A stretch of 34,258 nucleotides of DNA from Hyphomonadaceae bacterium (lineage in GTDB: Bacteria; Pseudomonadota; Alphaproteobacteria; Caulobacterales; Aquidulcibacteraceae), in NCBI GenBank assembly GCA_022843225.1, contig JALHOC010000024.1, forward strand, positions 1 through 34,258, given 5' to 3'. The translations under genes and the position numbers were made by a program. The stretch's first letter is position 1; each line of letters opens with the position of its first letter. Shown here piece after piece: positions 1-34,258 of the stretch. The notes beneath the pieces are model-generated. The model saw only the letters and a program-made list of their open reading frames with translations. It did not search any database and was not told the origin of the DNA.

Positions 1-83
1 TAGGAAAAAATCTATCCTACACCTCCGCGAGTGGGCTTAATGTCCTTTTCCTCAGCAGAAACTCCCAGGGAGGATTTTGGAGG

Positions 84-425
84 ATGTGGGAAGAAGACGA
101 GCGGGAGGCTGACGCCGCCGCAGCCCTGTTGGCCGCGAGCGTTGCCGGCTTTGCCTTGGGGGTTGCGGCCGACGATATCGCCAGTCGGGAGCGAGGGTCG
201 GCCGATGTGGCGTTCGCCCGGCAGGTCGCGATGTATCTGTGCCATGTAGGCTTCGAACTGAGCTTAGCGCGCGTGGCGCTGGCGTTCCGCCGCGACCGAT
301 CCACCGTGGCGCATGCATGTCACGCGATGGAAGATCGGCGCGACGATCAAAAATTCGACCTTTGGATCGCCTCGCTTGAAGCGATGCTCCGGCGCGCGCC
401 GCCACAGCGCATGGTCGGCACATGA
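84..425 (+). CDS. Stand-alone DnaA domain IV-like DNA-binding protein
   Basis: The 113-residue protein resembles only the C-terminal DnaA-box-binding domain of the replication initiator DnaA; there is no AAA+ ATPase region. Residues 43-52 (AFARQVAMYL) match the DnaA segment containing the box-contacting arginine (R46 here). Residues 69-80 (RRDRSTVAHACH) match the DnaA signature, normally RDHSTV-HA, with R72 in place of the signature histidine. By homology it should bind DnaA-box-like DNA or act as a local transcription factor; that is inference. Two purine-rich stretches (AGGGAGG and GGAGG) precede the ATG. Its stop overlaps the next gene's start by 4 bp (ATGA), so the two are probably translationally coupled. 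The domain assignment is fairly secure; the function is unknown. Confidence 0.8.
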   Translation: MWEEDEREADAAAALLAASVAGFALGVAADDIASRERGSADVAFARQVAMYLCHVGFELSLARVALAFRRDRSTVAHACHAMEDRRDDQKFDLWIASLEAMLRRAPPQRMVGT

Positions 426-1159
426 TCGACGAGATACGCTCGCTCACCAGGCTTGCAAGCGCCGGCGCCTGCTTGCTCCCGCAGCGCAGGGGCAGCGACT
501 ACGCCGTGTTCGCCAAGGGAGATCGCCGCCGCCGCCCACTCGCCAAGCTCGGCAAGACAGACGTGCGGCGGCTTGAGTCCGAAGGCGTGATCGAGGCGCG
601 CGCGGAGGGCTTTGTCCTAAGTCGTGCTGGGCGGGCCCGGCTCAAGCGCGCGATTGCGGCGCCCGGAGAGGCGTACGCGGCTCAGCAGGGTTCGCTGGTG
701 GATCGCGCCGTGGTGACGCGCGGCGGCGCCATGCGTAGCGCGCGGGGCTACGACTCGAACGCGACGCTGCGGCGGCTTTCGAAATTGACGGACACGGACG
801 GCTCGCCGTGGCTGAGCGCGGACGAACTTGGCGCGGCAACGCGTTTGCGCGACGATTGGGAGTTCGGCGAGATCGGCCTCATGCGTGGCTCGGATTGGAC
901 AGCGCCACCTCTGGGCTCAAGCGCGCGCGGGGGCAATGCGCGCGAGAATTTGATCACCGCGCAATGCGATGCGCGACGCCGCGCGGCGGAGGCGCTGGAT
1001 CAACTCGCTCCGGCGCTGCGGCGCGTCGTGGAGCGCGTCTGCCTTTACGATGAAGGTTTGGAGGCGCTGGAACGCGCCAATAATTGGCCGGCGCGCTCGG
1101 CGAAACTCGCGCTCAAGCTGGGTCTCGCCCAGATCGCGCTGAACCGATCAGCCCGGTAG
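422..1159 (+). CDS. DUF6456 domain protein, helix-turn-helix-like
   Basis: The protein has 245 residues. The N-terminal ~80 residues look like a winged-helix unit ending in a basic stretch (LSRAGRARLKR). The C-terminal half, from about residue 115 (NATLRRLSKLTDTDGSPWL), fits the alphaproteobacterial DUF6456 family: a W-L-S-x-x-E-L-x-A-A-x-R-L-R-D-D-W core, a conserved LMRGSDWTAPP-like segment, and a final part resembling sigma-region-4-like helices (LERANNWPARSAKLALKLGL). It starts inside the stop of the DnaA domain-IV gene, so both are expected to come from one transcript. It ends convergently with sufE, overlapping it by 12 bp. The role is not established; DNA binding together with its partner is a reasonable inference. 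Confidence 0.75.
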   Translation: MIDEIRSLTRLASAGACLLPQRRGSDYAVFAKGDRRRRPLAKLGKTDVRRLESEGVIEARAEGFVLSRAGRARLKRAIAAPGEAYAAQQGSLVDRAVVTRGGAMRSARGYDSNATLRRLSKLTDTDGSPWLSADELGAATRLRDDWEFGEIGLMRGSDWTAPPLGSSARGGNARENLITAQCDARRRAAEALDQLAPALRRVVERVCLYDEGLEALERANNWPARSAKLALKLGLAQIALNRSAR

Positions 1160-1579
1160 AGCCGCGCGCGCTTCGCCTTGGATGCGGCTCATCATCGCGA
1201 ACAGGCCGTTCGAGCGCTGCATGGTCAGCGCATCCTTGAGGCCGAGGCGCGCAAACACGTCCTTGGGGTCGATAGAGAGGATGTCCGCTGGCGTGCGGCC
1301 TGAGAAAATCCGCAGCAGCATGGCGATTTCACCGCGCACCAGATGTGCGTCGGATTCCCCACGAAAGAACAGCTTTTCAGGGGCGTCGGAGCGACGTTCC
1401 GACACCAGCCAGACCTGGCTTACGCAGCCCCTCACGCGCGTCGCCTCACTGCGCTCTTCAGGCGCTAAGGGCTCCAAGGCGCGCGCCATCTCGATGACGT
1501 GCGCAATGCGCTCTTCCCAATCGGGGAGGAGGCTCATCTCGTCAGCGAGTTCAGCAATAGCTTCCTGGATGCTGCTCAT
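1148..1579 (-). CDS. sufE: SufE-family cysteine desulfuration protein
   Basis: SufE accepts sulfane sulfur from the cysteine desulfurase SufS and passes it to the SufBCD scaffold for Fe-S cluster assembly in the cytoplasm. The 143-residue length is typical. The key motif RVRGCVSQVWL is present with the sulfur-accepting cysteine at C52, followed by the family pattern of acidic segments and LGL-x-x-x-LT-x-x-R-x-NG near the end (LGLKDALTMQRSNGL). The ATG at 1579 is preferred over a GTG at 1588 because the family usually starts close to the first helix; neither has a clear Shine-Dalgarno sequence. The other suf genes are not in this window, so the gene stands alone here. The 3' end overlaps the convergent DUF6456 gene. 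Confidence 0.9.
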   Translation of the reverse strand: MSSIQEAIAELADEMSLLPDWEERIAHVIEMARALEPLAPEERSEATRVRGCVSQVWLVSERRSDAPEKLFFRGESDAHLVRGEIAMLLRIFSGRTPADILSIDPKDVFARLGLKDALTMQRSNGLFAMMSRIQGEARAALPG

Positions 1580-1622
1580 GCCAAGCACATGCTGTCGCCC
1601 ACGTCGCTTGGCAAGGCAGCGC

Positions 1623-2681
1623 TTAGTCGCGTCCGCCGCGCGCCGCTGTTGGGATCGGCGACATCGCGGTCGCGTCGGGCTGAGCTACGGCGCCGATGCA
1701 GGTGCCGATATCGCGCAGCCCGTGTTGGCCGAGACAGAACGCGTTCTCGTAACGGAAGCGCGCTGCTGACATGCATTGATAGAGCTGCAATTGCGCCATC
1801 TCGAAGCAATCGCGCGAGCGCGGATCGCTGATCAGGCGGGTCACGGCGCTTTGGTTGGTGTCGACGGCGTCTAGCGCCTGCAGTGCGGCGACGGCGGCCA
1901 TGCGATCGAGCGCTTCGCCGCGCGTGGCGTTGACGCGCCATTGATAGGTCACCGGCGCGGACGCCACCTCAACGACCTGACTCCCGCCGCGTACCGCGTC
2001 CCAGAAGCGTTGTCCGCCAAGCGTGGTTGGGTCGGAGGATGGCGAATGGCTGAGTGTAGCCATAGTCAGGCGTGGCGAAACGTCGGAGGGAACCGCCGTA
2101 GCCGGCGCACCTGTGACACCGAGCGAGCGAATGCGCTGCACGCGCGCGGCCTGTTGCGGCGCAACCGTGTTGGCCCAACGCTGACGTTGGATCGAGTATG
2201 CGAGTTCTTGGTAGCGCTCGGCGACATTCACGATGCGCGCGGAATCCGCATTCGCGGACTCGAGCAGCATGCGGGTGACTTCCGGGCCGCCGCGCAGGCC
2301 ACGCGCGTAGGACGGATCGACACTGACTGCCCAAATCACGGCGTCGCGGCCATAATAGGCGGCGGCGTCGCGGACGCCCTGGACGAAGGCCGGCGATTGA
2401 GCCGCGGTGCTCGCGCCATACGCCACCCAGCCGCGTGTCAGTTGATCGCGATTGTGGCGGGCGACACGATCGAGCGCGCCCTCCAATTCATTGGCGTTTC
2501 GAATAGACGACGAGCGCAGTTCCGAGACATCGCTCTGATAGGCAGCGTAAGCCGACATGGCCGACTGGATTTCGTTGCCGGCGGCTGCTGGCTCGCTGGC
2601 CGGGGCGGGCGTCTGGGCGCTGGCGACTCCGCTGAGAAGGGCGACGGCGGCCGTAGTGGTCCAAACGGCAAGACTCCGCAT
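1623..2681 (-). CDS. Secreted protein with four conserved-looking C-terminal cysteines
   Basis: The gene encodes 352 residues. The start at 2681 is chosen because a good Shine-Dalgarno (AGGAG) sits just upstream and a signal peptide follows directly: MR, a hydrophobic core, then an AxA cleavage site after GVASA. The mature protein begins with a proline/alanine-rich linker (QTPAPASEPAA), is otherwise helical in character, and contains no catalytic motif I recognise. Near the C-terminus four cysteines lie in C-x10-C-x12-C-x11-C spacing (RDCFEMAQLQLYQC onwards), which suggests two periplasmic disulfides. It is divergent from the histidine kinase at 2744 with only ~60 bp between starts, so they may share regulation. 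I do not recognise the family beyond alphaproteobacterial secreted hypotheticals. Confidence 0.75.
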   Translation of the reverse strand: MRSLAVWTTTAAVALLSGVASAQTPAPASEPAAAGNEIQSAMSAYAAYQSDVSELRSSSIRNANELEGALDRVARHNRDQLTRGWVAYGASTAAQSPAFVQGVRDAAAYYGRDAVIWAVSVDPSYARGLRGGPEVTRMLLESANADSARIVNVAERYQELAYSIQRQRWANTVAPQQAARVQRIRSLGVTGAPATAVPSDVSPRLTMATLSHSPSSDPTTLGGQRFWDAVRGGSQVVEVASAPVTYQWRVNATRGEALDRMAAVAALQALDAVDTNQSAVTRLISDPRSRDCFEMAQLQLYQCMSAARFRYENAFCLGQHGLRDIGTCIGAVAQPDATAMSPIPTAARGGRD

Positions 2682-2743
2682 CGGCTCAACTCCTGAATCT
2701 GGTTGGGCGAGTTCGCTTCCTGAGGCGACTCTAAGGGGGCACG

Positions 2744-4003
2744 ATGCACCCCATCGCGTTAAGAAGTCTTTTACTCGCGGACGACGTTCAGGTGTCAACA
2801 CAACAGGCCGTAACGCCAGGGGCAAAAGCAGTAGCCGCCTCAGCCCGCTTGGCGCGGGCGCTCTGGATATGGGTGGCTGGGGTCACGGTCGCTGCCTTTG
2901 GGGCTGCTCTGGCGGGGGCAGACGCGGCCTCCGTCGCGGGCGGCTTGGCGTTGGCGGTTTCCCCGGCCCTGGCGAGTTTCATCCTTCTGCCGGACGCCGG
3001 GTCCCGATGGGGCGCTGCGGGGATGCTTGCCGCTTGGCTTGCGGCCGCGACCGGACTGGCGGCAGGCGGGGGCGGTTGGGCTTCGCCGATGGTTCTGGTG
3101 CTGGCGGTTGTCCCGGGCTTGGCGATGTCGTTGCGCCCGAGTTGGGGGCTTGGCGCGGGAGGCACCGCCCTGGTGGGCTACGCGCTGGCGGGGTTCATCG
3201 GCGTAGGCCAGGAGGCGGCGCTGCTCGGGGTGTTTCCGACAGTGGTGGGCGGCGTCGCTTTGGTGTTCGCGGCGTTCGTGATTGTCGCGGATGATCGGGT
3301 CGGCGGCGGTCACGAGCGCGCCATCGGCCAGCGCGTCGCGGAGGTCTCCCACGAATTGCGCACGCCGCTGACCCATATTCTGGGCTTCTCGGAAATGATC
3401 GAGCGGCAATTGTTCGGCGCTTTGAACGAGCGCTATGTCGAATATGCCGGCCTCATCCGGCGCAGCGGCGCGCATTTGCTTGAGCTGGTGAACGATCTCT
3501 TGGATCTCTCACGGATCGAGTCCGGCAAGTATGATTTGGAGCTCCAGAGCTTCGATGCGCGCGACGTCGTGGCCGATGTGGTACGCATGAATATCGATCT
3601 TGCCGCGAAGAAATCGATCCATGTTGGCATGATCACGCCCGAGACGCCGCTCATGGTGCACGCCGACGATCGCGCGGTGCGACGCATCCTGATCAATATC
3701 GTGGGCAATGCAGTGAAGTTCACGCCGGAAGGCGGGCGCGTGATGGTGTCGGTTGTCGCGCATGACGGTCAATTGCGGATCGACACGATCGACACGGGCC
3801 TCGGTATTCCGGAATCCGAACGCGCTAAGCTTGGGAATGCTTACGAACGCGGCGCGGCGGGGGCGTCCGCGGAAGGCACAGGCCTCGGGCTGTCTTTGGT
3901 CCGCGCACTCGCGCAGCTGCATGGCGGCGTGTTGAGTTTCCACGATGCGCCCGGCGGCGGCGCACTCGTGCGCGTGGATTTACCAGTGCTGACGAGGCTT
4001 TAG
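2744..4003 (+). CDS. Multi-TM sensor histidine kinase of the DivJ/PleC/PdhS class
   Basis: The 419-residue kinase has about six hydrophobic segments between residues 38 and 181, virtually no periplasmic domain and no PAS domain. The dimerisation/phosphoacceptor helix follows at once (EVSHELRTPLTHILGFSEM, H203), then an ATPase domain with an N box (NIVGNAVKFTPEGG), a G1 box (DTGLGIP) and a G2 box (GTGLGLSL). The phosphoacceptor helices closely resemble those of the PleC-type kinase at 31382 of this window (SHELRTPLNAVIGFSEIM), the class that contacts DivK or PleD in Caulobacter; an interaction with DivK is inference. The ATG at 2744 has an AAGGGGG ribosome site. No response regulator is adjacent. 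The stop overlaps the convergent gene by 4 bp. Confidence 0.88.
   Translation: MHPIALRSLLLADDVQVSTQQAVTPGAKAVAASARLARALWIWVAGVTVAAFGAALAGADAASVAGGLALAVSPALASFILLPDAGSRWGAAGMLAAWLAAATGLAAGGGGWASPMVLVLAVVPGLAMSLRPSWGLGAGGTALVGYALAGFIGVGQEAALLGVFPTVVGGVALVFAAFVIVADDRVGGGHERAIGQRVAEVSHELRTPLTHILGFSEMIERQLFGALNERYVEYAGLIRRSGAHLLELVNDLLDLSRIESGKYDLELQSFDARDVVADVVRMNIDLAAKKSIHVGMITPETPLMVHADDRAVRRILINIVGNAVKFTPEGGRVMVSVVAHDGQLRIDTIDTGLGIPESERAKLGNAYERGAAGASAEGTGLGLSLVRALAQLHGGVLSFHDAPGGGALVRVDLPVLTRL
2759..2773. promoter_or_regulatory. CtrA-like box (TTAA-N7-TTTA)
   Basis: TTAA-GAAGTCT-TTTA matches seven of eight fixed positions of the Caulobacterales CtrA consensus TTAA-N7-TTAA. It sits between the divergent secreted-protein gene and the kinase gene, but inside the first codons of the kinase as called here (ATG 2744). 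A GTG at 2792 would place it upstream of the coding region. This is a single motif match, so a chance occurrence cannot be excluded. Confidence 0.25.
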
Positions 4004-4845
4004 CGGCGAATAACGAGGAAGGCGCGCGCGGCGGCGATGTCGCCGACTTCAATCAGCAAACGATGATTGGTGCGCCCGTTTTGCACGCGAATTTCGACGC
4101 TCTCGCGTGGATCGAGCTGAAGCAGATCGCGGAAAGCGGCGTCGGGGAACACAAACACGGTTTGCGCTTGCCCGCCCCAGGGGCGTTCGACTGCGCGTGT
4201 GCCGGCATAAGTTTTCGCTTGCATGGCGCTCGGCGCGCCAGCCGCGAGCCCGAGCGCGATCCGTTGATTGAGGCTGACCTCGGTAGCGCGCGCGCTCGCG
4301 GGATCGCGCAGCACGAGCGTCGCCGAGGCGGGCTGCATGGTTCTGGTGAGCGGGATCGTGAGGCTCAGGTGTTGCGCGGCGTTGCGATCGCGGACGCCGA
4401 ACGTCGCCGCCAGCGGCGCATCAATACTTTGGCTAATCCGCCAGCCATCGGCGCGGTTGGTGCGCCGCGCGGTCCAGGCACGGTCCCAGCCTGGAAACTC
4501 CATCGTGCCGGCATTGGCCCAAGCGGCAAAGCCGCGCCGCGCCGCATCGGCGTCGCTGATCGTGCGTTCATCCGTGCACGCGCGCGCCCGCGCGGCTGAG
4601 ATCGCGGCGCGCTCCAACTCTTGCACCTGGCTGCTTGACCAGCCGGCCCGCAGCAAAGCGCCGCGCGCCTGTGTCGAGCCCACCAGCAGCGCATCGCGCA
4701 CGCTGGGTGTAAAAAGCCGGCAGGCGACATCCGCTTCAAGCAGACCCCGGCGTTCGACGAAGGCGGCGCGTGGGTCGCGGCCGTCCTCGGCGGCGGCCAC
4801 AGGCGCGAGCGCCAGCAAAACGAGGGACAAAAAGGGGACGCGCAT
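4000..4845 (-). CDS. Secreted hypothetical protein
   Basis: This 281-residue protein has a clear signal peptide (MRVPFLSLVLLALAPVAAAED, cleavage after AAA). The mature part has an N-terminal helical region with two cysteines about 50 residues apart (ADVACRLF and RARACTDE). The rest looks beta-rich: a hydrophilic segment around FPGWDRAW, then FVFPDAAFRDLLQLDP and a final MEV-like strand region. I recognise no enzyme motif. It is convergent with the histidine kinase (4-bp overlap of stops) and divergent from the DUF1491 gene. A periplasmic location is well supported by the signal peptide; the role is unknown. No clear ribosome site precedes the start. Confidence 0.7.
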   Translation of the reverse strand: MRVPFLSLVLLALAPVAAAEDGRDPRAAFVERRGLLEADVACRLFTPSVRDALLVGSTQARGALLRAGWSSSQVQELERAAISAARARACTDERTISDADAARRGFAAWANAGTMEFPGWDRAWTARRTNRADGWRISQSIDAPLAATFGVRDRNAAQHLSLTIPLTRTMQPASATLVLRDPASARATEVSLNQRIALGLAAGAPSAMQAKTYAGTRAVERPWGGQAQTVFVFPDAAFRDLLQLDPRESVEIRVQNGRTNHRLLIEVGDIAAARAFLVIRR

Positions 4846-4896
4846 GGGAGCGGTAAACGCTAGACTAATCGTGTTGCTGTCCGGTGAACGAGGGCC

Positions 4897-5238
4897 ATGG
4901 CCGAGCTGAAAACCGATTTTTGGGCGAGCGCGCTCATCCGCCGCGCCGAAATCGCGGGCGCGTTCGCGGGCGTCGTGCGCAAGGGCGATTCCGACGCAGG
5001 CGCGGTTTTGGTGAAGGTAGCGACGCTCGACGGTCGCGCGCGGCTCTATGCGCCGGCGCGGCGGGGGGAGGAGGGTGCGCGGGTGTGGGTTGATCTATCC
5101 GCCGGGTCGTTGGGCGACGAGGAGCGCGCGGTCGACGCTTATGCGCGCCGCCAGGCTGAGTTCGATCCCGACATCTGGGTGGTGGAGATTGAAGATAAAA
5201 AGGGCCGGCATTTTTTAGAAGAACCGGTGGATGGGTAA
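4897..5238 (+). CDS. DUF1491 family protein
   Basis: The 113-residue cytoplasmic protein fits the DUF1491 family found widely in alphaproteobacteria. It opens with a variant of the family's LKTDFW-x-x-AL-x-RR start and carries the typical GDSDAGAVLVKV segment near residues 33-44. It ends in the FDPDIWVVEIEDKKGRHFLEEP pattern. The length is normal for the family. An ATG preceded by GAGG is used; a GTG 13 bp upstream is in a different frame. No biochemical role is known for the family. It is divergent from the secreted protein at 4000-4845 and stands at the edge of the accessory stretch that follows. Confidence 0.85.
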   Translation: MAELKTDFWASALIRRAEIAGAFAGVVRKGDSDAGAVLVKVATLDGRARLYAPARRGEEGARVWVDLSAGSLGDEERAVDAYARRQAEFDPDIWVVEIEDKKGRHFLEEPVDG

Positions 5239-5349
5239 GTAACGCCCTCGCAAGTCAGCCACTGGGGGGCGCAATGAAAGAGCGGGTGAAACTCGCCGAT
5301 TAGGGACTTTCCTGAAAACATTGCGGGCTTGCGATGCGTTTTCGACGCG

Positions 5350-5820
5350 CTACACGCTTCCACACAGTTCGATGAACTGCCCCGACTGAAATCTCGCTCC
5401 CAGCAGGTGATCGTCATCCCATGCGGCGGCGTACACCAGTTCAGTCGTTACAACTCCGCCCAGCCTCATCACGGTGACAGACTGCAGCGATACCTGGGCC
5501 CAAACTTGATCGGGCGTCTGGATAAGAGGCTTCGTTGAATCTTTTGCGGACGGGTCATCCGCCGCAGCTGCTTCGGCGTAGGGTGCATGGTGCTCAAAGA
5601 GCGCCTGCTGGATCAATGGCCGCCAGGCGGCCAACGAAGGAGCGATCTGGCGTGCTGTCGCCAAGGCTTCGGCGTCAGGCTCGCGATTTGATCCGAATAG
5701 AGTCAAGGGCGTTCGCGTCGCGTCGCTAATCGTCAATGTGCCCCGCCAGAGCCCACCCGAGCGCTCCAGCCGACCAAGGACGGAATCGTGAAAGGCTGGG
5801 TTTTTGAAAAGGCCTGCCAT
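5350..5820 (-). CDS. Unrecognised cytoplasmic protein
   Basis: The gene encodes about 156 residues from the ATG at 5820; an upstream in-frame start at 5853 would add 11 residues. The beginning (MAGLFKNPAFHDSVLGRLERSGGLWRG) looks like a folded N-terminus and continues as alternating strands (TLTISDATRTPLTLFG). A helix with ALATARQIAPSLAAW follows, then a low-complexity Ala/Asp linker, then a strand-rich end. This organisation resembles small uncharacterised proteins of the DUF6985/immunity-like kind, but I cannot assign it. There is no signal peptide or membrane segment. It lies on the same strand as, and downstream of, the GFA gene and the putative zinc-finger relic, so a common transcript is possible. 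Confidence 0.55.
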   Translation of the reverse strand: MAGLFKNPAFHDSVLGRLERSGGLWRGTLTISDATRTPLTLFGSNREPDAEALATARQIAPSLAAWRPLIQQALFEHHAPYAEAAAADDPSAKDSTKPLIQTPDQVWAQVSLQSVTVMRLGGVVTTELVYAAAWDDDHLLGARFQSGQFIELCGSV

Positions 5821-5889
5821 GAATCCACTCTCGCCGCTCAAAGCCACCGGCACTCTGGCGAAGTTCGCCCAACTCGGCCAGAGGCGCGC

Positions 5890-6023
5890 CTAGAGGGCAG
5901 CCGCAGATGGCGCGCAAACGGCGAGGTGGGCCATTAATGCTTGAACGCCGGTCTGGGCCTTCCCTTACGAACGGCGACCACGACCCATTCGTGACATTGA
6001 TCGCAAACCACCGGCTTCGGCAC
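5890..6023 (-). pseudogene. Possible frameshifted mini zinc-finger gene
   Basis: Just downstream of the GFA stop, a GTG-started frame reads MPKPVVCDQCHEWVVVAVRKG and then hits an early stop. Moving to the neighbouring frame near 5961-5965 continues sensibly as AQTGVQALMAHLAVCA and ends at a TAG at 5890. Joined by one missing base, the product would be ~44 residues with a C-x2-C ... H-x3-C zinc-ligand pattern. The base loss falls in the run GGGAAGG, so either a real pseudogene or a sequencing error would explain it. There is no strong ribosome site. I recognise no named family. The reconstruction depends on the frameshift and is therefore tentative. Confidence 0.3.
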
Positions 6024-6042
6024 AATTCGCCGGAAACCGACT

Positions 6043-6441
6043 CTAAGGCCGACCTTGCGGGAAACGTTCAAGCGCCGTTGGGATCATCACCCACTGGTGC
6101 CTGCTTTGCTCCCAAACGGACCTTATCGGCGCCATCGCGTGATCGTCTGAGATTGCTCCGATGGCGACCCCTGTCACGCCGACGTTCTTTGAGCCGCGAA
6201 AGAAAACCGTCGATCCGCAATTTGGGCAAAAGAAGCTCTCGAAATCGCCGCCAAGCGCGGTCTTTCGGACATAACGCTTAGAGACGCCCTCAGCGAGAAT
6301 CTGATCGTCGGGGTAGTAAGCCGCGACGCCGAACGGCGAGCCGGTTCGGCGCTGACAAGCCACGCAATGGCAGGCCACGACAGCGGACGTGGGCTCTGGC
6401 AAACGCACCTTCAGCTGACCGCATTGGCAAGTCGCTTCCAT
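6043..6441 (-). CDS. GFA / CENP-V family zinc-binding protein
   Basis: The gene encodes 132 residues from the ATG at 6441, which has a GAGGA ribosome site lying at the end of the upstream membrane-protein gene. The fold family is the glutathione-dependent formaldehyde-activating enzyme group. The zinc ligands are visible: C-x-C at residues 5-7 (CQCGQ), C24/C26/C29 in ACHCVACQ, and C72/C75 in FCPNCGS. The segment RTGSPFGVAAYYP is also characteristic. Substrates of most family members are unknown, and despite the name many do not act on formaldehyde. It follows the ferric-reductase-like gene by ~8 bp and is almost certainly co-transcribed with it under the TetR regulator. Confidence 0.88.
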   Translation of the reverse strand: MEATCQCGQLKVRLPEPTSAVVACHCVACQRRTGSPFGVAAYYPDDQILAEGVSKRYVRKTALGGDFESFFCPNCGSTVFFRGSKNVGVTGVAIGAISDDHAMAPIRSVWEQSRHQWVMIPTALERFPQGRP

Positions 6442-6449
6442 AAAATCCT

Positions 6450-7070
6450 CTATGAGGCCGCCTTGACTCGGGAACGCGCGGTGCGCGCTGTTTTCAACGA
6501 TGCCGCGAGCTTCAACAGAACCACACCGCCCAGTAACGTCAGCGCCGGGATCGCGAGCCAAGGCTTGTCTTCGACTCGACCGAGATACGACACGGCAAAA
6601 ATCACTGCGATCGTGAGCGCGCCTAACGTGTGTAGCAGCTTCCAATTCCGGGAGCCGAGCGCACGCATAGACCAGTTGTTTGAGGTGAGCGCCATCAAAG
6701 CCACGAACACGTAGCCAGCGCCGCCCCCGTACACGGTCTTCGCACTCGCTTGCGATCCAAATAGAAGCACTGCAATGAGCAGTGCCGCCAAATGCACGAA
6801 ATGCGCAGCGGCAAAGCCAAGGCCGATCGCGCGGCGGCGGCGTAACATCACTGCGCGCCACCCGCCTGGCCGCAGCGTCGCTAACGCTCCTGCCGACCAC
6901 GCCGCCAGAAACCAAAGAAAGGAAAACCGCGCCGTGTAGCGCGCAGCAGCGCCCGCTGAGTCCGCGTTCCAGCCCGAGAACTCGACGTAACCAAAAGCCG
7001 CCACTGCCAGCGCGGCCAACGTCGCTAAGCAAACTACGGCGGCAGTGGAAATCGAATGAGCCCTTGTCAT
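6450..7070 (-). CDS. Ferric-reductase-like (YedZ/MsrQ-type) membrane protein
   Basis: The gene encodes 206 residues from the ATG at 7070 with about six hydrophobic segments. A pair of histidines lies in helix three (AAHFVHLAALL), and the segment LTSNNWSMRALGSRNWKLLH carries another histidine in a position typical of haem-b ligation in ferric-reductase-like domains. The second histidine usually seen in the next helix is not evident (IFAVSYLGR), so haem binding may be altered. It could be part of a quinone- or haem-dependent redox unit. It heads the operon with the GFA gene and is divergent from a TetR gene across an operator overlapping both start regions, so repression by that TetR is likely. 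An upstream ATG at 7109 would place the start beyond the operator and is less likely. Confidence 0.72.
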   Translation of the reverse strand: MTRAHSISTAAVVCLATLAALAVAAFGYVEFSGWNADSAGAAARYTARFSFLWFLAAWSAGALATLRPGGWRAVMLRRRRAIGLGFAAAHFVHLAALLIAVLLFGSQASAKTVYGGGAGYVFVALMALTSNNWSMRALGSRNWKLLHTLGALTIAVIFAVSYLGRVEDKPWLAIPALTLLGGVVLLKLAASLKTARTARSRVKAAS

Positions 7071-7077
7071 ACCGCCG

Positions 7078-7102
7078 GTATGATCATCATACTCGGAGTA
7101 TG
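7078..7102. promoter_or_regulatory. TetR operator with three half-sites
   Basis: Two overlapping perfect odd-length palindromes lie between the divergent genes: GTATGATCATCATAC at 7078-7092 and CATACTCGGAGTATG at 7088-7102. They share the central CATAC, giving GTATG/CATAC/GTATG half-sites with a 10-bp repeat, one helical turn. The second palindrome includes the ATG of the TetR gene. This is the layout expected for an autoregulating TetR dimer that also blocks the membrane-protein gene. The palindromes are seen directly; binding is inferred. Confidence 0.75.
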
Positions 7103-7684
7103 AAGTCAATCGGAAACCGGGCGCGCTTGGTCGCGGCGGCGCGGGACCTATTCGCGGCGCGTGGCTATGCAGACGTCTCAGTAGACGAGATCGCCGCCTC
7201 TGCAGGAGTTACTAAAGGCGCGGTCTATTATCAGTTCGCAGACAAAACCGATCTCTTCCGAGCGGCATGCGAGAGCGTGCTCGATGACGTCATGGCCGCT
7301 GTCTCCAGACAAACGATGAGCCATGTCGCGCATGCGACGGATGAAATCGTGACCGGGGCGGACATCTTGTTCGACGCCTATGAAAGCAAACAGGCGCGCC
7401 GCCTGTTGCTTATGGACGGCCCTGCGGTCCTCGGCCACACGCAATGGACAGCGATGCAAGAAAAACTGCGTATCGGACTAGGTGAGCACGCGCTGGGACA
7501 CCTGGCCGACGCCGGCATGATCCCCAAGCACATGATCCCAATGCTGGCGCACCTGCTGTTCGGCGCCTTCACACAGGGAGCGTTGCAGATAGCCACAGCC
7601 GACAACCCTACTGTCGCCAGCAAGCAGGCGCGGGCCGCTTACAAGCGGTTGGCGCAGGGACTGTTAGCGAAGCCTTCGCTATGA
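7100..7684 (+). CDS. TetR/AcrR-family transcriptional regulator
   Basis: The gene encodes 194 residues. The N-terminal helix-turn-helix is canonical: ARDLFAARGYADVSVDEIAA followed by SAGVTKGAVYYQFADKTDLF (roughly residues 14-53). The C-terminal all-helical ligand/dimer domain includes LLLMDGPAVLGHTQW and a final AYKRLAQGL helix. A longer upstream open frame exists but runs through the divergent gene, and the operator ends at the ATG chosen here; no separate ribosome site is evident, so the transcript may be close to leaderless. It probably represses the ferric-reductase-like/GFA operon and itself through the palindromes at 7078-7102. The inducer is unknown. Confidence 0.9.
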   Translation: MKSIGNRARLVAAARDLFAARGYADVSVDEIAASAGVTKGAVYYQFADKTDLFRAACESVLDDVMAAVSRQTMSHVAHATDEIVTGADILFDAYESKQARRLLLMDGPAVLGHTQWTAMQEKLRIGLGEHALGHLADAGMIPKHMIPMLAHLLFGAFTQGALQIATADNPTVASKQARAAYKRLAQGLLAKPSL

Positions 7685-7766
7685 CGCGCTTGCACCCTTA
7701 CGAACGACGTGATCGAATCTAATCTGGCCATCGCTAGGCAAGCTGCGGAGCGGCTCGGTATCGCCG

Positions 7767-8054
7767 TTAGCCATCGTAAAAGTACCTAACCTCATAGCCC
7801 AGTTGTTCGGTCAGGCGCGCCGAGAGTCTTCGTCCTTCATCCACGAAAAACTCTTCTTCGATCACGGACGAGAACCCGCTATTTGTTGGATCGTCTTTAT
7901 TGAGCGTAGCGTCGTATCTCGATGCCCAGGCCTGTAACGCGTCCATTAGGTCTGAGGAAATTTGCAGCTCACGGGGATCAATGTTTCCAACTTCGTTGGG
8001 CTCATCCAACCAGAGCGGAAAGCACTGGTAATCGGGCATCAACCTGACGCGCAT
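7767..8054 (-). CDS. Small conserved hypothetical protein
   Basis: The 95-residue acidic cytoplasmic protein begins MRVRLMPDYQCFPLW and contains GNIDPRELQIS, ALQAWASRYDATLN and DDPTNSGF, then a C-terminal helix and a YEVRYFYDG end. I recognise this pattern from small uncharacterised bacterial proteins, sometimes found near polymorphic-toxin or immunity loci. No toxin is visible here and no function can be given. An AGGA element lies about eight bases before the ATG. It is convergent with the TetR gene and divergent from prfC. The 8055-8230 gap to prfC holds only a weak hairpin (8137-8152) and no obvious gene. Confidence 0.65.
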   Translation of the reverse strand: MRVRLMPDYQCFPLWLDEPNEVGNIDPRELQISSDLMDALQAWASRYDATLNKDDPTNSGFSSVIEEEFFVDEGRRLSARLTEQLGYEVRYFYDG

Positions 8055-8230
8055 TGCGTGGTCCTGTTCTTACCTTCATCATGCCTCTACCTGAGACGAG
8101 CGGCAAGATTGGGCCAAACCACGCCCCATCGAAAATCCTGACGAACGTCGGGTTTCGTGGCTCTAGCGGCCGGCGCCAGTCACCGCCCATGGTTGTCACC
8201 AGCGCGAACGCAGCGTAAACGCCCGCACCC

Positions 8231-9835
8231 ATGCCCTCCACCCCCGCCATCGAAGCCCAGCGTCGCCGCACGTTCGCGATCATTTCGCACCCCGACGCCG
8301 GCAAGACGACTTTGACCGAGAGCCTGCTGCTCGCCGGCGGCGCCATCCATTTGGCGGGCGTGGTGGCGGCGCGAGGGGCCGCGCGGCGCACCAAGTCCGA
8401 CTGGATGAAGATCGAGCGCGAGCGCGGCATTTCGGTATCGGCGTCGGTGATGACGTTTGAGCACCAGGATTTGGTGTTCAATCTGCTCGACACGCCGGGC
8501 CACGAGGACTTCTCGGAAGACACCTATCGCACGCTGACAGCAGCGGATTCCGCCGTCATGGTGCTCGATGCTGCGAAGGGCATTGAGCCGCAGACTTTGA
8601 AGTTGTTCGAAGTGTGCCGCCTGCGCGACATCCCGATCACGACCTTCATCAACAAGATGGATCGCGAGGCGCAGGACCCGTTCGCGCTGTTGGACGAAAT
8701 CCACCAGAAGCTCGCGATGGATACCGCGCCGATGTATTGGCCGGCGGCCTCGGGCCAACGCTTCGCTGGCATGCTCGATCTGCAGCGCGACGAGTTCGTG
8801 CCCTATCACCGCCTCGAAGCCGGCGAGCAGGGCTTTGCGAGCGAGGAGCGTCAAAAGCGCGGCGCCGCTGATTTTCTCCTCGGGGTTCGCGACGATGTGC
8901 GCGCGGAATTGGAGGAGACCGCCGAGCTTGCGCGTGAAGGCTTGCCCAAATTTGATCTAGGCGCGTTTCGCGAAGGGCATTTGACGCCGGTGTATTTCGG
9001 CTCGGCGCTGCGCCGCTTCGGCGTCTTGGAATTGCTGGCGGGGCTCGCTGCGCACGCGCCGGCGCCAAGTGAGCAGCGCGCGATGGTCAAGGGCAATGCG
9101 ACCGATGTCGCTCCGGCGCGTGAGGACGTCACCGGCTTCATCTTCAAAATTCAAGCCAATATGGACCCTAAGCACCGCGACCGTGTCGGCTTCTTTCGTA
9201 TCTGCTCGGGGCGGTTTCAGCGCGGCATGACGTTGAAGACCGCCGCAGGCAAAGGCTTCAACGTCCACAACCCGCTGATGTTCATGGCGCAGGAGCGTGA
9301 GATCGCGGATGAAGCCTTTCCAGGCGATGTGATCGGCATCCCGAGTCATGGCGGCTTACGCGTCGGCGATTCATTGTCGGAAGGCGGCGATGTGGTGTTC
9401 CAAGGCATCCCCAATTTCGCGCCGGAAATACTGAAGCGCGTGCGCGTGCGCGATCCGCTGAAACAGAAGCATTTGCGCAAGGCACTCGAAGCCTTGGGCG
9501 AAGAGGGCGTGACGCAAGTGTTCAAACCGATCCAAGGCGGCGATCTTGTCGTCGGCGCCGTCGGCGCGCTGCAATTCGACGTGCTCGATGAGCGGATCAA
9601 AGCCGAGTATGGCCTGGAAGTGGTCTTTGAGACCTCGCCCTACCAAGCCGCGCGCTGGATCAGCGCTGAGAAGCGCGCCGATGTCGACGCCTTCATCGAG
9701 AAGTCAGGCGGGCAAATGGCCGAAGATGTCGATGGTGCGCCGGTTTATCTGGGCAAGTCAGCCTGGGAAATTGGCTACGTCCAGGACAAAAACCCCGCCG
9801 TGCGGTTCAGCGCCTCGAAGGAACGCGCGGCATAA
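8231..9835 (+). CDS. prfC: Peptide chain release factor 3 (RF3)
   Basis: RF3 is the translational GTPase that recycles RF1/RF2 from the ribosome after peptide release. The 534 residues match the family length. GTPase motifs are all present: P-loop SHPDAGKTT (19-27), switch I ERGIS (64-68), DTPGHEDF (87-94) and NKMD (141-144). They are followed by the beta-barrel domain II (FIFKIQANMDPKHRDRVGFFR) and the RF3-type domain III with GEEGVTQVFKP and VGALQFDVL. No clear ribosome site precedes the ATG. The gene is monocistronic and ends 6 bp from the convergent DUF2336 gene. Confidence 0.97.
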   Translation: MPSTPAIEAQRRRTFAIISHPDAGKTTLTESLLLAGGAIHLAGVVAARGAARRTKSDWMKIERERGISVSASVMTFEHQDLVFNLLDTPGHEDFSEDTYRTLTAADSAVMVLDAAKGIEPQTLKLFEVCRLRDIPITTFINKMDREAQDPFALLDEIHQKLAMDTAPMYWPAASGQRFAGMLDLQRDEFVPYHRLEAGEQGFASEERQKRGAADFLLGVRDDVRAELEETAELAREGLPKFDLGAFREGHLTPVYFGSALRRFGVLELLAGLAAHAPAPSEQRAMVKGNATDVAPAREDVTGFIFKIQANMDPKHRDRVGFFRICSGRFQRGMTLKTAAGKGFNVHNPLMFMAQEREIADEAFPGDVIGIPSHGGLRVGDSLSEGGDVVFQGIPNFAPEILKRVRVRDPLKQKHLRKALEALGEEGVTQVFKPIQGGDLVVGAVGALQFDVLDERIKAEYGLEVVFETSPYQAARWISAEKRADVDAFIEKSGGQMAEDVDGAPVYLGKSAWEIGYVQDKNPAVRFSASKERAA

Positions 9836-9841
9836 GTGGTC

Positions 9842-10936
9842 TCAGGCGGCGTTGCTCTCTTGGCCTGCTGTCTTGCGAACCTTGAAGAACCGCATGGCGC
9901 GCTGTGCGGCTTCGACCGGCACCGCATTGTACATTCTGCCGAATTCCTCAGCGCGCGACATGGCGTCATCGCCGCCGCACACCAACACGGCAAGGGTGAC
10001 GAACAGCGGGCGTTCAATGTCGGCGGCCCGACAGATCATCGCCAAGCCATCGAGGTCGCGACGGGCGAGCAACTCCGACACCGCGTCATGATCCAAGTGG
10101 GTCATCTCGGCGAGGCCGTACAGGAAGTATGTGTGTTTGCCCTCGCGATAGAGCGACACCAACAAGCGCGCATTGAGTTCGCCGCTGGCGCGCTTCGCCA
10201 TGACGAAAGCCTGCGCCTGACGCGTCTCCATGGTGAGGTCGCGCGCAACCTTCTTTATACGCCGACGCGACCTCGCCAAGGCGGCGTCCAACGTTGCGGG
10301 ATCGACGCTGGCGTTGCGCGTCATGATTTGGTCGCGCAGGCGGGTTTCGACTACGAAATACATTTCATTCAACAGATCGAGCGGTAGGTCGCCGCGCTTG
10401 ACGACGCCTTCATGCAACATGGCGTTGCGCTGCGCGCGATCGACGGCCGTCTCCATGCCATTTCGCGACAGGCGCGCTCCTTCGTTGCGGATCAGCGCAT
10501 CGAGAGCATGATCGTCGCCGTGCTCGACGATAGCGTCCGACAGCGCCTCGCTTACCGTGTCGCGCTGAGCCACGGCCTTGATGTGGCGTTGGCTCTGGTA
10601 GCGAACGACGTTGAGCAAAGTTTGTTCATCCAAAGCCAGGCTGCGGCGCAGCACCGGGCCCGCCACATCGAAGGACCGGCTGGCGAGGTCACGCATCAGC
10701 CCGGCTGGCGCATTGCTGGCGCCCGCGAAGGTCTCGGAAAGTTCCGCAAGCACGCTATCTTGCATGTCGGCGGCGACGAGTTGCAGCACTTCGTCGAAGA
10801 GGGCGGATTCTCGCTGGCTCTGCGCGCCCGATGTTTCGAAAAACATGTCGGTGACCTCGCGCAATAGGTCGCGGCGCCGCGCGCTGTCTTGCGTTTGCGC
10901 TAGGTCAATCAGTTTGGCGAACCTAGAGGTCGACAT
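9842..10936 (-). CDS. DUF2336 domain protein
   Basis: The gene encodes 364 residues from the ATG at 10936, preferred over 10942 because an AAGGA ribosome site then has normal spacing. It is all-helical and cytoplasmic. Family features are the opening SRFAKLIDLAQ, RRDLLREVTDMFFE and the repeated helices after AELSETFAGASNAPAGLMRDLA. LALDEQTLLNVVR and EGVVKRGDLPLDLLNEMYF follow, and the C-terminal half has FVMAKRASGELNARLLVSL. DUF2336 proteins are common in alphaproteobacteria and have HEAT-like helical character; no reaction is assigned. Two CtrA-like boxes in the upstream gap suggest cell-cycle control. It is downstream of the penicillin-binding protein gene on the same strand. Confidence 0.85.
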   Translation of the reverse strand: MSTSRFAKLIDLAQTQDSARRRDLLREVTDMFFETSGAQSQRESALFDEVLQLVAADMQDSVLAELSETFAGASNAPAGLMRDLASRSFDVAGPVLRRSLALDEQTLLNVVRYQSQRHIKAVAQRDTVSEALSDAIVEHGDDHALDALIRNEGARLSRNGMETAVDRAQRNAMLHEGVVKRGDLPLDLLNEMYFVVETRLRDQIMTRNASVDPATLDAALARSRRRIKKVARDLTMETRQAQAFVMAKRASGELNARLLVSLYREGKHTYFLYGLAEMTHLDHDAVSELLARRDLDGLAMICRAADIERPLFVTLAVLVCGGDDAMSRAEEFGRMYNAVPVEAAQRAMRFFKVRKTAGQESNAA

Positions 10937-10982
10937 GGCCATCCTTGAGCGGAATCAAGGAGCAAACGCTATCAGGCGCCCG

Positions 10983-10997
10983 TTAACAATTGTTTCA
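10983..10997. promoter_or_regulatory. CtrA-like box, weaker (TTAA-N7-TTCA)
   Basis: This is the promoter-proximal candidate site before the DUF2336 gene, ~50 bp upstream of its start. It matches six of eight fixed CtrA positions. It is supported mainly by the stronger box 45 bp further upstream. Confidence 0.3.
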
Positions 10998-11027
10998 GCC
11001 TGCAGCTTCAAGTCGAGCGGATTGCGG

Positions 11028-11042
11028 TTAACAAACGCTTAC
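11028..11042. promoter_or_regulatory. CtrA-like box (TTAA-N7-TTAC)
   Basis: TTAA-CAAACGC-TTAC matches seven of eight fixed positions of the CtrA consensus. It straddles the stop codon of the penicillin-binding protein gene and lies ~95 bp upstream of the DUF2336 start. Paired boxes of this type are common at CtrA-controlled promoters. Confidence 0.4.
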
Positions 11043-13048
11043 TGGAAGATTTCAGGTAGCACCGGAAAGTTATCAGGATCACCGAACGCATCCGCGAGTT
11101 CATCGAAAAAGCTCGCCGTCTCGACTTGGCGCGGCGTGTAGCTGGGTTGCTCGATGCCGGGCAAGGGATGTTTTTCCATGTCGCGATGGGCTGCCCGCAT
11201 CGTATCCGCCCAGATTTGCGCTGGCAGCGTGCCGCCCGTCGTTCTTCCCATGGAGGTGAAGTCGTCATGGCCGACCCAAACGCCGGCGGTGAAGTCTGCG
11301 GTGTAGCCGACGAACCAGGCGTCGCGCCAATCTGAGCTCGTGCCGGTCTTGCCGGCTACATCACGATCAAGGCGCGCCGCCGTCCCGGTGCCACGGATAA
11401 CCACCGCGCCCATCATGGATGTCATGCGTCGCGCCACTTCTTGGTCAAGCACTCGCTGGGGATCGGCGGCGGGGCGAACATAGAGCTCTTGGCCTGCAGC
11501 GTTCGTGACCCGGCGCACCATGTATGCGTCGACGCGAAGGCCGTCATTCATGTAAGCGGCGAAGGCGGAGGTCATGTCCCAGAGATTGGTTTCGATCGAA
11601 CCAAGCGCGATCGACGGGGGTACGAATTCATTTCGCTCCGGCATCGAGCGAACGCCAAGCCTGCGCGCGACATCTGCGACCCGCCGGGGTCCGACTTCGT
11701 TCGCCACTTCCGCCGCCACGGTGTTGATCGAACGCGCGAACGCCGTACGCAGCGTCACCGCACCCTCGTACCCCTCATCGTAGTTGCGCGGCCGCCAGCC
11801 ATCGATGACGATCGGCTCGTCATAGCGTACGTCCTCGGTGTCGAGGCCGGACTCAATCGCCGCCGTGTACACGAAGGTCTTGAACGTCGAGCCCGGCTGC
11901 CGTTGGGCTTGGGTAACTCGGTTGAACTTGGATGTCTGGTAATCGGTGCCGCCGACGAGCGCACGGATGCCGCCTTCGCGGTCAACGGCCATGAGCGAGG
12001 CTTGCAAAGGGCGTCGTCCAAAGGCGCGGTTGCCAAGCCGCCGCCGCACCGAACTCGACGCCGCTTCCTGCACCGCGCGATCAACCGTCATCTCGATGAC
12101 GAGGTCGGGCGCGCCTTCGCCGACGACGTCGCGCGCTTGCTCGACCGCGAGATCGAAGGCGTAGCCCATGGTGCGCTCGACGCTGGGCGGGCGCGCGATA
12201 CGGATGCGCTCGGCGCGGGCTTCGTCGCGTTGTTCCGCGGTGATGAAGCCGGCGTCGACCATGGCGTCCAGCACCACAAGCTGGCGCTCAATCGCGCGCT
12301 CGAGATGGCGCGTGGGCGCATAATCGGACGGCGCCTTGGGAAGTCCCGCCAGCAGAGCTGCTTCCGCGAGCGTCAGTTCTGTCGCGGGCTTGCCAAAGAA
12401 GCGACGCGCGGCGGCGTCCACGCCGTAAGCCTGATCGCCCAGATAGACCCGATTCAAATAGAGTTCGAGTATCTCGTCCTTGGAGAGCCGGCGCTCAATG
12501 CGTGAGGCGAGCACCATTTCGCGGAGCTTGCGGTTCACCGTCTGCGTTCGGGTCAGAAAGAGATTGCGTGCGAGCTGCTGGGAGATCGTCGAGCCGCCCT
12601 GCACGGTTTCGCCCGCTTCGAGGTTCGCGAGAACGGCGCGCAAGACTGCCATCCGGTCAACGCCTTCATGCTGATAAAAGCGTCGGTCTTCGATGGCGAG
12701 GAAAGCTTGCGGCACATATTCAGGCAGATCGGCCAGAAGCGCGCGCCGGCCATAATACGCGCCCCGCACGCCAAGGATGTCGCCGCTGCGATCGACGAAC
12801 ATAATCGAAGGCTGGCGATTGAGCGCCCACAACGCTTCGGCGTCCGGCACGCGCGGCAGGCCCCAATAAATCCAGACCCAGACCGAGAACACTGCAAGCA
12901 ACACAAGACCGGCGGTAATGCTTGCCGCGCGTTGCCACGTGAGGCGCGCGCGCTGACGCAGGATCTGCGACAGCTGCTCCTGTGCTGCAGCAGCGCGCAG
13001 CTTGGCCCAATCGACGCCACGCTGAAAATTCGGCCGGTTGTCTGACAA
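11039..13048 (-). CDS. Class A penicillin-binding protein (glycosyltransferase/transpeptidase)
   Basis: A bifunctional peptidoglycan synthase anchored in the inner membrane. It has 669 residues: a short cytoplasmic tail, one TM helix (43-62), a GT51 domain with catalytic glutamate E120 in AIEDRRFYQHEG and the GGSTISQQLARN motif at 151-162, then a transpeptidase domain with SxxK at S387-K390 (PGSTFK), SxN at 440-442 and KTG at 567-569. It is shorter than E. coli PBP1a, with no large inserted domain. No ATG fits the N-terminus: the start is a TTG (13046-13048) with a GGAGA ribosome site at good spacing. The start and the upstream hairpin at 13109-13129 may tune expression. The gene ends ~100 bp before the DUF2336 gene. 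Confidence 0.93.
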   Translation of the reverse strand: MSDNRPNFQRGVDWAKLRAAAAQEQLSQILRQRARLTWQRAASITAGLVLLAVFSVWVWIYWGLPRVPDAEALWALNRQPSIMFVDRSGDILGVRGAYYGRRALLADLPEYVPQAFLAIEDRRFYQHEGVDRMAVLRAVLANLEAGETVQGGSTISQQLARNLFLTRTQTVNRKLREMVLASRIERRLSKDEILELYLNRVYLGDQAYGVDAAARRFFGKPATELTLAEAALLAGLPKAPSDYAPTRHLERAIERQLVVLDAMVDAGFITAEQRDEARAERIRIARPPSVERTMGYAFDLAVEQARDVVGEGAPDLVIEMTVDRAVQEAASSSVRRRLGNRAFGRRPLQASLMAVDREGGIRALVGGTDYQTSKFNRVTQAQRQPGSTFKTFVYTAAIESGLDTEDVRYDEPIVIDGWRPRNYDEGYEGAVTLRTAFARSINTVAAEVANEVGPRRVADVARRLGVRSMPERNEFVPPSIALGSIETNLWDMTSAFAAYMNDGLRVDAYMVRRVTNAAGQELYVRPAADPQRVLDQEVARRMTSMMGAVVIRGTGTAARLDRDVAGKTGTSSDWRDAWFVGYTADFTAGVWVGHDDFTSMGRTTGGTLPAQIWADTMRAAHRDMEKHPLPGIEQPSYTPRQVETASFFDELADAFGDPDNFPVLPEIFQ

Positions 13049-13108
13049 AGGTCTCTCCGAGAGGTCTGTCCAATAGCGGTGTGGCCGAATTCTGACCAGC
13101 GGAAAGGG

Positions 13109-13129
13109 GGATAGAGCACACCTCTATCC
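13109..13129. repeat. Perfect 8-bp hairpin upstream of PBP gene
   Basis: GGATAGAG and CTCTATCC pair perfectly around a 5-base CACAC loop. It lies ~60 bp upstream of the TTG start of the class A PBP on the minus strand and ~75 bp before the terminase stub on the plus strand. No T-run follows on the plus strand, so it is not a clear terminator there. It could be an operator or a 5'-leader structure of the PBP transcript. Confidence 0.4.
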
Positions 13130-13203
13130 ATGCCGAAAATCACCAAAGCCCTTGAGTCGCTTGAGCTCTGCAAAAATCAATCCGACCGAGACGGACCGGG
13201 CGT

Positions 13204-13410
13204 ATGCTCCAGGCACGGTCGAGAAATCAGCTTGAACAAGGAGCAGGGGCGCTGACTCGCATCGAAACAATCAAAGCGGCGCTGGAAGATCAGATGTGCG
13301 GCTTCAGCGCGGCGAAGTTTAAGGAAAGCCCAGACCGTGTGGACGCTTTGGTCTGGGCGTTGACGGACTCGCGCATGGGCGGCGCGCAGCCGCCCATGCG
13401 GATACTTTAG
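13204..13410 (+). pseudogene. C-terminal stub of GTA large terminase (g2-like)
   Basis: The last ~42 residues, from LEDQMCGF (about 13282) to the stop, match the end of GTA-type large terminases. The hallmark is SPDRVDALVWALTD, the terminal helix of the nuclease domain. A complete TerL is over 400 residues, so the ATPase and nearly all of the nuclease are gone. The 26 residues before the match look unrelated, so the deletion join probably lies near 13280. The 68-residue frame has an ATG at 13204 and could be translated, but it cannot be a functional packaging enzyme. The stop is 12 bases before the portal gene, the normal GTA order. Confidence 0.8.
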
Positions 13411-13422
13411 CGGAAAGATTTC

Positions 13423-14577
13423 ATGCTGGATTGGTTGCGAAACCTCGGCGCCTGGCGCGCCGAGCGAAAACTCATGGCTTGGTACACGCCCGGGCGCCCG
13501 GTTTGGTCGCAACGCGACCCCGCCGTGTTCGCGCGCGAAGGCTACGCCAAGAACGCGGTCGCGTATCGGTGTGTGCGAATGATCGCCGAAGCCGCTGCCA
13601 GCGCGCCGCTTCGGGTCGGGCCAGACGATCACCCGCTGGCGCGTTTGCTGGCGCGGCCAAACCCGGAGCAGACCGGCATCGAATTGCTGGAAGCCTTCTT
13701 CGGACACCTGCACGTCGCGGGCAACGCGTTCTTGGAAGCGGCGCAGTTCGATGACGCGCCGCCGTCCGAACTCTACGTGCTGCGCCCCGACCGGATGAGC
13801 GTCATTCCCGGCGCTGACGGCTGGCCCGTGGGATGGGAGCATCGCGTGGGCGCGCAGGTGCGTCGGTTCGATCGCGATCCAGTCAGCGGCGAAGCGCCCA
13901 TTCTTCATCTCAAGCTCTTCAACCCGAGCGACGATTGGTACGGGCTATCGCCGATGGAAGCGGCGGCGTTTTCCATCGACATCCACAATGCCGGCGGCGC
14001 GTGGAACAAGGCTTTGATCGACAATGCCGCTCGGCCCTCGGGCGCGCTGGTGTTCACAGGCGCGGGCGGCGCCGATCGTTTGAGCGAGGAGCGATTCCGT
14101 AGACTCAAGCAGGAATTGGAAGACATGCATGTCGGTGCCGCCAATGCGGGGCGCCCGATGTTGCTGGAGGGCGGTTTGGAATGGCGGCCGATGTCGCTGT
14201 CGCCGTCCGATATGGATTTCATAGAAGCGCGTTATTCAGCGGCGCGCGACATCGCGCTGGCGTTCGGCGTGCCGCCGATGTTGCTCGGTATACCGGGCGA
14301 CAACACTTATTCGAATTATCGCGAAGCCAACCTCGCGTTCTGGCGGCAAACCGCGCTGCCGCTGGGGCAGAAAGCCGCGCGCTGCATCGAGGCATGGCTC
14401 GGCGATCGCTGGAAAGACGTCGGCCCGGCCGCAGTCAGTGTTGACATGGATGCCGTGCCCGCGCTCGCGGTTGAGCGGGAAGCGCTGTGGGCGCGCGTCG
14501 CCGCAGCGGACTTTCTAAGCGAGGATGAAAAGCGACGCATGGCGGGTGTCGATGCGCCCGAGCGTGCCGATCCATGA
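13423..14577 (+). CDS. GTA portal protein (HK97 family, g3-like)
   Basis: The portal forms the dodecameric ring through which DNA enters a phage-like head. The 384 residues are full length for the GTA/HK97 portal family. Visible features are the N-terminal EGYAKNAVAYRCVRMIAEA, ARPNPEQTG, VAGNAFLEA, YVLRPDRMSVIPG and the segment GLSPMEAAAFSIDIHN. Also present are the stem/crown part RPSGALVF with LSEERFRRLK, and the conserved IALAFGVPPMLLGIPGDNTYSNY motif. The ATG has a GGAAAG ribosome site. The stop overlaps the next start by 4 bp (ATGA). The frame is open throughout although terminase and capsid are gone; whether it is expressed is unknown. Confidence 0.93.
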   Translation: MLDWLRNLGAWRAERKLMAWYTPGRPVWSQRDPAVFAREGYAKNAVAYRCVRMIAEAAASAPLRVGPDDHPLARLLARPNPEQTGIELLEAFFGHLHVAGNAFLEAAQFDDAPPSELYVLRPDRMSVIPGADGWPVGWEHRVGAQVRRFDRDPVSGEAPILHLKLFNPSDDWYGLSPMEAAAFSIDIHNAGGAWNKALIDNAARPSGALVFTGAGGADRLSEERFRRLKQELEDMHVGAANAGRPMLLEGGLEWRPMSLSPSDMDFIEARYSAARDIALAFGVPPMLLGIPGDNTYSNYREANLAFWRQTALPLGQKAARCIEAWLGDRWKDVGPAAVSVDMDAVPALAVEREALWARVAAADFLSEDEKRRMAGVDAPERADP

Positions 14578-14795
14578 AGTTCGATCCGCGCGTGACCTAT
14601 GCGCTGATCCTGGCGCTGTTGCTGCAAGCGGCGGGCGGGCTCCTGTGGGCAGGGCGCGCCGCAGCGCGCCTTGATGAACTCGAACGCGCCGTCGCCACGC
14701 AGCCCGAAGTGGCGGAACGTTTGGCGCGTCTTGAGGAGCAGTTGGGCGAGGCGCGCCGTTCGCTCGCGCGCGTCGAGGCGCGACTGGATCGATGA
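14574..14795 (+). CDS. GTA g3.5-like small membrane/coiled-coil protein
   Basis: The 73-residue protein has one TM helix (residues 9-27, TYALILALLLQAAGGLLW) and then a predicted coiled coil rich in E, R and L (LDELERAV ... VEARLDR). Its place between portal and protease, with ATGA overlaps on both sides, is that of the small g3.5 gene of RcGTA-type clusters. The role of g3.5 is poorly defined. The assignment rests on position, size and architecture more than on sequence identity. Confidence 0.7.
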   Translation: MKFDPRVTYALILALLLQAAGGLLWAGRAAARLDELERAVATQPEVAERLARLEEQLGEARRSLARVEARLDR

Positions 14796-15208
14796 TCATC
14801 CAAGGCTACGCCGCACTGTTCGGCTTGGCGGATCAAATGGGCGACGTGGTGCGCGCGGGCGCGTTCGGCGCAAGCCTGAAGCGCCGTGCCGAGCTTTTGC
14901 CGATGTTGGTGGAGCATGAGCGCCGCTTGATTGCCGGCGCGTGGAGCGACGCGATTGAGGATGCGCGCGGTCTGTTCTTACGTGGCGAGATCCGCGCCGA
15001 TCAGCCCGGCGCAGCCCGCGCCAAGAGGCTCATCGCGCGCGGAATTGATGGGCTGTCGATTGGGTTCGTCCCGGTCGTAACGCGCCGAACGCCAAGCGGG
15101 CGGGTGCTTGAAGAGATCGACCTTCTGGAAGTGTCCATCGTGACGCATCCGATGCAGCCGCAAGCGCGGCTGACCCTTGCGCGAGAGGTCATCCGCGCTG
15201 TTGCCTGA
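14792..15208 (+). CDS. GTA prohead protease (HK97 family, g4-like)
   Basis: The 138-residue HK97-type prohead protease normally matures the capsid by removing its N-terminal delta region. Family features are the IIQGYAALFGLADQMGDVVRAGAF opening, the catalytic histidine H42 in LVEHER, the catalytic serine S89 in DGLSIGF, and the final LLEVSIVTHPMQPQA. Its substrate, the g5-like major capsid protein that should follow at once, is absent. Instead, homology to the tail protein g15 begins directly after the TGA and in the same reading frame. The catalytic residues are intact, so the enzyme may still fold, but no cognate substrate is encoded here. Confidence 0.9.
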   Translation: MIIQGYAALFGLADQMGDVVRAGAFGASLKRRAELLPMLVEHERRLIAGAWSDAIEDARGLFLRGEIRADQPGAARAKRLIARGIDGLSIGFVPVVTRRTPSGRVLEEIDLLEVSIVTHPMQPQARLTLAREVIRAVA

Positions 15209-15835
15209 GGAGAAAAGTGTGAAGAATGGGAGATCGTGCAGGCGCGCGAGTGCACTTTAGTTGGGCCTAACGAGTACGAGCTGTCTGGATTTCTGCGCGG
15301 TCGTCTCGGGTCAGCGCATGCGATGCGTGCGCCGCATCCTGTTGGCGCGCGGATCGTCAAGCTCGACGAGCGCTTGGCGCGCATGACGATCAATGTGCAC
15401 CACTGGCAGGAGCCGCTCCCGGTTGCCGTGCCGCCCGCCAATGCACCCATGACGGACGCGCGCGCTGCGTTTGCCAGTATCATACTGCCGCGCGCCCACG
15501 CGCGGCAGTGGGCGCCCGCGCACCTGCAAGCTAAGCGCCAGCCCAACGGCGATGTCGCCATCAGCTGGGTGCGCTGCGCGCGAAGCGGCGGCGATTCCTG
15601 GGGACCCGGCGAGCCGCCGATCGGGGCGCCGAGCGAAGCTTACCAACTCGACATCCTCGACGCTGCAGGCGCTTTAAAACGCACGGCCACTCTCAACAGC
15701 CCCAGCTTCACCTATACTTCGGCGCTTCAAAGCGCGGATTTCGGTGCGTTGCCCGCTTCGTTGCGGTTCCAGGTCGCTCAAATCGGGGCTAACGGCGCCA
15801 CAGGGTTGAACAGCGCGTTAACTATAACATTATAG
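15209..15835 (+). pseudogene. C-terminal fragment of GTA tail/host-specificity protein (g15-like)
   Basis: The frame is open from the codon after the protease stop. Homology to the end of the GTA g15 'megatron' baseplate/host-specificity protein starts at about EEWEIVQARECTLVG and continues through YELSGFLRGRLGSAHAMR. Later come WAPAHLQAKRQPNGDVAISW, the degenerate WVRCARSGGDSWG, SEAYQLDIL and a final FRFQVAQIGANG-type strand. Only ~200 of more than 1,000 expected residues remain. The first usable start is GTG 15236. GAGGAG before it probably belonged to the lost capsid gene. The junction marks loss of g5 to g14 and most of g15. Confidence 0.82.
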
Positions 15836-15911
15836 GCTTGTGGGGAGATGAGATCGTTAGCCCTCGCCTGATTCTGGGAATCGGGCGCATCTGCCCGGGC
15901 CGGAGCACAGC

Positions 15912-16820
15912 TTGAGTTGGGATCCCTATACCGCCCTCGGCGTAAGCCGATCCGCCACCGCCGACGATATTCGTCGCGCGTACCGGACGCTTGCCAAGGA
16001 ATTGCATCCCGATGTGCGCCCCGGCGACAAGGGCTCCGAAGATCGCTTCAAGCGCGCTACCGCAGCGTTTAATCTCCTTTCTGACCCTGTCACCAAAGGC
16101 CGCTTCGATCGCGGCGAGATCGACGCCGACGGCAATGAGCGCGCGGCGTTCGCGGGCGCACGGCCAAGACAACGCGCCCATGCCGGCGCTGGCGCGGGGC
16201 CTAGCGGCGGCTTTGGGCCGCAAGCCGAGCCGTTCGACCTGGGCGATATCTTCTCGGATTTGTTCGGCAGCGGCGTTGGCGGCGGTCGCACCTATTCGCG
16301 CATGCGCGGGCGCGATATTCGCTTCACGCTTGAGGTCGATTTCCTCGATGCGATCAACGGCGCCAAGCGCAGAATCTCGATTTCAGAAGGGCGCACGCTC
16401 GATGTTGCGATCCCGCCGGGGGTTGAGAGCGGGCAGGTGTTGCGGCTCAAGAACCAAGGCGGCGCGGGCGTTCAAGGCGGGCCAGCCGGCGATGCGCTGG
16501 TGGAGCTCAAGGTGCGGCCGCATCCGTTCTTTCGTCGTGAGGGCCAGGACATTCACGTCGATATCAATGTCTCGCTGACCGAGGCCGTCGATGGCGCGCG
16601 CATCCAGGCCCCCACGCCGAGCGGCCCGGTGACGCTCACCATTCCAGCGGGCTCGAACACGGGCAAGGTGCTACGGCTAAAGGGCAAGGGTGTAGGCGGG
16701 ACGGGCGACCAATTCGTTCGCCTGCTCGTTGTATTGCCTGAGACCGCCGACGAAGACCTGCGAAAGTTCGTGAAGAAATGGCCCAAGCGGGACTATGTTC
16801 CGCCCCGACCGGCTGGGTAA
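15912..16820 (+). CDS. Class B J-domain co-chaperone (CbpA/DnaJ-like)
   Basis: The 302-residue Hsp40 stimulates DnaK ATPase and binds unfolded protein in the cytoplasm. The J domain at residues 4-66 includes the obligatory HPD (32-34, ELHPDV). A glycine/phenylalanine-rich linker (AGAGPSGGFGPQ ... DIFSDLFGSG) follows. There is no cysteine zinc finger, placing it in class B. Two beta-sandwich substrate-binding domains complete it (ISISEGRTLDVAIPPG; GPVTLTIPAGSNTGKVLRLKGKG). No ATG fits: a TTG at 15912 with GGAG seven bases upstream gives MSWDPYTALGV. It lies just after the GTA remnant with 76 bp between, so this side of the deletion did not damage it. Confidence 0.92.
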   Translation: MSWDPYTALGVSRSATADDIRRAYRTLAKELHPDVRPGDKGSEDRFKRATAAFNLLSDPVTKGRFDRGEIDADGNERAAFAGARPRQRAHAGAGAGPSGGFGPQAEPFDLGDIFSDLFGSGVGGGRTYSRMRGRDIRFTLEVDFLDAINGAKRRISISEGRTLDVAIPPGVESGQVLRLKNQGGAGVQGGPAGDALVELKVRPHPFFRREGQDIHVDINVSLTEAVDGARIQAPTPSGPVTLTIPAGSNTGKVLRLKGKGVGGTGDQFVRLLVVLPETADEDLRKFVKKWPKRDYVPPRPAG

Positions 16821-16881
16821 CGAGTGGCTGGGCGCGCCGTTCAGCGCCTATTCAGAGCGTTCCCCGTACACGGGAATTGTC

Positions 16882-17178
16882 ATGCGGGTCAAAACCCTCC
16901 TCCTCGCCACTTTGGCAGCCTTCGGGGTTTTCACCCCGCTCGCAAGCGCGCGTCCGCCGCTCGCGATAGAGCCCGGCTGGATCATGCCTGTCCAGGACGA
17001 CCGCGAACGGCAGCAATTGCGTCCGCTGCGCGAGGCGATCGACATGCTACGCGCTCAGTATGGCGGGGAGTACGTCAGCCATCGCCTTGAGGACGGCCCC
17101 AGGCCTGTTTATGTCATCCGCTGGCGAATGCCTGATGGCGTGACCACCCGGGATTTCCGTGTGGACGCCACACGTTAG
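16882..17178 (+). CDS. Small periplasmic PepSY-like protein (FeuN-like position)
   Basis: The gene encodes 98 residues with a signal peptide (MRVKTLLLATLAAFGVFTPLASA, cleavage before RPPLA). The mature ~75 residues have a helix (QQLRPLREAIDMLRAQYGGEYV) followed by strands (PRPVYVIRWRMPDGVTTRDFRVDA), a PepSY-like half-module. It lies 14 bp before an OmpR-type regulator and PhoQ-like kinase and is surely co-transcribed. In Sinorhizobium meliloti the small periplasmic FeuN is encoded in the same position and restrains the kinase FeuQ; a similar role is inferred here. The upstream region has a short inverted repeat CCCGT-AC-ACGGG at 16863-16874. An earlier in-frame start at 16795 would bury the signal peptide. 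Confidence 0.7.
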   Translation: MRVKTLLLATLAAFGVFTPLASARPPLAIEPGWIMPVQDDRERQQLRPLREAIDMLRAQYGGEYVSHRLEDGPRPVYVIRWRMPDGVTTRDFRVDATR

Positions 17179-17192
17179 GGATAGACAATTGT

Positions 17193-17864
17193 ATGCGGGT
17201 GCTGGTGGTCGAGGACGACAAGAACCTGCGTGAGCAGTTGGCTTCGGCGCTGATCGACGCCGGGTACACTGTGGACACCGCCGACAACGGAGAGGACGGG
17301 CAATTCCTGGGCGAGACCGAACCTTACGATCTCGCCATCCTCGATCTGGGCTTGCCCAAGGTGGACGGGCTCTCCGTGCTGAAGGCATGGCGCAAGGAGG
17401 GCAAGGCGCTGCCCGTGCTGATCCTGTCGGCGCGCGACCGCTGGAGCGAGAAGGTCGAGGGGCTCGACCTCGGCGCCAATGATTACGTCACCAAGCCCTT
17501 CCACATGGCGGAATTGCTGGCGCGCGTGCGCGCCAATGTGCGCCGGCAAACCGACCACACCTCCTCGGTGCTTGAGGTTGGCGATCTACGCCTTAACTCC
17601 GCCACTGGGCAGGTGACGGTCAATGGCGTGCCGGTGAAGCTCACCGCCTATCAGTACAAAGTGCTCGACTATTTGATGCACCATGCGGGGCGGATCGTGT
17701 CGCGCATGGAGTTGACCGAAAAAATCTACAGCCAGGATCATGAGCGCGATTCCAACACGATCGAAGTGTTCATCGGAATCCTGCGCCGCAAGATCGGCAC
17801 CGATCGCATCATCACCGAGAAGGGTCTCGGCTATCGCTTGGTCAATCCAGCGGAGCAGCAGTGA
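17193..17864 (+). CDS. OmpR/PhoP-family response regulator (FeuP-like)
   Basis: The 223-residue regulator has a receiver domain with acidic pocket D8/D9, phosphoacceptor D51 (LAILDLGLP) and K101 (NDYVTKPFH). A winged-helix DNA-binding domain follows from ~125 with LTAYQYKVLDYLMHHAGRIVSR, the recognition segment DSNTIEVFIGILRRKI and the ITEKGLGYRL hairpin. It is translationally coupled to the kinase by a 4-bp overlap. The Tyr-containing YQYKVLDYLM and the partner's ALKTP phosphoacceptor box place it with PhoP/FeuP-type envelope-responsive regulators. Its target genes are not visible from sequence. Confidence 0.93.
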   Translation: MRVLVVEDDKNLREQLASALIDAGYTVDTADNGEDGQFLGETEPYDLAILDLGLPKVDGLSVLKAWRKEGKALPVLILSARDRWSEKVEGLDLGANDYVTKPFHMAELLARVRANVRRQTDHTSSVLEVGDLRLNSATGQVTVNGVPVKLTAYQYKVLDYLMHHAGRIVSRMELTEKIYSQDHERDSNTIEVFIGILRRKIGTDRIITEKGLGYRLVNPAEQQ

Positions 17865-19306
17865 CGCACGCGCCCCTCGGCGTGCTTGATCCCATTTTCA
17901 GCCTGTGGCGGCGTTCGCTCGCGGCGCGCTTGCTCGGCATCGCCGTCGTCTCCATCCTTGGCTTGGTGCTGATGGGGTGGCTCGCCTTCGCGCAATTCAA
18001 TGCGCGGATGACCAGCCTGCTGATCGACCCTGAAATCGAGAGCGTCGCCGATGATCTGATCGGCAGCGCCATGCGTGGAGCGGATGGCAAACTCGCGCTG
18101 CGCGAGGTGCCCGCCGATCAGCGCTATATGCAGCCCTTAAGCGGACGCTATTTCCAGATCGCGCATATCGAGGGCGAGACCGCGCGTCCTGTGGTGGTTT
18201 CGCAATCTCTGTTCGACGTTGCGCTTGAGCTATCGCCGGAGCAGGCAAGTCAATTCACTACGCCCACAGCGCCCAGCCAAGCCGTTTTCCTGAACGTCGA
18301 GGATGGGCCCGATCGCGAGCCATTGCGCGTGGTGGCGCGCGTGGCGAGTATTCCCGAGCTAGAGGGGCGCTATCTCTTCCTTGTCGGGGTGGCGCCACGC
18401 GAGATTATCGCGCCTGCGGGCAATCTGGTCGGCTGGGCGTTCGCGGCGTTTGTCACCTTCTGCGCCGCGATGGTGGCGGCGGCCTCGGCGTTGCAGGTTC
18501 GTATGGGGCTGCAACCCTTGACGGAATTGCGCGGTGATATCGCCAACGTCCGGCGCGGCCAGAGCGAGCGCTTGACCGGCGCGTATCCCGCTGAACTGAA
18601 GCCCGTCGCCGAGGAGCTGAACGCGCTGATTGATCACAATCGCGAAGTTGTCGAGCGCGCGCGCCGCCATGTCGGCAATTTGGCGCATGCGTTGAAGACA
18701 CCGATCGCCGTGCTCAAGAACGCCGCCGCCGAGGGCAAGGGCGACGACAATCTGCTCAAGCAATCGGTCGAGGAAATGGAAGGCTATGTGGAGCGGCAAT
18801 TGCGCCGCGCCCGAGTCGCCGCCCGCGCCGAGTCGCGCGCCGGCGCCACCATCGCCTATCGCACGCCGGTGCGGCAAAACCTCGAAGACCTCGTCTTCAT
18901 GATGGAGCAGAAGTACGACCATCAGAAAGCCATCGACATTTCCTTCGAAGCTGAGAACGACGCCACATTCCGCGGCGAGCGCGAGGATTTGCTCGAGATG
19001 GTCGCTAACCTGGTCGATAACGCCTGCAAGTACGGACGCAGCCAAGTCGTGGTTCGGCTCGAAACGCCCCCAGATCGAAAAGGGGCGCTCGACATCGTGG
19101 TGGAGGATGACGGGGCGGGGCTCTCCGAAGACGAACTCGCACGCGCCATGGCGCGTGGGGCGCGCCTGGACGAAGCAGCGCCTGGCCAAGGTTTGGGGCT
19201 TTCGATCCTGAAAGAGACCGTCGATCTCTATGCGGGCGAGTTATCGTTCGAACACGGCGCCTTAGGGGGATTGAAGGCGCGGCTGCGCTTGCCCGCGACG
19301 GACTGA
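17861..19306 (+). CDS. PhoQ/FeuQ-like sensor histidine kinase
   Basis: The 481-residue inner-membrane kinase starts at a GTG overlapping the regulator's stop. TM1 is at ~23-45, followed by a ~140-residue periplasmic sensor domain and TM2 at ~186-210. A HAMP-like segment (LQPLTELRGDIANVRRGQSERLTGAYPAEL) follows. The phosphoacceptor is H276 in NLAHALKTPIAVL, the ALKTP variant characteristic of PhoQ-type kinases. The ATPase domain has NLVDNACKYG, DDGAGLSEDE and GQGLGLSILK. The upstream periplasmic protein is a candidate accessory inhibitor of its sensor domain. Confidence 0.93.
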   Translation: MTHAPLGVLDPIFSLWRRSLAARLLGIAVVSILGLVLMGWLAFAQFNARMTSLLIDPEIESVADDLIGSAMRGADGKLALREVPADQRYMQPLSGRYFQIAHIEGETARPVVVSQSLFDVALELSPEQASQFTTPTAPSQAVFLNVEDGPDREPLRVVARVASIPELEGRYLFLVGVAPREIIAPAGNLVGWAFAAFVTFCAAMVAAASALQVRMGLQPLTELRGDIANVRRGQSERLTGAYPAELKPVAEELNALIDHNREVVERARRHVGNLAHALKTPIAVLKNAAAEGKGDDNLLKQSVEEMEGYVERQLRRARVAARAESRAGATIAYRTPVRQNLEDLVFMMEQKYDHQKAIDISFEAENDATFRGEREDLLEMVANLVDNACKYGRSQVVVRLETPPDRKGALDIVVEDDGAGLSEDELARAMARGARLDEAAPGQGLGLSILKETVDLYAGELSFEHGALGGLKARLRLPATD

Positions 19307-19360
19307 CGCCTTCGCGCTTTGGGGTTTTCTTTTCAACCTTGGGCGGGTTAGGCACGCGTC

Positions 19361-20020
19361 GTGGTCATCGCGTTGGCAGTCCTCTTGGTCGCGGCGGTAT
19401 TGTGCGCGCTCAGCGCCTATTGGGTGCTGCGCGCCTATCGGCGCGCGGGCGGTGGTTCGAGCTCGCCCGTGCCTGCGCTGTTGGGCTGCGGTATGGTCGC
19501 CTTGGCGGCGTTGACAACGTATCTGTTGATCGGGCGGCCTGAACTCGCGGACGCTGCCTACGCGCCACGTCTTGAAGCGCTGAAGCAGCGCGACCCGACC
19601 ACCTATTCCGTTGACGAAGCGCTAGCGATTTTGTCGGAAGCAGCGCGTGACAATCCCACCGATCCGCTGCCGCATTTCTATTCGGGCCAATTGCTGCTCG
19701 ACCAAGGTCGCGCCCAGGAGGCGGTGCGCGCGTATGACATGGCGCTGCGCCGCGCACCTGAGAACGTCGAGGCCATGCTGGGGCTCGGACGCGCCATGGT
19801 GCAGATGGAGGATGGGCGCGTCGGCCCTGATGCGCTGGCGGTGTTCCAACAAGCCGCGCAACTCAGCAACGATCCCGCACCATGGATATACCAAGCCATG
19901 GCGGCGATGGAGCAAGGCAACGACGCTGAGACGCGCCGGCTGTGGGGCGAAGCGCTGCAACGCATGGCGCCTGACGATCCCCGCCGCGAGATGGCGCGCG
20001 CGATGATGGCGGGAGGCTGA
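19361..20020 (+). CDS. ccmI: Cytochrome c maturation TPR protein CcmI (CycH)
   Basis: CcmI holds apocytochrome c for haem ligation at the CcmF/CcmH complex. The 219-residue protein has two N-terminal TM helices (~3-26 and ~38-61) and then a TPR region with two recognisable repeats (PLPHFYSGQLLLDQGRAQEA and PENVEAMLGLGRAMVQME), followed by another helical pair. It is shorter than many CcmI proteins, lacking an extended C-terminal peptide-binding domain. The start is a GTG. It is first of the ccmI-E-F-H set, equivalent to cycHJKL of rhizobia; ccmE begins 3 bp after its stop. The 54-bp gap to the preceding kinase gene has no clear terminator. Confidence 0.88.
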   Translation: MVIALAVLLVAAVLCALSAYWVLRAYRRAGGGSSSPVPALLGCGMVALAALTTYLLIGRPELADAAYAPRLEALKQRDPTTYSVDEALAILSEAARDNPTDPLPHFYSGQLLLDQGRAQEAVRAYDMALRRAPENVEAMLGLGRAMVQMEDGRVGPDALAVFQQAAQLSNDPAPWIYQAMAAMEQGNDAETRRLWGEALQRMAPDDPRREMARAMMAGG

Positions 20021-20023
20021 GCC

Positions 20024-20464
20024 ATGCGGCGCAGGGATCAACGCCTGATGATGATCGGCGCCGCCGCCGCAGTGCTCGTGCTGGCGATGACGCTGACCGT
20101 AACGGGGCTTCGCGACTCCGCCGTGTTCTTCGTCGCGCCCTCAGAGCTCTCGGAGAAGGCCGAGCCTGGCCGGCGTGTGCGCTTGGGCGGGCTGGTGGTC
20201 GAGGGAACCGTGAGTCGCGATACCGATGGCGCGGTGCGCTTCGCCGTCACCGATGGCGCAACCCAGGTGCAAGTGCGTTACGAGGGCTTACTGCCGGACT
20301 TGTTCCGCGAGGGCCAAGGCATTGTCGCCGAGGGCAGCTGGCGCCCAGGCGAAGCATTCGAGGCTGAGCGCGTTCTGGCGAAGCACGATGAAACCTACAT
20401 GCCGCGTGAGGTTGCCGAGGCTCTGAAAGAGCGCGGCGAGTGGAAGGGCGGCGCAACGCCATGA
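20024..20464 (+). CDS. ccmE: Cytochrome c maturation haem chaperone CcmE (CycJ)
   Basis: CcmE carries haem across the periplasm, bound covalently to a histidine, for delivery to CcmF. The 146 residues comprise a short cytoplasmic tail, one TM (9-27) and an OB-fold (FFVAPSEL, GRRVRLGGLVVEGTV, VRFAVTDGATQVQVRYEG). The haem-binding motif VLAKHDETYMP has H121 and Y125. The length and motifs are normal. The gene is inside the ccm operon and overlaps ccmF by 4 bp. Confidence 0.97.
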   Translation: MRRRDQRLMMIGAAAAVLVLAMTLTVTGLRDSAVFFVAPSELSEKAEPGRRVRLGGLVVEGTVSRDTDGAVRFAVTDGATQVQVRYEGLLPDLFREGQGIVAEGSWRPGEAFEAERVLAKHDETYMPREVAEALKERGEWKGGATP

Positions 20465-22386
20465 TCGTGGAAGTCGGCGCGTTCGCGGCGGTGCTCGCCT
20501 TGATGCTCAGTTTGGCGCAAGGCGTGTTGGGGCTGTTTGGAGCGAAGCGCGAGTCGCGCGCTGACGCCGCGAAGGCGACGGCGCAGGCGGCGGCGGCGCT
20601 TAGCGTGCTGGCCTTCGGATGTTTGGTGTGGGCGTTTGCGGTCTCCGATTTCTCGGTCTCGACCGTGGCCGCGAACTCACACACTGACAAACCTTTTGTG
20701 TACAAAATTGCCGGAACCTGGGGTAATCACGAAGGCTCGATGCTGCTCTGGTGTCTGGTGTCTGCGATGTTCGGCGCGATCATGGCGTCGGTGCGCGGTG
20801 CGCAGAGCCTGGGGCTTTGGTCGCGCGCTCTCGCTGTGCAAGGCTTCGTGACCGCTGGCGCCTTCATCTACACGCTGCTGCTCTCCAATCCCTTCGCCCG
20901 CCTCGATCCCGCGCCGATGCAAGGTGCTGGGCTTAACCCGCTCTTGCAGGACCCCGCGCTCGCGGCGCATCCTCCCATGTTGTACTTGGGCTATGTCGGC
21001 ATGAGCGTGCCGTTCTCGTTGGCGTTGGCGGCGTTGTTGGAGGGCAAGGCCGATCAGGCTTGGGCGCGCGCCTTGCGGCCCTGGACGCTGGCGGCTTGGA
21101 CCTGTCTCACGCTCGGCATCGCGCTTGGCTCTTATTGGGCCTATTACGAGTTGGGCTGGGGCGGCTGGTGGTTCTGGGACCCCGTCGAAAACGCGAGCTT
21201 CATGCCGTGGCTGATCGCGTGCGCTTTGGTGCATTCCGCCATCGTCACCGAGCGGCGCGGTTCGCTCGCGACCTGGACGATACTACTCTCCATCCTCGGC
21301 TTCGGCATGGCGCTTCTCGGTACGTTCCTGGTGCGGTCGGGCGTGCTGACCTCCGTGCATGCCTTCGCGGTTGATCCTCAACGCGGCATCGCGGTTTTGG
21401 TGTTGCTCGCGGTCGCGCTCGGCATCGGCTTCACACTTTATGCGTGGCGTGCGCCGAAACTGGCGCAGCCCTCTGGTTTCGCGGCCGTGAGCCGCGAAAG
21501 CATGCTGGTGTGGAACAATTACGGGCTCGCGGTTGCGACGGGGATCGTGCTCATAGGCACGCTCTATCCGCTTCTGGTTGAAGCGCTCGGCGGCGGGCTC
21601 ATCTCCGTCGGTCCGCCCTTCTTCAACATGACGGTTGCGCCCATTCTCGCTGCGTTGTTCCTGCTCTTGCCGTTCGGCCCGATGATGACTTGGCGCGTCG
21701 GCGATTTCGGCGGCGCTGCAAAGCGCCTGGCGCCCGCAATCGTCCTTGGGCTGATCACATTGATCGCCACGCTGACGCTCACGCAGGGGCGAGGTTGGCC
21801 TGCACTGGGACTCTCGATCGGCGTGTGGCTGGTCGCGGGCGGGCTCATCTATCTGTGGAACCGCATCCAGCGCGGCGAAGGAAACACTTTGCGCAAACTG
21901 GCGGTGTTGCCGCTGGCGGTGTGGTCGATGAGCGCGGCCCATCTCGGCGCCGGCGTGCTCACCATTGGCGCGGTGGCCGAGACGGGTTTTCGCACCGAGC
22001 AAGCGTTCGCGCTCAAACCAGGCGAAGGCGTCGTGTTTGCTGGGCGTCAGGTCACGCTGCTTGAAGTGGGCGACGTCGACGGACCGAACTATGCCGCAAC
22101 CCGCGCGAACTTCCGCGTCGATGGCCTGCGCGATGCGCAGGTCGTGTCAGCGGAGCGGCGCTTCTACCCAACCTCGCCAATGCCGACGACGGAAGTTGGC
22201 ATCCTGCCAAGTTGGGATGGCGATCTCTATATCGCGCTGGGCGAGGAAATACGCGGTGGCGACGGTGCTTGGACCGTACGCTTCTATCACAATCCGCTGG
22301 TGCAGCTGATCTTCTTGGGAGCGTTGATGATGGGTGTCGGTGGCGTGCTGAGCCTCATTTCGATTGCTCGGCGGCCCCGCACATGA
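20461..22386 (+). CDS. ccmF: Cytochrome c haem lyase subunit CcmF (CycK)
   Basis: The 641-residue polytopic inner-membrane protein attaches haem to apocytochrome c. The tryptophan-rich haem-handling motif is present (ELGWGGWWFWDPVENASFMPW), preceded by the conserved GTWGNHEGSMLLWC loop. PMLYLGYVGMSVPFS and the LGTFLVRSGVLTSVHAFA loop follow, with the C-terminal periplasmic domain after the last long TM group. The start at 20461 overlaps the ccmE stop (ATGA); an upstream frame start at 20440 would overlap ccmE more. The stop overlaps ccmH by 4 bp. No ccmG (dsbE) thioredoxin gene lies in this operon. Confidence 0.97.
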   Translation: MIVEVGAFAAVLALMLSLAQGVLGLFGAKRESRADAAKATAQAAAALSVLAFGCLVWAFAVSDFSVSTVAANSHTDKPFVYKIAGTWGNHEGSMLLWCLVSAMFGAIMASVRGAQSLGLWSRALAVQGFVTAGAFIYTLLLSNPFARLDPAPMQGAGLNPLLQDPALAAHPPMLYLGYVGMSVPFSLALAALLEGKADQAWARALRPWTLAAWTCLTLGIALGSYWAYYELGWGGWWFWDPVENASFMPWLIACALVHSAIVTERRGSLATWTILLSILGFGMALLGTFLVRSGVLTSVHAFAVDPQRGIAVLVLLAVALGIGFTLYAWRAPKLAQPSGFAAVSRESMLVWNNYGLAVATGIVLIGTLYPLLVEALGGGLISVGPPFFNMTVAPILAALFLLLPFGPMMTWRVGDFGGAAKRLAPAIVLGLITLIATLTLTQGRGWPALGLSIGVWLVAGGLIYLWNRIQRGEGNTLRKLAVLPLAVWSMSAAHLGAGVLTIGAVAETGFRTEQAFALKPGEGVVFAGRQVTLLEVGDVDGPNYAATRANFRVDGLRDAQVVSAERRFYPTSPMPTTEVGILPSWDGDLYIALGEEIRGGDGAWTVRFYHNPLVQLIFLGALMMGVGGVLSLISIARRPRT

Positions 22387-22778
22387 GCATCGCGGCCATC
22401 CTCGTCGCCGCCGTCGCGCCGGCCTTGCTCGCCGATCCGCGTCAGGAAGCGCGCGCCCTGGAGCTCGATCGCGAAATCCGCTGCGTGCAGTGCCAGAACG
22501 AGCCGATCGCGCAGTCCACCGCTGATATCGCTGGCGACATGCGCGTGTTGGTGCGCGAGCGGATTGCGGCCGGAGACAGTGACGCCGAAATCCGGGCTTT
22601 CTTCCGCGAGCGCTATGGCGACTTCGTTTTGTTCCGACCGCCCCTGGACGGGCGCACCCTGGTCCTGTGGGTAACGCCCGCGCTTCTTCTCGGCGGCGGC
22701 CTCTTGGCGGTCCTAAGTTCGCGACGCCGAAAGGGCGAATCTGGGGCAGCCCTGGGTCCCGAGGAGAGCGAAAGGTAA
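22383..22778 (+). CDS. ccmH: Cytochrome c maturation thiol reductase CcmH (CycL)
   Basis: CcmH keeps the apocytochrome CxxCH thiols reduced at the haem lyase. The 131-residue protein has an N-terminal signal (MSIAAILVAAVAPALLADP), the redox motif RCVQCQNEPIAQS with C34 and C37, and a helical periplasmic region (RVLVRERIAAGDSDAEIRAFF followed by RYGDFVLFRPP). A C-terminal TM (~97-115) and a short basic tail complete it. This is the short CcmH/CycL form without a TPR extension; CcmI is a separate gene here. It is last in the ccm operon. Confidence 0.95.
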   Translation: MSIAAILVAAVAPALLADPRQEARALELDREIRCVQCQNEPIAQSTADIAGDMRVLVRERIAAGDSDAEIRAFFRERYGDFVLFRPPLDGRTLVLWVTPALLLGGGLLAVLSSRRRKGESGAALGPEESER

Positions 22779-22897
22779 TCGTCGCGCTAACCCCGCCGCT
22801 TGTCGATTGGGCAAGGCGGAAGCTGTATCATGCCGCAATTGATCGCAACTTCGCCCAAAACGGCTCTTACGGGACTGGGAGCGCCGCCTATCTAGGG

Positions 22898-22926
22898 CTT
22901 GAAACCTGGGAGGCTTGGCTTCCTAT
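22898..22926 (+). promoter_or_regulatory. Possible heat-shock-type promoter for degP
   Basis: CTTGAAA at 22898-22904 equals the -35 consensus of sigma-32 promoters, and CTTCCTAT about 14 bases later partly resembles the -10 (CCCCATNT). It ends ~28 bp before the DegP start, in the 175-bp gap after ccmH, which otherwise shows no gene. The same bases could serve a sigma-70 promoter. Confidence 0.3.
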
Positions 22927-22953
22927 TGCCGTGTCTCCGTGAGAGGGGTCTTT

Positions 22954-24471
22954 ATGTCTGACGCCGTAACCGTGAAGTTCTTCCGCCGCACCTTGATCGC
23001 GAGCGGTGCAGCCTTGGCTTTGTTCGCCGGGTTCGCGGCTGTTCCGGCCCTGATGTCGCGCCCCGCCGGTGCGCAAGAGATCCAGCCGTCTGCGGTCGCC
23101 CCGCCCAATGGCGCGCCGATGAGCTTCGCCGATTTGATCGATCGTGTAAGGCCAGCAGTGGTGTCGATCACCGCCCGCCAGAGCCCGAACGCAGCGCAAG
23201 CCGAGGCCCCCGAGGGACTGCCGCCCGGGTTTGAGGAGTTCTTCCGGGGGCGCCCCGGACGTCCAGGGGCGGCGCCAGCCGTGTCTTTGGGATCGGGCTT
23301 CTTCATCAATGAGAGCGGCTTGGTCGTCACCAACCACCATGTGATTGAGGGCGCCGAGGAGATCACCATCCGCACCAGCGATGGGCGCGACCTGCCAGCC
23401 GATCTTGTGGGCTCTGACCAGGCAACCGACCTTGCTCTACTCCGCGTACGTGGTGGCGGGCGCTTTCCGTTCGTGACTTTTGATGCGTCGCGCCATGTGC
23501 GCGTTGGCGACTGGGTGGTCGCCGTCGGCAATCCGTTCGGCCTCGACGGCACCGCGACCGCAGGCATCGTCTCCGCCATCGGCCGTCGCGACGCTGGCTC
23601 GTCGGCCTATGTGGATTATTTGCAGATCGACGCCCCGATCAATCGCGGCAATTCCGGTGGGCCGACCTTCGATCTCAACGGCAACGTCATTGGCGTGAAC
23701 AGCGCGATCTTCTCTCCGACCGGCGGCAGCGTCGGCATCGGCTTCGCCATTCCGTCGGAAACCGCCAACGCCATCGTCAACCAATTGCAGCAATCGGGGC
23801 GCGTTACGCGAGGTTGGATCGGCGTGTCCATTCAAGGGCTCGACGAAGACCTCGCCCGCAGTCTCGGGCTCGACGGCCCGCAAGGCGCGCTAATTGGCAA
23901 CGTCGTCTCGGATGGCCCCGCCGCGCGCGCGGGCCTGCAGCAGGGCGATGTGATCTTGGCGCTCGATGGCCAGCGCATCGAAGACAGCCGCGACCTCACC
24001 CAGCGCGTGGGCGCGATCGCTGTTGGCCGCGCCGCTCGCGTTGAAGTTATGCGCAATGGTCAGCGTCGCACATTGCAGCTGCGTGTTGCGGAACGCCCAT
24101 CTGAGCAGGTCTTGGCGAGCACAACGCCGCGTCCGAACGCGACGCCGGAGCCGGACAACAATCAAGGCGGGGTTGCGCAAAGCTCTCTTGGTCTGTCGGT
24201 GCGCCCGCTCGCCGCCGAGGATCGCGCTCGTTATCAACTGGCGGCCAGCGAGACAGGCTTGGTGATCACCTCCGTAGAGCCCGCCAGCGACGCCGCTGAA
24301 AAGGGCATTCGCGCGGGCGACGTGATCCTGCAAGCCGGCGGGCGCACCGTGCGCACGCCGCAGGAACTTGGCACAGCCGCCGACGCCGCGCGCCGCGCAG
24401 GCCGGCCGTTGCTACTGCAAATCGAGGGCCGGGGGGGCCGCCGCTTCGTCGCTACCGACGTAAGCGAATAA
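22954..24471 (+). CDS. degP: DegP/HtrA-family periplasmic serine protease
   Basis: The 505-residue envelope quality-control protease starts at an ATG after GAGAGGGG. An N-terminal signal or anchor (FRRTLIASGAALALFAGFAA) leads to an Ala-x-Ala-like site near APAGAQ. The trypsin-like domain carries the triad H129 (VTNHHVIEG), D159 (DQATDLAL) and S234 (RGNSGGP). Two PDZ domains follow, the first from GWIGVSIQGLDEDLA and the second from LSVRPLAAEDRARY, each with a GDVIL-type core. The gene leads into a two-component pair 11 bp downstream. This order, ccm genes then degP, regulator, kinase and glnE, is one I associate with alphaproteobacteria. Confidence 0.95.
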   Translation: MSDAVTVKFFRRTLIASGAALALFAGFAAVPALMSRPAGAQEIQPSAVAPPNGAPMSFADLIDRVRPAVVSITARQSPNAAQAEAPEGLPPGFEEFFRGRPGRPGAAPAVSLGSGFFINESGLVVTNHHVIEGAEEITIRTSDGRDLPADLVGSDQATDLALLRVRGGGRFPFVTFDASRHVRVGDWVVAVGNPFGLDGTATAGIVSAIGRRDAGSSAYVDYLQIDAPINRGNSGGPTFDLNGNVIGVNSAIFSPTGGSVGIGFAIPSETANAIVNQLQQSGRVTRGWIGVSIQGLDEDLARSLGLDGPQGALIGNVVSDGPAARAGLQQGDVILALDGQRIEDSRDLTQRVGAIAVGRAARVEVMRNGQRRTLQLRVAERPSEQVLASTTPRPNATPEPDNNQGGVAQSSLGLSVRPLAAEDRARYQLAASETGLVITSVEPASDAAEKGIRAGDVILQAGGRTVRTPQELGTAADAARRAGRPLLLQIEGRGGRRFVATDVSE

Positions 24472-24482
24472 GCGAGGCTTTA

Positions 24483-25151
24483 ATGCGGGTGCTTGTGGTC
24501 GAAGACGACGCCGAGATGGCGGAGACGCTCAAGACGTCATTGGTCGCGGATTCTCATGACGTCGAATGGGCGGCGGACGGCGACGCCGGATACGATATGG
24601 CGCTGAACGGCGCTTATGATGTGATCGTGCTGGATCGCATGTTGCCCAAGAAACTCGGCGTGTCGGTGGTGCGGGAACTGCGCGAGAAAGGCGTTTCAAC
24701 GCCGGTGCTGATCCTCTCGGCTTTGCATGACGAGGATCATCGCGTCGAAGGGCTCAACGCCGGCGCCAACGACTATCTCGGCAAGCCGTTCTCAACGCGC
24801 GAGCTGTTGGCGCGTGTGCGGTCGCTGTGGCACGGGCGCGGCCGCGAACCGCAGACAAGACTCCAGGTCGGCGATCTTGAAATGGATTTGCTCGCCCGCA
24901 CCGTAAGGCGCGGCGGCAAGAAGCTCGATCTGCAGCCGCGTGAGTTCCGCTTACTTGAATATCTCATGCGCAATGCCGGGCAGACCGTCACCCGAAAGAT
25001 GCTGCTCGAGAACGTCTGGGATTATCATTTCGACCCCCAAACGAACGTGATTGATGTGCACATTTCGCGCCTGCGGTCGAAAATCGATCGTGATTTCGCG
25101 CAATCTCTTTTGCATACGGTCAGAGGCTCAGGCTATCGACTGGAGGTATGA
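24483..25151 (+). CDS. OmpR-family response regulator
   Basis: The 222-residue regulator has a receiver domain with D8/D9, phosphoacceptor D51 (VIVLDRMLP) and K101 (NDYLGKPFS). A winged-helix output follows with LQPREFRLLEYLMRNAGQTVTR, NVWDYHFDPQTNVIDVHISRLRSKI and the VRGSGYRL hairpin. It begins 11 bp after degP and overlaps the kinase by 4 bp. CusR/QseB-type regulators look similar. Its position suggests response to envelope or metal stress and possibly control of degP, which is inference. Confidence 0.94.
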   Translation: MRVLVVEDDAEMAETLKTSLVADSHDVEWAADGDAGYDMALNGAYDVIVLDRMLPKKLGVSVVRELREKGVSTPVLILSALHDEDHRVEGLNAGANDYLGKPFSTRELLARVRSLWHGRGREPQTRLQVGDLEMDLLARTVRRGGKKLDLQPREFRLLEYLMRNAGQTVTRKMLLENVWDYHFDPQTNVIDVHISRLRSKIDRDFAQSLLHTVRGSGYRLEV

Positions 25152-26530
25152 GGCCAAGCCTCGCGCTTCTCCGCACCACCACGTTCCGCCTGGCGCTTGT
25201 GCAGGCGGGCGTGGTGCTTGCGTTTGTGTTGGCTCTGCTGGGCTACATCTATATCGCAACCATCGGGCAGTTAACGCGCGACGCCGACGTTCTCCTTGAT
25301 CAAGAATACGCGACCTTGGAACGCGCCTATGCCGAAGGCGGCATCCGTAGGCTTGAGCAGGAAGTTGGTGAGCGCGCAGCACGCGATGGCCCGCTGCTCT
25401 ACGTCCTGGCGGAAAGCAATGGCGCGGTTCTAGCGGGTGACTTCACCACGCTGCCCGCCATCGTGCGCAATGCGCCCACACATATCGATCTCAATTTGCC
25501 GCAAGGCGCCGGCGAAGGCGGCGAGGCGCGCGGTCTGATCGGCCGTCTGATCGGCGGCCCCATTCTTTTGGTCGCGCGCGATCTTGGCGACAGCGCCGTG
25601 ATCTCGGACCGCATCCGGCGGGTGTTGTGGACCGTGCTGGTGCTAGGCGTGTTGGTGTCGGTCGCGAGCGGTTTGATGGGGTCCTGGCTGGCCAACCGAC
25701 GCGCGGAGGATTTGTCCAATACCGCCCGCGAGGTCATGGCCGGTGATCTCACGCGGCGCGCGCCCGTGCGTGGCGTCGGCGATGAATTCGACACATTGGC
25801 GGAGGCGCTCAACGCCATGCTCGATCGGCTTGAGCAATTGATGCAAACCACGCGCACGGCTGGTGACGCCATAGCCCATGATCTGCGCTCGCCGTTGACG
25901 CGGTTTCGCCAGAAGCTCGAATCCGCCCTCGATGCGCCGCCGAATACGGAAGCCGACCGTGTCGCGCTACGCAAGGCGGTGGAGGAAGCCGATCGCTTGC
26001 TCGACATGTTTGCCGGCGTGTTGCGTCTCGCGCGGGTCGAGGCGTCTAACAATTGGCGCTTTGAGCTTGTCGCCGCGACAGATATCTTGCGCGAACTCGC
26101 CGAATTCTACGAGCCCGCAGCCGAGGAAGAAGGCCTGACATTCGAAAGCGCGGTCGAGGAGGATTTGCGTGTGATGGGCGATGTCGGGCTGTTCACGCAA
26201 GCCGTGTCAAATCTTATCGAGAACTCGATGAAGTACACGCCGTCGGGCGGTCGCGTTGAGGTGCGTGCGGTCAAACGCCAGGACGGGCGCGTGGAGATCG
26301 CGATTTCCGACAACGGTCCGGGCGTCGCACCTGGAGATCGCGAGCGAGTGCTTGAACGCTTCGTGCGCATGGAAAGCGCGCGCACGACACAAGGCGCGGG
26401 GCTAGGTTTAAGTCTCGTAGCCGCGGTCGCGCGGCTCCATCGCGGCGGCATTCATTTGCGCGACGGGCTGGACAATAGCGCTGGCGGCAAGGGTTTGTGC
26501 GCCGCCCTTGTGTTGCCGGCCGCGCCGTAA
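25148..26530 (+). CDS. Sensor histidine kinase with HAMP domain
   Basis: The 460-residue kinase has TM1 (~14-38), a ~120-residue periplasmic domain, TM2 (~158-181) and a HAMP domain (WLANRRAEDLSNTAREVMAGDL). The phosphoacceptor is H244 in AGDAIAHDLRSPLTRFRQKLE. The ATPase domain has NLIENSMKYTPSGGR, SDNGPGVAPGDRERV and GAGLGLSLVAAVA. The HDLRSPL box is the form found in CusS/QseC-type kinases. It is co-translated with the regulator and its stop overlaps glnE by one base (TAATG). The signal is unknown. Confidence 0.94.
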   Translation: MRPSLALLRTTTFRLALVQAGVVLAFVLALLGYIYIATIGQLTRDADVLLDQEYATLERAYAEGGIRRLEQEVGERAARDGPLLYVLAESNGAVLAGDFTTLPAIVRNAPTHIDLNLPQGAGEGGEARGLIGRLIGGPILLVARDLGDSAVISDRIRRVLWTVLVLGVLVSVASGLMGSWLANRRAEDLSNTAREVMAGDLTRRAPVRGVGDEFDTLAEALNAMLDRLEQLMQTTRTAGDAIAHDLRSPLTRFRQKLESALDAPPNTEADRVALRKAVEEADRLLDMFAGVLRLARVEASNNWRFELVAATDILRELAEFYEPAAEEEGLTFESAVEEDLRVMGDVGLFTQAVSNLIENSMKYTPSGGRVEVRAVKRQDGRVEIAISDNGPGVAPGDRERVLERFVRMESARTTQGAGLGLSLVAAVARLHRGGIHLRDGLDNSAGGKGLCAALVLPAAP

Positions 26531-29382
26531 TGAACGCCATCGCCAAAGCGCTCGCGCTTGGCGCGCCGCCCGCGCCGTTTCGCGACACGCCCTGGGCGGA
26601 GGCCGCGGCCGCTGCGTGCGCGCACGCACCTTATCTCAAGCGCTTGATCGCCCGCCAGGAAGACATCTGCTTCGACATCGACGAAACCTGGCCGGAGCGC
26701 ACCCTCGCGCATGCGTTGGCAACGACGCAGCACGTGGCTGCCGCGCCGCCGCCGCTTGACGAAAGCATGCTTCTATTGCGGCGCGCGAAGGACGCCGTGC
26801 ATCTCGCGACGGCGTTGGCCGATCTCGCAGGTGCGTGGCCGCTCGCGCGCGTCACCGGTGCGATTACCGATTTCGCGGATGCGGCTCTGCGCGCTGCGGT
26901 TTCGCTGGGCGCGACCGAAAGCGCGCGGCGTGGCGACCTCGTCTTGCGCGAGTTCGCGCACCCCGACGGACCCGTGCCCGGGATGGCCTTCATCGCCATG
27001 GGCAAGATGGGCGCTGGTGAACTGAACTATTCCAGCGACATCGATTTTTCGGTGTTCTTCGACGCGCAGGCGTTGTCGGAAGCCGGCGCGCGCGAGCCGC
27101 GCGTGGCGGCTGTGCGGCTGGTAGCGCCAATGGTGCGCGTGCTGGAGGAGATCACGCCCGATGGCTACGTGTTTCGCACAGATCTGCGCCTGCGGCCCGA
27201 TCCCGGCTCGACGCCTGTGGCGGTCTCAATTGCGTCCGCAGAGCATTATTATCAGAGTCTCGGGCAGAACTGGGAGCGGTGCGCCTTCATCAAGGCGCGC
27301 GCAGCAGCAGGCGATCGCGCGTGCGGGCGCGACTTCCTCACTTCCCTTGAGCCTTTCATCTGGCGTAGACACCTCGACTTCGCCGCCGTCGAGGACGTGC
27401 ATTCGATCAAGCGGCAAATTCTCTCCGCCCACAAAAGCGCGGAGCTTGGCGATCCGGTGTTCGATGTAAAGCTGGGCCGAGGCGGCATTCGCGATATCGA
27501 ATTGTTCGCTCAAACCCAGCAGCTCATTTTGGGCGGCCGCAACAAAAAGCTACGCGCGCCCGGCACACTTGCTGCGCTGGATGCGCTGACCGACGCCGGC
27601 GCCATTGCGCCATCGGCGCGTGACGCCTTGCATGAGGCTTATGTGTTCTACCGGCATGTCGAGCATCGCATTCAGATGCTTGAGGATGAACAAACGCACC
27701 GCCTACCCGCCGACCGGGAAACGCGCGCGCGGGTGGCCGCGCTGGCGGGCTTCGAATCCTTGCAGGCCTTTGACGCCGCCTTGGTTGAGCGGCGGAGTAT
27801 TGTCTCCGAGATCGATCATCAATTGTTTGGGCGCGGCGAGAGTCTTGCCGACCCAATGGGCAGCTTGATCTTCACCGGCGTCGAGGATCACCAAGACACG
27901 CTCGACACGATCGCCAAGCTGGGCTTCTCGAAGCCGGCGATTGTAAGCCAGACCATACGCGGCTGGCACCATGGCCGCATCCGCGCCATGCGCGCCGAAC
28001 GCGCGCGCGAACTGTTGACACGGCTCACGCCCAGACTCCTGCGCGCGCTTTCGGGCGCCGGCGATCCGGACCAGGCCTTCGCGCGTTTCACCGTGTTCTT
28101 CTCTGGCCTCGTGGCTGGGGTTCAGGTGCTGTCATTGCTGGACGCACGCCCGGCGCTGCTCGATTTGCTTGCGCGCCTCTTCACGGTCGCGCCGCGGCTC
28201 GCAGAGACGTTGTCGCGGCGGCCCGCTTTATTGGACGCTCTGATCGAACCACGGTTCGCGACGCCCTTGTCGGCCGATGAGCCCGGCGCGCGTGCACGCG
28301 AAGTGCAGGTGCGCCTGGGCGATAGCGCCGACTTTGAAGCGCAGTTGAACACCGCACGGCGCTTTCATCGCGAAGAGGGGTTCCGGATTGATGCGCAGGT
28401 GCTCGAAGGCGCCGCTGACGCCGAAATGGCGGGCGCCGCGCACACCGATTTGGCTGAGGCCTGCGTGCAGGGGATGGTGCAAGCCGCTTTGGCGGAGATG
28501 GAGCGGGTTCATGGGAGCCAGCCTGGTGTTTTCACGGTGCTCGCGTTTGGAAAATTTGGCGGACGCGAACTGGCGCAAGGCTCTGACCTCGACCTCATGC
28601 TGGTATACGACGCGGCCGCCCAAACCGGCGCCGGCGATTACTACGCACGTCTGACGCAGCGCCTGATTAGCGCGCTGTCGGCGCCCACCGAGGAAGGCGT
28701 GCTGTACGAGGTGGATACGAAATTGCGCCCGTCGGGTTCGAAAGGGCCAGTCGCCGTGCGGTTTTCCTCGCTGGAGCGGTATTATGCGGAGGACGCCTGG
28801 GCGTGGGAAATTTTGGCGCTGACGCGACTCCGCGCAGTGGCGGGGGATGCCGCGCTGGGCGCGCGGGTGATGGAGATCGCACACGCTACGCTCGCCGCAC
28901 CGCGCGACCAGGAGAAGACGCTAGCGGATGTCGCCGAGATGCGCGCGCGCATGGCCAAGGATCGCCCAGCGGGTAGTCATTGGGACCTCAAACTCGCGCC
29001 AGGCGGCCTAGTGGACATCGAGTTCATCGCTCAGGCGCTGCAGATTACGCAGAGCAGCCAAAAGGTGCTCGCCCCCCACACCGGCGCGGCGTTGGCGCGC
29101 TTGCAGGCGGGAGGGGCGATCGCGCCCGCATGCGCTGAGCGCTTGATCGAGGCCTGGCGGCTGTACACTCGTCTCACCCAGGTGCTGCGTGTTTGCTTGG
29201 ACCGCGACCTAAACCCTTCGGAAGCGCCGCCGCCCCTGCTAGCGCGTCTGGCCGCGCTCACGGGTCAGCCGAGCTTTGAGGCGCTGGAGGCGCATCTGCG
29301 CGCCGTGCAAACCGCCGTGCGGGCTGATTTCGTCAGGTTGATCGGCCCGGTCGGCGACGGAACCGGCGTGCTGTCGCGTTAG
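26530..29382 (+). CDS. glnE: Glutamine synthetase adenylyltransferase/deadenylylase GlnE
   Basis: The 950-residue bifunctional enzyme adds or removes AMP on glutamine synthetase in response to PII and glutamine, setting nitrogen assimilation. Both nucleotidyltransferase domains are visible: the N-terminal deadenylylase site GKMGAGELNYSSDID (~158-172) and the C-terminal adenylylation site GKFGGRELAQGSDLDLM (~675-690). Each is followed by its YEVDTKLRPSG- or FRTDLRLRPDPG-type segment. The helical middle region includes FYRHVEHRIQMLEDEQTH. Length is normal. The ATG overlaps the kinase stop; the extra upstream codons in the same frame would lie in the kinase gene. The final gene set appears unrelated to nitrogen. 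Confidence 0.96.
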   Translation: MNAIAKALALGAPPAPFRDTPWAEAAAAACAHAPYLKRLIARQEDICFDIDETWPERTLAHALATTQHVAAAPPPLDESMLLLRRAKDAVHLATALADLAGAWPLARVTGAITDFADAALRAAVSLGATESARRGDLVLREFAHPDGPVPGMAFIAMGKMGAGELNYSSDIDFSVFFDAQALSEAGAREPRVAAVRLVAPMVRVLEEITPDGYVFRTDLRLRPDPGSTPVAVSIASAEHYYQSLGQNWERCAFIKARAAAGDRACGRDFLTSLEPFIWRRHLDFAAVEDVHSIKRQILSAHKSAELGDPVFDVKLGRGGIRDIELFAQTQQLILGGRNKKLRAPGTLAALDALTDAGAIAPSARDALHEAYVFYRHVEHRIQMLEDEQTHRLPADRETRARVAALAGFESLQAFDAALVERRSIVSEIDHQLFGRGESLADPMGSLIFTGVEDHQDTLDTIAKLGFSKPAIVSQTIRGWHHGRIRAMRAERARELLTRLTPRLLRALSGAGDPDQAFARFTVFFSGLVAGVQVLSLLDARPALLDLLARLFTVAPRLAETLSRRPALLDALIEPRFATPLSADEPGARAREVQVRLGDSADFEAQLNTARRFHREEGFRIDAQVLEGAADAEMAGAAHTDLAEACVQGMVQAALAEMERVHGSQPGVFTVLAFGKFGGRELAQGSDLDLMLVYDAAAQTGAGDYYARLTQRLISALSAPTEEGVLYEVDTKLRPSGSKGPVAVRFSSLERYYAEDAWAWEILALTRLRAVAGDAALGARVMEIAHATLAAPRDQEKTLADVAEMRARMAKDRPAGSHWDLKLAPGGLVDIEFIAQALQITQSSQKVLAPHTGAALARLQAGGAIAPACAERLIEAWRLYTRLTQVLRVCLDRDLNPSEAPPPLLARLAALTGQPSFEALEAHLRAVQTAVRADFVRLIGPVGDGTGVLSR

Positions 29383-29404
29383 TTGCGGGAACACGGAGGT
29401 TCTA

Positions 29405-29815
29405 ATGAAAACGATTGTTTGGATAACGGCCGCGCTTTGCTTGGCGGCGAGCCCGGCCATGGCGCAACAGCGCGGCGGCGGTGGACTTGATCGATTGCTG
29501 GCGTGGGATGCCAACGGCGATGGCGCGATCACGCGCGCCGAAGCCGAAGCCGGGCGGCTCGCCATGTTCGCGCGTCTGGACGCCGACGACGACGGCTATC
29601 TTTCAGAGGCTGAACGCGCCGCCATGCGCCAGGGTCAACGCCAAGGCGGGCGGGATCGCTCCGCCGCCGCCGATACCGATCGCGATGGCCGCATCAGCCG
29701 CGCCGAAATGAATGCGAGCCCCATTCGGGGCTTCGAACGGATCGACGCTAACCGCGATGGCGTGGCGTCGGCGGACGAAATTCAGGCCGTTCGCAGCCGC
29801 ATGAATGCCGGGTAA
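29405..29815 (+). CDS. Secreted EF-hand calcium-binding protein
   Basis: The 136-residue protein has a signal peptide (MKTIVWITAALCLAASPAMA, cleavage before QQR). Four EF-hand loops follow, each with D at positions 1, 3 and 5 or a near variant: DANGDGAITRAE (35-46), DADDDGYLSEAE (59-70), DTDRDGRISRAE (90-101) and DANRDGVASADE (114-125). Calcium binding in the periplasm is expected. An ACGGAGG ribosome site precedes the ATG. It lies 45 bp upstream of the ECF sigma gene and may belong to the same module. Confidence 0.88.
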   Translation: MKTIVWITAALCLAASPAMAQQRGGGGLDRLLAWDANGDGAITRAEAEAGRLAMFARLDADDDGYLSEAERAAMRQGQRQGGRDRSAAADTDRDGRISRAEMNASPIRGFERIDANRDGVASADEIQAVRSRMNAG

Positions 29816-29860
29816 GACCAATGGCGGCGCCGGCTGCGGCGCAGGGAGGGCTTGGAACGC

Positions 29861-30439
29861 ATGATCGATCCGGACGCCGATCTCGTCCGGAGCGCGGGGG
29901 CTGGCGACGCTCGGGCTGCGGAGGCCTTGGTGCGCCGGCATTTGCCGCGCATGGTCAGTCTTGCGCGGCGCATGCTCAGCGACGCCGCCGAAGCCGAGGA
30001 CGTGGCGCAGGAGGTTTTCCTGCGTGTCTGGCGAGAGGCGCCGCGCTGGAAGCCCGGCGCGGCCAAGTTCGAGACGTGGATGCATCGGGTGGCGCTGAAC
30101 CTGTGCTATGATCGATTGCGCCGTAAACGCGAGAAAACCGATCCGGACGCGGGGCTGTTCGTGGCCGATACCGCTCCGCTCGCCAGCGAGGCGTGGTTGA
30201 CGCAACAGCGCGCTCAAAGGGTGAATGCGGCCTTGGCGCTATTGCCCGAGCGCCAGCGCGCTGCGATCGCCTTGGTGCATTATCAAGACATGACAAATAT
30301 TGCTGCGGCGGAAATGCTCGACGTGAGCGTTGAAGCATTGGAATCGTTGCTGGCGCGCGGTAGGCGCGCGCTCAAGGCGGCTCTCGCGGACGTGGCGCAG
30401 GATTTGTTGGGCGACGCCGACGGCGCCGCACGTTTCTGA
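29861..30439 (+). CDS. ECF-type RNA polymerase sigma factor
   Basis: The 192-residue sigma factor has region 2 (AEALVRRHLPRMVSLARRML, AEAEDVAQEVFLRVW, then KFETWMHRVALNLCYDRLRR) and region 4 (LPERQRAAIALVHYQDMTN, IAAAEMLDVSVEALESLLARGRRALK). The ATG at 29861 is preferred over an in-frame TTG at 29852 because GGGAGGG is too close to the latter, though 11 bases from the ATG is long. The two genes that follow encode a single-TM protein and a periplasmic sensor, an arrangement like CnrH-CnrY-CnrX. I did not locate a convincing target promoter. Confidence 0.93.
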   Translation: MIDPDADLVRSAGAGDARAAEALVRRHLPRMVSLARRMLSDAAEAEDVAQEVFLRVWREAPRWKPGAAKFETWMHRVALNLCYDRLRRKREKTDPDAGLFVADTAPLASEAWLTQQRAQRVNAALALLPERQRAAIALVHYQDMTNIAAAEMLDVSVEALESLLARGRRALKAALADVAQDLLGDADGAARF

Positions 30440-30452
30440 TGGGAAGAGTGTG

Positions 30453-30866
30453 ATGGATCGCGCGAGGTTCGAGGCTCTGCTGGACGCATACGGCGCCGAT
30501 CTCCGCCGCTGGCCGGCGGATGAGCGCGCGGCGGCTGCCGCCTTTAAACTGCAGTATGGGCCTGAACTCGGCGCCGAGATCGATGCCGAACGCAGGCTCG
30601 ATGAAGCGCTCGCAAGCGTGTGGAGCGCTGATGCGGCGTCAGATGCGCTCGCCGCACGCATATTGGCCGCGCGGCCGCAACCGAACGCCGACGACGGCGG
30701 CTTTGATCGGCGCGCCCTGTTCGCGCTCGCGGCGTGCGCAGTGTTTGGCGTCTTGCTGGGCTTTGGCGGCGGCAGCTTAGCACCCGGTGCGAACGACGAT
30801 GGCGTGGAAGATTACATCGCCATGGCCTTCGATGGGCCATTGACTGAGTTTGGAGACGAGGGATGA
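30453..30866 (+). CDS. Single-TM protein, probable anti-sigma factor
   Basis: The 137-residue protein has an ~85-residue acidic/Ala-rich cytoplasmic part (MDRARFEALLDAYGADLRRW onwards), one TM (RRALFALAACAVFGVLLGFGG) and a short outer tail. There is no zinc HxxxCxxC motif, so it is not a ZAS anti-sigma factor. It lies 13 bp after the sigma gene and overlaps the periplasmic sensor gene by 4 bp (ATGA). By position and topology it is the likely membrane anti-sigma factor, comparable to CnrY. The role is inferred from context only. Confidence 0.72.
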   Translation: MDRARFEALLDAYGADLRRWPADERAAAAAFKLQYGPELGAEIDAERRLDEALASVWSADAASDALAARILAARPQPNADDGGFDRRALFALAACAVFGVLLGFGGGSLAPGANDDGVEDYIAMAFDGPLTEFGDEG

Positions 30867-31396
30867 GCGACCAGAAACGGTTTCCCTGGCGCACGCTGCT
30901 GTTTGTTTCGCTGGGCGTGAACCTTCTGCTGATCGGTGGCGCTATTGGCGCCTTCGGCGCGGGGGCCAGGCTTGAGCGGCCAAGCGCGCAACCTGCGCCA
31001 TCGGTGGATCGATTGCCGGGTCAACGCGCCTTCGTCGAGGCGTTGCCGCCGCAAGCGCGCGCGCAATTGCGGCAGGACATGGTTCAAGGCGTCGTGCAAT
31101 CGCGGGAGCTGAGACAGGCGGCTGCTCAAAGACGGCGCGAGGTGCTCGATGCGGCGGGTGAGCCTTACGATGCCGCGCGCGTTAAGCAGGCGTTTGAGCG
31201 GATGCGCGCAGCCGATCAAGCGGTGGTGGGCGTATTCCATGATCGCATCGCCGACACGCTCGCGACCCTGACCCCGGAAGAACGGCGCGCCGCGCTCGAA
31301 ACTTTGCGCCGTGCGCCGCCCAGGCGAGAGCGCATGGAAGAGCGCCGACGCGCCTGGCGCGAGCGGCTTGAGCAGCGTCGCTCAGGCGGCGGCTGA
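30863..31396 (+). CDS. Membrane-anchored CnrX/CpxP-like periplasmic metal-sensor protein
   Basis: The 177-residue protein has an N-terminal TM (~12-35) and then a periplasmic all-helical domain of the heavy-metal-resistance family. It contains LPGQRAFVEALPPQARAQLR, the REVLDAAGEPYDAARVKQAF hairpin and LATLTPEERRAALETLRR. A very basic Arg/Glu-rich tail follows. Family members sense metals or misfolded proteins through paired helices, and CnrX passes the signal to an anti-sigma factor. No clear His/Met metal cluster is visible, so the ligand is uncertain. Its 3' end overlaps pleC by 15 bp convergently. Confidence 0.78.
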   Translation: MSDQKRFPWRTLLFVSLGVNLLLIGGAIGAFGAGARLERPSAQPAPSVDRLPGQRAFVEALPPQARAQLRQDMVQGVVQSRELRQAAAQRRREVLDAAGEPYDAARVKQAFERMRAADQAVVGVFHDRIADTLATLTPEERRAALETLRRAPPRRERMEERRRAWRERLEQRRSGGG

Positions 31397-33829
31397 AGTT
31401 TCCTGGGGTTCGCGACGTCCGCCGAAAGTGAGCGGTAATACGACGGTCACGATCGTTCCGCGCCCGACCTCGCTCTGAATCGAGAGCTTGCCGCCGTGCA
31501 TCTCGGCCAGGGACTTGGTCAACGCCAAGCCCAAGCCGGTGCCCGAATTGTTGCGCGTGAGCTCTTGCTCCACTTGCTCGAACGGACGCGCCAAGCGCGG
31601 CAAATGCTCTGGGGGAATGCCGCAGCCGGTATCGACGACGCGCAGCGTGAGCCCGCCGGCATTGGCGCGCGCATGCACCATGATCGCACCTTGATCGGTG
31701 AATTTCACGGCGTTGGACAAGAGATTGAGCAGGATCTGCTTGATGGCGCGGTGATCGGCTTCGATCTCCGGCAGGTTCTCTGCGTCGACGACAACGGAGA
31801 GGCCCTTTTCTTCCGCCTTCCGCTTGGTGAGGCGCACGGCTTGTTCGATGGCCACCATCGGATCGAGCGGACGCGGGGAGAGGGTCAGCTTGCCCGCCTC
31901 GATCTTGGCCATGTCGAGAATGTCGTTGATCAATTCGAGCAGGTGGTTGCCGCTGTCGAAGATGTCGCCCGAATACTGCTTGTACTGATCGTTGCCGATC
32001 GGGCCGAACAATTCCTTCGACATGATCTCGGAGAAGCCGATCACGGCGTTGAGAGGCGTCCGCAATTCGTGGCTCATATTGGCCAGGAACGTTGATTTCG
32101 CGCGGCTTGCTTCTTCGGCCTTTTGGCGCTCGTCATGCGCCTCGCGCGCTAGCGCCTTTATCCTGTATTCCTGGTTCTCAGCGCGACTCAACGCGTCCGA
32201 GAGCCGTTTTTCATTGCGGGCGAGCTCTTCTTCCTTCTTCTTCAGCGACGTGATGTCGACGCCCACCGTGATGACGCCGCCATCGGACGCGCGCCGCTCG
32301 ACGATATGCAGCCATTCGCCGCCCGCGAGTTCGACAACGCGGACATCCGGATCGGTCGGATCGTGCTTCTCGCGGCGGATGCTCGGTGCGGCGGCGGCGT
32401 TGATCGCTTCGTAGGACGCCCGCTGGCGCAGAATTTCGGGACCTAGCTGGAAGCTTTCGGCGAAACTACGGTTCCAGAGCAGCAAGCGGCGGCGTGAGTC
32501 CCACAGCGCAAACGGACCCGTGAAATTGTCAATCGCGGCGCGCAATTGGCGCTCCAGCCGCGAGGCGAGCGCCTCCGCTTCATGACGTTCGGTGGCGTCG
32601 ATGACGGTGCCGAACACGCGCGTCTCGGAACGCCCGCTGATATCTTCCACCGCCGCGCCGCGCACCTCAATGAGCGCTAGGCCGCTGCCGCGCATCACCC
32701 GAAAGCGAGCATCCAGCATGCCGGAATGGCGCGCGCGGCGGAACTCCTCCTCGACGCCGAAGCGATCCTCTTGGCTTATGAGGTCGAGAAACTCGCGCAA
32801 GCTCAGGCTGTCCTTGGGCGCGCCAATGAGCCGGGCTGCTTGCTCCGACATCTGGACTTCGTCAGCGGTGGGGCGCCATTCCAGCACGCCGACCTTCGCG
32901 CCATCGGCGGCAATGCGGAAATGCGTTTCCGCGCGCGCGGCTTCAGCCTCGGCCATACGCGCGCGCTGCGCGTTTTGGCGCATCAGCAAGTACAGCACGC
33001 CCATCGCCGCCAGCGGCGCCGCAGCCATAAAGGCGTAGCGCAACAGCGCGGCGATCCACAGCATGGTCTCGCTGGGCGCATGCACGGCCGCGATGAGCTT
33101 GAAACCGCCGACCTGTACGTCGGCGGGCGCGGCCACCCAGGTGCGGTCTTGACCATCGACAATGAAGTCGCCTTCCGGCGCTGCCGCAAGCGCCAGCATT
33201 TGTTGTTGCACGCGCGCGCCAGCGGCTTGCAGCGCTGGCGACGCATAAACGAGATCGCTCGTGGTGGTCACGATCAGCACGCGTGCGTCAGCGTCCAGAT
33301 CGGGCAGGAGCCTGTCTGGCGCGACAATCGAGACTATCGCGCGCTGGCCCGCGCGGCGCACGATGACGGGCGCGGTGGGGAGTTCGCCCATGTCGGGCGC
33401 GCCGACCCAAACCGGAGCGGTTCCTGCGGCGTTTGTCGCGGCAGCGGCGATGGCCGCGTCGTCCTGGTTTGTGATCGTTTGCAGTGTCCCATCGGCGAAG
33501 ACGGCCGCGCTCCGCGTCGGGCCGACAGCGGCGGCGCGCGCGATCGAAGTGGTGTCGACGCCGCTGGTGCGCGCAGCCTCCACCGCGCCCGCGCCCGCGC
33601 CGATAGCGAGCGCGAGATTGGCGTTGACGCGCTCGGCGATGATGCCGGCCGCTGAGGTTTGCGCAGCCACCAAGGTTGCCGCCGCCTGGTCGCGATGGCT
33701 TTTGATTTGAGCAATGGTCGCCACCGCGAACGCCGCAATGAACATGAAGACGAGCGCCATGAAAGGGCTGTTCGCCTTGTCGGCCGGCTGCGTCGCCGGC
33801 GCATCGTGAGGTGTTGTCGTATCCGACAC
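31382..33829 (-). CDS. pleC: PleC-type sensor histidine kinase/phosphatase
   Basis: The 815-residue protein matches Caulobacter PleC (842 residues) in order. TM1 is at 24-41, followed by a ~210-residue periplasmic domain and TM2 at 256-283. Two PAS domains (~303-416, with a C-terminal ATERHE; ~430-530) and a coiled linker (TSLKKKEEELARNEKRLSDAL) follow. The phosphoacceptor H587 lies in FLANMSHELRTPLNAVIGFS. The ATPase domain has NLLSNAVKFTDQG, DTGCGIPPEHL and GTGLGLALTKS. In Caulobacter PleC acts as a DivK/PleD phosphatase and kinase at the swarmer pole. The start is a GTG with GGGAAA upstream, and pepN ends 134 bp upstream on the same strand, a neighbourhood also known in Caulobacter. Confidence 0.88.
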   Translation of the reverse strand: MSDTTTPHDAPATQPADKANSPFMALVFMFIAAFAVATIAQIKSHRDQAAATLVAAQTSAAGIIAERVNANLALAIGAGAGAVEAARTSGVDTTSIARAAAVGPTRSAAVFADGTLQTITNQDDAAIAAAATNAAGTAPVWVGAPDMGELPTAPVIVRRAGQRAIVSIVAPDRLLPDLDADARVLIVTTTSDLVYASPALQAAGARVQQQMLALAAAPEGDFIVDGQDRTWVAAPADVQVGGFKLIAAVHAPSETMLWIAALLRYAFMAAAPLAAMGVLYLLMRQNAQRARMAEAEAARAETHFRIAADGAKVGVLEWRPTADEVQMSEQAARLIGAPKDSLSLREFLDLISQEDRFGVEEEFRRARHSGMLDARFRVMRGSGLALIEVRGAAVEDISGRSETRVFGTVIDATERHEAEALASRLERQLRAAIDNFTGPFALWDSRRRLLLWNRSFAESFQLGPEILRQRASYEAINAAAAPSIRREKHDPTDPDVRVVELAGGEWLHIVERRASDGGVITVGVDITSLKKKEEELARNEKRLSDALSRAENQEYRIKALAREAHDERQKAEEASRAKSTFLANMSHELRTPLNAVIGFSEIMSKELFGPIGNDQYKQYSGDIFDSGNHLLELINDILDMAKIEAGKLTLSPRPLDPMVAIEQAVRLTKRKAEEKGLSVVVDAENLPEIEADHRAIKQILLNLLSNAVKFTDQGAIMVHARANAGGLTLRVVDTGCGIPPEHLPRLARPFEQVEQELTRNNSGTGLGLALTKSLAEMHGGKLSIQSEVGRGTIVTVVLPLTFGGRREPQETSAAA

Positions 33830-33963
33830 AAAAGTTTCCCGGCGGCGCCCCGAATCGCCGTTCTGCGATCCTCAAGATCGGAAATCGTAACCGCCAGGTA
33901 AACGCCAAGTCGGCCCTGGACGCGGAACAGTCCCCAACTCGTCTGAATTGTAACCCGAAAGCC

Positions 33964-34258
33964 TCAGTATAAGGTGCGTTCGACCATCTCGCGGGTGTTT
34001 TTGGAAAGGGCGGCCAAGGCCGCGAGGCTCTCTAGCGCCGCTCGCGCGTGCGCCTGCCGCGCCGCGTCGAATCGTTTCCATGATTCGAACGGCGTCAAGA
34101 GCCGGGCCGCGAGCGCTGGATTGATGGCGTCAATTTCCTGCGCGACGTCGGCGAGCAAGCGGTAGCCGCCGCCGTCGCCTTGGTGGAAAGCGCGCGGATT
34201 GCGCATCGCGAACGCGGCGACGAGCGCGCGCACGCGGTTCGGGTTGCGCGTGTTGAAG
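33964..34258 (-). CDS. pepN: Aminopeptidase N, C-terminal part (incomplete)
   Basis: This is the 3' end of an M1-family aminopeptidase; the gene continues past the window edge on the minus strand. The visible ~97 residues carry the typical end of the all-helical C-terminal domain: RNPRAFHQGDGGGYRLLADV, AQEIDAINPALAARLLTPFESW, KRFDAARQAHARAALESL and the closing LSKNTREMVERTL. The zinc site and catalytic domain lie outside the window. Its place beside pleC supports the Caulobacterales-like assignment. Confidence 0.88.
   Translation of the reverse strand, partial: FNTRNPNRVRALVAAFAMRNPRAFHQGDGGGYRLLADVAQEIDAINPALAARLLTPFESWKRFDAARQAHARAALESLAALAALSKNTREMVERTLY

What the first reader, a model, noticed from the sequence alone, without database searches (positions are those of the whole stretch)
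13204..15835. GTA relic in which portal, g3.5-like and protease genes stay intact while everything around them is gone
Order and homology match an RcGTA-type cluster (terminase, portal, g3.5, protease ... g15). The terminase is cut to its last ~42 residues, and g5-g14 plus most of g15 are missing. The three remaining genes have full-length frames, key residues (portal AFGVPPMLLG motif, protease H42/S89) and two exact ATGA overlaps. Either the decay is recent or this block is kept under selection for something other than particles.
Basis: partly seen in the sequence, partly recalled or inferred. Interest (0 to 1): 0.75.

Follow-up and report, generated by a model that had tools for sequence, protein, structure and literature searches.

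The report
Recently truncated gene transfer agent cluster
This bacterium carries the broken remains of a gene cluster that once built DNA-carrying, virus-like particles; three genes are still whole, most likely only because the breakage is recent, and many relatives have broken the same cluster in their own ways.

Summary
Window 13,277-15,835 is an RcGTA-type cluster reduced by two deletions to the last ~43 codons of the terminase, intact portal, g3.5 and protease genes, and the last ~203 codons of g15. Its promoter (13,175-13,221) and, 12 kb away, the activators gafY and gafZ are intact. Complete clusters occupy the same site, between a PBP gene and a dnaJ gene, in relatives. Capsid gene g5 and g13 have no match anywhere in the genome. 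The 68-aa ORF at 13,204 starts inside the promoter and is not a gene.

On this genome's branch the three genes have omega 0.072 (95% 0.050-0.102) against 0.095 elsewhere; at most ~0.7% of the branch can be neutral. Recent decay explains this without a new function. Other truncated clusters keep different genes, so no portal-protease module is preferentially saved.

The wider pattern is more interesting: at least 8-9 separate losses in one genus; three relatives with the same in-frame portal::g15 fusion joined at the same codon, unexplained; and a stand-alone second GTA-type terminase.

The parts
84..425 (+). gafY homologue (DnaA-type helix-turn-helix), start chosen by eye at ATG 84; overlaps gafZ by ATGA
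   Evidence: PF08299 2.3e-14; 55-77% identical to the ORF next to gafZ in relatives; sequence
422..1159 (+). gafZ homologue (DUF6456), 245 aa, intact
   Evidence: PF20057 7.3e-29; no stop; omega 0.111 against 0.130
11039..13048 (-). penicillin-binding-protein-like gene, left flank of the GTA site
   Evidence: flanks the cluster in relatives; name by resemblance of the sequence, not searched in a family library
13175..13221 (+). conserved two-block motif upstream of g1, presumed GTA promoter
   Evidence: AATCAATCCGACCG + GGCACGGTCG, starts 37 bases apart, in G000 and most intact clusters
13277..13410 (+). g2 (terminase large subunit) 3' end, about 43 codons
   Evidence: deletion junction between about 13243 and 13277
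13423..14577 (+). g3 portal, full length
14574..14795 (+). g3.5-like gene, full length
14792..15208 (+). g4 prohead protease, full length
15209..15221 (+). ribosome site and start codon of g5 (GTG 15219), now opening 13 codons out of frame with g15
15224..15835 (+). g15 (megatron) 3' end, about 203 codons; junction at 15222-15226
   Evidence: NF048004 1105-1298
15912..16820 (+). dnaJ-like gene, right flank of the GTA site
   Evidence: flanks the cluster in relatives

Best explanation
A young non-producer (deletion) allele of a vertically inherited RcGTA-type cluster. Shown: two deletions, one taking g1 and most of g2, the other g5 to most of g15; presumed promoter and the activators gafYZ intact; no g5 or g13 elsewhere in the genome. 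Inferred: when gafYZ are expressed the promoter would now make only portal, g3.5 and protease; without terminase in place, major capsid and tail no particle forms, and the cell probably escapes the lysis that ends GTA production. The three genes are whole because too little time has passed to break them. The same locus has been lost many times in this genus, as expected of recurrent non-producer ('cheater') alleles.
For: Complete clusters at the same site in nine relatives on one contig. Omega of the block on the G000 branch 0.072, neutral share at most 0.7% of a branch of dS about 0.75. No stop or frameshift in 1,794 bases bounds the neutral age at 0.055 substitutions per site without indels, 0.016 with 0.1 indels per substitution. 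Promoter block and gafYZ intact. At least 8-9 separate losses in the genus, label not clustered on the tree. Other truncated clusters keep other genes. GTA loss and a cheater reading are already proposed in PMC10883770 (passages); death after gafYZ overexpression in Caulobacter depends on the GTA (PMC9632790, passages).
Against: The deletions would have to fall in about the last 1% of a long branch, in this and in several other lineages: the g15 ends of six truncated clusters jointly show omega 0.157 (0.125-0.198) against 0.205, no sign of relaxation (clusters with broken tails were left out of that test, which biases it to young ones). Eight of twelve truncated clusters still have an unbroken g15 end, more than long neutral decay would leave. 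No strain-level data show that the allele is young.
Confidence: 0.76

Rival explanations
1. The portal-g3.5-protease block is kept under selection, expressed from the GTA promoter, for a role other than making particles.
For: Low omega and intact frames and overlaps; promoter and activators kept; the two deletions leave promoter and block as a compact operon; remnants in other lineages are also unrelaxed, the portal half of the three fusions more constrained than background (0.051 against 0.097), mostly through G029.
Against: Branch omega averages over the time before the deletion; the dead tails of the same locus are not significantly relaxed either. Whole g3 and g4 occur in only three of twelve truncated clusters (G000, G002, G020).
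Confidence: 0.12
2. Assembly artefact: the draft assembly joined across an intact or variable cluster.
For: Draft of 117 contigs; in relatives G001 and G011 the truncated loci contain runs of N.
Against: One contig spans both junctions and both flanks; g5 and g13 are missing from a genome called 99.5% complete; single-contig relatives G020, G023 and G027 also hold truncated clusters.
Confidence: 0.06
3. Remnant of an ordinary HK97-type prophage, not of a GTA.
For: Portal and protease belong to broad phage families.
Against: g15 fragment matches the GTA megatron model; complete RcGTA-type clusters at the same site in relatives; GTA promoter block and gafYZ present.
Confidence: 0.02

Closest known systems
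RcGTA / Caulobacter CcGTA head-tail cluster
   Same: Gene order terminase-portal-g3.5-protease ... g15; upstream promoter block; GafY/GafZ homologues
   Different: g1, most of g2, g5-g14 and most of g15 are missing; cannot build a particle
'Small RcGTA-like elements' (PMC7947584, passages) and pseudogenised GTA clusters (PMC10883770, passages)
   Same: Few RcGTA genes left; repeated loss across alphaproteobacteria, proposed to be cheater lineages
   Different: Here deletion ends, promoter, activators and intact sister clusters are resolved at one fixed site within one genus

Membership tests
RcGTA-type gene transfer agent (functional) | near-complete head-tail cluster (14 of 17 genes in PMC10883770) | tested here: not met
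   three whole genes and two fragments
RcGTA-type gene transfer agent (functional) | major capsid protein | tested here: not met
   no g5 match in the whole genome; 15 of 30 genus genomes match in the same search
RcGTA-type gene transfer agent (functional) | activators gafY/gafZ | tested here: met
   window 84-1159
RcGTA-type gene transfer agent (functional) | particles that transfer host DNA | not testable with these tools
   needs culture
Decayed RcGTA-type cluster | GTA genes at the ancestral site with an intact counterpart in relatives | tested here: met
   PBP|GTA|dnaJ in nine relatives on one contig
Co-opted functional operon | constraint continuing after the deletions | tested here: inconclusive
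   branch omega cannot separate before from after; tail controls are compatible with zero neutral time

The most novel reading that the evidence does not exclude
Truncated GTA clusters in this genus are not all dead: particular remnants (the three-gene operon here, the recurrent portal::megatron fusion in three relatives) are kept under the GTA promoter as functional proteins, for example as interfering forms that let non-producers block particle assembly or avoid GTA-triggered death.
Probability: 0.08. Interest if true: 0.8.

Novelty: new member of a known kind. Interest (0 to 1): 0.48.

Why it matters
Why bacteria keep gene transfer agents, which cost the producing cell its life, is an open question. 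In this genus about half of the genomes still have the capsid gene (15 of 30) while twelve carry truncated clusters, often with promoter and activators still in place. That is a natural experiment on GTA loss. If the deletion alleles prove young everywhere, non-producers arise often and do not last, which would be evidence that lineages without GTAs are at a disadvantage.

Tried and rejected
Horizontal spread of the portal::g15 fusion among G001, G008 and G029: the well-supported placements put the G008 portal half with G017/G022 (94%) and the G029 g15 half with G004/G007 (100%); the other halves are weakly placed (G001 with G019 40-49%; G008 g15 half with G015 60%; G029 portal half with G007 23%). 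AU test: one origin rejected for the g15 half (p 0.003), not for the portal half (p 0.086). Identity in windows near the junction gave no clear signal and synonymous sites are near saturation.

An intact copy of this species' cluster among viral contigs: none seen. The portal scan gave 6 loci, the three nearest 83-85% identical; the protease scan kept 80 of 91, of which one, at 74%, is near.

The exact fusion elsewhere in the order: among printed rows only G001, G008 and G029 match over the whole fusion, of 299 genomes searched; the row list was cut.

Link between gafZ breakage and cluster loss: 2 informative pairs only, no test possible.

Structure prediction and fold search were not used.

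Rows left out before counts: the loss count scored 24 genomes (12 intact, including outgroup G030, in which g1 was not detected; 12 truncated). G012, G013, G015, G016 and G028 were on the tree but unscored (contig ends, or frameshifts that could be sequencing error); G003 and G006 had no g15 match. Codon models left out G030 and sequences with stops or under 85% coverage; PBP, DnaJ and gafZ runs hold 11-14 taxa. The g15-tail joint test holds six truncated genomes (G000, G001, G004, G008, G020, G029); G011, G016, G018, G023 and G027 have broken or partial tails and were left out. The codon model is my own script (one omega per branch class, F3x4, topology fixed from four flanking genes, profile intervals from short optimisations).

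Full report
WHAT IS THERE. The window is the whole contig C24 of a 2.86-Mb draft genome (117 contigs, 99.5% complete). Named relatives fetched by portal similarity carry titles such as Hyphomonadaceae, Caulobacteraceae and Caulobacterales. Between a penicillin-binding-protein-like gene (11039-13048, minus) and a dnaJ-like gene (15912-16820, plus) lie the portal (13423-14577), a 73-aa g3.5-like gene (14574-14795) and a prohead protease (14792-15208), all full length with exact ATGA overlaps. Pfam, PHROGs and NCBIfam confirm portal and protease; the next fragment matches positions 1105-1298 of the 1299-position GTA megatron model. The 73-aa protein has no convincing family match, but the syntenic ORF is 68-85% identical in 15 relatives of the genus and 49% in G030.

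CORRECTION TO THE LEFT EDGE. The pattern, with up to 3 and 2 mismatches and starts 36-37 bases apart, was found in 12 of the 14 genomes G005, G007, G009, G010, G012, G014, G015, G017, G019, G021, G022, G024, G025 and G030 that hold a complete or nearly complete left end (not in G005 and G030), and in 8 of 12 truncated ones (G000, G001, G004, G008, G011, G020, G027, G029; not in G002, G018, G023, G026). It lies where the GTA promoter should be; in Caulobacter that promoter carries IHF, GafY and GafZ elements (PMC11150451, passages and one section read). That this block is the promoter is inference. Homology to g2 starts near 13277, so the block now sits about 250 bases upstream of the portal. 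On the right, the protease stop, the ribosome site and the g5 start codon (GTG 15219) remain and join g15 at 15222-15226; the g5 start now opens only 13 codons, out of frame with g15.

WHAT IT CAME FROM. In nine relatives of the genus (G005, G007, G009, G010, G017, G019, G021, G022, G025) the same site holds g1-g15 on one contig (the dnaJ gene is cut by the contig end in G017); G014 and G024 hold them over two contigs. In G000 the capsid gene g5 and g13 have no match anywhere; g1, g6-g12 and g14 were not searched genome-wide. Of 20 genus genomes at least 90% complete and at most 5% contaminated, 12 match g5, one of them (G020) only with its first 255 residues; the other 8, G000 among them, have no match. 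The g15 end is found in 28 of 30.

REGULATORS. The window also holds gafZ (DUF6456, 422-1159) and gafY (84-425, DnaA-type helix-turn-helix). DUF6456 is found in 25 of 30 genus genomes, 24 over the curated cut-off; of 14 control genomes only Caulobacter vibrioides has it. Among the twelve truncated genomes gafZ is open in nine (G000, G001, G002, G004, G008, G011, G020, G026, G029) and incomplete or broken in G018, G023 and G027. GafY and GafZ activate the Caulobacter cluster, and the lethality of their overexpression there depends on the GTA (PMC9632790, passages).

SELECTION. I wrote a codon-model script with a separate omega for the G000 end branch. Block g3+g3.5+g4, 15 genomes, 590 codons: 0.072 on the G000 branch, 0.095 elsewhere; equality not rejected (2dlnL 2.4), omega 1 rejected (2dlnL 176). 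The 95% interval, 0.050-0.102, allows at most 0.7% of the branch to be neutral. The branch is long (dS about 0.75), so low omega mostly describes the time when the cluster was whole. The dead tails of the same locus (g15 end plus g2 end, 240 codons) give 0.254 (0.151-0.423) against 0.178: relaxed in direction, not significantly, and compatible with no neutral time. They therefore cannot show that the block outlived its neighbours by selection. Intact frames over 1,794 bases bound the neutral age at 0.055 substitutions per site without indels, 0.016 with 0.1 indels per substitution. Controls on the same branch: PBP 0.050 against 0.075, DnaJ 0.078 against 0.058; gafZ 0.111 against 0.130.

NOT A SPECIAL MODULE. 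Other truncated clusters keep other parts: G001 and G029 keep g1, g2 (interrupted by a scaffold gap in G001), half a portal and the g15 end; G008 half a portal and the g15 end; G004 only promoter block and g15 end; G020 g1-g4, part of g5 and most of g15; G026 the end of g11 to g15; G002 everything but g1-g2, over two contigs; G011, G018, G023 and G027 scraps. Whole g3 and g4 occur in three of the twelve.

REPEATED LOSS. On a tree of four flanking genes the intact/truncated label (24 genomes scored) needs 9 changes, 8 forced by well-supported branches, and is no more clustered than shuffled labels (418 of 500 shuffles as low). Eleven of the twelve truncated loci have both flanking genes on one contig. 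Co-evolution work already reports pseudogenisation and loss in several alphaproteobacterial lineages and suggests cheaters (PMC10883770, passages); 'small RcGTA-like elements' are defined in PMC7947584 (passages). In the listings of my paper searches and the passages read I saw no paper that maps such losses within a genus or describes the fusion below; the library lacks most subscription journals.

AN UNEXPLAINED RECURRENCE. G001, G008 and G029 each carry one open frame of 426-427 aa made of portal residues 1-186 joined in frame to g15 residue 1053 to the end, at the same codon, with TCGA shared by the two parents. The well-supported placements differ: the G008 portal half with G017/G022 (94%), the G029 g15 half with G004/G007 (100%); the remaining halves are weakly placed. 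One origin is rejected for the g15 half (AU p 0.003) but not for the portal half (p 0.086). Three intact relatives offer 279,000-336,000 pairs of 4-base matches between g1-g14 and g15, so three independent identical joins by chance are very unlikely; hotspot, selection or an undetected shared history remain. The halves are not relaxed: portal half 0.051 against 0.097, driven mostly by G029 (0.034), g15 half 0.163 against 0.175. G018 also joins portal to g15 in frame, at other residues. G083, of another genus, joins portal to g15 near residue 1094, out of frame.

MECHANISM. Shown: two deletions, intact promoter block and activators, no g5 or g13 in the genome. Inferred: no particle, probably no GTA-linked lysis, hence a non-producer allele. 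Recurrent loss and the young look of most remnants fit alleles that arise often and do not last. The number of unbroken remnants would also fit retention: six unbroken g15 ends jointly show 0.157 (0.125-0.198) against 0.205, though clusters with broken tails were left out of that test. I leave about one chance in eight to retention here.

Noticed in passing
L048 13707-14987 (-), L047 5069-6352, L046 5000-6283 (genomes G008, G001, G029): The same in-frame portal(1-186)::g15(1053-end) fusion ORF, 426-427 aa, joined at the same codon in three relatives whose well-supported halves group with different intact relatives.
   Followed up: partly
L256 2-1381 (G000:C26:191-1378) and L257-L265, L268: A stand-alone GTA-type large terminase, 52-55% identical to GTA g2, in 11 of 30 genus genomes (a fragment in G010), with a helix-turn-helix-like N-terminal extension in the complete ORFs and, by eye, intact ATPase and nuclease motifs; in the fetched flanks no other GTA gene matched at E 1e-3 apart from two 34-residue g10.1-like hits.
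   Followed up: partly
L045 (G015) 4966-6090 and L130: G015 has the whole gene set, but portal and gafZ are frameshifted; point decay or long-read error cannot be told apart.
   Followed up: no
L167 5458-6906 (G083, another genus of the family): Truncated cluster with the portal (to about residue 320) joined out of frame to g15 near residue 1094, close to the g15 breakpoint of the window; g1 and g2 gone.
   Followed up: partly
L047 and L095 (G001 and G011): Two sister genomes with synonymous divergence of about 0.3 in flanking genes carry different truncated structures, but both loci contain scaffold gaps.
   Followed up: no
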